Source: Anaerolineae bacterium (GTDB lineage: Bacteria > Chloroflexota > Anaerolineae > Aggregatilineales > Ch27). Taken from it: a stretch of 64,000 nucleotides of DNA. The stretch lies in assembly GCA_013178165.1 (NCBI GenBank), contig JABLXG010000006.1, forward strand, positions 1 through 64,000, written 5' to 3'. A program made the position numbers and the translations under genes. The notes beneath the pieces are model-generated. The model saw only the letters and a program-made list of their open reading frames with translations. It did no database searches and was not told where the DNA came from. Shown one piece after another: positions 1 through 64,000 of the stretch. Every line of letters begins with the position of its first letter. Within the stretch, counting starts at the first letter, position 1.

Positions 1-43
1 TCTTCAATTCCCATGCCACCTGAATCTGTGTTATAGTGTCCAT
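1..43 (-). CDS. IS481-like transposase, N-terminal fragment (cut by window edge)
   Basis: These are the first 14 codons of the transposase, starting at ATG 43 behind AGGAG and continuing out of the window. The change at position 20 relative to copy 2 (CAG versus CAA) is silent in this frame but would change Ser to Gly in the frame that encodes the rest of copy 2. That supports this frame as the true N-terminus. Whether this copy is intact cannot be seen. Confidence 0.6.
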   Translation of the reverse strand, partial: MDTITQIQVAWELK

Positions 44-126
44 CGTGCGGCTCCTGTGATTGGGTTGGTTGTCTCGCAACCACAACAACTTTATCACGGA
101 GTCGCATTTCTATTGAGAATACTGCG
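1..126 (-). mobile_element. IS481-like element, truncated by window edge (copy 1)
   Basis: This is the terminal 126 bp of an insertion sequence. It matches 41755-41880 without gaps, with only three differences that I can see (positions 1, 20 and 67). It carries the transposase start codon at 43 (minus strand), its Shine-Dalgarno AGGAG and the outer inverted repeat. Homology to copy 2 stops after 126, where unique DNA begins 22 bp short of the GH31 stop codon. The rest of the element lies before the window. Family assignment rests on the complete copy at 40932-41880. Confidence 0.85.
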
Positions 127-147
127 CATCCTTGGATTCGAGGGTGC

Positions 148-2655
148 TCAAAAGACCGCACTGAGAGCCTCGAATTCCCGATCGGTGCTGAACGTAATAC
201 AGCCATCCTGCATTTGCCACGCTACCGGGGAGCCATCAAGGCTGATCTGCTGCGGAGGGTGCGCCAGACCGTACAACTGCAGGCGGATCTGCCGGTATCC
301 AGGCACATAGGGGCCCTCGCGCTCCCAGTGCAGGTCAAACTGTTTGGCAGAAGTCGCGCAGGCAAAATGCGACCACCGGAACACCCCCGCTTGATAGTCT
401 TTGCCCTCCCCAGCGTCTTCGTACAGAGGGCTACGGCCATCGCCAGCGTAAACCCGCAAGGTAAGCTCATCGACTACTTTCTCGCCCGTATACAGCATCT
501 CCGGCCAGTGTGGGATAACGCTGCCTGCCCGCGCAAACAACGGCAACTGGTCAAGCGGCGCTTCGACCTGGTAGCGCTTTCCGCCCTTGAATTTCGTCCC
601 GCTCCAGTAGTCGTACCATACCCCCGACGGCAGGCAGACCGTGCGCGTCTGCGCGCCGGGCTCCACAACCGGCGCAACCAGCAGGGTTTCGCCGAGCAGG
701 TAAGCATCATCACAGTCAACCAGATCAGGATCAAGAAGCGCCAGCGGCCTGACAATCGGCCAGCCGTAACGCGCACACTCCGCAAAAGCGGTATACAGGC
801 AGGGCAACAGGCAGTAACGCAGCGCGATGTACTTCCGGCAGATGTCTTCATAGGGCTGGCCGAACGCCCACGGCTCGTGCCGCCCTGTCCACTTTGCAGT
901 GTGCCCCCTGAAGAACGGCAGCAGTATACCGGCCTGTACCCACCGCGTGAACAGCTCACCGTCAGCCTCTCCCGCAAATCCACCGATGTCTGGCCCGGTA
1001 AAGGCCAGCCCGGACATCCCCAGGTTGAGGCACATGCTGATACTGAGCTTGAGGTGATCCCACGTGGAATGATTGTCCGCCGTCCACGACGAAGCGTATC
1101 GCTGCACCCCGGCGTAACCGGAGCGGGTAATCACCAGGTGTCGTCGTTCCGGTTGAAGCCGCTCCAATCCTTCCCTGGTTGCCCGCACCATCTGCATGCC
1201 GTAGACATTGTGGGCGGTGCGATGATCTGCGCTGCGCCCTTCGTAGTCGTGAACAAGATAGTCCGGCGCTTCTTTTAACCGGGCATCTGAACTGAAGATG
1301 GCCGGTTCATTCATGTCGTTCCATACCCCGGCCACGCCTGCCTCCAGCAGATCGCGGTACAGGGTTCCCCACCACTGCCGCACCGCGGGAGCGGTGAAAT
1401 CCGGGAAGTAGCAGTTGCCCGGCCAGACCGGGGCAACAAACAACCGACCGTCGGGATAGCGAAGAAAAGCCCCCTGCGCCAGTCCGTCTCGGCAGACCCG
1501 GTACGACCGATCAACCTTGATGCCCGGATCGATCATCACCACCGTACGGAAACCCGCAGCCTTCAGATCGCTGATTAACCCCGCTGGATTAGGGAAACGC
1601 CGGGGATGCCAGGTAAAGCACCGGAACCCGTCCATGTAGTCAATGTCGAGGTAGATTGCGTCGCAGGGGATTCTGCGCTGGCGGAACTCCCGCGCGATGT
1701 CGCGCACCTCGTCCGCCGACATGTAGCTCCACCGGCTCTGGTGATAACCCAGCGCCCACAACGGCGGCAGGGGCATCCTCCCGGTCAGGCGGGTGTACGC
1801 GCTCAACACGTCCAGTGCGGAAGGGCCAGTGAAAAGCGTGTAACATAGCCCGCCAGCCTCCGCTTCAAAGATCAGCCGGTCTTCCGCTCCCGGCGCCCCA
1901 ACGGCAACCATGCCCCGAACCGGGTTATCCCAGAACAGGCCATAGGCCGATCTGCCGCGCAACCCGACATAGAACGGGATACACAGGTTGATCGGATCGT
2001 TGCCGCGCTGGTACCCGGCAGGATCAGTGTTCCACAGCGCGTACGATCGCCCGCGCAGATTGAAGCCAAAAGCGCGCTCGCCCAGTCCGTGCCCGGTTTC
2101 GTCCGGCATCAGTCGCGCGCTCAGGCGCACCCGCTCACCACTCCAGACTGGCCCTTCGGCATCCGCGTAGATCAGCCGTCCATCTGTGTCGGTGACTGTT
2201 AGCCTCAGATCGGCGCGGGCGACCCGGCAGATGTTCCGCCCCATCCGGATTGCCAGCGCATCCGATTCCTCGGTGACGTTAAAATCACCCGTCTGCGGCC
2301 CATCCTCGACCAGCGCATATGAGAACAACTCCGGCAGGCGACCGTCCGGACTCACCCGCACACGCAGGCAATCTTCCGCCAGCACATCCAGTCTCAGGCA
2401 GCCCTGCCCGGTACGAAAGGTCACACCATGAGTGTCGCGCTCGTACGCTTCCAGCGCTCCCAGCCGCTGCCATGGTCCCACCGGGGCGGCTGGCCGCCCA
2501 AACCGCGCATCCTGGTGTTGCCTGGTGCGCTGATACATCCAGCTCTGCCACGCCGGTCGCAAGCCAATCGACAACAGTTGCGTCACCCATCCCCAGCTTG
2601 CGCCGGTTCGACGTTCGTCAGTCAATGCCGTTGCCCCTTCTTCCGCGAAAGTCAA
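148..2655 (-). CDS. Glycoside hydrolase family 31 alpha-glucosidase/alpha-xylosidase
   Basis: Retaining GH31 enzyme of about 835 residues, expected to release terminal alpha-linked glucose or xylose from oligosaccharides. The N-terminal beta-domain (about 45-270) is followed by a TIM barrel and C-terminal beta domains. The nucleophile signature WNDMNEP places the catalytic Asp at about 447, and the acid/base motif WTADNHS places Asp at about 527. A substrate-loop Arg-Gly-His (RGHTAKW) is also present. No signal peptide is visible, so a cytoplasmic location is likely. The start is TTG 18 bp after the ftsK stop, suggesting co-transcription with ftsK; a later start is possible because the first 45 residues show no family similarity that I recognise. 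An IS element sits 22 bp downstream of the stop. Exact substrate specificity cannot be read from sequence. Confidence 0.93.
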   Translation of the reverse strand: MTFAEEGATALTDERRTGASWGWVTQLLSIGLRPAWQSWMYQRTRQHQDARFGRPAAPVGPWQRLGALEAYERDTHGVTFRTGQGCLRLDVLAEDCLRVRVSPDGRLPELFSYALVEDGPQTGDFNVTEESDALAIRMGRNICRVARADLRLTVTDTDGRLIYADAEGPVWSGERVRLSARLMPDETGHGLGERAFGFNLRGRSYALWNTDPAGYQRGNDPINLCIPFYVGLRGRSAYGLFWDNPVRGMVAVGAPGAEDRLIFEAEAGGLCYTLFTGPSALDVLSAYTRLTGRMPLPPLWALGYHQSRWSYMSADEVRDIAREFRQRRIPCDAIYLDIDYMDGFRCFTWHPRRFPNPAGLISDLKAAGFRTVVMIDPGIKVDRSYRVCRDGLAQGAFLRYPDGRLFVAPVWPGNCYFPDFTAPAVRQWWGTLYRDLLEAGVAGVWNDMNEPAIFSSDARLKEAPDYLVHDYEGRSADHRTAHNVYGMQMVRATREGLERLQPERRHLVITRSGYAGVQRYASSWTADNHSTWDHLKLSISMCLNLGMSGLAFTGPDIGGFAGEADGELFTRWVQAGILLPFFRGHTAKWTGRHEPWAFGQPYEDICRKYIALRYCLLPCLYTAFAECARYGWPIVRPLALLDPDLVDCDDAYLLGETLLVAPVVEPGAQTRTVCLPSGVWYDYWSGTKFKGGKRYQVEAPLDQLPLFARAGSVIPHWPEMLYTGEKVVDELTLRVYAGDGRSPLYEDAGEGKDYQAGVFRWSHFACATSAKQFDLHWEREGPYVPGYRQIRLQLYGLAHPPQQISLDGSPVAWQMQDGCITFSTDREFEALSAVF

Positions 2656-2673
2656 AGACCCGCGTTGCCTGCC

Positions 2674-5355
2674 TCAGTCGTCCCGTCGCACGCGCTTCTC
2701 AACCAGATTCCGGAACGGGTCCTCGCCGGGCTTATAAAGGACCTCGCGGGTTCGCCCGCCACTCTTGGCCGCACCAATGATCCCCAATTCCTCCAGCAGA
2801 TCCATCAGCCGCGCTGCGCGGGGATACCCCAGCCCCATCCGCCGCTGAATCAGGGAGGCAGAGGCTTCGCCCGCTTCAACGACAATCCGGATCGCTTCTT
2901 CCAGCATCGGGTCAGTTTCGGAAAGTATCTCCCGGCGCGTCATGCCCCGCTCCCAGGGGGCAATGGTGCGTGCTGGCATCACTCCAGCCTCGACCTGCTG
3001 GTGCAGCCACTGCTTCCAGTAGGTCAGCACCCGCTCCAGTTCCTCATCAGAAACATAACAGCCTTGCAGGCGCTGCGGACCGGCAGCGTCTGCCGCCTGA
3101 TAGAGCATATCGCCGCGCCCCATCAGGGTTTCCGCCCCAACCGTGTCCAGGATCACCCGGGAATCCACCCCGGACGCTACCGCAAATGAAATCCGCGCCG
3201 GGAAGTTCGCCTTGATCAGACCGGTGATCACATCCACCGAGGGGCGCTGCGTGGCCACAATCAAATGAATCCCCACTGCCCGCGCCATCTGCGCCAGCCG
3301 GGCCAGCGTCTTTTCCGTCTCATCAGGCCGGGAAAGCATCAGATCACCGATCTCGTCAAAGATGATCACAATGTAGGGTAGATGCTCGTCCATCCGGCGC
3401 TTGCCAAGCGCCCGGTTATAGCTCTCAATATTGCGCGCCGCCGCCACTTCCAACAATTTATAGCGCCGATCCATCTCACGTGTGGCCCAGCGTAGCACAC
3501 CCAGAATGCGCTCCTGGTCGTACTCCACCGGTCCCAGCAGGTGAGGCAGGCCGTTGAAGCGCGTCAGCTCAACCATCTTGGGATCGAGCAGGACGAGTTT
3601 GAGACGATCCGGCAGGTTGTTCATCACCAGCGCGGTCGCCATCGCGGTGAGCGCAACCGATTTGCCTGACCCGGTCGTGCCAGCGACAAGCAAGTGAGGC
3701 ATCGACGCCAGATCAGCTACAAACGACTCCCCGGAGACATCGCGGCCCAGCGGCAGCGCCAGCGGCGATTTGCGCGCCCGGTAGAAGTTGACGCTTTCCA
3801 TCACGCCGCGCAGCGAAACGATGCTTGGACGCTTGTTGGGCACCTCAACGCCAATATACGAATGTCCCGGGACCGGCGCCTGAATACGCAGGCGTTGCGC
3901 TGACAGCGCCAGCGCCAGGTCTCTTTCCAGGGTAGTGATCCGGTTGACCCTTACACGCTGCAGGAAACGCTCCCCATCCTCCATCACCATCTCTTTGAAG
4001 GGCTGTACGGCATACTGGGTGACAACCGGACCGATCTTGACATCCACAACTTCTACATGAATGTCAAACTCCCGCAACGTATCTTCAATGATACGGGCGT
4101 TGGTATTGATTTCCTCGTCCGTCGGCCGGTTGAGATCGTTGTCTTCCAGCAGGTCATAGGGCGGCAACCCCTCCTCACGTCGGCCAACCCGCCGTTCCTC
4201 CTGCAGGTCTTCAACGCGAAACTCACGCACCAGCCGCCCATAGGCGTCGCGAACCTGACGCGCCCGCGTGGTCGGCTTGTGCACCGGCATGGCCACAGCC
4301 CATCTCCCCGGCTCTTCCCCGTTGGTGCGGGGCACGATAGACGGGCGCTCGCCCGGCGGCCCCGGCGAACTGAGACCGCGATCGACCTTGTCCGGGTCAG
4401 GCTGGATGTAGGACGGGAGGGCAGAGGAATACAGGTCATCCTCTTCGTCGCCCTCATCGTCGCCTTCATTGAAATCATCATCCTCCGGCGCCAGAGGGCG
4501 GACATGCCCCGCTCCAGCGAACTGGCTGCGATCGACAACAGATGGTCGGCGACGCAGAGACGAAGCTTCAGGTCCAGCCTGCGGTTGATCTTCTGGTGTC
4601 TCTTTCCCGGCTTCCCTGGCCAGCCGTTCAGCGCGCTGTTCAAGGGTCTCCGCTGTGCGGGTCAACCTGGCGATGCCCCATTCCAGGGCGATGTCAAGAT
4701 GTTGCCGGCGCAGGCCGGCCGCCCGGCTGACGGCAATGAGAAACACGATTCCGTACACAACGGTCGCCGTAATAGGATCAAACAGCCCGGCGATCATCTG
4801 ACTGAAAGCCCAGCCGACATACCCTCCACCGCCCCCTGCTCGTGCCAGCGCACGCGGCTCCGGATCGTTGGCCAGCAGATGCAATAACGCCAGCAGGGAA
4901 AGAAAGCTCACCTCAAGAGCCAGAATCCGCGACCAGGGAAAGCGCAGAACAACACCAAACTGCGGCAACAGCAAGATCACGCCCAGCGCGAGAATGCCCA
5001 GCGCCACCACGACCCCGCCATAGCCAAACAACTGGCGGATGGCCTGCGCCCAGCTGCCGGTCAGGGAGGCATCCGGCGAGAAATTCAGCAGCGCCAGCAG
5101 CGACACCACGCCGAAAACGATCAACAACACTGCCGCAACTTCACTGGAGCCTGGCGGCAGGGCATCCAGAAAATCCCGCACCCGGCCCGGCATTGCCCGG
5201 ACCCGTGCCAGAAAGCCCCCCTTGAACGCTCCGCCCCTGCCCCTCGATCGCGTTCCCGGTCGGGGCGCGCCAGAAGACTTCTGGAATTTCGTCTTAAGCG
5301 CGTCGAGGGCAGTGCGCCAGACGGACGATTGGTGAGTTGGTTGTTTGCCTGCCAT
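2674..5355 (-). CDS. ftsK: DNA translocase FtsK/SpoIIIE
   Basis: Septal, hexameric ATP-driven DNA pump that clears and aligns chromosome termini during division. At 893 aa it has an N-terminal membrane domain with about four hydrophobic helices (about 55-210), an acidic/proline-rich linker (about 250-390), and the RecA-like motor with Walker A GTTGSGKS (Lys at about 565) and Walker B IIFDEIGDLM. A C-terminal winged-helix gamma domain (about 825-880) has the typical RRMGLGYPRAARLMD signature that reads KOPS/SRS-type DNA. ATG 5355 is preceded by a modest AGG. The linker is short compared with E. coli FtsK, as is normal outside Proteobacteria. It is first in a two-gene unit with the GH31 gene. 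Confidence 0.97.
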   Translation of the reverse strand: MAGKQPTHQSSVWRTALDALKTKFQKSSGAPRPGTRSRGRGGAFKGGFLARVRAMPGRVRDFLDALPPGSSEVAAVLLIVFGVVSLLALLNFSPDASLTGSWAQAIRQLFGYGGVVVALGILALGVILLLPQFGVVLRFPWSRILALEVSFLSLLALLHLLANDPEPRALARAGGGGGYVGWAFSQMIAGLFDPITATVVYGIVFLIAVSRAAGLRRQHLDIALEWGIARLTRTAETLEQRAERLAREAGKETPEDQPQAGPEASSLRRRPSVVDRSQFAGAGHVRPLAPEDDDFNEGDDEGDEEDDLYSSALPSYIQPDPDKVDRGLSSPGPPGERPSIVPRTNGEEPGRWAVAMPVHKPTTRARQVRDAYGRLVREFRVEDLQEERRVGRREEGLPPYDLLEDNDLNRPTDEEINTNARIIEDTLREFDIHVEVVDVKIGPVVTQYAVQPFKEMVMEDGERFLQRVRVNRITTLERDLALALSAQRLRIQAPVPGHSYIGVEVPNKRPSIVSLRGVMESVNFYRARKSPLALPLGRDVSGESFVADLASMPHLLVAGTTGSGKSVALTAMATALVMNNLPDRLKLVLLDPKMVELTRFNGLPHLLGPVEYDQERILGVLRWATREMDRRYKLLEVAAARNIESYNRALGKRRMDEHLPYIVIIFDEIGDLMLSRPDETEKTLARLAQMARAVGIHLIVATQRPSVDVITGLIKANFPARISFAVASGVDSRVILDTVGAETLMGRGDMLYQAADAAGPQRLQGCYVSDEELERVLTYWKQWLHQQVEAGVMPARTIAPWERGMTRREILSETDPMLEEAIRIVVEAGEASASLIQRRMGLGYPRAARLMDLLEELGIIGAAKSGGRTREVLYKPGEDPFRNLVEKRVRRDD

Positions 5356-5475
5356 GAGAACCTGCCACTAACAATCACCCGGTTCGCAATTCATCATCAC
5401 CAGCACCCAGTCGGAGTTCACCATTCCGCCGTCATCATAGCACATCTGTTCCAGCAAGCAATCCTACAACAAACA

Positions 5476-5508
5476 GGCCGCACTCTGCCAGAAATGTCGA
5501 GCGCGGCC
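5476..5508 (-). terminator. Rho-independent terminator of the S1-domain gene
   Basis: Inverted repeat GGCCGCaCTC (5476-5485) with GAGcGCGGCC (5499-5508). Read on the minus strand it is followed by the T-rich tail TGTTTGTTG. It lies between the S1-domain gene stop (5534) and the ftsK start (5355), so ftsK should have its own promoter in 5356-5475; I see no clear consensus there. Confidence 0.7.
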
Positions 5509-5533
5509 CCGAAAACCACCCGTACAGCAAAGA

Positions 5534-6535
5534 TCATTTTGCGCTCAAGTCCCGAAGGCTTAACCCCAAGCGGCGGGATGGGCCGTCAATGTTAAGAATC
5601 CTGGCCTGCACCACCTGGCTTTCGCTAACCACATTACGCGGATGCAGGAAGTGCCCTTCCGCCAGTTCCGAAATGTGGATCAGCCCTTCCAATCCCTCTT
5701 CGATACAGGCAAAAGCGCCAAAATCAACTACGTTTGTGATCACCCCACGGACGATCTGGCCGACGTGGTAACGCTCATGGACGGTTTCCCACGGATCCGG
5801 TTGCAAGCGCTTGATGCTCAGGGCGACCCGACCAAGCTCCTTGTTGACATCCATGACATAGACGGTGACCTGTTGGCCTCGCTTGACCACGTCGCCTGGA
5901 TGCCCCACCCGTCCCCAGCTCAATTCCGAGATATGGATCAGGCCCTCCACACCGCCCAGGTCAACAAACACGCCAAAATCGCAGACGTTGGTCACCACGC
6001 CGGTGCATTTATCACCTGGCTTCAAGTTGTCCAGCACAGCGGCCCGCGTACCTGGCCTCACCTGAGCGGCGCGCTCAGAGAAGATCAGGCGATTCTGAGC
6101 CTCGTCAAGTTCGATCACTCGTAGGACAAGATGCCGGCCAGTATAAGCCGCGAGTTCCTGGCGGCGAACGACCTCGTTGGTAATCGCCGGGAAGTCCACT
6201 AACTGGCTGGCCGGCACAAAGCCGCGCAGGCTCTTCCACTGTACCAGCAATCCCCCGCGATTGTTGCCGATAACCGGCAGTTCTAACGACGTATCCGATG
6301 CCATGATCTGGCGGATTTCCTGCCAGTCTGACGAGCTGGGATAGTCCCGTTCCTCCGCAAAGCTGGCAGTCTCCCGTTCGGCTACAGCCAATCCTGCGTA
6401 CCAGTCATCCCCTGTCCGGTTCATCTCCTCGGCAGGTAGCATCTCGCCTTCCCGCAATAATGCCGACCAATAAGCCTCATCGATCGCCGGCGGCGATGAC
6501 ATCCCCCGTTCTCCCCGAAAAGTCGCGTTTGACAT
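5534..6535 (-). CDS. S1 RNA-binding domain protein (ribosomal protein S1 homologue)
   Basis: A 333-residue protein with three tandem S1 OB-fold domains (about 75-165, 172-245 and 257-333); the last two carry the classic GVFVDLGGVEGLIHISEL-type core. Such proteins bind mRNA on the 30S subunit and help translation initiation. It is shorter than E. coli S1 (six domains) and resembles the three- or four-domain forms of Gram-positives and Chloroflexota. I chose ATG 6535 because AGGAGGAAGG lies just upstream; an in-frame start further upstream would fall in the 5' leader. A near-perfect sigma-70 promoter and a terminator bracket it, so it is a single-gene transcription unit. Confidence 0.9.
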   Translation of the reverse strand: MSNATFRGERGMSSPPAIDEAYWSALLREGEMLPAEEMNRTGDDWYAGLAVAERETASFAEERDYPSSSDWQEIRQIMASDTSLELPVIGNNRGGLLVQWKSLRGFVPASQLVDFPAITNEVVRRQELAAYTGRHLVLRVIELDEAQNRLIFSERAAQVRPGTRAAVLDNLKPGDKCTGVVTNVCDFGVFVDLGGVEGLIHISELSWGRVGHPGDVVKRGQQVTVYVMDVNKELGRVALSIKRLQPDPWETVHERYHVGQIVRGVITNVVDFGAFACIEEGLEGLIHISELAEGHFLHPRNVVSESQVVQARILNIDGPSRRLGLSLRDLSAK

Positions 6536-6616
6536 CAATCCATCCTTCCTCCTGTGGTACTTCCACTGAACAGGTGTTAAGTACACACGATAAGACCACA
6601 GATTGGGGCAGAGGCC

Positions 6617-6645
6617 ATTATAGAAATAGCCTAGCACACTGTCAA
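6617..6645 (-). promoter_or_regulatory. Consensus sigma-70 promoter for the S1-domain gene
   Basis: On the minus strand TTGACA (6645-6640), a 17-bp spacer and TATAAT (6622-6617) match the bacterial housekeeping consensus at all 12 positions. The start site should be near 6610, giving a leader of about 75 nt before ATG 6535. This fits a highly expressed translation gene. Confidence 0.85.
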
Positions 6646-6675
6646 AAACGCCCTACGACCGGATTAACCGGCTGG

Positions 6676-8610
6676 TTACTGCATCGCTTCCGTTTCCTTC
6701 TCCATCTCGATCAGAATGCGGGCGACCTCCTCAATGGCCGCTCGCTGCTTACGATAGAGATCGGCCTCGCTCATCGCCAAGCGCTTGGCCACATCGCGGA
6801 CCCGGTAGCCCTGGATGAAGCGCAGTTCAACGATATTATACAGGGTCCATTCAGTCTGTGTCATACTGCGCTCGCCAGCGGGGCGCATCCGGCTCACCGC
6901 CTCCTGCAATACCGCCCGTAAGGCGCGTGTCGGATTGTTGCCATTCTCCTGCAGAGCTGCCCGGACTACACCCAGTTGCAGCAGCTCGCTCTGTGTCAGG
7001 CGCGGCCCACCCCAGTAATCGCGCAGGGCGTCCCGCACGGCGCTGACAAAACCGGGCTTCGGTTCCGTCGAAGTACGCACCTCCGCCTTGATCAGGGCCG
7101 GAAAGTCGCCGTAACGGGCAGTATCCCGCAGACGCTGGATTGCCTCCATCTCCGGCAACAATCGCTCCAGAGCGGTAAAGACCTCGGTTTGCAGGATCTG
7201 GTCGTCCAGCGCTTGGGCGACCTGTTCCACCAGCATCTCGAACACCCGCTGCTCTTCAGGCGTCAGGTCGAATTCCGACGCGCGCGCCTGTACCCCCAGC
7301 ACGCCAAGCAGACGCCCTTCCTGGCCGTTGCCGTTCGATCCACTCTGCGGATATCGCGCGCTGTACAGGGGCACCACCCAGAAATCGTGCCAGGAATAAA
7401 CTGTAGCTATGCCATTGGCATTGCTCCGCAGCTGTCGCAGCAATTCGTCGCCATCATCCCACAGGGCGTCCGGCTGCCATCCGCCGACCGATTCGCTCAC
7501 CCGTATCTGCTCGCCATCCAGCGTGGCGATAAAGGCTACCGGCACCTGTACCAGATCGCACACTGCCGCCAGCAGGGCTTCAAAGAGCTGATGCAGATCG
7601 TTGTGGGTCAGGAGACGGTGTGCCACATCCTGCAACATCTGCACCTGCGCCTGTTCATCGGGGTAAACCAGGTAGCGTTCCAGGCGGGGCAAGAACAGGG
7701 TTACCATCCATTGCCAGAACATCACCATCGCCACCGCCGCAAAGAGCATGAACTCATCGCCTGGCAGTCCCAGGATGCGCCCGGCCTGGGGCACGTACAA
7801 TACGATGAGCAGCACCAGAATCCCCGCAAACGGCCCCCGCAGGAAGAAGCTGAGCAGCTCCGCCTTGACCACCCGATCGGGAATGTTCGAACCAAAGAAC
7901 GACAGCGGATAGGCGATGAACAGCAGCATCAGGGCAATGCCCAGATTATTCAGGTTGACCAGCAACCAGAACAACACCGGGGAAGTTGACGAATCAGGGA
8001 ACAACAGCGAATAAGGGAAGATGCCGATAGCGGGCAGGGTGAATGAATATAACAGGTATCCCATCCGCCGGTGTGTGTAGGTCGTCAGGCATCGTCTCCG
8101 CGCTCGCAACACGTTGTACACAGAAACAACTATTGCGATCACGAAGTACAGAACATACACCGGGAACATTGGCCCGGCCTGCAGGTATGCCGCCGGACCT
8201 GGCACCAGCCCATAGACCAGCAGGTCGGTAGTCAGCGCCATCACCGCGAATGTTGCGCTGAGCAGATACAACAGCCGCACCACCCGCCGCCGCCGCCCGC
8301 GCGATACCAGCCCTGTCGTCGCCAGCAGAGCATCTGAGAGATGAAACATAGCTGCCGGCGCAAATGCGATACCCACCCACTGCACCCGCAGCCAGTTGCG
8401 CAGGGAGAGGAGTGTCGGGCTGAGGGCGACAAAGACATCGATCAGGGAAACAACCGTCACACACGCCAGTAACAAACTGGATGCACGCACTACCCTGGAG
8501 CGCTGATTGCGCGACAGGTTGTACAGTAACATAGACGCCCCAACGATCACGATGATCGCTGACAGCGTTTCATTGGTCACCTGCAGAAAACGTTCCAGAG
8601 ACAATGACAT
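6676..8610 (-). CDS. Membrane protein with 7-8 TM helices, GAF domain and C-terminal HTH
   Basis: A 644-residue protein. The N-terminal half (about 10-310) holds seven or eight hydrophobic helices resembling the 7TM sensor part of some histidine kinases. A GAF-like domain follows (about 330-465), then a helical linker. The C-terminus (about 580-640) looks like a sigma-70 region 4 type helix-turn-helix (VRDVAKRLAMSEADLY). No histidine-kinase, cyclase or phosphatase catalytic motif is visible. I infer a membrane-anchored one-component regulator sensing a small ligand. ATG 8610 avoids a 32-bp overlap with the upstream acetyltransferase gene that a TTG at 8658 would create; neither has a strong ribosome-binding site. 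It probably forms an operon with the GNAT gene (16-bp gap). Confidence 0.65.
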   Translation of the reverse strand: MSLSLERFLQVTNETLSAIIVIVGASMLLYNLSRNQRSRVVRASSLLLACVTVVSLIDVFVALSPTLLSLRNWLRVQWVGIAFAPAAMFHLSDALLATTGLVSRGRRRRVVRLLYLLSATFAVMALTTDLLVYGLVPGPAAYLQAGPMFPVYVLYFVIAIVVSVYNVLRARRRCLTTYTHRRMGYLLYSFTLPAIGIFPYSLLFPDSSTSPVLFWLLVNLNNLGIALMLLFIAYPLSFFGSNIPDRVVKAELLSFFLRGPFAGILVLLIVLYVPQAGRILGLPGDEFMLFAAVAMVMFWQWMVTLFLPRLERYLVYPDEQAQVQMLQDVAHRLLTHNDLHQLFEALLAAVCDLVQVPVAFIATLDGEQIRVSESVGGWQPDALWDDGDELLRQLRSNANGIATVYSWHDFWVVPLYSARYPQSGSNGNGQEGRLLGVLGVQARASEFDLTPEEQRVFEMLVEQVAQALDDQILQTEVFTALERLLPEMEAIQRLRDTARYGDFPALIKAEVRTSTEPKPGFVSAVRDALRDYWGGPRLTQSELLQLGVVRAALQENGNNPTRALRAVLQEAVSRMRPAGERSMTQTEWTLYNIVELRFIQGYRVRDVAKRLAMSEADLYRKQRAAIEEVARILIEMEKETEAMQ

Positions 8611-8626
8611 TCCCAACCAGCCCGAA

Positions 8627-9202
8627 CTACCGCAGACTTTGTGTAAAGAACAGGGCAATATCCTGGTTCGGATAGTAACGATCGTTGAAGCCGCACAGTG
8701 TCAGCCCGTGCCGCTGGCAGAAGGCTATCGCCGGGTGATTCTTGGTCTGGGTTTCGACCGTGATCCGGGCCAGGTTACTGGCCCTGGCCCATTGCTGCGC
8801 CTCGTGCAGCAGAGTGCTCCCCAACCGCTGCCGCCGCAGAGGACGGTCAACCACCAGCTGGCGAACCCAGGCAGTCCCACAGGCATGGTCCGGACGGATG
8901 AGCACATATCCGGCAATGCGCTCCCCGACTTCCGCGACCAGCAAACACTCACCAGACTGGATCGCCGCCTCCATAACTGTGGAATCATGAGGGGTAATGA
9001 TCGGCATCGAACGTGGTAGGCGCACTGTTCGGAAGCTGTAGACCAGCGCGCCCTGGTCCTCGCGTGCCTCAACCTGCCAGACATAGTCGCTGGACGAGGA
9101 ATGATCAAGCAACAGGCACGGCGGGAGATCCTGCTCTTCGGCAGGACGGATAAGGATATGCCCGCCACCTTCCAGTACCAACGGTTCGCCTGGGGCACTC
9201 AT
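8627..9202 (-). CDS. GNAT-family N-acetyltransferase
   Basis: A 191-residue Gcn5-related acetyltransferase, transferring acetyl from acetyl-CoA to an amine. Beta4/alpha3 motif A is seen as VRQLVVDRPLRRQRLGSTLL (about 115-135), with the RRQRLG pyrophosphate-binding loop, and a C-terminal segment with FCQRHGLTLCGF typical of RimI-like members. The substrate (protein N-terminus, polyamine or antibiotic) cannot be predicted. ATG 9202 is the first start; no strong Shine-Dalgarno. It lies 48 bp after the kinase gene and 16 bp before the membrane regulator, all co-directional. Confidence 0.85.
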   Translation of the reverse strand: MSAPGEPLVLEGGGHILIRPAEEQDLPPCLLLDHSSSSDYVWQVEAREDQGALVYSFRTVRLPRSMPIITPHDSTVMEAAIQSGECLLVAEVGERIAGYVLIRPDHACGTAWVRQLVVDRPLRRQRLGSTLLHEAQQWARASNLARITVETQTKNHPAIAFCQRHGLTLCGFNDRYYPNQDIALFFTQSLR

Positions 9203-9250
9203 AGTTCACACCGGTTACAGACCACACAGCCTACCAGCGACTGCTCCTGC

Positions 9251-11308
9251 TCAGTCGTCAACAGTCTCCACGGTGAACAGATCGCCGGGCGGCACCACGA
9301 TAATTTGTGGCAATGTTCCCCCGGCCAGCTGCTTGACGATCGCATTGACCGACGCTGCCGGGATTTGCTCACCAGCGACCGCCACCGTCACCCGCATGAA
9401 GTATCCCTCACGGATGCGCTGTAGTGCTACAGCCTCCGCGTCCACGCCCGTCACAATCACCGCGGAGGGCGCGATCCCGGCCTGCTCAAGCGCGGCGATC
9501 GCCCCGTACGCTCCAGCATCGTTGATGCTGAGAATCACATCAATGGCAACACCATCAGCCAGCAGATGGCTCACCGACTGCCGGGCCAGTGCGATTGTAC
9601 CACCCCTGTAACGACCGATGATATGCGCTTCCGGCGCAATTGCCAGCAAGCCATCTTCCAGGCCGTCAGCCCGGCGGACAATGCTGGGCAAGTCAGGAAA
9701 GTCCAAGATGACCACCTCAGCATGCCCACCCCGTTCCCTCTGGACTAGCTGACCTGCGTAATGGCCCGGTATCTGCCCTAACGCGTAGTCATCGTGCGTG
9801 ATCAGCACCGCCGGATAAGGCGGCGGCTCATCCATGTTATGAAGCACCAGGGCCAGGCCGTCTTCGGCGGCTGACCGCAATGTGCGGCTGACCGCTTCCG
9901 CATCGACCACGCAGACAATCAACGCCCTGGCGCCATCCGTGCGCGCCCGCTCGACCTGGATGATCTCCTCATTGGCATCGGTCTGGGCATCGTAGACCCG
10001 GAATGCCAGCCCATACGCCGCGCTGGCATCCGATAGCCGGCGCGCCATGGTGGCAAAAAACTCACTGGTCTGGTTACAAGCCACGTAACCGATGAAGCCA
10101 GAACTACCCAGAACCTGCCGCGCCAGCGCAACTTCAGCCTCACTCGCCAGCACATCCTTCGGCGTACCAACCTGCCCGTCCAGTAGCGTTGCCTTCAGGC
10201 CCGGTGCAGCGCCTGTAGGGCCAGAAAGGATGTACCACAGGCCCAGCGCCAGCGCTATCACCGCAACCACAAGGACAGGCCACTGTCTGAGCAGAAACCC
10301 TCCGTGCCAGGGCAGGAGCCTCCCGCCCTCATGAATGCCCATCTGTTGTGCCGCCCCCCTGCGCTCCGTCAGACCGGAGCCAGGAGCCAGCGTGACACCA
10401 GCGCCAGGAAGCAGAACCCGCTCCGGCAGCACAGGAGCAGCAACCGGCAGGCGCTCCAGACCGGGCATCAGCGCCTCACGCAGCGCCTGAGCCATCTGCT
10501 CAGCGGTGTCGAAGCGATTCGCCGGAACCTTCTGCAATGCCTGGAGGAGCACATGTTCGACTTCAGGCAGCAACTCGGGGTTGAACTCGCGGGGCGGCGG
10601 CGGAGCCTTCTCAATATGCTGGTAGATCAGCGAGAACGCCGTCGGACCTTCAAATGGCAGGCGTCCCACCAGCATGTGATAGAGTATTACACCCAGGCTG
10701 TAAATGTCCGCGCGATGATCGACCGGATCTCCCCGCAACTGCTCCGGAGCCATGTAGGCGGGCGTCCCGACGATCGCTCCTGTGAGGGTGAGTTGAGATA
10801 CATCACTCAGCATCTTGGCCAGCCCAAAATCGGCCAGGTAGGCATTCTTCTCATCGTCCAGCAGGATGTTGCTTGGCTTCAGGTCGCGGTGAATGACCGC
10901 ACGCCGATGAGCGTATCCCAGCGCCTGGGCGATCTGGCCAAACAACCTGACAGCCAGCTCCTCTCCCATTGGCTGCTGTTCCAGCAGATCGCGTAACGTC
11001 CCGCCACGCACGTAACGCATTGCAATATACAGCACCTGATCGGAGATTCCGTAGTCAATCACGGGCAGAATATGCGGGTGTTCCAGGGCGGCAACAACTT
11101 CCGCTTCTTGCTTGAAGCGTTCCTGAAGTGCGGTCTGCCCGGTGGTGGATTCAAGAGGGATGATCTTCAGTGCAACTTCACGCCTGACTGAAGGCTGGTA
11201 AGCGCGATAGACTTCGGCCATCCCCCCCTGCCCGATTCGCTCGCGGACAAGGTAGGGGCCGATCTGTTCGCCACTGCGATTCACAGAGAGCACAAAAACA
11301 ATCTCCAT
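9251..11308 (-). CDS. Transmembrane Ser/Thr kinase fused to periplasmic sugar-binding-like domain
   Basis: A 685-residue predicted receptor kinase. The cytoplasmic Hanks-type kinase (about 14-280) is complete: glycine loop GQGGMAEVY, Lys in VALKII, HRDLKPSN catalytic loop, DFG, and GTPAYMAPE activation segment. One membrane helix lies at about 340-362. The outer part (about 410-680) resembles type I periplasmic binding proteins (Peripla_BP_4, ribose/AI-2-binding family), starting GFIGYVACNQTSEFF and ending with a typical TVAVAGEQIPAASVNAIV. I infer that ligand binding outside controls phosphorylation inside. ATG 11308 was chosen over an upstream GTG/ATG because it is directly before the kinase fold and just downstream of a promoter-like region. 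Confidence 0.88.
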   Translation of the reverse strand: MEIVFVLSVNRSGEQIGPYLVRERIGQGGMAEVYRAYQPSVRREVALKIIPLESTTGQTALQERFKQEAEVVAALEHPHILPVIDYGISDQVLYIAMRYVRGGTLRDLLEQQPMGEELAVRLFGQIAQALGYAHRRAVIHRDLKPSNILLDDEKNAYLADFGLAKMLSDVSQLTLTGAIVGTPAYMAPEQLRGDPVDHRADIYSLGVILYHMLVGRLPFEGPTAFSLIYQHIEKAPPPPREFNPELLPEVEHVLLQALQKVPANRFDTAEQMAQALREALMPGLERLPVAAPVLPERVLLPGAGVTLAPGSGLTERRGAAQQMGIHEGGRLLPWHGGFLLRQWPVLVVAVIALALGLWYILSGPTGAAPGLKATLLDGQVGTPKDVLASEAEVALARQVLGSSGFIGYVACNQTSEFFATMARRLSDASAAYGLAFRVYDAQTDANEEIIQVERARTDGARALIVCVVDAEAVSRTLRSAAEDGLALVLHNMDEPPPYPAVLITHDDYALGQIPGHYAGQLVQRERGGHAEVVILDFPDLPSIVRRADGLEDGLLAIAPEAHIIGRYRGGTIALARQSVSHLLADGVAIDVILSINDAGAYGAIAALEQAGIAPSAVIVTGVDAEAVALQRIREGYFMRVTVAVAGEQIPAASVNAIVKQLAGGTLPQIIVVPPGDLFTVETVDD

Positions 11309-11317
11309 AAGAACAAG

Positions 11318-11331
11318 TTGACAATTGTCAA
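11318..11331. promoter_or_regulatory. 14-bp perfect palindrome between kinase and NUDIX genes
   Basis: TTGACAATTGTCAA is a perfect 14-bp dyad located 10 bp upstream of the kinase ATG. On the minus strand a TACAAT hexamer (11336-11331) abuts it, with TTGTGA 16 bp further upstream, so the dyad would cover the start site. A repressor operator is plausible; no regulator is assigned. Confidence 0.4.
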
Positions 11332-11464
11332 TTGTACCCTGATCTACGCCTATCACAATGAATGCCACAGGCGGCAAGGGGCATCCTGCAGGCCAGGGTC
11401 CTGCCCCGGCGTGTTGCCCGCGTTATACTCCTGCAGTGTACATAGCAGGCAAGGAAGGGTAGCG

Positions 11465-11992
11465 ATGGGAGCACGCGATCAGGGCGCGGATGCAATAACA
11501 GGGCGCTGGCTAACGATTCCGCGCACATTGTCCTTTGTCACACATGGTGAAGATGTCTTGCTGCTCAAACGCGGGCCACACCGGCGCGTCTTCCCCAACA
11601 AGTACAACGGTGTGGGCGGCCATATCGAGCGCACGGAAGATCCACTCAGCAGCGCAATCCGCGAAATTCGGGAAGAGACCGGCTTAGAAGTGCAGCGCCC
11701 GCTATTCTGTGGCGTCTCCCACATTGACGCCGGGCAGGACACTGGCATTCTACTGCTGATCTTCCGGGCGGAAGCGCTCTCCCGGAATTTCCTCAATTCC
11801 AGCGAAGGTACGCTGGAATGGGTGCCCCAGGCGGATATCTTGCGCTACGATCTGGTGGAGGACCTGCCCATAGTGCTGCCGCGTGTTCTGGCACAGCGGC
11901 CCGGCGATCCGCCATTTTTCATCCATCTCAGCTACAACGAGGCGGATGAAGTGCAGATTCATTTTGCTTCGGATTCCCCAGGAGAGGACTGA
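11465..11992 (+). CDS. NUDIX hydrolase (MutT-like)
   Basis: A 175-residue hydrolase of nucleoside diphosphates linked to another moiety. The Nudix box is complete: GHIERTEDPLSSAIREIREE followed by TGL, fitting G-x5-E-x7-REUxEExGU. It has features of 8-oxo-dGTPase/CTP pyrophosphohydrolase-like members (VFPNKYNGVGGHIE). ATG 11465 follows AAGGAAGGG at good spacing. The S9 peptidase gene starts 2 bp after its stop, so the two are co-translated. Substrate unknown; nucleotide-pool cleaning is the usual role. Confidence 0.9.
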   Translation: MGARDQGADAITGRWLTIPRTLSFVTHGEDVLLLKRGPHRRVFPNKYNGVGGHIERTEDPLSSAIREIREETGLEVQRPLFCGVSHIDAGQDTGILLLIFRAEALSRNFLNSSEGTLEWVPQADILRYDLVEDLPIVLPRVLAQRPGDPPFFIHLSYNEADEVQIHFASDSPGED

Positions 11993-11994
11993 TC

Positions 11995-14034
11995 ATGCCG
12001 GAAGATAAGCGTCTCATTGTTGCGGAAGACCTTTACCGGATGGTTGGCGTGCAGGATCCACAGGTCAGCCCGGATGGCTGCCAGATTGCCTTTGTACGGC
12101 TGATCCGCGACCGCCACCAGAACAAAGCGCGTCAGTCGATCTGGCTGGCGGCAACCGATGGGGGCCGGCTGCGCCAGTTCACCAACGGGGAAGCTGCTGA
12201 CACCGTGCCGCGGTGGAGTCCTGACGGCACTTCGCTGGTGTTTGTCTCCACCCGAACCGGCAAACCGCAGCTCTATCTCATCCCGGCGGATGGCGGCGAG
12301 GCCATACAACTCACTTATATGCCCAACGGCGCAACAGCGCCGGCCTGGTCGCCCGACGGAAGGCAGATCGCTTTCTTGTCATCTGTGCGCCCGGAAGAGT
12401 GGCAGGCTGAGACCGACAAAGAAGACCTGCCGCCCGCTGGATTAGACGAACAGGACAGAGCCAAGCCGGACGAAGAAGCTGAGAAGAAACGCATCGATCC
12501 GCGCGTGGTAGAGCGCCTGCCCTACCGTAGCGGCACAACCTACTGGGACGGGCGCTATGCGCAGGCCTATGTCCTGCCGGTGACGCCTGACCCAGACGGC
12601 AGGCGACGCCCCCGCCGGCTGACCGGCGAGCCGCGGGACTATGGTACACCCTACTGGTCTCCGGATGGCCTGGCGTTGTACTGTATTGCCAGCCGCAAAC
12701 CGGAACACGACGCCCCCTGGATGTTTAACGCCGTTATCCGCATTGACGTCGCGAGCAGCGTGCAGACTCAGCTTACCGGCGATGGGTGGACGTGCCACGA
12801 GATCAGGCCCTCATCGGACGGCCGGTGGCTGGCCTGCCTGGCCCACCCGGACCGACTGCCAACGAACCAGTTTTCCCGTCTGGCGCTCCTGCCAGCGGCT
12901 GGCGGCGAACTCCAGCTACTGGGAGGAATGCCCGATCGCAACATTATCGCTGTCGAATGGGCGGCGGATAGCCAGTCTCTGCTCTTTGCAGCGCAGGATG
13001 AGGGCAGCGAACTGCTCTACCGGATCGACATGAGCGGCGGACAGGCCAGGCGGATCATGCAGCTGGGTGCAACGGTAACCGGCTTCCACACCGGGCCGGA
13101 TGATGTGGTGGCCGCGACGATCTTCACCGCTGACGGTTACCATGAGCTGTACGCCAGCACCGCCGGTAGCGAGTTCCGGCGTCTCACGGACTTTAACCGG
13201 GCGTTTCTGGAGTCAGTCAGCGTGGCCTCTGCGGAAAAGCTACACTACACCAGCCCGGACGGCACACCGGTGGACGGCTGGGTGATCCGCCCTCCGGATT
13301 ACGAAGCAGGGAAGCGCTACCCCCTGGCAGTGAATATCCACGGCGGCCCGCAGGGGATGTGGGGCGCCAGCACGCCGACTATGTGGCTGGAATGGCAGCA
13401 CCATGCCGCCAGCGGCTACGTAGTGTTCTTCTGCAATCCTCGCGGTTCAACCGGATATGATGAACCGTTCATGCTGGCCAACCTGGGCGACTGGGGGGAC
13501 GGCCCCATGCGGGACGTACTAGCGGGTGTTGACCTGCTTGTCGAACAAGGGCTGGCCGATCCTGAGCGGCTGGCTATTACCGGCGGCTCGTATGGCGGTT
13601 ACCTGACTACCTGGATCATCGGCCACGATCAGCGCTTCAAAGCCGCGGTAACCCAGCGCGGCGTCTACCATCTGCTGGCCTTTCACGGCACAACTGATAT
13701 CCCGCTGTTTATGGCTTCCAATGTCGGCGCGGAACCGTGGGAGGATCCGCAGGCGTTCTGGCGGCTTTCACCGCTAGCTTACGCTGAACAGATCACTACC
13801 CCGCTGCTGATCCTGCACAGCGAGAATGACTTCCGGGTACCCATCTCGGAGGCGGAGCAGTTGTTTGCGACGCTTAAGCGACTGGGGCGGACTGTCCAGA
13901 TGGTTCGCTATCCGCGCGAAGGGCATGAACTGTCGCGCTCCGGCGAGCCAGCACATATCATCGACCGTCTCCAGCGGATTGTCAGCTGGTGGGATCACTA
14001 CTGTAAGTCGCCACAGGCGGAAGCGCCAGCCTAG
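11995..14034 (+). CDS. S9-family prolyl oligopeptidase / acylaminoacyl-peptidase
   Basis: A 679-residue serine peptidase that cleaves short peptides or acyl-amino acids. The N-terminal beta-propeller (about 20-420) shows repeated SPDG blades (WSPDGTSLVF, WSPDGRQIAF, WSPDGLALY). The C-terminal alpha/beta hydrolase carries the triad: Ser532 in GGSYGGY, Asp612 in SENDFRVP and His644 in EGHELS. No signal peptide is seen, so it is probably cytoplasmic. ATG 11995 follows AGGAGAGG and lies 2 bp after the NUDIX stop. A charged insert at about 135-165, rich in Glu and Lys, lies within the propeller. Confidence 0.93.
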   Translation: MPEDKRLIVAEDLYRMVGVQDPQVSPDGCQIAFVRLIRDRHQNKARQSIWLAATDGGRLRQFTNGEAADTVPRWSPDGTSLVFVSTRTGKPQLYLIPADGGEAIQLTYMPNGATAPAWSPDGRQIAFLSSVRPEEWQAETDKEDLPPAGLDEQDRAKPDEEAEKKRIDPRVVERLPYRSGTTYWDGRYAQAYVLPVTPDPDGRRRPRRLTGEPRDYGTPYWSPDGLALYCIASRKPEHDAPWMFNAVIRIDVASSVQTQLTGDGWTCHEIRPSSDGRWLACLAHPDRLPTNQFSRLALLPAAGGELQLLGGMPDRNIIAVEWAADSQSLLFAAQDEGSELLYRIDMSGGQARRIMQLGATVTGFHTGPDDVVAATIFTADGYHELYASTAGSEFRRLTDFNRAFLESVSVASAEKLHYTSPDGTPVDGWVIRPPDYEAGKRYPLAVNIHGGPQGMWGASTPTMWLEWQHHAASGYVVFFCNPRGSTGYDEPFMLANLGDWGDGPMRDVLAGVDLLVEQGLADPERLAITGGSYGGYLTTWIIGHDQRFKAAVTQRGVYHLLAFHGTTDIPLFMASNVGAEPWEDPQAFWRLSPLAYAEQITTPLLILHSENDFRVPISEAEQLFATLKRLGRTVQMVRYPREGHELSRSGEPAHIIDRLQRIVSWWDHYCKSPQAEAPA

Positions 14035-14037
14035 CAG

Positions 14038-14066
14038 TTGTGCGCTAACCTGCCCGGCGCTACACT
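14038..14066 (+). promoter_or_regulatory. Promoter giving a probably leaderless mRNA
   Basis: TTGTGC (14038-14043), 17-bp spacer and TACACT (14061-14066). The expected start site seven bases downstream is the A of ATG 14073 itself. No Shine-Dalgarno precedes that ATG, which fits a leaderless transcript. Confidence 0.5.
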
Positions 14067-14072
14067 GACGGT

Positions 14073-16802
14073 ATGAACGTATCGCATGCATGGCTCAGTA
14101 GCCTCCTGGCTGCCCTGATTATGCTGGGGGGTATGGTGATGCTTGGCACGGAGACAAGGCCCCTGGCCGCTCAGGAGCCTTCCCCGCTGCCTCCCGGGAT
14201 GGTCACCCCTGTCCCGACCAGTGGTTCTGCGCCTGTCCGCGTTTACGATCGTCTCGAATGGGTTGTCAATATCTCGTTTACGCCTGACAACCCATACGAT
14301 CCCGTTGAAGCCGATGTCTTTGGCGTGTTCACCGCACCGGATGGACGCGAGCTGGTGATGCCTGGCTTCTGGATGCAGCCAATGGCCCAGACCTGCGAGG
14401 AGGATTGCGCCATCGAGGTACTGGAACCCGCAGGCGAACCGGGCTGGCGGATCCGCTTTGCGCCGGATGCAGCGGGCCAATGGGCGTACCGCTTTCAGGT
14501 GCGGCGGCAAGGCGGGCCAGCGACAACGGTTGATTCCGGCGTCTTTGAGGTGCAAGCCGGGCCAGGGCGCGGTTTTGTCCGGGTCGCCGAGAACAGCCGT
14601 TACTTCCGCTTCGATGATCAGAGCGCCTACTTTCCCATCGGCCACAACTTGGCGTGGTCATGGGATGGAGCAGGCGGCGTCTTCGCCTACGACCGGTGGC
14701 TGCGCAACCTGGCGGCCAATGGCGGCAATTATGCCCGGCTGTACGTTGACACACCCTGGTTTATTGGCTTCGAATGGCAGCCACCGGTAGGAGACTACAC
14801 CGCCGCGCAGGATGATTTCTGGCGGCTGGATTTCATCCTGCAGCGGGCGGAAGAACTGGGCATCTACCTGGATGTGGTGGTGTTGTGGCATCAGGCACTG
14901 ACGAACTATGGCGGCACACCGGTTCTCCCACCAGCCCAGCCGCGACGCGCGGATACCAGCGCCGATTGGCGGCGCAACCCTTACAATGCAATCAACGGCG
15001 GCCCGCTGGCCAGCACCACCGGGTTCTTCACCGAAGCGCGGGCGCGGGAGCTGTTCCGGCAGCGACTACACTACTTGGTGGCGCGGTGGGGCTACAGTAC
15101 CCACATCTTCGCCTGGGATTTACTCAGCGACGCTGACCGCGTCCTGGGCTACAGCCCAGAAATTGTGCTGCCGTGGCTGGAGGAGATGTCGGCCTACCTG
15201 CGGGCAACAGACCCTTACGATCACCTGATCACAATCGGCTCGGCGGAAGCGCCGCTGGAGTTACTGGATGCGCCAGGGATTGACTTTGGACAGGTGCGCT
15301 TTTATCAGCGTCGCCCCCTGGTCGATCCGGTTGATCAGGTGTTGAGCATCAGCCGCCTGATCAGCGATGCACGCCTGCGCACCGCCCGGCCAGTGATGCT
15401 CACCGAGTTCTCTCTCAGCCCCTGGTATGAACCAGCCGATGAAGACCCAACCGGCGCGCATATCCGGGATACCGTGTGGGCCAGCGTGATGGCCGGGGCA
15501 GCCGGGTCGGGCGCGTCCTGGTGGTGGGATACCTATCTGGAGCCGCTGGAACTCACGGAGATTTACCGGCCTCTGGCTCAGTTTGCGGCAGGCATCCCCT
15601 GGCCTGCGCTACGCCTGGAACCGGTCCAAACTCAGCTGCTCTCCGACAGACCTGCTGACTATCTTCCATTGCGGGTGGATGGCTATGACCGGCGCTTCCT
15701 GGCTCCCGATCTGCCGGAGCTTGGGCCGCATACGCTGACGGCTGATGGCCCTTCTCCGGGAGTAGGACTGCTCTCCGGCTTCCTGTACGGGCAGACGTAC
15801 AACAACCAGCAGCGAATATCGCATCACTACATCCTCAACGCACCGGTTGACACGGTGTTGACTGTCGGCGCGGGCAATGTATCGCGCCAAGCCAAGGCTC
15901 GCCTGGTCGTGGCGCTTGATGGACGCACCGCAGTCGAGGTGGAACTGGCGGCGGGGACAACGGGGGCAGCGGTGAGCATCCCCCTGCCAGCAGGCAGGCA
16001 TGAGCTGGAACTGCGTAACGACGGAGACGACTGGCTTCAGATCGAGCACATGACCATTGCCCATTACGTGCCACCGCTGCGAGCGCTGGCGCTCGTGGAC
16101 AGCAACGCGGGTCTGTTGCTGGCCTGGTTTCAGAACCGGGCTTACACCTGGCAGACCGTTGACAGTGCGCCACCGGTGGGACAGGTATTCCGCGCTGTAG
16201 TGGATGGCATGCCCGCAGGCGAGTACCGTCTCGAGTACTGGGACCCCTTCAGCGGGCAGGTCATTGGCGAAGAACGGACGCGAGTCAGACCAGAGGACGG
16301 CGGGCAACTGGCTTTTGACCTGCTGCCGATTGCACAAACGCTGGCCGTCCGGGCAATGCCGGTCACTGGTGTAGCGCCTGTCCCATCTCCTACTGCATCT
16401 GTCACGGCGACCGCAACCGTAACGCCAACACTGACGGCGACCCCCACCTCTACATTGACGGCTACGGCAACGCCGACAGCAATACCAACAAGAGCATCGA
16501 CCGCGACGCCCACGCCATCCCTGACCGCAACACGAACGGCATCCCCGACCACCACACCAACAGCGACCCGCACGCCGTCAGCGACTGCAACATCAACAGC
16601 CACGCCGTTAACACCAACGACGACGCCAACAGCGTCGCTTACCAGGACGCGTACGCCAACGATGACGCCCACACCATCGGTAACGCCCACGGTGCAGCCA
16701 ACGCGCACGCCAGTCCCGACCAACACCCCTGCCCCGACCGCGACGCTGACTGCAACGGCGCTCCGCACGCCCCCGGTAGCGGTTTCCGCCGTGTCCGAAT
16801 GA
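14073..16802 (+). CDS. Secreted DUF5060/TIM-barrel glycosidase-like protein with Thr/Pro-rich tail
   Basis: A 909-residue exported protein. Signal peptide about 1-34 (ending LAAQ), a DUF5060-type beta domain (about 50-145), a GH clan-A-like barrel (about 160-510), and beta-rich domains. A long low-complexity tail of Thr/Ser/Pro/Ala (about 770-900, DNA 16380-16770) looks like an extended surface stalk. In the barrel the usual strand-4 WExxNE is replaced by WDLLSDAD, while the strand-7 Glu appears kept in MLTEFS, so classic retaining catalysis is doubtful. The protein may bind or slowly cleave glycan. No sortase motif is seen. The gene is single, with its own promoter, and ends at a bidirectional hairpin. 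Confidence 0.75.
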   Translation: MNVSHAWLSSLLAALIMLGGMVMLGTETRPLAAQEPSPLPPGMVTPVPTSGSAPVRVYDRLEWVVNISFTPDNPYDPVEADVFGVFTAPDGRELVMPGFWMQPMAQTCEEDCAIEVLEPAGEPGWRIRFAPDAAGQWAYRFQVRRQGGPATTVDSGVFEVQAGPGRGFVRVAENSRYFRFDDQSAYFPIGHNLAWSWDGAGGVFAYDRWLRNLAANGGNYARLYVDTPWFIGFEWQPPVGDYTAAQDDFWRLDFILQRAEELGIYLDVVVLWHQALTNYGGTPVLPPAQPRRADTSADWRRNPYNAINGGPLASTTGFFTEARARELFRQRLHYLVARWGYSTHIFAWDLLSDADRVLGYSPEIVLPWLEEMSAYLRATDPYDHLITIGSAEAPLELLDAPGIDFGQVRFYQRRPLVDPVDQVLSISRLISDARLRTARPVMLTEFSLSPWYEPADEDPTGAHIRDTVWASVMAGAAGSGASWWWDTYLEPLELTEIYRPLAQFAAGIPWPALRLEPVQTQLLSDRPADYLPLRVDGYDRRFLAPDLPELGPHTLTADGPSPGVGLLSGFLYGQTYNNQQRISHHYILNAPVDTVLTVGAGNVSRQAKARLVVALDGRTAVEVELAAGTTGAAVSIPLPAGRHELELRNDGDDWLQIEHMTIAHYVPPLRALALVDSNAGLLLAWFQNRAYTWQTVDSAPPVGQVFRAVVDGMPAGEYRLEYWDPFSGQVIGEERTRVRPEDGGQLAFDLLPIAQTLAVRAMPVTGVAPVPSPTASVTATATVTPTLTATPTSTLTATATPTAIPTRASTATPTPSLTATRTASPTTTPTATRTPSATATSTATPLTPTTTPTASLTRTRTPTMTPTPSVTPTVQPTRTPVPTNTPAPTATLTATALRTPPVAVSAVSE

Positions 16803-16831
16803 CAGTGCACCGGCGATAACCTGCAATAATG

Positions 16832-16868
16832 AAATCAGCCCATCCAATGAATGAGGATGGGCTGATTT
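16832..16868. terminator. Bidirectional hairpin between convergent genes
   Basis: A perfect 14-bp stem, AAATCAGCCCATCC (16832-16845) and its complement (16855-16868), with a 9-nt loop. It sits between the convergent stops at 16802 (+) and 16894 (-). The flanking T/A tract is short. Confidence 0.75.
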
Positions 16869-16893
16869 ATGCCGACGGTCGGCAAGCCTGTTG

Positions 16894-18402
16894 TTACTTG
16901 CTGATTCCCCTGACCGCCGCGTATGCCGGGCGCGGGCCAGATGGGCCGATCAACGACCACAGACACTGTTCGGAGTTCGCCCCGGCAGCCTCGCAGAAGT
17001 TGAGATTCCACAGGAACATCGGACCGACATAGTTCAGGTTACGGGCAATGTCGAAGGCGGCAACGATGTACTGAGCCTGCTCATTCAGATCAGTGTAGGC
17101 AACGAACTCGTAACCGGCAGGCGGCGCGCCGCCAATGTCCGCGTTGGTGCCCCAGCCGAACTCGGTCGCCCAGATGAAGGTCTGCGAATCGCCGTTGGCG
17201 ACCATGATGTTGCGGTAGTCACGCAGCGTTTGCAGGAAGAAGAAGCTGGGATGGTCATCATGGGTGGGCACGCCGGGCGTATTGTTGCAGCAGACAGACG
17301 CAGGCGGGTTGGCCCAGCCATTGGGATGCGCCCCCAGCGCATCCGAGTAATTGGCGACACCGTTGGCGTACATGGCTCGCAGGTAAACCCGGTCGTCAAT
17401 GGCGTTGATACCGTCATTAAAACCGGTAGGCGCCAGACCACCAGCAACCACAATCGCCGCGGGATCCTTGGCCTTGATCGCGTTATAGGCCAGCCGCAGT
17501 AGTTCCACATACTGCGCGGCGCTGATTGGGTGGCTGCTGCTGTTCCACTCACGACGCAGGTTCTGCTCGTTCCAGATCTCATAGGCGTCCACACGCCCGC
17601 GATAGCGCTCCGCCAGTGCGCCAACAAAGTTGGCATAGGTCTGGAAGTTGGCGGGCGGGCCGTCTTCCTGTGTCGAATCGCGCGCCCAGGCCGGCGCCTT
17701 AACCACGCTGAAGAGGATCTTGACGTTGATCGACTCCAGCGTGTTGACCATCTCGTCGAGCGCCGCCCAGTTGATCTGGCCCTGGTTCGGTTCGTAGACT
17801 TTCCACTCAATCTGCTGCTTGACCCAGGTCATGCCCAGCTCAGTGACTCTGGCAGCAACCGCCGCCTGATTCTGGTTAGGCAGGTGAACCTGGATACCAT
17901 AGGCAAAGGCCACGTTCGGGGTGGTGCCGCCACCTGGGACCGGCGTCGGCGTCGGCAACGGAGTAGTGCCGCCACTACCAGGAATGGTAAGCCTCTGACC
18001 AACGAAGATCAGGTTGGGATTAGCAATGTTGTTGAGCGTGACCAGTGTGCGGATGGTAGTGCCATAGCGAAGCGCAATGCGGTACAGAGTCTCGCCGCGC
18101 TGGACAATGTGGATCGACGTCTGGCCGGTGCCACCGCCGGGCGCCTGCGTGGGTGGTGGGGTCCCTCCACCAGCGGTACCGGGGATCTTCAGGACCTGCC
18201 CGACAAAGATCAGGTTCGGGTTAACAATACCGTTGGCCTGAACGATGGCGCTGATGGTCGTGCCGTATTGCAGCGCGATGCGATACAGGTTCTCCCCGGG
18301 TCTGACCACGTGGGTTCTTTCGCCTTGTTGTGCTGTGGCAGTGGCTGCTCCAAAAGCCAGGATCACCACCACGGCCAGGGCCACAGCAAGTGCACGTCTC
18401 AT
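16894..18402 (-). CDS. Secreted LysM glycoside hydrolase (clan GH-A, GH39/GH5-like)
   Basis: A 502-residue exported protein. The signal peptide (about 1-25, ending ATATAQ) is followed by two LysM repeats (about 30-75 and 97-140), each containing a YRIALxYGTTI core and ending in VGQ-L-IP, which bind peptidoglycan or chitin-like N-acetylglucosamine polymers. A Pro/Gly linker leads to a TIM barrel (about 165-500) with acid/base Glu in EIWNEQN and nucleophile Glu in WATEFGWG. Polysaccharide cleavage at the cell wall is inferred; the substrate is unknown. ATG 18402 was preferred over 18420 because the AGGAGG lies between them. A hairpin at 16832-16868 ends the transcript. Confidence 0.85.
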
Positions 18403-18764
18403 AGCTCCGCTCCTCCTCATAATGGCCTGCTCACCGTAAACTCATGATATAGGCGAGGCGGAGTTTTGCGCAAGTGCAGAGTCCACCCCGGAGCAGGTAC
18501 GCACAACAGCGCCAGCGATCCGGTTGCCAGATACTAGGGGGGTAGTCGCCCGCCGCGTCATCCCGGCCTCCTGACCACCAGCCCTTTCTGCCCTGTCGCC
18601 TGCCACCGCAAACTGCTGTGCCTGCCACACTAAAGGGATGGTATACTTACCTGATTATTGCATCGGCACGCCTTGCCCGGCGAGTCAGAATCTGTGCCCG
18701 GTTTGCCTGTATCTGTCTCAGTCGGATCTGGCTGTGTGGAAGTTATCTCTCTGGAGAGATCGGC
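18403..18764. other. Divergent intergenic region with promoter-like elements
   Basis: A 362-bp gap between divergent genes. For the minus-strand LysM gene, TTGCGC (18473-18468), a 16-bp spacer and TATATC (18451-18446) form a plausible promoter. For the plus-strand gene a TATACT at 18642-18647 is a plausible -10 without a good -35, giving a leader of about 110 nt. I see no small gene or RNA motif. Confidence 0.4.
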
Positions 18765-19625
18765 ATGTCTGGCCCCAGACGCGAAACATTTCCCCAATCG
18801 ACCTTTCCCGATCTGCGCATCCTGCACATTGACAACCTGCTGCCGCATGAGGAGCATGATGATCAGCGCGCCCGACCGTTAATCGAACGACTCAAGCAGG
18901 CCACCCACTGGCTGAATCCACCGATCGTGGCCCCGATCTACAACAGCGGTCTGTATGTGATTCTGGATGGCGCCAACCGACATTTCGCCCTCAAAACGCT
19001 TGGCTACGAGCACATCCTCGTCCAGGCGGTAGACTACGAAAGCGAAGCGGTGGTTCTGGATACCTGGCATCATGCAGTACGCGCCCTGACCATCGATCGC
19101 TTTCTGCCCGCCCTGCATGCCATTGAGGGTGTAAGCGTACGGGAGACTTCCTTACTCAATGCCCGCGCTGCGCTGGCTGCGCGGGACATCCTGAGCTACG
19201 TCGTGACCCGGGATTCGCGGGTATTCGCCCTCACTTACAGCGGTGACTCCCCCAGCCGCACAGCTATGTTGCGGCGCGTGGTCAATGCCTATCGCCATCA
19301 GGCCAAGATCAGCCGCATCACCCACGACGAGATCGCCCACGTCCGGGATAACTACCCGGATGTCATCGGCCTCGTCGTTTTTCCTCGCTACGACCCGGCG
19401 GAGATCATGGTCGCCGCGCGGGACAACGACCTGCTGCCGCCGGGAATCACCCGCCATATCATCTTCGGACGAGCGCTACGGCTTAATTACCCGCTTCAGG
19501 AACTTCGCTACGCCAGTGTCTCACTGGAAGAGAAGAACCGCCAGTTGAAGACCTGGATTCAGGAACGTCTGGACGCCAAACGCGTGCGTTTCTATGCGGA
19601 ACCCACTTTCGTCTTTGACGAGTAG
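18765..19625 (+). CDS. ParB/sulfiredoxin-fold protein, SbnI-like (possible free-serine kinase/regulator)
   Basis: A 286-residue protein. The N-terminal ParB/Srx-like domain (about 10-100) contains VILDGANRHFALKTLG, the motif region that in SbnI and archaeal SerK binds nucleotide and phosphorylates free L-serine. The C-terminal part (about 110-260) has LLPPGITRHIIFGRALRLN, matching the SbnI-family pattern. ParB-like DNA segregation is unlikely because no parA or DNA-binding HTH is seen. ATG 18765 follows GGAGAGA; upstream in-frame codons would lie in the leader. It is first in a unit with an ACT-domain gene (14-bp gap). Serine kinase activity is inference from family resemblance. Confidence 0.65.
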   Translation: MSGPRRETFPQSTFPDLRILHIDNLLPHEEHDDQRARPLIERLKQATHWLNPPIVAPIYNSGLYVILDGANRHFALKTLGYEHILVQAVDYESEAVVLDTWHHAVRALTIDRFLPALHAIEGVSVRETSLLNARAALAARDILSYVVTRDSRVFALTYSGDSPSRTAMLRRVVNAYRHQAKISRITHDEIAHVRDNYPDVIGLVVFPRYDPAEIMVAARDNDLLPPGITRHIIFGRALRLNYPLQELRYASVSLEEKNRQLKTWIQERLDAKRVRFYAEPTFVFDE

Positions 19626-19639
19626 TTGCAGGAGGCATC

Positions 19640-20080
19640 ATGCACGAAACACTTCGCCATGCGCTGCGCCATGCTGTTATCTATTCAGACAGGCGCAACT
19701 ACTGCCTGGTGCATCTGCCGCCCCGTGCGATCACTGCTGCAGCAGCCGTGCTGGCGGAAAACGGTGAACCGTTCAGCGCAATCATCGTTGACAAGGATGA
19801 GGTCACGCTGGTGCTGGAAGCCGCCAGCCTGGAGGACTTCGCCCGTCGCCTGCCCGGCCACCAGGAGGCCTGCGACTATCGATTGCTGACCTTCGATCTG
19901 CCCCTGGAGCATACGCTGGTTGGCTTTCTCAGCGCCGTGAGCACGTGCCTGGCGCAGCAGGACATCTCCATCATGGCGCTTTCCGCCTACCAGCGCGATC
20001 ACCTGCTCATCCCTGCGGCGCACTTTGACCGCGCTATCGCCGCTATCCGCGAGCTCCAATCGGAAGCTGGAGAGCCATAA
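19640..20080 (+). CDS. ACT-domain protein (putative amino-acid sensor)
   Basis: A 146-residue protein whose C-terminal half (about 75-140; TFDLPLEHTLVGFLSAVSTC followed by LAQQDISIMALSAYQRDHLL) has the betaalphabetabetaalphabeta pattern of ACT domains of the CASTOR type, which bind amino acids. The N-terminal half (about 15-70) may be a second, degenerate ACT fold. ATG 19640 follows GGAGG. Coupling to the SbnI-like gene suggests amino-acid-responsive control, possibly with serine as ligand; this is inference. Confidence 0.7.
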   Translation: MHETLRHALRHAVIYSDRRNYCLVHLPPRAITAAAAVLAENGEPFSAIIVDKDEVTLVLEAASLEDFARRLPGHQEACDYRLLTFDLPLEHTLVGFLSAVSTCLAQQDISIMALSAYQRDHLLIPAAHFDRAIAAIRELQSEAGEP

Positions 20081-20129
20081 TTGACCGCCACCGCCAAACA
20101 GATCGCCGGAAACTGCCGGAGCAACAACC

Positions 20130-20489
20130 ATGTCCAACATCTTCTTCTTTGACAGCGACGAACCACTTCGCCCACCCGCTGAGGTGGAGATCACGGCGCT
20201 AATAGCTGAACCATACCCCGATGGCAGTCGCGTCCGGCTGACCCTCAAGATCACGCCTTTTCAACAGCGCCCGAACCTGGAAATCTACGCTCGCAAGGTT
20301 GGCGGCCCGGTTGTGGCCGAGCTGAGCGTCATCGAGTCGATGACGCCTGACCTGGAGTTCACGCTCCATCTGCGCGGAGTCGCCGAGACTGCTGGCGATT
20401 ACGTCCTGCACGCTGAGCTATACTATGCCAATCGCGCCAATCCCCAGTGCAGCCGGGAGATCACCTTCTCCATCCCTACGCCAAGCTGA
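20130..20489 (+). CDS. Small hypothetical beta-sandwich protein
   Basis: A 119-residue protein that I do not recognise. It is soluble, with no signal peptide, and alternates hydrophobic residues in a pattern fitting an immunoglobulin-like beta sandwich (EVEITALIAEPYPDGSRVRL, EIYARKVGGPVVAELSVIES, YVLHAELYYANRANP). It lies 49 bp after the ACT gene and likely shares its transcript. No Shine-Dalgarno is obvious before ATG 20130. Confidence 0.65.
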   Translation: MSNIFFFDSDEPLRPPAEVEITALIAEPYPDGSRVRLTLKITPFQQRPNLEIYARKVGGPVVAELSVIESMTPDLEFTLHLRGVAETAGDYVLHAELYYANRANPQCSREITFSIPTPS

Positions 20490-20514
20490 TCCAGCTTCGC
20501 GCTGTGAAAAGCGG

Positions 20515-20543
20515 TTGAGCGCACCGACAATCGCCAGTATACT
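20515..20543 (+). promoter_or_regulatory. Promoter of the second sensor kinase
   Basis: TTGAGC (20515-20520), 17-bp spacer and TATACT (20538-20543). The start site should be near 20550, leaving a leader of under 60 nt before the kinase frame. Confidence 0.6.
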
Positions 20544-20566
20544 CGTGGGGTGGCAATCACCAGCCG

Positions 20567-22345
20567 GTGCGCAGCAATGGGCAAGGCTCGATAGTTCCCG
20601 TGGCCAAAAAGACACTCGGTAAGTACGAAATCCTGGAACGGTTGGGGCGCGGCGGCATGGCCGAGGTCTTTCGCGGCTATCACCCCGCCCTGGATCGTTA
20701 TGTCGCCATCAAGCTTTTGCACACCTTTCTGGCTGACGATCCGGAGTTCAAGTCGCGCTTCGAACGGGAAGCCCAGAACGTCGCCCGCCTCAAGCATCCC
20801 GGCATCGTCCAGGTCTACGACTTTGAATATGACGAGGCCAATGAGAGCTATTACATGGTCATGGAGCTTATCGACGGCCCAACACTCAAAGACCGTCTCT
20901 TTGAGTTGAGCCAGGCCCATGATCGCCCACCGCTGGAGGAGGCGTTGCGCATTATCCGGGCCGCCGCTGACGCTCTGGCTTACGCCCACCGGCAGGGCAT
21001 GATCCACCGCGATATGAAACCGGCCAACCTGATGCTCGATCGTGATGGTCGCGTCGTGTTGACGGACTTTGGCATTGCCAAGATCGTGACCGGTGCGCAA
21101 TTCACGGCTTCTGGCGGCATGGTGGGCACCCCTGCATACATGGCCCCTGAGCAGGGTCTGGGAGAGGCTGGCGACGAGCGTTCAGACATCTATTCGCTCG
21201 GTGTGATTCTCTTCCAGCTGTGCACTGGCCAGTTGCCCTTCGAGGCAGAAACACCGCTGGCGACCATTCTCAAACATCTTCACGAACCGGTGCCTTCTCC
21301 TCGCGACCTGAATCCGGCTTTGCCGCAGGACGTTGAAGCCATCATCCTCAAGGCCATGGCCAAGGAGCCATCGGAACGATTCCAGTCAGCCGCCGAGATG
21401 GTCGAGCACATTGACGCTGCTCTGCAACGGCTCCAGCAACCCTCAGGCGCTGCCGTGCCTGCCCTGCCAGTTACTGATAGCAATCCAGCTGAAGCAGCAT
21501 CACCGGGTACCGGTGCACTGGCGGCGCATCACCCGCTGCGAGCTGGTTTCCGTGCGCGCTGGTTTCTGGCAGGGGCGTTCGCCCTTCTGCTGATCGCAGG
21601 ATGGTGGGGCGTCAATAGCGGTGTGCTGTCGCTCGGTCTGCTGGCTACAACCACGCCGACGTTGACACCGACTGCTTCCGCCACAATAACGCCTTCCCTG
21701 ACACCGTCGGCAACCCCCTCAGGGACGCCTTCAGAGACTCCAACGGCCACCACAACACCAACATCCACACCGACTCTCACGCCGACCTTTACCGCTACAG
21801 CGACTCCATCAGCAACGCCCTCAGCGACGCCAACGGCGACACCAACGCCGACCATTACGCCAACCTTCACGCCATCGCTGACGCCAACGCCTGACCTGAC
21901 TCAGACCGTTGTCCAGGCTACCGTCCTGGCGGCCAATATGACGGCAACCACCAGCGCCTGTACGTTCGACTATGCCATCATCCCGCCGGAGCGCGGAAGC
22001 GCCCAGTACCGTTACTACCCGGCCTACAGTGGCGGCACGGAGCCGGTTTTCCTGGAAACCGAGACTAACTTCGTATTTGAAATCACGCTTCTGAATACCG
22101 GTTCGTGTGCCTGGGAACGTAATACATCGCTAACCTTCATCTCCGGGGAAGCGTTCAATGCCGGCCCGCGCATCTTTCTGCGCAATCGCGTCGAAGTTGG
22201 CGCGGAGACTACGCTGCGTTTCGAGGGGACGACGCCTATGCGTGGGCAAGGCGGGCCGCGCTCCGGCACCTGGGAACTGCGCACACCCGGTCAGATCCGG
22301 ATCGGTGCCCCGCTCACTATTGCGATCTTCTCTTACGACCAATAG
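20567..22345 (+). CDS. PknB-like transmembrane Ser/Thr kinase with NBR1-type Ig domain
   Basis: A receptor-type kinase of up to 592 residues. Kinase domain about 18-285 with GRGGMAEVF, VAIKLL, HRDMKPAN, DFGIAK and GTPAYMAPEQ all intact. A membrane helix lies at about 327-347. A Thr/Pro/Ser-rich stalk follows (about 363-445). The C-terminus (about 480-590) matches the NBR1/four-tryptophan Ig-like domain (FEITLLNTGSCAWERN and a late GTWELRTP), a beta-sandwich of unknown ligand in bacteria. The start is uncertain: GTG 20567, or GTG 20600, which would begin MAKKTLGKYEIL. Neither has a Shine-Dalgarno. It is placed after the SbnI/ACT unit but has its own promoter. Confidence 0.88.
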   Translation: MRSNGQGSIVPVAKKTLGKYEILERLGRGGMAEVFRGYHPALDRYVAIKLLHTFLADDPEFKSRFEREAQNVARLKHPGIVQVYDFEYDEANESYYMVMELIDGPTLKDRLFELSQAHDRPPLEEALRIIRAAADALAYAHRQGMIHRDMKPANLMLDRDGRVVLTDFGIAKIVTGAQFTASGGMVGTPAYMAPEQGLGEAGDERSDIYSLGVILFQLCTGQLPFEAETPLATILKHLHEPVPSPRDLNPALPQDVEAIILKAMAKEPSERFQSAAEMVEHIDAALQRLQQPSGAAVPALPVTDSNPAEAASPGTGALAAHHPLRAGFRARWFLAGAFALLLIAGWWGVNSGVLSLGLLATTTPTLTPTASATITPSLTPSATPSGTPSETPTATTTPTSTPTLTPTFTATATPSATPSATPTATPTPTITPTFTPSLTPTPDLTQTVVQATVLAANMTATTSACTFDYAIIPPERGSAQYRYYPAYSGGTEPVFLETETNFVFEITLLNTGSCAWERNTSLTFISGEAFNAGPRIFLRNRVEVGAETTLRFEGTTPMRGQGGPRSGTWELRTPGQIRIGAPLTIAIFSYDQ

Positions 22346-22369
22346 ACCGGGAAACCCCGCCAGAACACA

Positions 22370-22400
22370 GGGCCGGGCGCGTCATTGAACTGCCCGGCCC
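22370..22400. terminator. Bidirectional terminator hairpin
   Basis: GGGCCGGGC (22370-22378) pairs with GCCCGGCCC (22392-22400) across a 13-nt loop, between the convergent kinase stop (22345) and HD gene stop (22423). The downstream tract on the plus strand is tcatcgctttctc. Confidence 0.65.
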
Positions 22401-22422
22401 TCATCGCTTTCTCACACCACGA

Positions 22423-23022
22423 TCACGGTTGAACGCTGCTATCGGCGCCTCCATCCAGGCCCAGGTCAGCCGCAATGGCCTTCATCGCCTCCAGCACCAG
22501 CGGCACGTGCTCATCCCACAGGTCCACCCCCAGCGCGGCGGCAGCATGTTCGATCTCTTCCCGGTTGACGGCGGCGGCAAAAGCCCTGTCTTTCCACTTC
22601 TTCTTCACCGACTTAATCTCGGTGATGTCACGGATATCCCGGCTGGGCCGCACCAGCGCCACCGCCGTGAGAAAACCGGTCAATTCATCCACCGCCACGA
22701 GCGAGCGCTCCAGCAGGGACTCCGGCTGTACACCGGTGCGCTCAGCAGCATGCGCCTCAATGGCCCGCACGATTCGCTCATCAGTGCCCCGCTGCCGCAG
22801 ATAGCGCACGCCCCACTTGGGGTGCCCGTCCTCGGCGTTCATATCCTGGTGTTCTTCGTAGTCAAAATCATGAACGAGGCCGACCACGCCCCACAGTTCC
22901 TCATCCTCCCCCCAGCGGCGAGCATAGGCACGCATCGCTGCCTCCACCGCCAGCATATGGCGACGCAGCGATAGCGACTGCGTGTGCTCGGTGACCAGCG
23001 CCCAGGCCTGTGCGCGATCCAT
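22423..23022 (-). CDS. HD-domain metal-dependent phosphohydrolase-like protein
   Basis: A 199-residue protein with an HD-superfamily fold. His of LSLRRHMLAVEAAM (about 25) and the HD doublet in GLVHDFDYEEH (about 58-63) supply metal ligands, and a conserved Asp lies in VAVDELTGF (about 120). Phosphohydrolase activity on a nucleotide or similar is expected from the family; this subgroup is often annotated only as HD hydrolase. ATG 23022 follows AAAGGTGG; TTG 23028 is an alternative. A terminator between it and the oxidoreductase operon suggests an independent unit. Confidence 0.85.
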   Translation of the reverse strand: MDRAQAWALVTEHTQSLSLRRHMLAVEAAMRAYARRWGEDEELWGVVGLVHDFDYEEHQDMNAEDGHPKWGVRYLRQRGTDERIVRAIEAHAAERTGVQPESLLERSLVAVDELTGFLTAVALVRPSRDIRDITEIKSVKKKWKDRAFAAAVNREEIEHAAAALGVDLWDEHVPLVLEAMKAIAADLGLDGGADSSVQP

Positions 23023-23112
23023 ACGATCCAACCACCTTTCCTTCCACAACCGTTATGAGCCAACCGATCCTCATTGTAGCGCCCGGTTGGGATACAGCAA
23101 CACCAAACAATA

Positions 23113-23143
23113 CGGCGCCGCGCAAATCCTGCTTGCGGCGCCG
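23113..23143 (-). terminator. Terminator of the 2-oxoacid oxidoreductase operon
   Basis: CGGCGCCGC (23113-23121) pairs with GCGGCGCCG (23135-23143). On the minus strand it is followed by TATTGTTTGG. It lies 25 bp beyond the gamma-subunit stop. Confidence 0.75.
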
Positions 23144-23167
23144 CCTGGCTGTCGTTTCCGGCTTCGA

Positions 23168-23725
23168 TCAGGCGCGGGCAACCAACTGAGCTTCCGCCAG
23201 TTCCATTCCTTTGGTAATGGCCTCCAGATTGAGCGCCAGCAAATCCTGGCGACGCTTGGGGAGCCGCGCGATGATCGTCTGGCGCAACGTCTCCACGCTG
23301 ACCACAGGCCGCGCTGCCAGCATGGCTCCCATCAGGATCATGTTGGTCAGGCGCGTCTCGCCCAGCGCGTTAGCAGTCTCGGTAGCTGGAATGTTCAGGA
23401 TGGTGATGTCCTCACGGCTGGTTGTTGCCTCGACTATCGAGATATTGACCACCAATAACCCGCCTGGTTTAACCTGATCGCAGTATTTGAGCATGGAAGG
23501 ATTGTTAAATACGACAGCGATGCTGGGCCGACTGACCAGCGGCGAGCCGATCGGTTCGTTGCTGACCACAACCGTACAGTTGGCGGTTCCCCCGCGCATC
23601 TCCGGCCCGTAGGAGGGAATCCAGGTCACATGCTTGCCCTCGTCCATCGCCGTGTACGCCAGCAACTGCCCGGCAAACAGCACACCCTGCCCACCGAACC
23701 CGGCAAAGATCACCTCTTCTTGCAT
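23168..23725 (-). CDS. 2-oxoacid:ferredoxin oxidoreductase, gamma subunit
   Basis: A 185-residue gamma (PorC/KorC-type) subunit. It has the glycine-rich [17 protein letters not shown] at the N-terminus, and [13 protein letters not shown], the hallmark of this subunit. With the alpha, beta and ferredoxin subunits encoded just upstream it would oxidatively decarboxylate a 2-oxoacid to an acyl-CoA, passing electrons to ferredoxin, or run in reverse. It is the last gene of the four-gene operon, 11 bp after the beta subunit. Confidence 0.93.
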
Positions 23726-23736
23726 GCCCTATGCCC

Positions 23737-24525
23737 TCACTCCCGGTCTTCCAGCGCTTTGACAGCATCCAGGACCTTATAGTCGCCCAGCGGGTAGTAC
23801 GGCACCATATGCTCTTCAACCCACTTCAGGGCATCCGGCGCGGATAGTCCCCAGTTGGTCGGGCATGCGGAGAGCAACTCCACCATCGCAAAGCCCAGCC
23901 CCGCCTGCTGCACCCGGAAAGCCGTCTTAATCGCCTTTTTGGCCTTGCGAATCTCCCTGACATTGTGCAGTGAACGCCGCACTACATACGCACTGCCCTC
24001 GATAGCAGCGATCAGTTCAGTCATGCGGATTGGATTGCCGGCAATAGCAGGGTTGCGCCCAAAGGGCGACGAGGTGGTGCGCTGGTCAGGCAGCGAGGTT
24101 GGCGCCATCTGCCCACCGGTCATGCCGTAGATCGCGTTATTGATGAAGATGGTGGTGATGTTCTCCCCGCGGGCCGCCGCATGGATGATCTCAGCAGTGC
24201 CAATAGCGGCCAGATCGCCATCCCCCTGATAGGTGAAGACAATCCGATCCGGCAGCGAACGTTTGATACCGGTGGCCATCGCTGGCGCCCGTCCGTGCGC
24301 TGCCTCCACGCCATCAACGGTAAAGTAGTCATAGGCGAACACAGCGCAACCCACCGGCGCAACCAGTATCGTCTGTTCTTGGATGCCCAGTTCATCAATG
24401 ACTTCGGCGATCAGACGATGAGCAATCCCATGTGTACAACCGGGGCAATAATGCGTCGAAATGTTTTCCAGAGCCTGTGGATGCTGGTAGACGACCGTTC
24501 TCACCAGGTCCTCGTGTAGAGTCAC
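23737..24525 (-). CDS. 2-oxoacid:ferredoxin oxidoreductase, beta subunit (TPP-binding)
   Basis: A 262-residue catalytic subunit. [19 protein letters not shown] is the typical start. [20 protein letters not shown] and [11 protein letters not shown] form the thiamine-diphosphate/Mg binding motif (GDG...NN). It pairs with the alpha subunit encoded 11 bp upstream. The family has pyruvate, 2-oxoglutarate and branched-chain 2-oxoacid versions; [16 protein letters not shown] is common in the 2-oxoglutarate/isovalerate group. Confidence 0.93.
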
Positions 24526-24536
24526 GCCATCCTCCT

Positions 24537-25619
24537 TTAACGCACAGTCTCCGGCCCGGCCAAGCCCAGCTTCTGCGCGACAGTTACGATGTCCTTCAGA
24601 ATATCTTCCGGCAGCGGTACTGCCCCGCCCAGACGGCTGTGCAACGCGATCGGCATCTCCCGTCCGACGACCAATCGCACATCCTCCAGCATCTGCCCGG
24701 CGTTCATCTCCACGACAACAATCGCTTCTACCCCGTCATCGACCAGCGCGCGCAGCCGATCCTCCGGGAATGGCCACAGCGTAACTGGCCGGAACAGACC
24801 AACAGGGATGCCGGCTTCGCGGGCCATCTTTACAGCTGACTGCGCCACCCGCCCGGCAGTGCCAAAGCCGATAACCAGCACCCGCGCCCCTTCGATATAA
24901 TGCTCCACGCTGCGCTGTTCGTGGGCGCGGATAACCGCCAGGCGCGCCTGGATGCGGCGGTTAGCAGCTTCGTTTTCTTCCGCTGTCAGATTGATCGACG
25001 TGATCACATGCTTGCTACGCCCTCTGGCCCCGGTGATCGCCCAGTCAGGACGTGGTCGAATCGGGCGCATCTCCGGCATCTCAGCCGGTTCCATCATCTG
25101 GCCGATCAAACCGTCGCCCACCAGCAGGACAACATGCCGGTATTTATCCGCCAGGTCAAAGGCCAGAAAGGTCAGATCAATAGCCTCCTGCACTGACGCT
25201 GGAGCCAGGACGATGGGATGGTAATCGCCGTGCCCGGCGGAACGGGTGACCTGGAAATAATCCGCCTGGGAAGGCTGGATGTTGCCCAGCCCCGGCCCGC
25301 CGCGCATCATATCCACCACCACACAGGGCACTTCAGAAGCGGCAATATACGAAAGCCCCTCCTGCATCAGGCTAACGCCGGGGCTGGAGGATGATGTCAT
25401 CGCCCGGACGCCGGTGCAGGCCGCTCCATAGACCATGTTGATGGCCGCCACTTCGCTTTCCGCCTGCACAAAGACACGTCCCAGCTCGACCATCCGGCCA
25501 GAGAGGTGTTCCAGAAGCTCAGTCTGCGGCGTGATCGGGTAACCGAAGTAGGCCTCCAGCCCGGCCCGCACCGCCGCTTCGGCAATTGCCACATTGCCTT
25601 TCAGCAGTTGTACGGTCAT
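24537..25619 (-). CDS. 2-oxoacid:ferredoxin oxidoreductase, alpha subunit (KorA/VorB-like)
   Basis: A 360-residue alpha subunit. It begins [20 protein letters not shown] followed by FGYPITPQ, the pyrimidine-binding domain I signature, and contains [14 protein letters not shown] and [18 protein letters not shown]. The similarity is strongest to proteins named VorB/KorA (2-oxoisovalerate or 2-oxoglutarate). The operon order ferredoxin-alpha-beta-gamma also fits that group. The substrate cannot be decided from sequence alone. ATG 25619 lies 8 bp after the ferredoxin subunit stop. Confidence 0.92.
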
Positions 25620-25627
25620 CGCTCCCC

Positions 25628-25879
25628 CTATGCCATCACAGCCTGCAGCTTACCGGCTGGCACATCGCGATACACGGTAATGCATACATCGGGACAGATA
25701 ACCGCACAGATCGCACAACCAGTACAGGTGTTATCAGGGTCCACAAGGATAGCCGGCGTATAGCCTTTCTCATTGACATGCCCGCTGGCCATCTGGATGA
25801 TCCCCTTCGGGCAGGCTGTCGTGCAGAGCGTGCATCCTTTACAGCGCGCCTCATTGATCACAATGGTGCCTATTGCCAT
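25628..25879 (-). CDS. 2x[4Fe-4S] ferredoxin subunit of the 2-oxoacid oxidoreductase
   Basis: An 83-residue delta-type subunit with two CxxCxxCxxxCP clusters, [12 protein letters not shown] (about 13-24) and [12 protein letters not shown] (about 52-63), that carry electrons from the TPP centre to free ferredoxin. ATG 25879 follows GAGAGGAGAG. A longer reading upstream lacks family similarity. It is the first gene of the operon. Confidence 0.92.
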
Positions 25880-26491
25880 CAACTCTCCTCTCACATGGTC
25901 GCCGTCGCCAGGCGCGAATTGATGGTACCAAAGACGGCCGCTCCTACTTCTAGCATAGGTCGGCCTTGGCAGTTCAATCAGTGGAAAAGCTCCGACCCCA
26001 TCCTGCACATTGTCACGACTCAGCACAAACATCATTGTGCATCTCATCCAATGCCATCTATAAGTGTAGTCACTGATGAGCCATCCGGCAAGATGCGCGG
26101 CGTACAACGCAGTTAAACCCATCTATTACACCCTGTTCCGCAGGGGCTGTGTACGCCGCATGCAGCTTACTTTCCCCTCGCCAGGTTGCGATGGAGAGGA
26201 GCCAGGGGTAAGGCTGCCAGCCTGCGCCCGCCAATTGGCACATTCCCGGCGGGCGGGGTACACTCGCCCGCGTCTGCCGCCCGCCGAGAGCCGGGCGGCA
26301 GTTCATGACGCCAGAGAACGCGCTGAACTGCTATCATCACCCTCCAGGCCAGCACCCCCTAAGTATTGGGGGGATGCCAGCCAGAAATGTTGACCGATCC
26401 TTTTGGAAGGATTACCCTGTTCGCAAACAGGTCATCGCCACCTGCTGGCCTGTGCAGTTACCGGACTGACAACTGACAGAGGAAGATCGTC
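25880..26491. other. 612-bp divergent intergenic region with hairpin-rich leader
   Basis: There is no convincing gene here. The 3' part, upstream of the P-type ATPase ATG, holds three successive hairpins: CCCCC/GGGGG (26355-26359 and 26368-26372), ATCCTT/AAGGAT (26397-26402 and 26407-26412) and CCTGTT/AACAGG (26416-26421 and 26426-26431). This looks like a structured 5' leader. I cannot match it to a known riboswitch. The left half should contain the promoter of the ferredoxin operon, but I see no clear consensus. Confidence 0.45.
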
Positions 26492-29293
26492 ATGGCAGCC
26501 GAGTTTGAACCTCATACACACCCCGTCGCCGAAGTGGCAGAACGTCTGGCCAGCAATCCGGTCACCGGCCTGACTGAAGAAGAAGCCAGCCGGCGACTTG
26601 CCCAGTACGGAGCCAACGAACTACGGGAGGAACCGCCCCCTACACTCCTGCAGATGCTCTGGGAGCAGTTCAACAACTTTGTGGTCATCCTGCTCATTGT
26701 AGCGGCCATCATCTCCGCCATCGTCGGCGCCTACACAGGGGAAGGATACGTCGACGCGCTGGCTATCGTCGCCATTGTGGCGCTGAATGCCATCCTGGGT
26801 ATTGTTCAGGAAGGCCGTGCAGAGGCCGCACTGCGCGCCCTCAAGAAGATGACCGCTCCCGAAGCTCATGTGGTCAGGGATGGCAAAATCAGGACGGTGG
26901 CCGGGCGCGAAGTCGTCCCCGGGGATGTTGTGCTCCTGGATACCGGTAACTACATCCCCGCGGACGTCCGCCTGATTGAAGGCTTCAATCTAACTGTTGA
27001 TGAATCGCCTCTGACCGGGGAATCCGTGCCGGTGCAAAAGCGGCCCGGCGACATCCTGCCAGTGGATGCTACCCTGGGTGACCGCCGCAACATGGCGTTC
27101 ATGGGCAGTGTGGTCACCTATGGTCGCGGGCGTGGACTGGTTGTCAGCACCGGCATGCAGACCGAGATCGGCCACATCGCTGAGATGCTGCAGAGCTATG
27201 ATGAGCCAGCCACGCCATTGCAGCAACGCCTCGATCAGTTGGGCCGCTGGCTGGGTACTGCTACTCTGATCATCTGCGCGGTTGTCTTTGGCGTGGGCCT
27301 CCTGCGTCTGGCTGCTGTTAACCCGATCAGCGACCCCGGCGCCTGGCTTGCGGTCCCGACCAATCAGGAAGCCCTTATCCAGCTGTTCATGACCGCTATC
27401 AGCCTAGCTATCGCTGCCGTCCCGGAAGGTCTGCCTGCCGTGGTGACCATTGCCCTGGCGCTGGGGATGCAACGCATGATCCGCCGCCACGTACTGATCC
27501 GCCGGCTGGCTGCCGTAGAGACTCTGGGCAGCGCCAACGTCATCTGCTCAGACAAAACCGGCACGCTCACCACCAATGAGATGACTGTCGTCCGGGTCAT
27601 GGTCGACGACCAGGTTCTAACGGTCAGTGGCGAAGGCTTTCGACCGGATGGTGGCTTCTCCTGCAACGGTAGGACGCTGGACCCTGCTAGCAGCCCGACA
27701 CTCCAGATGCTCGCACGCGGGGCTATGCTCTGTAATGATGCCGTCCTGGAGCATGATGGCGGCACCCTGCGCCTGGTCGGCGACCCAACGGAAGGCGCAC
27801 TGCTGACCATGGCGATCAAAGCGGGACTCGATGCCCGTCACCTGGCGGCAACCTGGCCGCGCGTTGCGGAAGTCCCCTTTGACTCAGAACGCAAGCGCAT
27901 GACCACCATCCACCGCTTCAGCAATGGGCAGCCGGTCATCCATGCCTATACCAAAGGCGCGCCGGAACTGGTGCTCGAGCATTGCGATACCTGTCTGATC
28001 AACGGCGAAGTGCAGCCGCTGGACGAGCGCAGGCGGGCCGCCATCCTGCAAACAAACGCTGATCTCGCCGGGCAGGCATTGCGTGTGCTGGCGATCGCCT
28101 ACAGGCCGCTGGACTCCATCCCTGAGGAGCCAAACGCTGACGAGATCGAGCGTCACCTGACCTTTGTTGGTCTGGCTGCCATGCGCGATCCCGCTCGCCC
28201 GGAAGTGCGTGATGCCATCCGTGTGGCCCGTACCGCCGGCATCCGCACGGTGATGATCACCGGCGATTACCCTGATACCGCCGCCGCCATTGCCGGTGAA
28301 CTGGGGTTGCTTGATGACCAGGACAGCCTGCTCACCGGCGCTGATCTCAGCCGCATTTCTGATGAAGACCTGGCTCGCCGCGCGTCAACCGTCTCTGTCT
28401 ACGCCCGCGTTAACCCGGTGCACAAAATGCGCATCGTCGAAGCCATCCAGAGTCACGGGCACGTCGTCGCCATGACCGGCGATGGGGTTAACGATGCTCC
28501 CGCCCTCAAGCGAGCGCACATCGGCGTGGCCATGGGCATTACCGGCACTGACGTCAGCAAACAGACGGCGGATATGGTGCTGACCGATGACAACTACGCC
28601 AGTATTGTCGCGGCCATCGAAGAAGGCCGGATCATCTACGCCAACATCCGCAAGTTCGTTTTCTACCTGATCTCCTGCAATGTAGGCGAGATTCTGATCA
28701 TCTTTGTGTCCATGCTGCTGGGCCTGCCCCTGCCGCTGCTGCCCATCCACCTGCTCTGGCTCAATCTCGTCACAGATGGCGCGCCGGCGCTGGCGCTAGG
28801 GCTGGAACAGAAAGAGCCGGACATCATGCGCCAAAAACCACGCCCGGCGCACCAGCCGATCATCACCCGCGATCTGTGGATCCTGACGAGTATTCAGGCG
28901 GTGGTAGAGACTGCCGCCACGCTGGGCGCATTTGTCGTCAGCCTGAACACGCTGGAGCCAGACCCGGCTAATCCGCTGCTTTCGCGCACCATCGCTTTCA
29001 CCACACTGGTGGTAGCCGAGTTGTTGCGGGCCTTTACCGCACGCTCAGAGCGCTTCAGTATCTGGCAGATCGGGTTGCTGACCAACCGCTGGATGATCTA
29101 TGCGGTCAGCGCGTCGCTTGCCCTGTTGCTTGGCGTGATCTATCTACCATTCCTGGAGCCTGTGTTCAATACCGTAGCGCTCACCGGCGAGCACTGGTTG
29201 ACCCTGCTGCCATTCACGCTCTTGCCCTCAGCGGCGGCGGAAATCGCCAAGTTTGTAATGCGTCGCCATGGACAGGTGCAGGCCGCTATGTGA
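26492..29293 (+). CDS. P-type cation-transporting ATPase (SERCA/PMCA type, P2)
   Basis: A 933-residue P2-type pump, probably exporting Ca2+ (alternatively Mn2+ or Na+). Cation_ATPase_N domain (about 5-75), TM1-2, actuator with LTGESVPV (TGE), TM4 PEGLP ion site (about 312), phosphorylated Asp354 in DKTGTLTTNE, nucleotide domain with KGAPE, hinge MTGDGVNDAPALK, and six C-terminal helices. TM5-6 has NVGEILIIF and NLVTDGAPALALG, which supply cation ligands in SERCA-like pumps. ATG 26492 follows AGAGGAAG. It is monocistronic, with a hairpin-rich leader and a strong terminator. Confidence 0.93.
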   Translation: MAAEFEPHTHPVAEVAERLASNPVTGLTEEEASRRLAQYGANELREEPPPTLLQMLWEQFNNFVVILLIVAAIISAIVGAYTGEGYVDALAIVAIVALNAILGIVQEGRAEAALRALKKMTAPEAHVVRDGKIRTVAGREVVPGDVVLLDTGNYIPADVRLIEGFNLTVDESPLTGESVPVQKRPGDILPVDATLGDRRNMAFMGSVVTYGRGRGLVVSTGMQTEIGHIAEMLQSYDEPATPLQQRLDQLGRWLGTATLIICAVVFGVGLLRLAAVNPISDPGAWLAVPTNQEALIQLFMTAISLAIAAVPEGLPAVVTIALALGMQRMIRRHVLIRRLAAVETLGSANVICSDKTGTLTTNEMTVVRVMVDDQVLTVSGEGFRPDGGFSCNGRTLDPASSPTLQMLARGAMLCNDAVLEHDGGTLRLVGDPTEGALLTMAIKAGLDARHLAATWPRVAEVPFDSERKRMTTIHRFSNGQPVIHAYTKGAPELVLEHCDTCLINGEVQPLDERRRAAILQTNADLAGQALRVLAIAYRPLDSIPEEPNADEIERHLTFVGLAAMRDPARPEVRDAIRVARTAGIRTVMITGDYPDTAAAIAGELGLLDDQDSLLTGADLSRISDEDLARRASTVSVYARVNPVHKMRIVEAIQSHGHVVAMTGDGVNDAPALKRAHIGVAMGITGTDVSKQTADMVLTDDNYASIVAAIEEGRIIYANIRKFVFYLISCNVGEILIIFVSMLLGLPLPLLPIHLLWLNLVTDGAPALALGLEQKEPDIMRQKPRPAHQPIITRDLWILTSIQAVVETAATLGAFVVSLNTLEPDPANPLLSRTIAFTTLVVAELLRAFTARSERFSIWQIGLLTNRWMIYAVSASLALLLGVIYLPFLEPVFNTVALTGEHWLTLLPFTLLPSAAAEIAKFVMRRHGQVQAAM

Positions 29294-29321
29294 GTGTTCA
29301 CTACAGTTTCCGGAAACGCCC

Positions 29322-29352
29322 AGGGGCGCCCGCAATGCCGGAGGGCGCCCCT
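29322..29352. terminator. Terminator shared by P-type ATPase and prfB
   Basis: AGGGGCGCCC (29322-29331) pairs with GGGCGCCCCT (29343-29352), followed by TGTTTGTTC on the plus strand. It lies between convergent stops at 29293 (+) and 29382 (-). Confidence 0.85.
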
Positions 29353-29381
29353 GTTTGTTCGGTCTTGCTTGACCGCGGTGG

Positions 29382-30468
29382 TTATGCCCCAACGCTGGCT
29401 CTGAGGTACGCTTCCATGAACTCATCCAGCCGCCCGTTGAGGACAGCAGTGGTGTTGCCTGTTTCGTAATCTGTCCGGTGATCCTTGACCATCTGGTACG
29501 GGTGCAGCACATACGACCGGATCTGGTTGCCCCATTCAGCTTCAACGTGTTCCCCCTTCAGGGCGGCCAGCTGTGCCTCCTGCTTCTGCCTCTCCAGGTC
29601 AAGCAAGCGCGCCTTGAGCACCTGCAGCGCGCGCTCGCGATTCTGGGTCTGGCTACGCTCATTCTGGCATGAGACAACGATCCCGGTCGGGAGATGGGTG
29701 ATGCGGACGGCCGTCTCATTCTTCTGCACGTGCTGGCCGCCCGCGCTGCTGGCCCGGAACGTATCGATCTGGAGGTCCTTCTCGTCGATCTGGATGTCGA
29801 TCTCGCCGCGAATATCCGGCCAGACCTCTACCAGCGCGAACGACGTGTGGCGCCGGTTTGCTGCGTCAAACGGACTGAGACGCACCAGCCGATGCACACC
29901 GCGCTCCGCCTTCAAGTAGCCATAAGCATAATCGCCAACCACACTGATAGTCGTGCTTTTGATACCGGCTTCATCGCCTTCCATCTCGCTCAGAATCTCA
30001 GTGCGGTAACCACGCTGCTCCGCCCAGCGCAGATACATGCGTTGCAGCATCTGCGCCCAGTCCTGGGAATCCGTGCCCCCCGCGCCCGCATGGATGGCCA
30101 GCACCGCATCCTCAACATCATAAGGGCCGGAAAGCAGCGCCTGAAATTCCATTTGCGCCACGATTCCAGCCAGGCGTTCAGTCTCAGCCGCCAGCTCCGC
30201 ATACATTGCTTCATCGCCCAGCGCGGCCAGTTCCAGTGCATCGTCAATTTGCTGGGCGATTCCAGTCCAGCGCTGGACTTCCTCCCGCATCCGGGCCAGC
30301 TGACGCATCACCTGTTGCGCTCGCTCAGGTTCCGCCCAGAAGTCCGACGCTGTGGATTCCTGCTCAAGTGCTTCAACGCGCTGCGCAGTCTTAGGGATGT
30401 CAAAGACGCTCCATAAGGCTGCTGATGACATGCCGCATATCCGTGAGACGCGTAGTGAGCTCTTCCAT
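29382..30468 (-). CDS. prfB: Peptide chain release factor 2 with programmed +1 frameshift
   Basis: RF2 terminates translation at UGA and UAA. Translation begins at ATG 30468, after AAAGGA, and reads 22 codons to an in-frame TGA (30402-30400) in the context CTT TGA C. A +1 slip over 30402 then joins the frame that runs to 29382 and gives FDIPKTAQ..., about 361 aa. A GGAG lies just before the slip site, like the stimulatory SD-like element of E. coli. The GGQ motif (about 243-245) is in SSAGGQHVQKNETAVR. The UGA senses RF2 level, so synthesis autoregulates. It follows ftsY by 52 bp on the same strand. Confidence 0.96.
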
Positions 30469-30520
30469 GTTCGTTTATCCTTTCTGGCAACAGGCTGCTG
30501 GCTCCCCACCAGCCTGAGCA

Positions 30521-31456
30521 TTACCCACGACCATCGTTATCAAACAGGCCATCAACATACTGATCGGGGTTGAAAAACAGCAGATCGTGGATAGTCTCAC
30601 CCACCCCAATGTACTGCACCGGGAGCTTTAGTTCCTGGTAGATGGCGAAGATCATGCCGCCTTTGGCGGTGCTATCCAGCTTGGTAACAATCGCCCCAGT
30701 AACCTGCACCGTCTCCTGGAAATGCCGGGCCTGACTGAGGGCGTTCTGGCCGGTAGTCCCATCCAGAACAAGCAGCGTCTCGTGAGGTGCATCCGGGATC
30801 ACCTTGCGGATCACGCCGCGCACCTTCGCCAGTTCTTCCATCAGGTTGAATTTGGTGTGCAGCCGCCCGGCGGTGTCCACAATCAGCAGGTCATGCCCGC
30901 GCGCACGGGCTGCCTGTACTGCGTCATAAACGACTGCCCCCGGATCTGAATGGGGTTGCCCCGCGATCACCGGCACGCCGGCCCGTTCCCCCCACAGCTG
31001 CAATTGCTCGATCGCCGCCGCGCGGAAGGTATCCCCCGCCGCCAGCAACGGACGCCGGCCAGCATTGCGCAGCCGGTAGGCCAGTTTGCCAATAGTGGTT
31101 GTCTTGCCGCAACCATTCACCCCGACGATGAAGATCACCGACAGATCGCGCCCGCTGATGTTCATCGGTGGCGGATCGTCCAGCAGTCCACGCAGTTCCT
31201 CCTTGAGCGCCTGCTGGAGTTGGCCCTGGCGGGTGATGCCTTCCCGTCGCACCCGCCCGCGCATCCGTTCGACCAGGCGCAGTGTCGTTTCCACGCCAAC
31301 ATCGGCCTGGATGAGCAGGCTCTCGACCTCATCCCACGTGTCGTCATCGATCTCGGTCACCCCCAACGTCTGGGCGATCCGCCCGAAAAACGACTGCCGG
31401 GTTCGTTGTAAACCTTTGCGCAGCGACTCCAATGACGCCTCCCACCTTCCATCCAC
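30521..31456 (-). CDS. ftsY: Signal recognition particle receptor FtsY
   Basis: SRP receptor GTPase docking ribosome-nascent chain-Ffh complexes at the membrane. At 311 aa it is a short form without the acidic A domain. The N domain (about 10-90) is followed by the G domain with GVNGCGKTTTIGKLA, DTFRAAAIEQL, DTAGR, TKLDSTAKGG and GVGE. The P-loop has Cys where many have Val/Ser. The start is uncertain: GTG 31456, or TTG 31432, which has GGGAGG upstream. A promoter (TTGTCG, 18 bp, TATACT; 31502-31473) is divergent to that of rnc. Confidence 0.96.
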   Translation of the reverse strand: MDGRWEASLESLRKGLQRTRQSFFGRIAQTLGVTEIDDDTWDEVESLLIQADVGVETTLRLVERMRGRVRREGITRQGQLQQALKEELRGLLDDPPPMNISGRDLSVIFIVGVNGCGKTTTIGKLAYRLRNAGRRPLLAAGDTFRAAAIEQLQLWGERAGVPVIAGQPHSDPGAVVYDAVQAARARGHDLLIVDTAGRLHTKFNLMEELAKVRGVIRKVIPDAPHETLLVLDGTTGQNALSQARHFQETVQVTGAIVTKLDSTAKGGMIFAIYQELKLPVQYIGVGETIHDLLFFNPDQYVDGLFDNDGRG

Positions 31457-31579
31457 TGTCCAGAGCGTCGAGAGTATACCAGAGCGGCAACCCGCCCGAC
31501 AAATGCCCTGCGTTCCCTCCAGTGCATGCTATAATGGCATCTGAAGGCATCTTTGTACAGTACGAGTTAGAGAGTCATC
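31457..31579. promoter_or_regulatory. Divergent ftsY / rnc promoter region
   Basis: Minus strand: TTGTCG (31502-31497), 18-bp spacer and TATACT (31478-31473) for ftsY. Plus strand: an extended -10 TGCTATAAT (31527-31535) for rnc, without a good -35. The -35 of the ftsY promoter and the rnc -10 are about 30 bp apart, so the two promoters may compete. Confidence 0.55.
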
Positions 31580-32290
31580 GTGACTGCAAAACATGATCTT
31601 GCTAACATTCAGCATAGCCTGAAGCTGCGCTTTTCGGATCAATCCCTGCTCAAACGGGCGCTGACCCACCGCTCCTACATCAATGAGCATCCTGATGATG
31701 CCCTTGACGATAATGAACGCCTGGAATTCCTGGGCGACGCCGTCCTCGATTTCATCACCGGCGAATGGCTCTACAATCGCTTCCCGGAGATGCGCGAGGG
31801 CCGCCTGACCCGCCTGCGCGCCGCACTGGTACGGACAGAAACCCTGGCTGAACTGGGTGTCCAGTGCTCACTGGGCGATGCCATGTTGCTGGGACGTGGC
31901 GAAGAGGAAAGCGGTGGTCGGGAACGCCAGGCCAACCTGTGTTGCGCGTTTGAGGCCCTGATCGGTGCGTTGTATCTTGACCAGGGGCTTGATGCCGTTC
32001 GCGATTTTGTGCTGCCGCGCTTCGAACCGGCGCTCCAGCAGATCCTGCGCACAGACGCCGACAAAGATGCCAAGAGCCTGCTCCAGGAATGGAGTCAGGC
32101 TCATCTTGGCCTCACGCCAACTTACCGCACCGTGCAGGCCACCGGCCCAGACCACAACAAGGAATTTACCGTCGAAGTCGTCATCGGTGATGACGTCTAT
32201 GGCCGGGGGATCGGGCACAGTAAGCAGACGGCCGCTCAGGAAGCCGCCCGCAACGCCCTCCAGCACATTCAGATCGACCAGCCAGACTGA
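31580..32290 (+). CDS. rnc: Ribonuclease III
   Basis: Double-strand RNA endonuclease maturing rRNA and controlling mRNA. At 236 aa, the catalytic domain (about 8-160) has the signature NERLEFLGDAVLDF and a second acidic site in ALIGALYLD. The dsRNA-binding domain (about 165-232) ends in KQTAAQEAARNAL. GTG 31580 follows AGAGAG. It sits divergent to ftsY, a common grouping (rnc-ftsY). Confidence 0.97.
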   Translation: MTAKHDLANIQHSLKLRFSDQSLLKRALTHRSYINEHPDDALDDNERLEFLGDAVLDFITGEWLYNRFPEMREGRLTRLRAALVRTETLAELGVQCSLGDAMLLGRGEEESGGRERQANLCCAFEALIGALYLDQGLDAVRDFVLPRFEPALQQILRTDADKDAKSLLQEWSQAHLGLTPTYRTVQATGPDHNKEFTVEVVIGDDVYGRGIGHSKQTAAQEAARNALQHIQIDQPD

Positions 32291-32297
32291 TCTTGAT

Positions 32298-34334
32298 CTA
32301 CTTGCTGAGGTCGATTTCCACTACCGCCAGCCGGTGATCGGAAGCGTCGCTGGCCAGAACGCCGCGCCCCGTCGGTAGCACATTGCGCAGCCACAGGTAG
32401 TCAAAGCGCAACTGGATCGCCTCGCCACGCAGCAACGTTGCCGAACGGTCAACCGCAAGCCCGTCAAAGGGATCGCTGAAGCCAACCTCAACCAGACGTT
32501 CATACAGCGCCGAGCCTGGCGTATTGTTGAATGTGCCCCCCAGAATCACGCGCCCGACGACCCCGCCGGGATGATCGGTCCCGATTAACGCCAAAACCTC
32601 CTGAAGTTGCAGCCACTGATCCTGCTGCTGAAGCTCCAGAACGCTGGACTCCCGCGCATACAGCAGGCCTAGCCATGTGTTATACACATCCAGCACACCT
32701 TCATCAGGCCGGACCTGCACCCGCTGTACGCCCGTTTGCATTCCCTGACTCGTTAACAGCGTGCCTGTCTCCAGCGTGATTGGCACCCGCGAAAGCACGG
32801 CCAGCCCCTGCAACGACTCATTGGTAGGGAAGAAGCGCACATCCATCCCCAACCGGCGTCCCAGCCAGAGTGCCTGATCCACACCAAAGGACACCAACCG
32901 CCCGGCATCTACTTCCTGGAGCAGCACCACGTCAGCCCCGCTCTCCCAGATCGTGTTGGCCATCTCCGCCAGGTTGTAGTCAAAGTAGAGGCTATAGCCA
33001 CCATGGATGTTGTATGTGGCAACGCGAATTCGATCGGCATTGCCCGTCCGGGCAATCGCCGGTGGCAACACGGCCAGCGTCACCAGGATCGCGCTGGCAA
33101 AGACACCCCCCAGCCCGGCCAGCGTCTCTACAAGCACCGCTCGTTGCCAGGGGATACGCCGCCGTGCATCCATCATCGGGATGGCCGCCAGTGCCACACC
33201 TACCAGTATCACGCCCAGCCCCATCCCGCGCATGGCCCGCAGTAGATGGCTCAAGCTGGCCAGCCCGCCGCCAAAATCGCGCACAAAGGCATATTCATAC
33301 GTAAAGAAGTCAGCGCCAAACAACACAGCCAGAATCACAAACGCTGTTACCAGCGCCACGCCGGTGATGTCGCGCTCTTCCTTGCTGACCGGTCGGGCAA
33401 TCCACCACAAGTTCAGCGTCAGCAGGAACTGCGCCACGATCAGGGCTGCCGCCGCCACCGCCCCGCTGAAACGTGCACCGATCACCACCAGCAGGCTGAT
33501 CAGAACCAGCCAGAACCAACCACGCCAGTGGGCATCCACAAGCGTCAATAGCCGACGGGCAAGGTCGCGGGCTTCAGGCACCAGCGTGAGCGCCGTCGCC
33601 GCTGCCAGCCACGGGGCCACCACGGTGTAATCCGTCTTACTCCAGTGCGCTACCGCATTGGGCAGGCCCAGCAGTGCACACTCAAGGAACAGGTATGCGC
33701 CCAGCGCCAGCCCTCCGCCCAGGGCAATACCCGAATAGGCGGCCACAGCCCGGAATGGAGCGCCACCGCTGAAGGCCAGCCGGATCACAGCAATCAAAGC
33801 CAGCGCAACCGACAAACCCGTCTGAATTGGCAGAAACGCCTCCGACCAGGTGATATCCATCGTCTGGCCGTACGCCCGCACGATCTGGTCCAGCGTTACC
33901 CCGATCACGAGCAACACAGCAAAGCGCGCCGGAAATTGCCGGGCCACTGCCGCCAGGTACAGCCCCGCCCCGGCCACGACGATAGCCGCGCCCAGAACGC
34001 CGGTGAATGGCTCATTCAGAGTCATGAACACCCGCCCGATAGCGACAGCCGCCACTCCCAGAGCGAATGCGACCGGCCGCCGCGCCAGGAGGAAGGCCAG
34101 TAGCGGCATGAGCGCGGCCACCACCACGGCCACCACTTCCGCCTGGGCAACCTCAGGCAGGACAGCGCCGGGAGGAGGTGGGTCGCTAATGCCCAGGCGC
34201 AGCACAATGTCCGCGCTGGAGACGTGCGCATACAGCGCCCCCAGCAGAAAGCGAAGCGCCTGGATAAAGAACCAGCCTACCAGACCAGCCTCAACCAGCC
34301 AGCCTGCCCGCCAGAAAGCCTCACGTCGACCCAT
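32298..34334 (-). CDS. Polytopic membrane protein with C-terminal endonuclease/exonuclease/phosphatase domain
   Basis: A 678-residue protein. About 12 hydrophobic helices fill residues 10-430. A C-terminal EEP-fold domain (about 440-676) starts with RVATYNIHGGYS and contains LLQEVD and ASDHRLAVV. The usual GDFN is GTFN (Thr at about 601), so a key acidic residue is missing while the Asn, Glu, Asp-His remain. Such fusions may act on phospholipid or cell-wall intermediates, but activity here is uncertain. ATG 34334 has GAGG upstream. It converges on rnc with a gap of 7 bp and no visible terminator. Confidence 0.75.
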   Translation of the reverse strand: MGRREAFWRAGWLVEAGLVGWFFIQALRFLLGALYAHVSSADIVLRLGISDPPPPGAVLPEVAQAEVVAVVVAALMPLLAFLLARRPVAFALGVAAVAIGRVFMTLNEPFTGVLGAAIVVAGAGLYLAAVARQFPARFAVLLVIGVTLDQIVRAYGQTMDITWSEAFLPIQTGLSVALALIAVIRLAFSGGAPFRAVAAYSGIALGGGLALGAYLFLECALLGLPNAVAHWSKTDYTVVAPWLAAATALTLVPEARDLARRLLTLVDAHWRGWFWLVLISLLVVIGARFSGAVAAAALIVAQFLLTLNLWWIARPVSKEERDITGVALVTAFVILAVLFGADFFTYEYAFVRDFGGGLASLSHLLRAMRGMGLGVILVGVALAAIPMMDARRRIPWQRAVLVETLAGLGGVFASAILVTLAVLPPAIARTGNADRIRVATYNIHGGYSLYFDYNLAEMANTIWESGADVVLLQEVDAGRLVSFGVDQALWLGRRLGMDVRFFPTNESLQGLAVLSRVPITLETGTLLTSQGMQTGVQRVQVRPDEGVLDVYNTWLGLLYARESSVLELQQQDQWLQLQEVLALIGTDHPGGVVGRVILGGTFNNTPGSALYERLVEVGFSDPFDGLAVDRSATLLRGEAIQLRFDYLWLRNVLPTGRGVLASDASDHRLAVVEIDLSK

Positions 34335-34536
34335 AGGCCTCGATCCCCTTGCCTGCCCGTAAGGCGCAGCATCACACTGCGCCGCCCACGCGCCCCATCT
34401 GCCAGCCCCCTCTCAGCAGCCCACCAGGCATTCTGCCATTCACCGCCGCCTGCCACAACAGGAAGACCGACAAATCATTTTCTACTGCAGACATGTCACG
34501 CTATAATGGCCCAACCCTCAAAAAAAGGAAAAAGCC
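34335..34536. other. Intergenic region upstream of the amidohydrolase-CYTH gene
   Basis: A 202-bp divergent gap. A perfect TATAAT (34502-34507) and AAAAAAAGG Shine-Dalgarno precede ATG 34537; no good -35 is seen. Nothing else is recognised. Confidence 0.4.
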
Positions 34537-36516
34537 ATGGAACATGTTGACAAGCTTCTTATCGGCGGCGTTGTCGTCACCATGAACCAAAACTACGACG
34601 TTTTTCCAGATGGCGCAATAGCCGTCAGAGGCAACGCGATTGTCGCGGTCGGCCCCCGGCAGGTCATTACTGCTGCCTATACTGCCACTGAAACAATGGA
34701 CTGCAGCGGTCAGATCATCATGCCGGGCCTGATCAACACTCACACGCACGCACCAATGACCCTCCTGCGTGGCCTGGCCGATGACCTGCGGCTTGATGTC
34801 TGGCTGATGGGCTATATGATGCCCGTTGAGCGTGAGTTTGTCAGCCCTGAATTTTGCTACTATGGCACGCTGCTGGCCTGCGCGGAGATGATCCTGAGCG
34901 GCACCACCTGCTTCGCTGACATGTACTATCACGAAGGCGATATCGCCCGCGCAACCGTGGAAGCCGGGCTGCGTGCCGTGCTTGGCCAGACCGTCCTCAA
35001 ATTCCCTTCTCCCGATGCAGCCAGCTATGAGGAAAGTCTCGCCTACACCCGGCAATTCATTGAGACGTGGAAAGGACATCCGCTGATCACCCCCGCCGTC
35101 GCCCCCCATGCGCCATACACGAACACAGAGGAAACGCTGCGGGCTTGCACGGCACTGGCCCGTGAGTACGATGTTCCTCTGCTCACCCACTTTGCCGAAA
35201 CACGTCTGGAGGTCGAGGAAAGTCGCCGCGAACATGACATGGCTGTCGTTTCCTGGGCCGAGCGACTGGGGTTGCTTGATGCCAAGGTACTGGCTGCGCA
35301 CTGTGTGCACATTGACCCGGATGAGATGCGCCTGCTCCACAACCATGGCGCCCGCGTCGCCCACAACCCTAGCAGCAATCTCAAACTGGCCAGTGGCGTC
35401 GCCCCGGTGCAGGAAATGCTCAACCGCGGCCTGATCGTGGGCATTGGCACGGACGGCACTGCCAGCAACAACGATCTCGACATGTTTGACGAAATGCGCC
35501 TGGCTGCTTTTGTTGCCAAGGCAGCGACTTACGATCCCACCGCCCTGCCTGCCCGCACAGCACTGGCCATGGCAACCCGCATGGGCGCGGAGGCGCTCTT
35601 CCTGGGCGATGTAACGGGCAGCCTGGAGCCGGGCAAACGAGCGGATGTGATCACGCTGGACCATACGCCCTTGCACAATACGCCGCGTTTTCAGCGCGAT
35701 CCTGATGCCATCTATTCGCAGATCGTCTATGCCGCCAAGAGCACCGATGTCACCCATGTGATGGTCGACGGGCGCTGGTTGATGCGCGACCGTCAATTGC
35801 TCACGATCGATACGGCTGCGTTACGGGAGATCGCCGCTGACTACGCCCGCCAAATTGACGCTTTCCTGATCGCCCGCGAGGGGAATGTCCTGAGCAAACT
35901 GGTAGCCATTGGTGGCCTGGAACAGGAGGAAAGCTTCGAGATTCAGGTCAAAGCCCACACCGCTGATCCCCGTATTATCGATGCCGTCCTGACCAGCAAA
36001 GAAGTCCAGATCGTCCGGCATACCCACTATCGGCAGTACGATACGTACTTCCTGTTCAACGATGCCAGGCAGGGTCGGGTGCGCTATCGTGAGGACGACA
36101 GCATTAACGACCGGGACGAAGTCATCAGCGTTCGCAGCCGCCTGACCTACACCATGCCGACCAAGGAACGCGAGTTCGCCCGCGCTATTCTGCTCTCGCG
36201 CTCTCAGTTCATCGCGCCGGCGGATCGCCCGTTGCGCTTCTACCGGGAGTACTTCCAGCCAGACATCGAACGCACCATCGAAAAGGAACGGCGGCGCTGG
36301 CACATCCTTTACAAGGGCATCCTTTTCTACATCAACCTTGACAAACTCAAGGAGCCTGCCCACGACGGCTATTTCCTGGAGATCAAGAGCCGCACCTGGT
36401 CGGCCCGCGACGCGGAGTACAAAGCAGAGATGGCCACCGAAATCATGTCCCTGCTGGGCATCACACCGGAACACACCATCCGCGCCGAGTACCTAGAGCT
36501 GGCCACAGGCCGGTAG
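34537..36516 (+). CDS. Amidohydrolase (MTA/SAH deaminase-like) fused to a CYTH domain
   Basis: A 659-residue bifunctional-looking protein. Residues 1 to about 450 form a metal-dependent amidohydrolase of the 5-methylthioadenosine/S-adenosylhomocysteine deaminase group: HTHAPM metal His pair, HFAET, HCVHIDPDE and GTDGTASNN. Residues about 465-655 form a CYTH (triphosphate tunnel) domain: EIQVK near 468 (variant of ExExK), QYDTYF, GRVRYRED, EKERRRW and YFLEIKSR. CYTH proteins bind triphosphates (thiamine triphosphate, tripolyphosphate, ATP for cyclases). I know of no common fusion of this kind. Purine deamination is the likely main reaction; the CYTH role is unknown. Strong Shine-Dalgarno at ATG 34537. 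Confidence 0.85.
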   Translation: MEHVDKLLIGGVVVTMNQNYDVFPDGAIAVRGNAIVAVGPRQVITAAYTATETMDCSGQIIMPGLINTHTHAPMTLLRGLADDLRLDVWLMGYMMPVEREFVSPEFCYYGTLLACAEMILSGTTCFADMYYHEGDIARATVEAGLRAVLGQTVLKFPSPDAASYEESLAYTRQFIETWKGHPLITPAVAPHAPYTNTEETLRACTALAREYDVPLLTHFAETRLEVEESRREHDMAVVSWAERLGLLDAKVLAAHCVHIDPDEMRLLHNHGARVAHNPSSNLKLASGVAPVQEMLNRGLIVGIGTDGTASNNDLDMFDEMRLAAFVAKAATYDPTALPARTALAMATRMGAEALFLGDVTGSLEPGKRADVITLDHTPLHNTPRFQRDPDAIYSQIVYAAKSTDVTHVMVDGRWLMRDRQLLTIDTAALREIAADYARQIDAFLIAREGNVLSKLVAIGGLEQEESFEIQVKAHTADPRIIDAVLTSKEVQIVRHTHYRQYDTYFLFNDARQGRVRYREDDSINDRDEVISVRSRLTYTMPTKEREFARAILLSRSQFIAPADRPLRFYREYFQPDIERTIEKERRRWHILYKGILFYINLDKLKEPAHDGYFLEIKSRTWSARDAEYKAEMATEIMSLLGITPEHTIRAEYLELATGR

Positions 36517-36524
36517 GAAAAGCC

Positions 36525-36548
36525 CATGGGCGCCTGTAAGCGCCCATG
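36525..36548. terminator. Hairpin after the amidohydrolase-CYTH gene
   Basis: CATGGGCGC (36525-36533) pairs with GCGCCCATG (36540-36548) over a 6-nt loop, between convergent genes. The T tract is poor, so efficiency is uncertain. Confidence 0.55.
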
Positions 36549-36621
36549 AAGCCATCACTATCCACCAAAGTCACAGGCCAGCGGCCAGGCATCCGCCGCA
36601 GGCCATGTTCCCATACCCCGC

Positions 36622-37278
36622 CTAGGCCGAGCTATCCAGCCGGAAGCCATGACCGCGCACCGTCACGATGTACTGGTGATGCGGATCAACTTCAGCCAGC
36701 CGGTCCCGCAGCCGGCGCACCAGGGCGTCAATGGCCTGTTCGCTGACCCCCTCGCTGGCCGCCTCTGGCCAGACGGCCTCAATCACCTGCTCACGGGTAC
36801 AGACCGCGCCGCCTGCGTCGTACAGCAGCTGTAACAGCCGATACTGCGGCAGGCTCAGCGGCGGCAGGACTTCCTGCTGGCCGATGAACACGCGCCGGGC
36901 CTCCCGGTTGAGCGTCAACCGGCCCTGGAGCTGGCCGGGGTCAAAGGCTACCTCGATCGTCGCATCCGATTCGGAGTAAGCAATTCTGACCGTTCGCGCC
37001 AGCTGGATGCGATCGCCATCCACAAGCTGGCGCGGTTGCCGCAATGGCTCTCCGCCGACCCAGGTGCCATTCTTGCTGCCCAGGTCTTCAACAAAGTAGC
37101 TATCGCCTTCCCGCCAGATGCGCGCATGCTGGCGGGAAATCGCCCGATCACGCAGCACCAAGTTGCACTCTTCGCCGCGCCCGATCACAAAAACGTCCTG
37201 GTCAATTACCACACGCAATCCAACATGCTCACCCTCCTCTACGGTGAGCATCGGTCGATCACTGATCGATCTGGTCAT
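36622..37278 (-). CDS. FHA-domain winged-helix transcriptional regulator
   Basis: A 218-residue regulator. The FHA domain (about 10-100) has VIGRGEECNLVL, ISRQHARI and DLGSKNGTWVGG, all phosphothreonine-binding loops. The OmpR/PhoB-type winged helix (about 120-215) has LPQYRLLQLLYDAGGAVCTR, IDALVRRLRDRL and VRGHGFRL. There is no receiver domain. It probably reads threonine phosphorylation by Hanks kinases (two are encoded in this window) and changes transcription. ATG 37278 follows AGGGGAG. It resembles EmbR-like logic with the domains in reverse order. Confidence 0.9.
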   Translation of the reverse strand: MTRSISDRPMLTVEEGEHVGLRVVIDQDVFVIGRGEECNLVLRDRAISRQHARIWREGDSYFVEDLGSKNGTWVGGEPLRQPRQLVDGDRIQLARTVRIAYSESDATIEVAFDPGQLQGRLTLNREARRVFIGQQEVLPPLSLPQYRLLQLLYDAGGAVCTREQVIEAVWPEAASEGVSEQAIDALVRRLRDRLAEVDPHHQYIVTVRGHGFRLDSSA

Positions 37279-37772
37279 GCCCAACTCCCCTGTACATATC
37301 GTGCACAGCACAGCCAGGCCTGCCAGTGACGTCGGCGTACGCCCGCAGACCCTGCTCGGCGTTATCCCTGCCTGGAATCAGCAGCCCCTCTTCTGGACTG
37401 CCGCAGTGACGTGCTGCGCCAGGCCGATTCTCTTCTTCTCCTGGTTTGCCAGGTTCTGCCACAACAGTGTTGAATACAACGAGCTTGCCAGTACAATTAG
37501 CACAGATTCGGTGATCACCCGGTCAGGCGATCAAGATTGGCTGCGCCACTCCCCGGGAACTGGCCTCCCACCGTCCCGGGAGATCATGAACGTGGCCCGG
37601 ACGCTATTTCTCGGTCTTTTGCGGTACGTTCCCGTTAACCGGGTCATCTGAGTCGCAGAATCGATATCAGTATACTCCAATGCGCCGCCAGGTCGCAACG
37701 GAAGGGCAATGCCAAGACTTAGTATATATATTACAACTTGACCCTTTCCTAGCTGCAGCAGACTGAGGAAAC
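37279..37772. other. 494-bp divergent intergenic region
   Basis: No supported gene. It contains a dyad CCCGGGA (37552-37558) and TCCCGGG (37574-37580), and AT-rich promoter-like stretches upstream of cinA (TATACT near 37670, and tatatatatt at 37721-37730). It is long for this compact genome; an operator for the FHA regulator or a small RNA is possible but not shown. Confidence 0.35.
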
Positions 37773-38969
37773 ATGAACGCTGAAATCATCAGTATTGGCA
37801 CCGAGCTGTTGCTTGGCGAGATTGTCGACACCAATAGCGCCCATATTGCCCGTTCCCTGCGCGACATTGGGCTGGACCTGTATTTCACCACCACCGTAGG
37901 CGACAACCAGGCCCGCATCACCCACGCGATCGATATCGCGCTGGACCGGGCGGACATTGTTATCACCACCGGCGGCCTCGGGCCAACTGTCGATGATGTC
38001 ACGCGGCAGGCCGTCGCCGCGGCTACCAACCGGCCACTGGTGTTTCAGCAGGCGCTTTTCGACCAGATTGCTGCCCGGTTCGCCCGCATGGGAAGCCCGA
38101 TGAGTGAGAACAACCGCCAGCAGGCGTTCATCCCAGAGGGTGCGCTCCCCATCGAAAACCCGGTAGGAACGGCGCCCTGCTTTGCCCTGGAGACTGAACG
38201 CGGAGTTGTGATCAGCCTCCCCGGTGTCCCCCATGAGATGAAATACCTGCTGGAACAGGCCGTCATCCCTTACCTGCGGGAGCGTTTCCACCTGACCAGC
38301 ATCATCAAAGCGCGTGTTCTCCGCACCGCCGGGATCGGTGAGAGTGCCGTCGACGCCGCCATTCTTGACCTGATGACCCTCGCCAACCCGACGGTAGGGT
38401 TGGCGGCGCATACCGGACAGACCGACATCCGCATCACGGCAAAAGCCGAAAGCGAAGCCGTCGCTGACGCCATGATTGCCGCCATTGAAGCGCAAATCCG
38501 CGCACGACTGGGGGAATACATCTACGGTCTAGAGAAAGAGACTATCGAAGCCGCGTTGATCCAGGAGCTTTCGCGGCTGGGGATGAAGCTAGCCGTCAGT
38601 GAGACTGGCCTGGGCAATCGTCTCAGCAGCCGTATCCAGGCCGTAGGCGGGGCCGAGTACATCCTCAGCGGTGTGCAGCAGTTTGAAACGCCGGAAGCCC
38701 TCTATGCAACCCTGGCCAATGCCCAGGAACTCTCGCTTGAGCAACTAAGCATCGCTGCGGCCAGCCGGGCCAGGGAAAGCTTCCACGCCGACATTGCCAT
38801 CGCCGTGATCATGCGCCCTGACGCCGCCCTGATCGGTGTGGCCACACCCCGCGAGACCAGGACGCGTATCTTCCGCTTCAGCGAGCAGGATGGCCACCCC
38901 TTCACCTGGGCCAGCACCTGGGGCATGGCTCTGGCCTGGCACTGGTTGCATCAGCAACCTGCGCCCTGA
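37773..38969 (+). CDS. cinA: CinA-like protein (MoaB/Mog domain plus degenerate CinA C-domain)
   Basis: A 398-residue CinA-family protein. The N-terminal molybdopterin-binding-like domain (about 1-170) has the COG1058 hallmarks EIISIGTELLLGEIVDTNS and TTGGLGPTVDD, linked to ADP-ribose pyrophosphatase activity. The C-terminal domain (about 250-395) corresponds to NMN deamidase (PncC) but its motifs are altered: the usual AESCTGG reads VSETGLG, and the TGIAGP loop is missing. NMN salvage by this protein is therefore doubtful. ATG 37773 follows GAGGAAAC. It ends at a 12-bp-stem terminator. Confidence 0.88.
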   Translation: MNAEIISIGTELLLGEIVDTNSAHIARSLRDIGLDLYFTTTVGDNQARITHAIDIALDRADIVITTGGLGPTVDDVTRQAVAAATNRPLVFQQALFDQIAARFARMGSPMSENNRQQAFIPEGALPIENPVGTAPCFALETERGVVISLPGVPHEMKYLLEQAVIPYLRERFHLTSIIKARVLRTAGIGESAVDAAILDLMTLANPTVGLAAHTGQTDIRITAKAESEAVADAMIAAIEAQIRARLGEYIYGLEKETIEAALIQELSRLGMKLAVSETGLGNRLSSRIQAVGGAEYILSGVQQFETPEALYATLANAQELSLEQLSIAAASRARESFHADIAIAVIMRPDAALIGVATPRETRTRIFRFSEQDGHPFTWASTWGMALAWHWLHQQPAP

Positions 38970-38985
38970 TACCAGCTGAATCAAA

Positions 38986-39016
38986 AACCCTCGCCCTGAT
39001 GCCGGGCGAGGGTTTC
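38986..39016. terminator. Bidirectional terminator cinA / lepA
   Basis: AAACCCTCGCCC (38986-38997) pairs perfectly with GGGCGAGGGTTT (39005-39016) over a 7-nt loop, with A/T-rich flanks, between convergent stops at 38969 (+) and 39040 (-). Confidence 0.85.
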
Positions 39017-39039
39017 AGCCTGACGACTCCTGATGAGCC

Positions 39040-40845
39040 TCAGTCTTCATCCTCAAGTCGCAGCACCGCCATGAACGCTTCCTGCGGCACTTCCACATTA
39101 CCAATCATCTTCATACGCTTCTTGCCGCGCTTCTGCTTTTCCAGCAACTTGCGCTTGCGGGTGATATCCCCGCCGTAGCACTTGGCCAGAACGTCCTTGC
39201 GCACAGCTTTGACATTGGCGCGGGAGATCACCCGTTTGCCGGTCGCCGCCTGAATCGGCACCTCGAATTGCTGGCGCGGGATCAATTTCTTGAGCTGGGA
39301 AACCAGCCGCTGCCCCTTATGAAAAGCATCATCCTCGTGAACAATCATGGCCAGGGCATCCACCGGCTGTTTGTTGACCAGCACCTCCAGCTTGGTCAAT
39401 CGGCCTGGACGGTAGCCATCGAACTGGTAATCCAGGCTGGCGTACCCCCGCGATATACTCTTCAGTTTATCGTGGAAGTCCACGATCAGTTCTGCCAGCG
39501 GCAGATGATACGTCAGCACGACTCGCGACGCATCCAGGTATTCCATGCTCTCATACGTCCCCCGGCGGCGGGTGACCAGATCCATGATCGGCCCGATGTA
39601 ATCCTGCGGCGTGAAGACCTGAATGGTCATCCACGGTTCACGGATTTCCGCAATCGTGCTTTCGTCAGGCAGGTCAGCCGGGCTATCAATACGGATAACC
39701 TCGCCGTTGCGCAGCAGAACTTCGTATTCCACGCTGGGGGCCGTCACCAGGATGTCCAGATCATATTCCCGTTCGATCCGCTCCTGGACAATCTCCATGT
39801 GGAAAAGCCCCAGGAAGCCCACCCGAAACCCGAAGTTGAGCGCCTGTGAAGTCTCCGGCTGGAAGACCAGCGAGGCGTCATTGAGTTGCAGCTTCTCCAG
39901 CGCGTCCCGCAGATCGTTGTAGTCGTCATTCTCCACCGGGTACATCCCGGCAAAGACCATCGGCTTGACCTGAGCATAGCCCGGCAACGGCCACTCCGCC
40001 CCACCCTGCGCCAGGGTGATCGTGTCACCCACCCGGCACTCTCGCACCGTCTTGAAACCGGTGGCAACATAACCCACTTCGCCGGCCTCCAGCCGGCCAG
40101 TCGGTACCATCTCAGGGCTGAAGACGCCGATCTCAACCGGCTCAAGCACAGCGCCGGTCGCCATCATGCGTAACCGGGCATCCTTGTCCAGGACGCCATC
40201 CACCACCCGGACGTAGGCCACTACACCTTTGTAGGAATCGTAGTGCGAGTCAAACACCAGCGCCCGCAGCGGTTTGCTGACATCGCCGGTTGGCGGCGGC
40301 ACCTGGCGGATCACGGCCTCCAGCACCGCCTGCACGTTAAGACCGGTCTTGGCGGAGATCGGGATCACCTCACCGGCGGGCACGCCAAGCAAATCTTCGA
40401 TCTCCTTAGCCACCACGTCCGGCTGGGCCGCTGGCAGGTCAATCTTGTTCACCACCGGGATGATCTCCAGATCGTTTTCCAGGGCCATGTAGAGGTTGGC
40501 TAGCGTCTGCGCTTCAATACCCTGGGTTGCATCCACCACCAGAATCGCGCCCTCGCAGGCCTGCAGCGCCCGGCTGACTTCATAGGAAAAATCGACATGG
40601 CCGGGCGTATCGATCAGATTCATCTCATACTGTTCGCCACTCTCAGCGGTGTAGACCATCCGCACAGCCGACGCCTTGATCGTGACGCCGCGCTCGCGTT
40701 CCAGGTCCATGTTATCCAGCACCTGCTCCTGCATCTCCCGGTCAGAGACCGTACCGGTGAGTTGCAGCAGACGGTCAGCCAGTGTGCTCTTGCCGTGATC
40801 GATATGGGCGATAATGCAGAAGTTCCGGATGTGCTGCTTGTCCAT
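39040..40845 (-). CDS. lepA: Elongation factor 4 (LepA)
   Basis: Ribosome-associated GTPase that aids back-translocation and 30S biogenesis. At 601 aa it has the family length. G motifs: [23 protein letters not shown] and SAKTG. The EF4-specific C-terminal domain has [20 protein letters not shown] and the end [11 protein letters not shown] 40845 has only a weak GAG upstream. An IS481-like element lies 86 bp upstream of the start and probably separates it from tlyA. Confidence 0.97.
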
Positions 40846-40931
40846 GCTTTACTCGTATTCCAACCCGGCCACCCATGGCCGTGAGGACTTCGGCAGGAGT
40901 ATACCTGAATCCGCAGGCCATGTATAGAAGG

Positions 40932-41880
40932 CGCATTCTCTCAAGGCAAATGCGACTCAGCGAAACGAGCGGGCGTGAGCATGCCGAGTGAGAGATGGGG
41001 GCGCCGGTGGTGATAGTAGTCGAGAAAAGCATCGGCATACTGCTGGGCCAGCTCCAATTCATCGCCCCGGAACTTGAGAGCGCCAAACTCCTCACGGCGC
41101 AGCGTGCCGTTGAAGGCTTCAATGAAAGCCTGTTCGTTCTTCTTGTAAGCCCGCGCGATACGATGCTGATCCGCCCAGCGATGCATGCCCTCAGCGCACT
41201 CGGCTTTGAATTCTGACCCGCCATCGGTTTGCAGGAGGGACACGCGCCCGAATACCGCCATCAACTGCTCCAGGGCAACCCGGCCATCGGCGGCCTGTAA
41301 GGAGGGGCGCATGACAATCGCCGCTTCGCGGGTGAAGGTGTCAATCGCCGTGTAGGCGTACACCTCCCCCAGGTTGACGGTATCGACCTGCACCACCTGG
41401 CGCGGTCCGGTGGCACGCTGCACCGGCGCACCCTCGGGCTGGCGGTGATGCTTGCGTAAGACCAGATGGCGCTTGAGAATGCGATAGACCGTGCTGCGGC
41501 TGAGGTCAATGCCTTCCTGCGCCAGCACGTACACGACCTTCTCCCCGCAGCAGTCGCGATACTCCCGCCGGATACTCAATACCCGCTGCACCACATAGCC
41601 CGGCGTCTTGCGCACTCGGCGTCCTTTCTTCGCCTGCTTGAAATAGGCCACATAGCCCCGAATGCCCCGCATCCGAATGCCTTTGAGCCAGCGATAGATC
41701 GTCGCCCGATGCTTCCCCAGCTGCTCAGCAATCTCATCCACCCTGTGCCCGACTCCTTCAATTCCCATGCCACTTGAATCTGTGTTATAGTGTCCATCGT
41801 GCGGCTCCTGTGATTGGGTTGTTTGTCTCGCAACCACAACAACTTTATCACGGAGTCGCATTTCTATTGAGAATACTGCG
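40932..41880 (-). mobile_element. Complete IS481-like insertion sequence (copy 2)
   Basis: A 949-bp element bounded by 5-bp direct repeats GAAGG (40927-40931 and 41881-41885). Its ends are imperfect inverted repeats that share TCTCAA-N3-AAATGCGACTC near the tips (left 40939-40958, right complement) and a CGCA at the extreme end. It has one transposase gene reading leftward. The right 126 bp are nearly identical to 1-126 of the window. It is inserted between tlyA (stop 41888) and lepA (start 40845), 8 bp after the tlyA stop. Size, IR and single DDE gene fit the IS481 family. Confidence 0.88.
40941..41797 (-). pseudogene. IS481-like DDE transposase, apparent frameshift near the N-terminus
   Basis: DDE/RNase H-fold transposase. 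The main frame encodes an HTH (VDEIAEQLGKHRATIYRWLK), an integrase core with QVDTVNLGE and LQTDGGSEF, and the final Glu in QAFIEAFNGTLRREEF, all intact. The natural start, ATG 41797 with AGGAG, reads about 16 residues (MDTITQIQVAWELKE) in a frame shifted by one base from the main frame. One base appears missing around 41738-41748. Translation could restart at an internal ATG or GTG, or use -1 frameshifting, but no classic slippery heptamer is seen. It is called a pseudogene with caution. Confidence 0.7.
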
Positions 41881-41887
41881 GAAGGGA

Positions 41888-42679
41888 TCAGCGGGCGATT
41901 TCGTTCAGCGCCGCATCGATCAGATCGGCTGGGGCTTTACCTGGAGCATCCGCCCCAACCCTCAGCCAGGCCAGAAACTCGATGTTCCCTGATGGCCCCA
42001 GCAAGGGTGAGCGGATCAGCCCGTGCACGGTGAAACCAAAGCCTAGCGCTGCTGTTAGTATGTCTTCCAGCACGCGGCGGTGTACAGCGCGATCGCGTAC
42101 GACCCCGCCTTTGCCCACGTCGCGTTTGCCAGCTTCAAACTGCGGCTTAATCAGTGGGATCACGCTGGCCTGCGGCCTCAGCCAGCCCTTTACCACCGGC
42201 AACAGTAGCCGCAGGGAAATGAACGAAGCGTCGATCGTCACCAGATCAACTGCTTCCGCCAGCCGCTCCACATAGCGCGCATTGGTACGCTCCAGCACGA
42301 CAACTCGCTCGTCCTGGCGCAGCCGGTAATCGAGCTGGCCATAGCCAACATCGATGGCATACACCCGCGCCGCGCCATGCTGAAGCAGGCAGTCGGTAAA
42401 GCCGCCCGTACTGGCTCCCACGTCGGCGCAGATTGCGCCTGTGACCTGCACCGGAAAGACCTCCAGGGCTGCAGCCAGCTTCTCCCCGCCCCGGCTGACA
42501 TAGCGCGGCAAGGCTCGCACTTCCAACGCTGCCTCGCGCGGCACCCTGGTGCCAGGCTTATCCACCAGCCGCCCATCGACCAGCACCTCGCCGGCCATGA
42601 TCAGGCGGCGAGCCTGTTCCCGGCTCTCCACCAGTGCGCGCGTGACCAGCAACACATCAAGCCGTTCCCGATCACTCAT
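41888..42679 (-). CDS. tlyA: TlyA-family rRNA methyltransferase / hemolysin A
   Basis: A 263-residue 2'-O-ribose methyltransferase of 16S/23S rRNA (TlyA methylates C1409 and C1920 in mycobacteria). N-terminal S4 RNA-binding domain (about 4-62; [20 protein letters not shown]). The FtsJ-like Rossmann domain starts with [12 protein letters not shown], with SAM motif [14 protein letters not shown] and the catalytic Lys/Asp environment in [13 protein letters not shown]. The start ATG overlaps the stop of the upstream gene by 4 bp (ATGA), which indicates translational coupling. An IS follows 8 bp after its stop. Confidence 0.93.
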
Positions 42680-44964
42680 GAGGTCAGGTCTCGATTCAGT
42701 TCCAGACGAAATTCCAGGCGCCCATCCGCCAGTTCCGGATCTGCCGGGTCAAGGCTGATCGCATCTGCCGCCACCGGCAGGTAGCCATCAGCCACGATGA
42801 CCACACTGTACAACTCCCCGTAAGGCAGCAGGCGATCCAGTTCAAAACGCCCCCGACTGTCAGTCATAGACATGCCGAATATTTGTGACTCATCCCAGAC
42901 AAAATCAGCAACGGAAAACTGTGCTTTCAGGACAATGAACAACACGCCGGGAATACCCTCCCCGGTCAGTGCGTCCACCACCACCCCGCCTGCCTGCACA
43001 CCGACCGCCAGATTGCCAGCGGTCACCGGCAACTGGCCAAGCCCGACCCGCGCCGTCTGGGAGATAAAAAGCTGTCCACCCAGCAGGATATCCAGCCGGT
43101 AAGCGCCATCAGGCAACCCATGCTCCGAACTTAACCGGATCCAGAAGTCAACGCCCGACTCCGGCACCGCCCACGCTTCGGTGTGCTCAAAAAACACCTC
43201 GCCGTCCACCAGCCAGCGATACGTCCAGGGCGTGCCGGGCGCCAATTGTTGCCAGTCCACGAATGCGTACAGATCGCTAATCCCGGCGCTGAACGACTCG
43301 GTCGCCGGACCGCTGGGCGATCCCCCACTAATGCTGCTGGAAAAACGCGGGTTGCTCAGGATACGGGCAAAAACGCCCTCCTGCCCACCGGCCAATATCA
43401 GGTTAGCGGCAGCTGTCAGCCGATCTTCGACGTAAAGCTCCAGGCGGTAGCGACCGGGCAGTAGGTCGCCGGTGATGTTGATCGTCTGTGACCCCGAAGG
43501 TCCCAGGTTCCAGCTACCGCCGTCACGCCGCAATTCAATCCCTTCGTAGTACCAGATTGCTGCCCAGGGCAAGCCCGCCGTCATGTCGCGGAAGATAAAC
43601 CGGGCGGACACAATGTTGCTCACCCCCAGCGTATAGCCGCTGCCGATGACGTTGCCGCTGCTATCCAGCAGCCCAAATACAATATCTGAAAAGGATGGCG
43701 TCGGCTCCGGCGCTCCGCCAATAGTGATCCGTGCCGTCTGCACCACACGCCCTTCAATCAGCAGCGCAAATTCATAGACGCCGTTTTGCCACACCTGCCC
43801 CGAACTGCCAATGTACCAGAAACCGTTCACCCCACCGCTCCACAGCGTCGGGGCCTGGCTGACAGCCGGGGCGCTATCCCCGTTGCGTGTGGTACGCAGC
43901 TCATAGGTGATGCCAGGCCGCATATTCCGGTATTCAAAACACAGGTAGAGGCCGCTGGTGCCGGAAGGCAGGCGAGTCACGAACATCGTCGGCTGGCCAG
44001 CCTCATTGATCGATGGCGTAAAGAAGATCGGCCCAAAGCCTGGTTCTCCTGCAGCAGCCGCTGCCGCGGCGACCTGTACAGAAGCCATATGCCCGCCATC
44101 GACAATGCCCAACCGTGCTGCACGTACTAGCCCCCGCGCTAGATGTGCAGGCCGCAAAGCGTTAATGAACCCACCAACCGGAATACAGCGGTCGCGGCTG
44201 TCAACCAAGCCATCGCTATTGGTGTCCTGCACCTGCCGGCAATCCAGAACCGCCGCCGGATCGCTGGCCGGCGCTGTGGTCGGAATCCCAATCAGTTGCC
44301 CGGCGCTGTTATAGGCGCCCCCACCGGCCATCGGGCCAAGGATCGTCGCGCTGGTCTTGAGCCAGGCCTGCTCGCCACCACGCGCCTCAGCGATGAAGCC
44401 GATAATCGTGCCGCGTGACAGCGTAACCGTTTGGTCGCCGATTCCCTCGTAACCGAAGACCGTAATGGTATCGTCCAGGCGCAGTTGACGCGAATCGCCC
44501 AGTTCGACAAATGGCAGGCTGAGCGTGTCCTTCTCCACCTGTCGACCATCGATCAGCCGGGTGATCCGCAGCACGGCCAGGTCAAGGCCAAGATCGTAGC
44601 TGACCACATCGGCATAGTAGGTTAGCACCGGCGGTTCATTCAGGCGCACCGCTACAGATATGGCGATGTCTTCTACCCGGCACCGTTCGCTATCCACGAC
44701 TGCATGCGCGTTGGTTAGAATCAGCCCATCCGCGGAAACCAGTGTTCCGGAAGCCGTACAGGAAACGACCCGCCGCCCGGTGACATCATACACGCTGGTG
44801 ATGTAGACCGTCGCCCGCGCAATAGTGGTGAAATCAACCACTGTCTGAGCTTGCACCGGCAGGATCGCCGGCTGCGCCGCCAGCAGGACGATAGTCAGCG
44901 CCAGTGCCAGCAACCGCCTAGAATTCGAGTGAGGCAAGAAACTGCTCCAATCGCCATGCTTCAT
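42676..44964 (-). CDS. Secreted trypsin-like (HtrA-fold) protein lacking the catalytic Ser
   Basis: A protein of about 762 residues. Signal peptide (about 1-40, [16 protein letters not shown]). The S1C-like domain (about 45-260) keeps His in ILTNAHAVV and Asp in GLDLAVLRI, but GNSGG is replaced by PMAGG, so the nucleophile Ser is Ala. An EF-hand/dockerin-like loop [12 protein letters not shown] follows (about 255). The long C-terminal part has several Ig/carboxypeptidase-regulatory-like beta domains ending near residue 755. I infer a binding or scaffold role outside the cell. The start is uncertain: ATG 44964 or GTG 44988, both overlapping the upstream gene. It is coupled to tlyA by a 4-bp overlap. 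Confidence 0.75.
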
Positions 44965-45523
44965 CTTCAAAACGCTCAGCTTCCACACGGAAGGTCACGA
45001 TAACCGCCTGTCCGCGCTTCAGCGTCACCATGTCCACCCCGTACACAACCACTGGCACCGGCTCCAGAAATGGGTTCGTTTCGGTTGCTACATAGACGTA
45101 TTCGACCCGCGTGGTAGGGTCTCCGTCCGGTAGGGTGTCCGGAATGGCGCGCAGAATGCGGTAAGCGGCCAGAGTCTGCGCCCGCTGCAGTGTCAGATCA
45201 TCAAGAATGTTACGCGCCGCCGCATCCTGACCGATCGCGATGACCTGCACCTGCAGGGTCGTGAGAAAACGCGGCGACTCAGGATCGCGAACCCGAAAGA
45301 CATAATCGCCAGCCGTATCCAGCAACCAGCCCTGCGGGTAACGCGCCAGGATGCCCGCCGCCAGGTCACGAAAAGGCACTGTGGCGCTGATGATCTGATC
45401 CTTCATGAGGAACCCGATTCCCAAGCCGAACAGCGCCACCACTACGGTAAGCGCATTGGCCCAGCGCTGTGTGCGCGTGAGAGGGAAATCCTGCAGGGAA
45501 GATGAGCCGGTCATCACAACCAT
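44918..45523 (-). CDS. Hypothetical membrane-anchored protein
   Basis: A protein of about 201 residues that I do not recognise. One N-terminal transmembrane helix (about 20-40, ANALTVVVALFGLGIGFLM) is followed by an extracytoplasmic mixed alpha/beta domain with RVEYVYVATETNPFLEPVPV. ATG 45523 was chosen to clear the upstream stop; ATG 45514 is an equal alternative. It lies between a PrsW-like gene and the pseudo-protease gene in a tight operon ending in tlyA, so a shared envelope function is possible. Confidence 0.65.
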   Translation of the reverse strand: MVVMTGSSSLQDFPLTRTQRWANALTVVVALFGLGIGFLMKDQIISATVPFRDLAAGILARYPQGWLLDTAGDYVFRVRDPESPRFLTTLQVQVIAIGQDAAARNILDDLTLQRAQTLAAYRILRAIPDTLPDGDPTTRVEYVYVATETNPFLEPVPVVVYGVDMVTLKRGQAVIVTFRVEAERFEDEAWRLEQFLASLEF

Positions 45524-45534
45524 CCAGCCGCAGC

Positions 45535-46446
45535 CTAAGGCAATCGCCAAACCGGGTCGGGAGCCGTTCGGTGCTGGTCGCGTTGTTCCGCGCTGCCAAT
45601 GAGAAAGGCCGAGATCGCGTATAGGAGCAGGGCGAATACCACGGCAAAGATCAATCCGCTCAGCGGGGCATTCGCCGTTGCACCAATGCCAAAGCCGGGC
45701 ACTACCAGACCGGCCCGAACCGCCGTGAATACCCCCTGCAACAGAGCGCCCCCCAGCAGGTAAAGCGGCATATCGAAAGCCCGAACCCGATCCATCTTGA
45801 GCCGCATCAGTCCGATTGCCACCAGCAAGCCGGCGGCCTGTTGCATCAACGCCATTGACGTCACCGCTATAGCTGCCGGGCCGGGCTGCCCGCCGCCTTC
45901 CAGTAACGCAAACCGCAGGTTGAACACGGTCGCCAGCCCCATGCTCGCCGCCAGGCTATAAGCCACCGTGTCCACCCGTCGTTCCAGGCGTCCCGGCCAG
46001 GCCAGGTAACGCAGTACCAGATACTTCGACAATTCAGATACCATGCCCACCGTTAGTGTGAAACCGGCAATGCGTGTAATCCCGGACACGGTGTCCAACC
46101 AGCGCCCCGGTTCAATGAACTGCTCAATCACCGGGGCGGTCACACCGTTGCCGACCAGGAAACTGACTACCATCACGCTGAGCAAACCCTGACGCGGGCG
46201 CTGCACCCGACGTTCAGGCCACCACGAAAACCCAAGCCACAATGCTGCTGGCACAAGAGCCAGAATCGTGCTGGTTATCACACGCCCACCCGCATCCAGT
46301 GAAGGGCGCGGCACAGCCAGATACACGCCTGCTGCCAGCGCTGCCAGGATAGCCAGCTCAATCAGTGCCGGGCGCCACACAGGCCGGAAGAATAGCCGTT
46401 GTGGCTCTTCCTCATCGTCGGGCGGCAAATTGCGAAAAACAGTCAT
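45535..46446 (-). CDS. PrsW-like polytopic membrane protein
   Basis: A 303-residue protein with about eight hydrophobic helices. The order of helices and motif GMVSELSKYLVLRYL (about 145-160) recall the PrsW (CAAX-like) intramembrane protease family, whose first motif is EExxK. A later SLAASMGLATVFNLRFALLE could be motif 2, but the expected His in the third motif (about 240) is absent (LLQGVFTAV). It may be an inactive relative, and the family call is tentative. First gene of the four-gene operon with the pseudo-protease and tlyA. ATG 46446 follows GAGAGG. Confidence 0.55.
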   Translation of the reverse strand: MTVFRNLPPDDEEEPQRLFFRPVWRPALIELAILAALAAGVYLAVPRPSLDAGGRVITSTILALVPAALWLGFSWWPERRVQRPRQGLLSVMVVSFLVGNGVTAPVIEQFIEPGRWLDTVSGITRIAGFTLTVGMVSELSKYLVLRYLAWPGRLERRVDTVAYSLAASMGLATVFNLRFALLEGGGQPGPAAIAVTSMALMQQAAGLLVAIGLMRLKMDRVRAFDMPLYLLGGALLQGVFTAVRAGLVVPGFGIGATANAPLSGLIFAVVFALLLYAISAFLIGSAEQRDQHRTAPDPVWRLP

Positions 46447-46606
46447 AACCTGCGCCTCTCAGGAACACATGCTGGCGCTTGTTTTGATTCTAGCGTAGCG
46501 GATCGCCCGCGCCCATGCCGCGCTACCCCGGCCAGATACCGCTGCGGTATACTGGCCAGCGGCAATGCGATTGGCTCAAGCATAACCGCCGGGGGCTAAA
46601 AATCCA

Positions 46607-48271
46607 ATGAAACGCCTCAGTCTGCTTACCGTTCTCCTGGCTATTCTGCTGGCGGCGTGCGCTGGCGGTACGGCCACCCAGACCTTGCCCGAACCCAAAA
46701 TCGTCTATGGCCTCACCCTCATGCCCAGCGGCTTTGACCCGCACCTGAACGCTTCAGCAGAACTGGGCATCCCCCTGCGGTCGGTCTATGACACCCTGGT
46801 CTACCGTGACCCGGCGACCGGCGCGTTCGTGCCCGGTCTGGCCAGCCAGTGGGAGATCAGCGCTGATGGCCGCACGTACACCTTCAGCCTGCGCACTGAT
46901 GTGGTCTTTCATGATGGCACACCGTTCAACGCGCAGGCCGTCGCCGCCAACCTGGATCGGATCACCAACCCGGATAACGGTTCTCAGAAGGCCCGCTTCA
47001 TGCTCGGTCCGCTGACCGGCTACGAAGTGCTGGATGACCGCACTATCCGCCTGAACCTCAGCGAGCCTTATGCGCCGCTGCTTGACTCGCTCAGCCAGGT
47101 CTATCTGGGCATTGCCAGCCCGGCGCAACTCGCCGAATACGACAATGCCACCTATCAATTCCACCAGATCGGCACCGGGCCGTTTCGCATGGTGGAATAC
47201 GTGCCGGGCGACCGGCTGGTGCTGACCCGCAACCCCCAGTATGCCTGGGGGCCGCCATTCTACATTCTACCGGACAACCCGGTGCAAACCATCGAGTTCC
47301 GCTTCTTTGAGGATCCGCCCACCCGGACGCTGGCTCTAGAAAGCGGCGAAGTGCACATCGTTGGCGAAATCCAGCCAATCGACGCTCAATTGCTTTCCGG
47401 CAATCCGGAGGTCCGCCTGTATCCCGTTCCTATCCCCGGCCAGCCCCTGCAATTCCTGATGAACACGCGCCGCTTCCCAACGGATAGTCTGACCGTCCGG
47501 CAGGCGCTCATCCTGTCCACTAACCGCACTGCCATTGCAGAGACGATCTTTCAGCGTTTCTCCCCGGTGGCCTTTGGCCCGCTGACCGCAGTCACAGACG
47601 ATTACTACCCGCAGGTGGTCGACACTTATCCGTATGACATCGTGCAGGCGCAGGCGTTGCTCTCCGCTGTAGGCTTCACGGAGCGCAACGCCGAGGGCAT
47701 TCTGATGGTGCCTGCTGGCCTGCAGAGCGTGCCTACCCAGGCGGCTGCCGAGCCCTCCCCCGCCCCGACCGTCAGCAGCGCCGGTCTGCCGCTCAAAATA
47801 ACCATGGTGATTCCGCCCTGGGGCCAGATACCACAGGTAGCCCAGCTGATCCAGAGCCAGTGGCGCCAGGTCGGCATTGATCTGGAGATCCGGCAGGTCG
47901 CCGGTCTCGGCCAGCTGCGCGAAGCCGCCGCCGAGGGAACCTACAATCTGATCGCGCTCAACTTCTTTGGGCGTGACGCCAGCCTGCTGGAGCAGTTCTT
48001 CCTTTCGGACGGTGCGCTGAACTGGACCGGTTATTCAGACATTGAACTGGATACCTACCTGAGAGACGCCGGGCGCGAGACCGATCTGGCCCGCCGATCG
48101 GCATTCTACGCCGCCGCCCAGACGAGGATCATGGAACAGGCCTTGATCCTGCCTATCCGCGATTACGTCAACCTCAATGGCGCGACCGCCCGCCTGACCG
48201 GCGTGGCTTTTGACGCCCAGGGCTGGTTCCCGCTGCTTCACAACTTTGGCTGGATCGCCGGCGAGGACTGA
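46607..48271 (+). CDS. ABC importer substrate-binding lipoprotein, SBP family 5 (peptide/nickel type)
   Basis: A 554-residue extracytoplasmic binding protein for oligopeptides or related ligands. The lipobox LLAACAGG (Cys at about 19) predicts lipid anchoring. The SBP_bac_5 fold is supported by VYDTLVYRDPATGAFVPGLA, WEISADGRTYTFSLRTDVVF and FNAQAVAANLDRI. A short linker rich in Pro/Ser (about 378-392) splits the second lobe. GGGGGC precedes ATG 46607. The two permease genes follow by 3 and 3 bp. Confidence 0.93.
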   Translation: MKRLSLLTVLLAILLAACAGGTATQTLPEPKIVYGLTLMPSGFDPHLNASAELGIPLRSVYDTLVYRDPATGAFVPGLASQWEISADGRTYTFSLRTDVVFHDGTPFNAQAVAANLDRITNPDNGSQKARFMLGPLTGYEVLDDRTIRLNLSEPYAPLLDSLSQVYLGIASPAQLAEYDNATYQFHQIGTGPFRMVEYVPGDRLVLTRNPQYAWGPPFYILPDNPVQTIEFRFFEDPPTRTLALESGEVHIVGEIQPIDAQLLSGNPEVRLYPVPIPGQPLQFLMNTRRFPTDSLTVRQALILSTNRTAIAETIFQRFSPVAFGPLTAVTDDYYPQVVDTYPYDIVQAQALLSAVGFTERNAEGILMVPAGLQSVPTQAAAEPSPAPTVSSAGLPLKITMVIPPWGQIPQVAQLIQSQWRQVGIDLEIRQVAGLGQLREAAAEGTYNLIALNFFGRDASLLEQFFLSDGALNWTGYSDIELDTYLRDAGRETDLARRSAFYAAAQTRIMEQALILPIRDYVNLNGATARLTGVAFDAQGWFPLLHNFGWIAGED

Positions 48272-48274
48272 GCC

Positions 48275-49207
48275 ATGTGGCGCTTCATGCGCGACCGGCT
48301 GCTCACAACCCTGTTGACAGTCTGGGGAGCGTCCACACTGGCCTTCCTGGCCCTGCGGTTGTTGCCTGGCGACGCGATCACCAATCAGATGCTGCAGGGA
48401 GGCGCTTCGCCAGCGAGCATTGCTGCCCGCCGGGCCGCCCTGGGGCTGGAATCGCCCCTGCCCATCCAGTATGCGCGGTTCCTGCTGGACCTCACCCGCG
48501 GCGATCTGGGCTACTCCTACCTGACTCAGCAGCCCGTCAGTGTGCTGATTGGCGAGCAACTCGGCGCAACCGTCAGCCTGGCCAGCGCCGCCCTGGTCAT
48601 CGCCATCATCCTCGGTCTGACACTGGGCATGATTGAAGCCTTCTACTGGCCTCGTTGGCCCGGCCAGTTCGCTGGCGCCCTGAATGTGCTGGCCCTCGCC
48701 TCGCCGATCTACTGGACAGCCACGCTGGGCATCTACGTATTCAGCACGCAGCTTGACTTGCTGCCAGCTACCGGATCGGGTAGTCCGACGCACCTGCTGC
48801 TCCCGGCAGGTGTGCTCGGTTTCCATGTAGCCGGGAGTATCGCCCGCGTCACTCGCACCAGTTTGCGTCGAACACAGGAGGCTCCTTTCGTACGCACCGC
48901 CTACGCCAAAGGGTTGCGTGGTTCGCAAATCCTCTTCGGCCATGTACTGCGTGCCAGTTTCCCGCCCATCCTGTCGATTATTGCCCTGCAGACCGGTTTC
49001 CTGCTGGGTGGCACCGTCATCACAGAGATGATCTTCGTCCGGCAGGGAATCGGGCAACTGCTCCAGCACGCGGTCATTGACCAGGATTATCCGGTTGTGT
49101 TGGGGGTGGTTGTGCTGGCGGCCATTACCTATAGTGTGGTGAACACGCTGGCCGACATCGGGCATGGCCTGCTTGATCCGCGCCTGCGCCCGGCGGAGGA
49201 GAGCTGA
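48275..49207 (+). CDS. ABC importer permease, DppB/OppB type
   Basis: A 310-residue inner-membrane subunit with six helices. It starts with MWRFMRDRLLTTLLTVWGAS and LRLLPGDA, typical of DppB. The EAA loop region is RTAYAKGLRGSQILFGHVLR, and the late GGTVITEMIFVRQGIGQLL is characteristic. It forms the translocation pore with the DppC-type protein. Confidence 0.94.
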   Translation: MWRFMRDRLLTTLLTVWGASTLAFLALRLLPGDAITNQMLQGGASPASIAARRAALGLESPLPIQYARFLLDLTRGDLGYSYLTQQPVSVLIGEQLGATVSLASAALVIAIILGLTLGMIEAFYWPRWPGQFAGALNVLALASPIYWTATLGIYVFSTQLDLLPATGSGSPTHLLLPAGVLGFHVAGSIARVTRTSLRRTQEAPFVRTAYAKGLRGSQILFGHVLRASFPPILSIIALQTGFLLGGTVITEMIFVRQGIGQLLQHAVIDQDYPVVLGVVVLAAITYSVVNTLADIGHGLLDPRLRPAEES

Positions 49208-49210
49208 GCC

Positions 49211-50050
49211 TTGCGCATCCCACTGCCTGATCTGATCGGCCCGCCGCAACGCCAACCCCGGCCCTTTGATGTCCCTGTGCTAATCCTGGGCGCCATCGCG
49301 CTGATCACCCTGGCTGCTCCGCTGCTCAACCTGCCCGACCCGCGCACGGCGGTAGCCGAAGCGCACCTGCGTCCCCCCTCGCCAGAGCACCCCCTTGGCA
49401 CCGACGCCCTGGGTCGTGATGTACTCAGCCGGACGCTGTGGGGCGGTCAACAGACTCTTTTGGTCGCCCTGCTGGGTGCCGGGATCGCCATCCTACCGGG
49501 TTTGCTGGTGGGTGTCCTGGCTGGCTATAGCCAGGGTTGGATGGACCGCCTCCTTATGGCGGGCATGGACATCCTGCTCGCCTTCCCGAACCTGCTACTG
49601 GGACTGGCGATCATCGCTCTGATCGGTCCGGGCCGTCTCTCCATCGCACTGGCGGTGGGTCTGGCGGGGTTACCGGCTTACGCACGGGTGGTACGCGCCG
49701 CCGTCCTGATGGTGCGCAGCGCTCCTTACATTGACGCCGCCCATGCCATCGGCGTGCCGCCCGGACGGATTCTGCTCTTTCACATTTTGCCTAACATTCA
49801 GGAAAGTCTATTCAGTTTCGCCGGGGTCTCTTTGAGTTGGGCCATCCTCAATGGCGCCGCGCTTGCCTTCCTGGGCTTTGGCGGCGACCCGGCTATACCG
49901 GATTGGGGCACAATGCTCAGCGAAGGCCGCGCTGTCTTCAGGCTTGCCCCCTGGATCGCCCTGCCGCCCGGCATCGCGATTACGGTGACGATCTTCGCCG
50001 CTAATCGCCTGGCTGACGCCTGGCAGGATACCGCTGGCCACCGTGTCTGA
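49211..50050 (+). CDS. ABC importer permease, DppC/OppC type
   Basis: A 279-residue partner permease. It has HPLGTDALGRDVLSRTLWGG (DppC hallmark), an EAA-like loop DAAHAIGVPPGRILLFHILP, and FLGFGGDPAIPDWGTMLSEG. The start is TTG 49211, 3 bp after the DppB stop. No ATPase (DppD/F) gene follows; the next gene is convergent 3 bp away. Confidence 0.93.
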   Translation: MRIPLPDLIGPPQRQPRPFDVPVLILGAIALITLAAPLLNLPDPRTAVAEAHLRPPSPEHPLGTDALGRDVLSRTLWGGQQTLLVALLGAGIAILPGLLVGVLAGYSQGWMDRLLMAGMDILLAFPNLLLGLAIIALIGPGRLSIALAVGLAGLPAYARVVRAAVLMVRSAPYIDAAHAIGVPPGRILLFHILPNIQESLFSFAGVSLSWAILNGAALAFLGFGGDPAIPDWGTMLSEGRAVFRLAPWIALPPGIAITVTIFAANRLADAWQDTAGHRV

Positions 50051-50053
50051 ACC

Positions 50054-50845
50054 TCAGCCGCCGCAAATCACCGTACCTGCCGCCGAATCAGGTGTGACCA
50101 GCACCTGACGCACCAGATCGGCGTCAAGGCCGGAAACAATCTGCACGGTCAAACCGGGAATCGCCGTGACCAGGGCAACCATATCGCGCACTTTGGAAGC
50201 CATCCCCCCTGTTACATCCACACCATGCGATCCGCCCAGCGCAACCTCAATCTCAGGCAGGTCAAGCGGAGTAATCCGTGGAATAACCCTGCCTGCCGGG
50301 TCCAATACGCCCGCTACCTCGCCCAGCAGCACCACGCGCTCCGGACGTAGTACGGGAGCCAGGAAGAAGAAGAGCGCCTCCGTGCTGACGATCGTCCCGC
50401 CGCGCACCGTATCCAGAGCCACATCACCGTACACCAGCGGCACCAGCCCGTGCTCAAGTGCCACCTGCAACGGTCGGACTTCCAGGCGTTGCAACGCGCC
50501 GTCAGCGCACTCGGCAGAGGCCGACGGTTGCAGGTTCCAGACCGGGATACCCGCACCGGCCAGCGCATCCGTTACCAGGCGGTTCAGCCGCCCTGCGGCG
50601 CGCGCTACTTCGGCAAATCCCTCCCATTCGGCTGCGGTACGCACACCAGCCGCAGTCTGATGGCGATGGGCGGCGACATGGCCGAATGACCCGCTGCCAT
50701 GCCCGATCACCAGCTGCAGGTCCGGACGCGCCTGCCTGGCCTGCTGAATCGCCCGCGCCAGCGCTGCCGTCCGCTCCGCGTGAAACACCTCTACGCCACG
50801 CTTGTCGGTGATCAGCGAACCGCCCAGTTTGACAAAGGTAAGCAT
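50054..50845 (-). CDS. Isopentenyl phosphate kinase
   Basis: A 263-residue amino-acid-kinase-fold enzyme that phosphorylates isopentenyl phosphate to IPP, the last step of the alternate mevalonate pathway. Signatures: FVKLGGSLITDK at the N-terminus, GHGSGSFGH with the substrate His that distinguishes IPK, LYGDVALD-like VYGDVALD, and GVDVTGGMASKV. ATG 50845 lies 12 bp after the mevalonate kinase stop. IPK is typical of archaea and found in Chloroflexota. Confidence 0.93.
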   Translation of the reverse strand: MLTFVKLGGSLITDKRGVEVFHAERTAALARAIQQARQARPDLQLVIGHGSGSFGHVAAHRHQTAAGVRTAAEWEGFAEVARAAGRLNRLVTDALAGAGIPVWNLQPSASAECADGALQRLEVRPLQVALEHGLVPLVYGDVALDTVRGGTIVSTEALFFFLAPVLRPERVVLLGEVAGVLDPAGRVIPRITPLDLPEIEVALGGSHGVDVTGGMASKVRDMVALVTAIPGLTVQIVSGLDADLVRQVLVTPDSAAGTVICGG

Positions 50846-50857
50846 CCCACCTGCCCC

Positions 50858-51796
50858 TCATGTCAACACGGTGTATAGCACCCGCACAGCGCCCGCTGCC
50901 TTGAGCGCAGTCATGACCGCCGGCGCCATTTCTGCCCTGACAAAGGCGATCAGGTTGCCCCCACGTCCTGCGCCGGAAAGCTTGGCCCCTTCCGCGCCTG
51001 CAGCTTCCGCCGCAGTAATCAAAGTCTCCAGCGCCTCGGATGAGACGGTCAATTCGCGCAACAGGGCCTGGTTCTCGCGGGCGAGCCTTCCCAGGGCCGG
51101 TGTATCGCCCTGTTCGATCGCTGCCCGCGCCGAACGCACCACCGTGCCGATGGCTTCCAGCACGGCGTCAATCCGGGCCGGGTCCGCGTCACGGAGCATT
51201 CGCACATCGCCAACCGCCACGTGGGTCGGGCTGGCCAGCCCTGTATCGGCTACCAGCAGGTGAACCGGTGCGCCGATCGTGAAGGTTTCGATCGGCTGGC
51301 CCCGGACAAAATAGACCGGGAGCCCATAGACTACCACCGTATTATCGATGCCGCTGGGCGTGCCGTGATATAGCTTCTCGACTTCGTAAACCAGGGCATT
51401 CAGAGTCACATTATCGAGTGGCTGTCCCAATGCAGCGCTCAGGGCACGTAGCAGCGCCGTGGTAACGGCTGCTCCGCTGCCCAGCCCGCTGGCAACCGGA
51501 ATCGTGCTGTGCAGCACCACCTGCAGATCTGGCACAGGCTTGCGAAGATGAGTCAGGAGCAGACGTGCAGCCACCACCAGCGCCGGGTCATCCGGCTGAG
51601 CCTCTGCCCTTACGACAAAGGTGCGCCCCAGGTTGGCAGTGACGATGATCAACCCTTCACCGGCTCGTCCCGGCCTGACCACCGCCCGGCTCTGTACCAC
51701 CGCGAGCGGAACGGCAATCGCCGGCTGGCCATAGACAACTGCGTGTTCGCCAAACAGGATGATCTTGCCCGGCGCGGTAGCCGTGATCTCTGCCAT
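50858..51796 (-). CDS. mvk: Mevalonate kinase
   Basis: A 312-residue GHMP kinase converting mevalonate to 5-phosphomevalonate. Motifs: APGKIILFGEHAVVYGQPAI, the ATP loop PVASGLGSGAAVT, SGIDNTVVVYG, and the C-terminal GAKLSGAGRGGNLIAF. Length and motifs match the archaeal/bacterial MVK group. It sits 6 bp after the UbiA-like gene and 12 bp before the IPK gene, a clear operon. Confidence 0.94.
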   Translation of the reverse strand: MAEITATAPGKIILFGEHAVVYGQPAIAVPLAVVQSRAVVRPGRAGEGLIIVTANLGRTFVVRAEAQPDDPALVVAARLLLTHLRKPVPDLQVVLHSTIPVASGLGSGAAVTTALLRALSAALGQPLDNVTLNALVYEVEKLYHGTPSGIDNTVVVYGLPVYFVRGQPIETFTIGAPVHLLVADTGLASPTHVAVGDVRMLRDADPARIDAVLEAIGTVVRSARAAIEQGDTPALGRLARENQALLRELTVSSEALETLITAAEAAGAEGAKLSGAGRGGNLIAFVRAEMAPAVMTALKAAGAVRVLYTVLT

Positions 51797-51802
51797 AGGC
51801 GC

Positions 51803-52717
51803 TCAGCTCAGGTACAGCACGCCGACGACAACCAGCCCCCATAACAAAATGGTCACCATCAGGGGAACATCTTCCAGCAATACTTCGTCCGGCGCGCTGC
51901 CCTTCCCCTGGACATGGATTACATACAGGTAGCGCATAATCCCGTACAGCGCGAAGGGAATGGTTAGCAGCATAAAAGGTCGCTCTGGATGCGCCTCGAA
52001 TGTGTAGAGCGTGTAAGCCAGCAGCGTCCCGGTGGTCACCATCCGCAGCATATCATCCAGCAACGCCGGCGTATAGTTGCGGTACGCCGGGCGCACAGTT
52101 TCCGCTCTGTCATTGAGGAGCAGAAGCTCCTGCCGCCGTTTACCCACCGCAAAAAACAGGGAGGCGAAGCCGGTCACCACATACAGCCACGGCGAAAAAC
52201 GGGCAACCTCAATCACCACCACACCAGCCACCACCCTCAGCAGAAAGCCCGCGCCGATCACCAGCACATCGATCAGGACCACATTCTTCAGCCAGAAGGA
52301 ATAGGCCAGCTGGAGCAACAGGTAGCCCAGTAGCGTCAGCGCCAGCGGCGGGCTGAACCACGCCGCAATCCCCAGCGTTATCAGCGGCAGCAACACCCCC
52401 GCCGCAACTGCCACACCTACCGGCAGTTCTCCGGCGGGCAATGGACGATACCGTTTGCGCGGGTGAAGGCGATCTTTCTCAAGATCAGCCAGATCGTTGA
52501 TGATATAGACCGTGCCTGCCACCAGGCAGAACAGTACAAAGGCAACGGCGACCCTGGCGGTCGCCTGCAGATCGAACATCTGCGCGTCAAAAACCAGCCC
52601 GACAAAGACCATACCGTTCTTGACCCACTGCCGGGGGCGCATGGTACGCAGCAACGCCATCGGAATCTGAGTCAGGGTCCGCAATCGCGCCTGCCGGGCA
52701 TCGGTGATATCGCTCAT
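51803..52717 (-). CDS. UbiA-family prenyltransferase (decaprenyl-phosphate phosphoribosyltransferase-like)
   Basis: A 304-residue enzyme with nine predicted helices. RPRQWVKNGMVF at the N-terminus and NDLADLEKDRLHPRKRYRPL, the Asp-rich motif, match the DPPR synthase-like group that attaches phosphoribose to polyprenyl phosphate for cell-wall arabinan. A second motif region, VGKRRQELLLLNDRAETVRP, is also characteristic. Other UbiA roles (quinone or lipid prenylation) are possible. ATG 52717 follows GGGGA. First of three genes with MVK and IPK. An extended -10 TGTTATGAT lies at 52760-52752. Confidence 0.85.
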   Translation of the reverse strand: MSDITDARQARLRTLTQIPMALLRTMRPRQWVKNGMVFVGLVFDAQMFDLQATARVAVAFVLFCLVAGTVYIINDLADLEKDRLHPRKRYRPLPAGELPVGVAVAAGVLLPLITLGIAAWFSPPLALTLLGYLLLQLAYSFWLKNVVLIDVLVIGAGFLLRVVAGVVVIEVARFSPWLYVVTGFASLFFAVGKRRQELLLLNDRAETVRPAYRNYTPALLDDMLRMVTTGTLLAYTLYTFEAHPERPFMLLTIPFALYGIMRYLYVIHVQGKGSAPDEVLLEDVPLMVTILLWGLVVVGVLYLS

Positions 52718-52765
52718 AATCCCCATACCTGTTCGCGGATACGTCCCACCAATCATAACAGAAAA

Positions 52766-52791
52766 CGCGCAACCGGAAAGGAGGTTGCGCG
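52766..52791 (-). terminator. Terminator of the cNMP-binding gene
   Basis: CGCGCAACC (52766-52774) pairs with GGTTGCGCG (52783-52791). On the minus strand the hairpin is followed by TTTTCTGTTAT. Confidence 0.8.
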
Positions 52792-52828
52792 CTGGAGCGC
52801 CAGGTATGATTCAGCTTGAATCGCAACC

Positions 52829-53320
52829 TTATCTGCTATGCTCCGGCCCCCAGGTCAGTTGCTCCCGCACCTGTAGATCAGTGTTACGGATCTTCATCGC
52901 CAGGTCAGCGGCCAGGTTACGCATCAGGCGGTATCCAAGCTGCGGCTGGGCTTCGCAGAGTTGCATCAACTTGTCACGCGGAATGACGATCAACCGCGTA
53001 TCATGCTGAGCGCAGCGCGCTGACGCGGAGCGCAATCCTTCATCCACCAGGGCGATCTCGCCGAACGACTGCCCACGACGCAACGTCGCGATGGTCTGCG
53101 GCCCGGTGGTCTCACGCCCGCTGATCAAGGCCGGGTTTACCTGAATCTCGATCTCGCCGTAGGCAATCACGTACAGCTCATCGCCGCGCGTGTTTTCCTC
53201 AAAGACAATTTCGCCGGCCTCAAAAACACGCTCTTCGCAGATGGCCGCGACCTGCTCAAGCTGGCTGTCGGTAAGCTCGTAGAAGATGTCAGCCTGCCGC
53301 AACACAGTCATGAGGGACAT
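52829..53320 (-). CDS. Cyclic nucleotide-binding (CNB) domain protein
   Basis: A 163-residue protein, essentially a single CRP-type cNMP-binding beta-roll (about 12-130). It contains EVFEAGEIVFEENTRGDELY-like elements and the phosphate-binding cassette GQSFGEIALVDEGLRSASAR, where Gly-Glu and the later Arg-Ser-Ala contact cAMP/cGMP. No DNA-binding helix-turn-helix follows, only a short amphipathic helix. A role in protein regulation is likely. It is monocistronic with promoter and terminator. Confidence 0.88.
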   Translation of the reverse strand: MSLMTVLRQADIFYELTDSQLEQVAAICEERVFEAGEIVFEENTRGDELYVIAYGEIEIQVNPALISGRETTGPQTIATLRRGQSFGEIALVDEGLRSASARCAQHDTRLIVIPRDKLMQLCEAQPQLGYRLMRNLAADLAMKIRNTDLQVREQLTWGPEHSR

Positions 53321-53360
53321 GAGACCCCCGCCAGCTTATGTCAGTCATTAAGATAACTGA

Positions 53361-53390
53361 ATTGTAGCACGGGCGCCAAGCGTAAAGCAA
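53361..53390 (-). promoter_or_regulatory. Promoter of the CNB-domain gene
   Basis: On the minus strand TTGCTT (53390-53385), an 18-bp spacer and TACAAT (53366-53361), about 40 bp upstream of ATG 53320. Confidence 0.55.
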
Positions 53391-53468
53391 CAATTAGCTT
53401 GCTTTCCCTCCCATCCTGGGTTAGAAAACATCGCCAGTGACGATTCCACACAGGCAGGTCAACCGCCG

Positions 53469-53831
53469 ATGCCAACCCCGCGAATGCAACTGGGCGCCTA
53501 TGGCGAGGCACTTGTTGCCAGCCATCTGCAGGCACAGGGTTACCGGATCGTTGAGCGTAACTGGCGCTGCCCGGGGGGCGAACTGGACATCGTAGCCCGT
53601 CAGGGGGACGAATGGGTGTTCGTTGAGGTGCGTACACGCCGCGCCCAAGATACCGACCCAGCCATTGAAAGCCTGACCGCGGCCAAGCAGAATCGTCTGC
53701 TGGCCGCTGTCAACGCTTACCTGGAAGCGCACAACCTTGAAGAGTCTTCCTGGCGAGTGGATCTGGCCGTCGTCGCCCTTAATCGCCGTGGCCCCCGCAT
53801 TGAGGTTATCCGTGATGCCATCAGCTGGTGA
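53469..53831 (+). CDS. YraN / UPF0102 family nuclease-like protein
   Basis: A 120-residue protein with a restriction-endonuclease-like fold. The GELDIVARQGDEWVFVEVRT segment carries the acidic D...ExR core (usually ExK) of the family, preceded by GAYGEALVASHLQAQGY. Often encoded near rnhB or rsmI; function is not well established, perhaps DNA repair or Holliday junction handling. The miaA start overlaps its end by 17 bp. Confidence 0.9.
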   Translation: MPTPRMQLGAYGEALVASHLQAQGYRIVERNWRCPGGELDIVARQGDEWVFVEVRTRRAQDTDPAIESLTAAKQNRLLAAVNAYLEAHNLEESSWRVDLAVVALNRRGPRIEVIRDAISW

Positions 53832-54801
53832 TGATCCCGTTACCGGCTCTGTGATCGTTCTGCTGGGGCCGACCGCCGTTGGCAAATCGGCGCTGGCCCT
53901 GATTCTGGCACAGGCATTCAACGGCGAGATCGTCAGCGTTGATAGCCGGCTGGTCTATATCGGGATGGACATTGGCGTAGCCAAACCGACCCCTGCCGAA
54001 CAGGCGCTGGTGCCACATCACCTGCTGGATATCGTCACCCCCGCGCAAACGCTTTCGCTTGCTACCTTTCAGCGGTTGGCCTATAGGACTATCAACGATA
54101 TCCTCCGTCGGGGCTGCCTGCCGCTGCTTGTTGGCGGAACGGGGCAGTACATCAGCGCTGTGATCGAGGGATGGAACATCCCGGAAGTCCGCCCCAATCC
54201 AACCCTGCGCGCCGAACTGGAGGCGTATGCGGCGCAGCACGGGTCAACGGCGCTCTGGGAACGCCTCCGGCAATGCGATCCAGAAGCTGCCACTCGCATC
54301 CATCCCCACAATGTGCGCCGAGTCGTGCGTGCTCTGGAGGTCTTTCTGGAATCCGGTCAGCCGATCAGCGCCCAGCAACGCCGTACCCCGCCCCCCTATC
54401 GCATCCTGCAGATCGGCCTCACCCGCCCGCGCCACGATCTGCATGCGCGCATCGACGCTCGCATCGACCAGATGCTGGCGTCCGGCCTGCTGGAGGAAGT
54501 GCAAGGGTTGCTGGCCGCGGGTTTTGACCGCCGCTGCCCGGCCATGAGCGGGCTGGGTTACCGCCAGATCATCGCCTATCTGGAGGGTGAGTGCGCTCTG
54601 GAGGAAGCCATCGCCGCGCTGCGGCGGGAAACACGCGATTTTGCCCGTCGGCAGGATGTCTGGTTCCGCAAATACAACCGCGATGCGTACTGGTTTGACA
54701 TGACAGAAACCCCGGCGGAGACTATCATAGAGTTCGTGCGCCAATGGCTTGAAAGCGAACCCCATGCACCGAGCAAGAGCGTTCTTCCGCGAGACAAATA
54801 G
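53815..54801 (+). CDS. miaA: tRNA dimethylallyltransferase
   Basis: Transfers the dimethylallyl group of DMAPP to A37 of tRNAs that read UNN codons. At 328 aa it has a P-loop GPTAVGKSAL, the substrate loop DSRLVYIGMDIGVAKPT (canonical DSRQVY has Leu for Gln here), GGTGQYISAVIEGW and a C-terminal zone RRETRDFARRQDVWFRK. ATG 53815 with GAGG upstream was chosen over an earlier frame start because it is directly before the P-loop and overlaps yraN by 17 bp, implying coupling. It uses the product of the isoprenoid genes nearby. Confidence 0.94.
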   Translation: MPSAGDDPVTGSVIVLLGPTAVGKSALALILAQAFNGEIVSVDSRLVYIGMDIGVAKPTPAEQALVPHHLLDIVTPAQTLSLATFQRLAYRTINDILRRGCLPLLVGGTGQYISAVIEGWNIPEVRPNPTLRAELEAYAAQHGSTALWERLRQCDPEAATRIHPHNVRRVVRALEVFLESGQPISAQQRRTPPPYRILQIGLTRPRHDLHARIDARIDQMLASGLLEEVQGLLAAGFDRRCPAMSGLGYRQIIAYLEGECALEEAIAALRRETRDFARRQDVWFRKYNRDAYWFDMTETPAETIIEFVRQWLESEPHAPSKSVLPRDK

Positions 54802-55489
54802 CAATGTCATGGCAGCGTTTGTCTTTGCCTTCGTCATGCTTCTGATGATCACGCTGCCGCAGGTTGCTCCTACCAGTCGCTTTGGCGTGCCTTGCAGTGC
54901 TCTGGCTCATCCCATCCCCGGCGGCAACAACCAGTCCCTGCTGGCCGCCCGCTCCAGTAGCGCGTTGCAGCTTGAGCTTGATCTGCCACGGCGTAACATC
55001 GGCATGAACGAGGAATTGATCGTCAATGTCACTTTCAACAATACCGGTGTTGGTCCGGTAACCCTGTTCTTTGTCCCGCAGGAAACCCTGCTCCGCAACG
55101 ATGGCACGGCTGGTCTGAGCATCGAGATCACACGCCTGCCTGATCGGGCGATCTTCAGCGAACCGGCAACCCTGCGCCCGCCGAATCCGGAGCGGCAGAC
55201 CTTTCCCGTCGAAACGTTACATGTGCTTGGCCCCCGGCAACGTTGCACCGAGTCGATCGCTTTCACCCCGGCACGCCTGAGCAACCTGAATCTGCAGGCC
55301 GGCAATTACGCCATACGGGCCATCTACCGCAACCGCTTCCCCGGCATCCTCAACGTGCCGCCCGGAGCCACAGCCACGCCCATCTTCAACACGCAGGGTG
55401 TCTATGTCACCTCGGAGCTAAGCTCGAACACGGTGGAGTTCTCGATTGGCCTGGTCAGCCAGGGTCAGGCCCAGCCGCTTGGCGGCTAA
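54764..55489 (+). CDS. Hypothetical exported protein with Ig-like domain
   Basis: A protein of about 241 residues that I do not recognise. A hydrophobic N-terminal segment (about 16-35) is a signal peptide or anchor. The mature part (about 60-235) has the rhythm of an invasin/Ig-like or intracellular proteinase inhibitor-like beta sandwich (ELIVNVTFNNTGVGPVTLFF and NYAIRAIYRNRFPGI). The start is uncertain: 54764 overlaps miaA by 38 bp, while ATG 54809 lies just after the miaA stop. No Shine-Dalgarno is clear. Confidence 0.6.
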   Translation: MHRARAFFRETNSNVMAAFVFAFVMLLMITLPQVAPTSRFGVPCSALAHPIPGGNNQSLLAARSSSALQLELDLPRRNIGMNEELIVNVTFNNTGVGPVTLFFVPQETLLRNDGTAGLSIEITRLPDRAIFSEPATLRPPNPERQTFPVETLHVLGPRQRCTESIAFTPARLSNLNLQAGNYAIRAIYRNRFPGILNVPPGATATPIFNTQGVYVTSELSSNTVEFSIGLVSQGQAQPLGG

Positions 55490-55524
55490 CCGCCCCGACA
55501 AGCTGAAGAGGAAGCCTTCTGACT

Positions 55525-56508
55525 ATGGAAACCTGCACGGCAATCGCTATTGCCTCGCCGAACATTGCCCTGATCAAGTACTGGGGCAATGCAGATGACC
55601 GGCTACGCCTTCCCGCCTCGCCCTCGATTTCGTTCAATCTGGCCGGTCTGCAGACCCGAACCCGAGTCGATTGGGAAGATCGGCTGGCGACTGATGAGGT
55701 GATCATCAACGGCGAGGAGGTCACCGGGGCCACCCGCGACCGCGTCGTCCACCATCTCGACCACATCCGCCGCCTGAGCGGGCATCAGGGATTCGCCCGC
55801 GTTGATTCCTCCAACAACTTTCCGGCTGGCGCTGGCATCGCCTCCTCAGCCTCCGCCTTTGCCGCGCTTTCCCTTGCTGCAACAGCGGCACTGGGCATGC
55901 GCTTGAGCGAACGCGAGTTGAGCACCCTGGCTCGTCTGGGGTCCGGTTCTGCCGCCCGCTCGATCCCCGGCGGATACGTGGCCTGGTATACCGGAGCCAC
56001 CCACGAAGACTCCTATGCCGAAAGCTTCGCCCCGCCCGATTACTGGGACCTTGTCGATCTCATTGCCGTTGTCAGCCGCGCCCACAAAACCACAGGATCA
56101 ACCGCCGGACATGTCATCGCCGCTACCAGCCCGCTCCAGAGCGCGCGGCTGGCTACCGCTCAGGAGCGTTTTGAACGCTGCCGGGCCGCCATTCTGGCCC
56201 GCGATTTTGCGGCGCTAGCGCCGGTGGTGGAGCTTGATAGTAATGTGATGCACAGCGTGATGATGACTGGCAACCCCTCCCTGCTGTACTGGGAACCCGC
56301 TACGTTGGGAGTGATGCATCAGGTGCGGCGCTGGCGCGACTCAGAGGGTCTGGATGTCTGCTTCACCATTGACGCTGGCCCCAACGTGCATTGCATCTGC
56401 ACCGCTGCAGCGGCTACCGTGATCGAACCACGCCTGCGCCAGCTGCCCGGCGTGTTGCAGGTCTATCGCGCCGTGCCAGCTGGGCCGGCGCGCCTTGAGA
56501 CAGCATAG
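55525..56508 (+). CDS. Mevalonate-(di)phosphate decarboxylase, likely phosphomevalonate decarboxylase
   Basis: A 327-residue GHMP-fold ATP-dependent decarboxylase. ALIKYWG (Lys18) and the ATP loop NFPAGAGIASSASAFAAL, GSGSAARS and catalytic Asp283 in FTIDAGPNVH match the diphosphomevalonate decarboxylase family. IPK is encoded 5 kb away and I see no phosphomevalonate kinase, so this enzyme may act on 5-phosphomevalonate giving isopentenyl phosphate, as established for the Roseiflexus castenholzii enzyme. Substrate choice is inference. GAAGAGGAAG is placed a little far from ATG 55525. Confidence 0.88.
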   Translation: METCTAIAIASPNIALIKYWGNADDRLRLPASPSISFNLAGLQTRTRVDWEDRLATDEVIINGEEVTGATRDRVVHHLDHIRRLSGHQGFARVDSSNNFPAGAGIASSASAFAALSLAATAALGMRLSERELSTLARLGSGSAARSIPGGYVAWYTGATHEDSYAESFAPPDYWDLVDLIAVVSRAHKTTGSTAGHVIAATSPLQSARLATAQERFERCRAAILARDFAALAPVVELDSNVMHSVMMTGNPSLLYWEPATLGVMHQVRRWRDSEGLDVCFTIDAGPNVHCICTAAAATVIEPRLRQLPGVLQVYRAVPAGPARLETA

Positions 56509-56705
56509 GGCAACGGGCTTAACAGATCGTTAGAAAGCGCGCTCTGCCCGCGCGACATCTTGATAGGCACCCGGCCCGGGGTTATAATTTGAGTAGTGTG
56601 GCCACCGAAGCAGGATCCATAAGTGTAAGTGCCAGGGGGCGTACAAGCGCCCCCTCGTTCGTCAGGTCAGGCCCCAATCGCTGCAGGCCCCTGTAAAGGT
56701 AAACC
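56509..56705 (+). promoter_or_regulatory. rseP promoter and leader with hairpin
   Basis: TTGATA (56560-56565), 17-bp spacer and TATAAT (56583-56588) make a near-consensus sigma-70 promoter; start site about 56595. The leader of about 110 nt contains the stem AGGGGGCG (56634-56641) with CGCCCCCT (56648-56655). AAAGGT lies before ATG 56706. Confidence 0.7.
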
Positions 56706-58121
56706 ATGAACGACTTTCTGCTGTCGCTTGCCTCGTTTGTGATCATGCTCGTCCCCACCATCCTGCTGCATGAAATCGGCCACTTCATTGCAGGCAAGCT
56801 CGTGGGGATTACTATCCTGGAATTCGGGATTGGCTTCCCTCCACGGATCACCCGTCTGTTCCAGCACCGGGGCACTGAATACACGCTGAACTGGTTGCCA
56901 CTGGGCGGCTTCGTGCGCCCCCTGGGGGAGGATTTCGTGCGCCCGGTAGGCGAGGCTCAGGCCTCCGGCGACTGGGCAGAAGCACGGCGACGCGGGGTGA
57001 CAAACCCCAAAAGTGTGTTCATGGCCAAACCCTGGGAACGGATCTTGTTCCTGGCCGCCGGGGCGGGGATGAACTTTGTGACGGCGATGGTCGTTTTCAT
57101 GGTCATGGCTCTGATCGGGCTGCCGGTAGTCCGTGGCGCCACCGTCGCCATCCGTAGCGTGGCCGAGAATTCGCCGGCTGCGGCGGCGGGTCTGCAGGCA
57201 GGCGATGTCATCGTTCGTGTTGACGGCGACTACATCGATTCCAGCGCCGCCCTGACTGAGTACCTGGCCTTCCGCGAAGGTACCCAGGTGACCCTGACCG
57301 TGGAACGCGGCGCGGAGACCTTCGAGGCGACACTGCCCGTTGACACGGTCACGCCTGCCGGGTCAGTAGAGAACGTGGTAATCCTGGCTGTGGTGAAGGA
57401 CTCTCCAGCGGACCTGGCTGGTCTGCAACCGGGCGACATTGTGCTGGAAGGCGATGGCCAGAAGTTCACATCCCTGACCAGCCTGCAGCAATTCACCAAT
57501 GCGCACAAGGGGCAGGAAATCGCCCTCCTTATTGAACGCGACGGCGAGCAATTCACCGTCCGCCTGACCCCTCGCGTTGACCCACCGGCTAACCAGGGTC
57601 CTATCGGCATCTCCATTGGCGCCCAGCAGTCCAACGCCGCACTCGGCTTCACCCTGGCTGACTACGACGCCATCATCGACTTTGAGCCAGCCAGCCTGGG
57701 GGACGCCATCAACTACAGTCTGGCCCGCACCGGCGACACTGTACGCATGATCGTCGAAGCGCCCATCGAGATCATCCGCGGCAACCTTGATCCGAACCAG
57801 GCCCGCCCCATCAGCATTGTTGGCATCAGCCAGATCGGCGGGCAGCGACTTGAAGAAAGCTTTGAGTACCAGAACGTCCTGCCCATCCTGGATTTCGCCG
57901 CTGTGATCAGCCTGGCCCTTGGCCTCACTAATCTGCTGCCCATCCCCAGCTTGGATGGTGGCCGCATCCTGTTTGTGGTGATCGAATTGCTGCGTGGTAA
58001 GCCGATCCCGCCGGAGCGCGAAGGCATGGTGCATATGATCGGCCTTCTGCTCCTGCTGGGCGCCATGGGCATCTTCATCGTCAATGACATCGTCAATCCG
58101 GTAGTACAGCACCTGCCGTAA
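56706..58121 (+). CDS. rseP: RseP-like site-2 intramembrane zinc metalloprotease
   Basis: A 471-residue M50 protease that cuts transmembrane substrates such as anti-sigma factors. HEIGH (His22, Glu23, His26) in the first helix binds zinc, with LDGGRI near residue 420 providing the Asp ligand (NLLPIPSLDGG). Two PDZ domains (about 150-220 and 230-305) lie between TM2 and TM3. The proposed substrate is unknown; no anti-sigma gene is adjacent. Downstream comes the HEAT protein after 18 bp. Confidence 0.93.
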   Translation: MNDFLLSLASFVIMLVPTILLHEIGHFIAGKLVGITILEFGIGFPPRITRLFQHRGTEYTLNWLPLGGFVRPLGEDFVRPVGEAQASGDWAEARRRGVTNPKSVFMAKPWERILFLAAGAGMNFVTAMVVFMVMALIGLPVVRGATVAIRSVAENSPAAAAGLQAGDVIVRVDGDYIDSSAALTEYLAFREGTQVTLTVERGAETFEATLPVDTVTPAGSVENVVILAVVKDSPADLAGLQPGDIVLEGDGQKFTSLTSLQQFTNAHKGQEIALLIERDGEQFTVRLTPRVDPPANQGPIGISIGAQQSNAALGFTLADYDAIIDFEPASLGDAINYSLARTGDTVRMIVEAPIEIIRGNLDPNQARPISIVGISQIGGQRLEESFEYQNVLPILDFAAVISLALGLTNLLPIPSLDGGRILFVVIELLRGKPIPPEREGMVHMIGLLLLLGAMGIFIVNDIVNPVVQHLP

Positions 58122-58139
58122 CCTGCCATACGAGGAGCT

Positions 58140-59087
58140 ATGGTCAAGCCAAGAGACTTCCAAGATATCATGCCCATCCTGCTCGATGAAAGCCGGCCCT
58201 TTGACGCCGCCACTGTCTATGGCCTTTCCGGGCTGGACCGGCAGCAACTGAATCGCCTGGCCAGGGATTGGCCGTCAATCCCGGTTGAGCGGCGGCGATC
58301 GCTGCTACAGCATCTGAACGAAATCAGCGAAAACAACTTTGAGCTGGATTTTCAGGGCATCAACCACCTAGCGCTTAACGATCCCGATAGCGAAGTGCGT
58401 CAGTATGCCATCGAGGGGCTGTGGGAGGATGAGACAGTCGAATACCTGCGCAAGCTGGTGGACATCGCCCAGCACGACGTCAGCCAGGATGTTCGCTGCG
58501 CTGCCATCACCGAACTGGGCCGTTTCATCCTGCTGGGGGAGTACGAGGAAATCAGCCGCGCCGACGCACGCCTGTCCCAGGATACCGTGCTGCGCATCCT
58601 GCATTCCGACGAGGATGATGAACTCCGCCGCCACGCACTGGAAGCGATTGCCAACTGCAGCCGCGAAGGCGTGGCCGAGATGATCCGGGAGTTCTACAAC
58701 ACTGACGAATTGCCGCTGCGGATGAGCGCCGTTTTTGCCATGGGCCGCACCTGTGACGAGGAATGGGCGCCGCAGATCATCCGGGAATTGAACAGTTCAA
58801 CACCGGAGATGCAATATGAGGCCGCCCGTGCCGCCGGGCATATCGGCCTTGAAGAAGCTGTGCCTGACCTGATCCGCCTGATTGAAAGCACGGACGATAC
58901 CGAAATCCTGGAGGTAGCCATCTGGGCGCTGGGTGAAATCGGCGGGGAAGAAGCCCGCCGGACACTCCATGCCATCATCGCCCGCGCAGAAGCCGACGAT
59001 GATGAGGAAATCCTGGCCGCAGCTCAGGATGCCTACGACGCGGCTAACCTGCCCGGCGATTTCCTGCTGTTCGATTTCGAGCCATAA
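58140..59087 (+). CDS. HEAT-repeat protein
   Basis: A 315-residue soluble alpha-solenoid. Repeats of about 30-35 residues run throughout (for example DPDSEVRQYAIEGLWEDE, DDELRRHALEAIANC and EMQYEAARAAGHIGLEEAVP). There is no catalytic motif; it is very acidic at the C-terminus. A scaffold or partner-binding role is inferred. GAGGAGCT precedes ATG 58140, and the gene shares the rseP transcript. Its neighbour rpoC has its own promoter. Confidence 0.88.
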   Translation: MVKPRDFQDIMPILLDESRPFDAATVYGLSGLDRQQLNRLARDWPSIPVERRRSLLQHLNEISENNFELDFQGINHLALNDPDSEVRQYAIEGLWEDETVEYLRKLVDIAQHDVSQDVRCAAITELGRFILLGEYEEISRADARLSQDTVLRILHSDEDDELRRHALEAIANCSREGVAEMIREFYNTDELPLRMSAVFAMGRTCDEEWAPQIIRELNSSTPEMQYEAARAAGHIGLEEAVPDLIRLIESTDDTEILEVAIWALGEIGGEEARRTLHAIIARAEADDDEEILAAAQDAYDAANLPGDFLLFDFEP

Positions 59088-59394
59088 GGCAGGCCCACGG
59101 ACCTCCAATATGGCGAGCAGTTCTGCCGGACTTCCGGCCGTGATATTTTCAGCGGGAAGAATCAGCAACACAGGTCTTGACACTACTCCGGGCTATTGTA
59201 TACTGAGGAATACTGTGGCGGACGGGTGAAAGAGCTATTCTGTGCAGGTCAATCGGCGCTAGAACCAGAGTTCTTGCGCTGTTTTGCCTTGCCGGACAGC
59301 TTGAGTGTCCTCCTGTGACTGAATATCCCGCACCTGTGGCTAACGTTTACTGGCACCCGCTCACCAACCCATTTGAGCGCAGAGGAGGGACGCC
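59088..59394 (+). promoter_or_regulatory. rpoC promoter and 185-nt leader
   Basis: TTGACA (59177-59182), 16-bp spacer and TATACT (59199-59204) form a strong sigma-70 promoter; start site near 59211. The leader of about 185 nt includes a small stem GGACA...TGTCC and ends with AGAGGAGGG just before the TTG start. Nothing else is seen in this 307-bp gap. Confidence 0.75.
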
Positions 59395-62300
59395 TTGGAG
59401 GCGAAAGACTTTCGCGCGCTGCGCATCAGCCTGGCTTCACCGGAACAGATTTTATCGTGGTCCTATGGCGAAGTAACCAAGCCGGAGACGATTAACTACC
59501 GCCGGTTACGACCGGAAAAGGATGGCCTTTTCTGTGAAGCCATCTTCGGTCCAACCAAAGACTGGCAGTGCTACTGCGGCAAGTACAAGAACATTCGGTA
59601 CAAGGGCATCATCTGCGATAAGTGCGGCGTGGAAGTCACCCGCTCCTCGGTGCGGCGCGAACGCATGGGCCACATTGTGCTGGCCGCCCCCGTTGCCCAT
59701 GTCTGGTACACGCGCCGAGTGCCCAGCTATCTGGGCCTGCTCCTGGATATCAGCCGCCGCAATCTTGACCGCGTGCTGTACTTCGCCCAGTACGTAATCA
59801 CCCATGTTGACGAAGAAGCACGCCAGAAAGCGCTTAAGCGCATCGACGAGGAACTGGCTCGTCAGGAGGCTGCGCTTGGCGGCAAGCTGGACGAGCAGAT
59901 CGACGCCCTGCGTAGCGAGCGTGACGCAGACCTCGAGGCATTACAGCAGAAGATCGCCGAGATCAACGCCAGTTACAACGCCGAATTCACCCGCCTTTCC
60001 GATGAGATCATCCGCGAAGCGCAGGGCCTGCAGGATCGCATTGAAAGCCAGCTGGGACAGACTGCCGCCACCGACATCCGTTTCGAAGCGGCGGATACCG
60101 TCATCGTTCACGCTGGCACCGTGATCGGGCATGAGCATATCACCCGCATTCAGGCCGCTGTCAACGAGCGTCTCAACGAACTGCAGATCGACATCGAAGA
60201 CCGTCGCAAGGCCGAAGTCGCCCTGGCCGAACAGAACATCAACGCTCGCAGCACCGATGCTGCCCGCGACATCGAAGAGCAGATGTCCGAAAAGGCGCAG
60301 ACCCTCAACCAGATCCGCGCCGCTGCCCAGGAAAGCCGTTCGGAATTGCTCTCGCTGCAGCCGTTGCAGTTCCTTGGCGAGCCAAAGTACCGCGAACTGC
60401 GCGCCAAGTACGGCCAGGTCTTCAAGGCCGACATGGGCGCGGAGGCCTTCTACGAAATTCTCAAGAATATGGACCTCGACCGTCTCTCTAAAGAGCTGTG
60501 GGTCGAGGTGCGTACGACCCGTTCCAAGCAGCGCAAGAAGAAAGCGACCAAGCGTCTGCGCGTGGTCGAAAGCCTGCGCAAGAGCGGCAACCGCCCGGAA
60601 TGGATGATCCTGAGCGTTCTGCCGGTCATCCCGCCTGACCTGCGCCCGATGGTGCAGCTCGACGGTGGCCGCTTCGCTACCAGCGACCTGAACGATCTCT
60701 ACCGCCGGGTGATCAACCGCAATAACCGCCTCAAGCGGCTGCTGGAGCTTGGCGCGCCCGATGTTATCGTCCGCAATGAGAAGCGCATGCTGCAGGAAGC
60801 GGTCGATAGCCTGATCGACAACAGCCAGCGCGGCAAGGCCCTCAGCCGGCGTGGTCGGCGCGAACTGAAGAGCCTGAGCGACATGCTCAAGGGCAAGAAG
60901 GGGCGCTTCCGCCGCAACCTGCTGGGTAAGCGCGTGGACTACTCCGGGCGTTCTGTCATCGTGATTGGCCCCAAGCTCAAGCTGCACCAGTGCGGTCTGC
61001 CCAAGACGATGGCCCTGGAACTGTTTCGGCCCTTCGTGATCAGCAAGCTGGTTCAGTACAACTACGCCACGAACGTCAAGGGCGCCAAGCGCATCATCGA
61101 ACAGGAAAAACCCGAAGTCTGGGAGACGCTTGAGGAAGTCATCAAAGAGCGCCCGGTGTTGCTCAACCGCGCCCCTACTCTGCACCGGCTGGGCATCCAG
61201 GCCTTTGAGCCGATCCTGGTCGAGGGCAAGGCCATCCAGATTCACCCGCTGGTGTGCGCCGCCTTCAATGCCGACTTCGATGGCGACCAGATGGCTGTGC
61301 ACGTACCGCTGAGCGATAAGGCCGTCCAGGAAGCCCGCGAACTGATGCTGAGCACCAAGAACCTGCTCAAGCCAGCCGACGGTGCGCCCATCGTTGGCCC
61401 GGCCAAGGACATGGTGCTCGGCAACTACTACCTGACCATGGACCCCAACGCAGACATCATCGCTCGCGTTGACCGCGCTGAGGAGTTCCGCCACTGGAGC
61501 AGCCTGGTTGGCAAGCGCATTGGCGTCGCCAAAGATACCACCGGCGCCCGTGTGGCCGAGCAGCGTGACCTGGCCGCTCAGAACGATGTAATTCTGTTCG
61601 ATACCCAGGTCGACGCTGAAGGCAGGCCGATCTCCGGCAAGAGCGCGGTCGACCGCCTGATCGAAGCCACCCTCAGCGGCGCGGTGGACTGCATGCTCTT
61701 CAACGGCTACGATTTCCAGCAGATGCTGAAGAAGCACCCGGAATGGCCGCTGGTCATCGCCAACCTGGCGGATCGTCGCCTTGTTGTCGACATGGACGAG
61801 GTCGAATACCTCTACGGCTTGGGTCTGGTCGATCTCCATACGCCCATCCGGCTCGGCAACTATTACGATAACCGTCCGCCGCAACCGGAGCCAGAACTGA
61901 CCACCGTAGGCCGGGCGATCTTCAACCGAATCCTGCCGGATGCGCTGCGCTTTGTGCAGCAAACGATGGACAAAAAGAACCTGCAGCAGCTCGTGGCCCG
62001 CAGCTACCAGTTGCTGGGTGCTGATCTGACCACCGACATTGTGGACGCCATCAAGAATACTGGCTTCCACTATGCCACCGTCTCCGGGACGACCATCGCA
62101 GTCTCCGACCTGACCGTGCCGGAGGAACGTGAGGAAATCCTGGCCAAAGCCAGTGAGATCGTCGATGAAGCCGAGCGCAGCTTCCGCCGCGGTCTGCTTA
62201 CCGAGGAAGAGCGCTACCAGATCACTATTGACAGCTGGACCAAGGCCAAGAGTGACCTAAGCGAAGTCATCAAGAACCGCCTCGACCCGTTCGGCCCGAT

Positions 62301-63990
62301 TGCGATCATGGCACTGTCCGGTTCCACCAAGGGCGGCTTCGGCCCGATCACCCAGCTGGCCGGTATGCGCGGTCTGATGGCCGACCCCTCCGGTCGTATC
62401 ATCGACCTGCCCATCCGCAGCCACTTCCGCAAGGGTCTGGATGCCCTGGAGTACTTCATTTCCTCGCACGGCGCGCGCAAGGGTCTGGCAGATACCGCCC
62501 TGCGTACCGCTGATGCCGGTTACCTGACCCGCCGCCTGGTCGACGTAGCGCAGGATGTCATCATCAATGCGGAGGACTGCGAAACCGAAGCAGGCATCTG
62601 GATCCGCGCCGACGATGACGTGGCCGGGCAGAAGATGCAGGAACGGCTCGTCGGGCGCTTTGCTGCGGCCCCGGCCTTCAACCCCAAGACGGGTGAGGTG
62701 ATCGTTGGCCGCAATGAGATGATCGATGAAGACCTGGCTGACGCACTGGTGGATGCTGGCGTCCGCGAGGTGTACGTCCGCAGCCCCATGACCTGCCAGT
62801 TGCTGCATGGCATCTGCGCCAAGTGCTACGGGCGTGACCTGGGCCGCGGTGAAGTCGTCCAGGTGGGCGCAGCCGTCGGCATCGTCGCTGCACAGTCGAT
62901 TGGCGAACCCGGCACACAGCTCACCCTGCGCACTTTTCATACCGGCGGTACCGCCCAGGCTTCCGGTGACATCACCAGCGGTCTGCCGCGTGTCGAGGAA
63001 CTCTTTGAAGCCCGCAAGAAACCCAAGGGCGAAGCGGTCATGAGCGACATCGCTGGCATTGTGCGCCTGTCCAGGACGCCTGAAGGCGTGCGTATCGCCA
63101 CGGTCATCGACAGCGAGGTCGTCAGCGAACAGTATGACATCCCGGCAGGCTACGTCCTGCTGGTGGAAGATGAACAGCAGGTCAAGACCGGCCAGGAACT
63201 GGCCCGCCAGGCGGATGGTGAAGACTTCATCACCGCCGGGATGGATGGTCAGGTGCACCTGGAGGATGGCCGGATCTATCTGCGCTACGAGCGTCGGGAA
63301 GAGCGCGAGTACGAAATCCCCTCCAGCGCCCGCCTGATGCCGGACATCTACGATGGTGCGCGGGTCACCGCTGGCCAGCAACTCACCGAAGGCGCCAAGA
63401 ACCCGCACCGCATCCTGCGCATCCTCGGCGCTGAGGCAACCCAGCTCTACCTGTTGAGCGAAGTGCAGAAGGTCTATCGCAGCCAGGGTGTGCCCATCAA
63501 CGACAAGCACTTTGAGGTCATCATCCGCAAGATGCTCTCCAAAGCGCAGATCACCCGCAGCGGTGACACCCACCTGCTGCCCGGCGAACTGGTCGACAAG
63601 CTGCAGCTGCTCAAGATCAACGAGGAAGTCCTGGCCAAGGGCGGCGAGCCTGCTGTCGGTGTGCCGGTGCTTCTAGGCGTCACCAAGGCCGCGCTCAGTA
63701 CGGATAGCTTCCTCAGCGCGGCCAGCTTCCAGCACACCATCAAGGTACTGGCCGGTGCCGCCATTGAAGGCAAAGAGGACCCGCTCTACGGCCTCAAAGA
63801 GAACGTGATCATCGGTAAGCTCATCCCGGCTGGTACCAGCTTCAACGCTTACCAGAACCGGGCCAGTGAAGCGGTGAAAACCACGCTGGAACATCGTACC
63901 TTCGTCAACGAATATGACGAGGACGAAGACGAGGAAGAAGAGCTTTACGACGAGACCGAGAACGACCTGAGCGACGTCAATACGCTGTAG
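59395..63990 (+). CDS. rpoC: DNA-directed RNA polymerase beta' subunit
   Basis: Catalytic subunit of RNA polymerase, 1531 aa. It has the N-terminal zinc ribbon CYCGKYKN...CDKCG (about 60-80), the active-site [15 protein letters not shown] with Asp627, Asp629 and Asp631 binding Mg2+, the bridge/trigger region, and the second zinc site ([19 protein letters not shown]). Residues about 140-320 form a long charged coiled-coil insertion in the clamp region. The C-terminal tail is very acidic ([10 protein letters not shown]). The start is TTG 59395, supported by the strong AGAGGAGGG. rpoB is not upstream; the window ends 10 bp after the stop. Confidence 0.97.
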
Positions 63991-64000
63991 GCATCAACGC

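Follow-up and report, generated by a model that had tools for sequence, protein, structure and literature searches.

A predicted adenosine-type deaminase fused to a remodelled CYTH tunnel domain in Chloroflexota

Introduction

CYTH proteins are found in every domain of life, but what they do in the cell is for the most part unclear (PMC8233210). In the ten largest CYTH clusters, multi-domain members have been described with CHAD and phosphoribulokinase partners (PMC8233210). The chemistry of the tunnel depends on two metal sites. In AtTTM3, metal site 2 is an acidic patch made up of E2, E4, E90 and E171, with K76 orienting E2 (PMC4641920, Martinez et al. 2015). Metal 2 activates the attacking water, and metal 1 is placed on E169 (PMC4641920). 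Mutation of E2, E4 or E169 in AtTTM3 strongly reduces PPPi hydrolysis, and hydrolysis is impaired when E4 of AtTTM3 or the equivalent residue of ygiF is mutated (PMC4641920). The matching residues of SaTTM are E5, E7, E135 and E137 (PMC8233210, Vogt et al. 2021). An HF motif located before ExExK is specific to the class IV adenylyl cyclases (PMC8233210).

The locus described here lies in a window of 64,000 nucleotides from an Anaerolineae bacterium, the whole stretch of DNA that was analysed, and encodes a tunnel domain which has much in common with these proteins. The tunnel topology, the plug helix, the RxR and KxR motifs, the first glutamate of ExExK and the metal-1 glutamate are common to PH1819, SaTTM, AtTTM3, ygiF and the window protein, whereas the latter carries ExQxK, ExK and a threonine in place of the LTYK lysine. 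Unlike ordinary TTMs, it is placed behind an amidohydrolase and is not joined to CHAD or to a kinase-like domain. Arabidopsis TTM1 and TTM2 resemble it in being multi-domain proteins whose TTM part has neither of the standard motifs, ExExK and ExE (PMC8233210), but they differ in their phosphoribulokinase-like partner, their occurrence in plants and amoebae, and their reported use of pyrophosphate. Yeast Vtc4p is similar in having metal site 1 without site 2 and in carrying basic residues where the acidic patch would be (PMC4641920), although it is eukaryotic and has different partner domains. The N-terminal part has the fold and all metal and catalytic residues of the MTA/SAH deaminases of C. 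violaceum (4f0r/4f0s), P. aeruginosa (4gbd) and T. maritima (TM0936). It differs from them by the added helical linker and C-terminal tunnel domain, and its scores do not attain the NCBIfam equivalog cut-offs. As far as can be judged from sequence, the protein is thus a known type of deaminase joined to a divergent CYTH member that falls outside the catalytic CYTH groups. The original prediction did not recognise this as an established architecture, and no report of an amidohydrolase-CYTH protein was found in the open-access papers searched; an automatic annotation of it may already exist.

Results and discussion

The fused gene occupies positions 34537..36516 of the forward strand, on which all of its parts described below are located. 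It begins with an ATG at 34537, ends with a stop codon at 36514-36516, contains zero internal stops and is preceded, approximately 10 bases 5' of the ATG, by AAGGA. Its product, an MTA/SAH deaminase-type amidohydrolase followed by a CYTH/TTM domain, comprises 659 amino acids and has full-length homologues. The deaminase domain (residues 1-440, 34537..35856) was delimited by Pfam, NCBIfam and PDB-sequence matches and by the predicted structure, and the tunnel domain (residues 466-659, 35932..36513) by profile matches and fold comparison. Between them the model places a helical linker (residues 441-465, 35857..35931), in which R447, E448 and K454 are conserved. The AlphaFold2 model of the whole fused protein reached a pLDDT of 86. 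The protein had been described as a true fusion and not two genes, which agrees with the single continuous frame and with the fused open frames found in dozens of independent genomes; the latter rule out mis-assembly.

Proteins carrying both domains are recurrent. The full-length fusion is present in 50 of the 61 nearest genomes (the window genome included), with one further copy cut by a contig edge, and in 62 of 301 genomes drawn from the phylum, namely 33 of the 38 sampled genomes of the same class (again including its own) and 29 that belong to five other families. Each carries one copy, none of the copies is plasmid-borne, and the open frames span at least about 650 codons, save that of L069, which stops at a contig edge. 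The unfused form was never seen in the genomes surveyed. The nine genomes without the fusion encode unfused amidohydrolases at 27-40% identity and no close unfused orthologue, and the unfused paralogues stop near residue 440, where the added C-terminal part starts. Among the 74 fused sequences which formed the conservation set, the distances of the deaminase domain and of the CYTH domain were strongly correlated (Mantel r 0.87, null maximum 0.11), as expected for a single old fusion inherited as a unit. Among the best 80 of 542 matches, the organism names were those of Chloroflexota MAGs or Roseilinea, save one labelled Pleurocapsa. This record (L091), titled Pleurocapsa minor after a cyanobacterium, has the fusion; its genome placement is in the window's order, and the record name therefore looks wrong.

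The N-terminal domain matches Amidohydro_1 (PF01979) with E=2.9e-80 over residues 60-414 of the window protein. Its closest solved structure among PDB sequences is the C. violaceum MTA/SAH deaminase 4f0r (E=2.1e-104, residues 5-440), which also fits the whole-protein model with a TM score of 0.93 of the target. The complete metal site of MTA/SAH-type deaminases that had been read from the sequence is indeed there: H69, H71, H218, E221, H255 and D306 are all invariant in 74/74 homologues, including the HxH ligands H69 and H71 (34741..34749). The loop that follows HxH (D83-E98, 34783..34830) is also conserved, with D83, L86, D87, V88, W89, L90, Y93, P96 and E98 invariant; the confidence of the model is low at residues 80-95. 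D87 was considered as a hallmark of the fused form and rejected, as the unfused paralogues mostly have D or E there too. None of the NCBIfam models compared was reached at its cut-off (PRK09045, 469 bits against 540; PRK15493, 288 against 779; PRK07228, 374 against 522). By its sequence the domain is of the MTA/SAH type, yet it fits no named equivalog.

The assignment of the C-terminal part required more than a family search. The window protein matches Pfam CYTH (PF01928) with E=0.038 and 14.3 bits, below the cut-off of 23.2, and its isolated C-terminal domain scores 18.7 bits. The original prediction was to fall if residues 460-655 gave no CYTH match above threshold; taken literally, this is the outcome for the window sequence by itself, but its relatives, the profile alignment and the fold overturn it. 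CYTH was matched by 14 of 18 homologous C-terminal domains (best 1.3e-8); eight fused proteins of related genomes score above the Pfam cut-off, and in one set four of the eight tested do so. The profile-profile alignment of the fused-protein C-terminal domain with the ordinary CYTH proteins that these genomes also encode gave E=2.8e-6. A PDB-sequence profile search with CYTH-domain alignments returned no match at E 10, and a fold comparison was therefore needed for the assignment. The AlphaFold2 model of the isolated C-terminal domain (pLDDT 87) shows eight strands and a C-terminal plug helix in the CYTH order. It matches PH1819 (Z 18.8), SaTTM (16.3) and AtTTM1 (15.6), the class IV cyclases together with SaTTM giving Z 16-17. 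The structure prediction thus resembles 4f0r in its N-terminal half and CYTH proteins (Z 16-19) in its C-terminal half. The fold matches listed include no VTC chains, which does not count against kinship with VTC. On homology and predicted fold, residues 466-659 are best described as a CYTH/TTM tunnel. A C-terminal part other than CYTH, or a fusion produced by errors of assembly or frame, would be in keeping with the sub-threshold Pfam score of the window sequence; against the agreement of relatives, profile alignment and fold, and the dozens of genomes with the fused form, the chance of this is negligible.

The motifs quoted from the C-terminal part by the original prediction exist in the sequence, but the first of them, EIQVK, departs from the canonical ExExK. 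In strand 1, E468-x-Q470-x-K472 (35938..35952) is invariant in 74/74 sequences and has glutamine in place of the second glutamate. In strand 8, E615-x-K617 (36379..36387), which the profile alignment places on the ExE of ordinary CYTH proteins, is equally invariant (74/74) and has lysine in place of the metal-2 glutamate. In T537-Y538-T539 (36145..36153) of the window sequence, the same kind of alignment puts T539 at the lysine of the ordinary LTYK. The basic lining is preserved, with R516-x-R518-E519-D520 of strand 3 (36082..36096), a predicted phosphate-binding RxR, and K583-x-R585-x-R587 of strand 6 (36283..36297), a predicted phosphate-binding KxR with an extra arginine, both invariant in 74/74. 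As regards the hallmarks of catalytic TTM/ThTPase proteins, this lining is present, but ExExK and ExE are changed to ExQxK and ExK in all 74 sequences. By comparison, ten ordinary CYTH proteins encoded in these genomes retain ExExK, LTYK or LTFK, and ExE. The HFxxxxExExK motif of class IV adenylyl cyclases is absent, the residues before E468 being GLEQEESF.

Projected onto the characterised enzymes, the replaced residues are E4 of AtTTM3 or E7 of SaTTM (Q470), E171 or E137 (K617) and K76 or K69 (T539), and the kept ones are E2 or E5 (E468) and the metal-1 glutamate E169 or E135 (E615). Judged from these alignments, metal site 2 is gone, and site 1 and most of the basic phosphate contacts are retained. 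The tunnel therefore looks suited to holding a phosphate chain and not to hydrolysing it in the ordinary way. Consequently, what had been called a good CYTH pattern stands for the CYTH fold but not for the working enzyme which it implied, given the replacement of metal-site-2 residues (E to Q, E to K and K to T). The suggestion that the protein couples deamination with polyphosphate or cyclic-nucleotide chemistry becomes less likely, because site-2 residues are replaced.

The tunnel could still be catalytic, with one metal or with K617 replacing metal 2, and would then make the protein bifunctional, acting on a phosphate compound tied to nucleoside metabolism, for example the PPPi of SAM synthesis or a Vtc4-like transfer. 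The invariance of the lumen residues and the retention of E468 and E615 agree with such an activity, as do the functioning of Vtc4p with site 1 only (PMC4641920) and the reported pyrophosphate use of AtTTM1/2, which lack the signature motifs (PMC4641920, PMC8233210). By-products of the SAM cycle would also suit a deaminase of the MTA/SAH family. However, the equivalents of E4, E171 and K76 are lost, and E4 mutants of AtTTM3 or of its ygiF equivalent are impaired in hydrolysis; moreover, 56 of 61 related genomes already encode an ordinary CYTH protein above the cut-off. A bifunctional enzyme is on balance unlikely, but it is the strongest competitor of the reading preferred below; altered metal catalysis may take place in the tunnel, since the first glutamate of ExExK, E468, is retained.

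The way in which conservation is distributed along the strands bears on the role of the tunnel. E468/Q470/K472, D502/Y504, R516/R518, K583/R585/R587, N600/D602 and E615/K617 show zero variation in the 74 sequences, and these frozen tunnel residues alternate with variable neighbours along the same strands. Such alternation is the pattern expected if selection acts on the lumen and not on the outer surface, and we infer from it that the frozen residues face the lumen. A purely structural CYTH domain, serving oligomerisation or stability, would have precedents in the TTM folds of Med18/20, which are apparently no longer active (PMC4641920) and were also retrieved by the fold comparison, and in SaTTM, which is a dimer (PMC8233210). 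A scaffold, though, would have no need of charged lumen residues that never vary while the outer faces do, and this role is quite improbable.

The preferred reading, to which we assign a probability of about 0.5, is that of an adenosine-type nucleoside deaminase with a regulatory, phosphate-chain-binding tunnel, as suggested by the sequences and the models. The N-terminal amidohydrolase would deaminate an adenosine-type nucleoside at C6, giving an inosine analogue for salvage. The CYTH tunnel, which has lost its metal-2 site but kept the metal-1 glutamate along with most of the Arg/Lys triphosphate lining, would bind without hydrolysing a ligand for which PPPi, short polyphosphate or NTP are candidates. 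Docked via the conserved helical linker, the tunnel would tune the deaminase to the phosphate or energy state. Regulation by a triphosphate ligand had been proposed beforehand as one option; it is reasonable, and the changed tunnel appears to fit it better than catalysis. The wider proposal of a class of allosteric deaminases, present in two Chloroflexota classes, in which a metal-stripped TTM tunnel senses triphosphate, polyphosphate or NTP, is tentative and falls short of probable. If true, it would mean that in bacteria a TTM tunnel has given up catalysis and become a binding module, and a built-in sensor would tie the salvage of purine nucleosides or SAM by-products to the cellular phosphate state. 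As the fusion is single-copy, never separated and made to an enzyme of known chemistry, the deaminase rate would be a direct readout of what the CYTH tunnel senses. The fixed ExQxK and ExK pattern may also be used for finding further remodelled tunnels.

The substrate of the deaminase may be sought among MTA, SAH, 5'-deoxyadenosine and adenosine, which are candidates. Three explanations based on missing enzymes were tried. The absence of SAH hydrolase as the reason for a SAH deaminase was rejected, as SahH is encoded in 30/31 genomes; the absence of adenosine deaminase as the reason for the fusion was likewise rejected, as a classical adenosine-deaminase-family protein is found in 53/61. Salvage of MTA by deamination alone is weakened by the MTAP encoded in the window genome. 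With SahH, adenosine-deaminase-family proteins and MTAP encoded elsewhere, the fusion serves no substrate uniquely. The window genome (G000:C27) also has a cluster of unfused amidohydrolases (L171:3045-4511, 12392-14143 and 15566-16927) of SsnA-like, adenine-deaminase-like and 8-oxoguanine-deaminase-like types.

The neighbours of the fusion vary by clade, with coaE in Chloroflexia, cinA in Anaerolineales and housekeeping genes in the window, and gene context therefore names no pathway. Here Chloroflexia and the other class names of fusion-bearing clades are those to which we presume the genomes belong. In the window, the gene is preceded by one for a predicted membrane protein with a C-terminal Exo_endo_phos (endonuclease/exonuclease/phosphatase) domain (32298-34334, reverse strand; PF03372, 2.2e-9) and followed by one whose domain matches are FHA and an OmpR-type winged-helix DNA-binding domain (36622-37311, reverse strand). 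Each of these two was near the fusion in 29 of the 82 loci compared. The CinA gene (37773-38969 in the window) was near it in 15 of the 82.

In six Chloroflexia loci (L061-L065 and L071), coaE, which encodes dephospho-CoA kinase, lies directly downstream of the fusion, at a distance of -3 to 137 bp. This linkage might mean that the tunnel grips the substrate of the deaminase by its phosphate tail, in which case that substrate would be a nucleotide or coenzyme and not a free nucleoside; the holding of a chain would also account for binding without hydrolysis. The deaminase domain, however, aligns throughout with nucleoside deaminases, and none of the Anaerolineae loci examined shows the coaE linkage, so that a substrate of this kind is very unlikely. 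For the regulated nucleoside deaminase favoured above, a suitable neighbour is inosine/guanosine phosphorylase (PNP), which would suit an enzyme yielding inosine analogues. It adjoins the fusion in G023, L119 and L127 and lies one gene off in G196; the linkage is rare, with one case of adjacency in the 301-genome sample, and PNP was rejected as a constant operon partner, being linked in only four loci. A short protein whose N-terminal part has a single hydrophobic segment is encoded after PNP in different genomes (L070:5392-6207, which has no Pfam match, and L172:8548-9336). Further along the window, directly beyond lepA, lies a transposase-like gene (40941-41861, reverse strand) with an integrase core (rve, rve_3) and an HTH domain.
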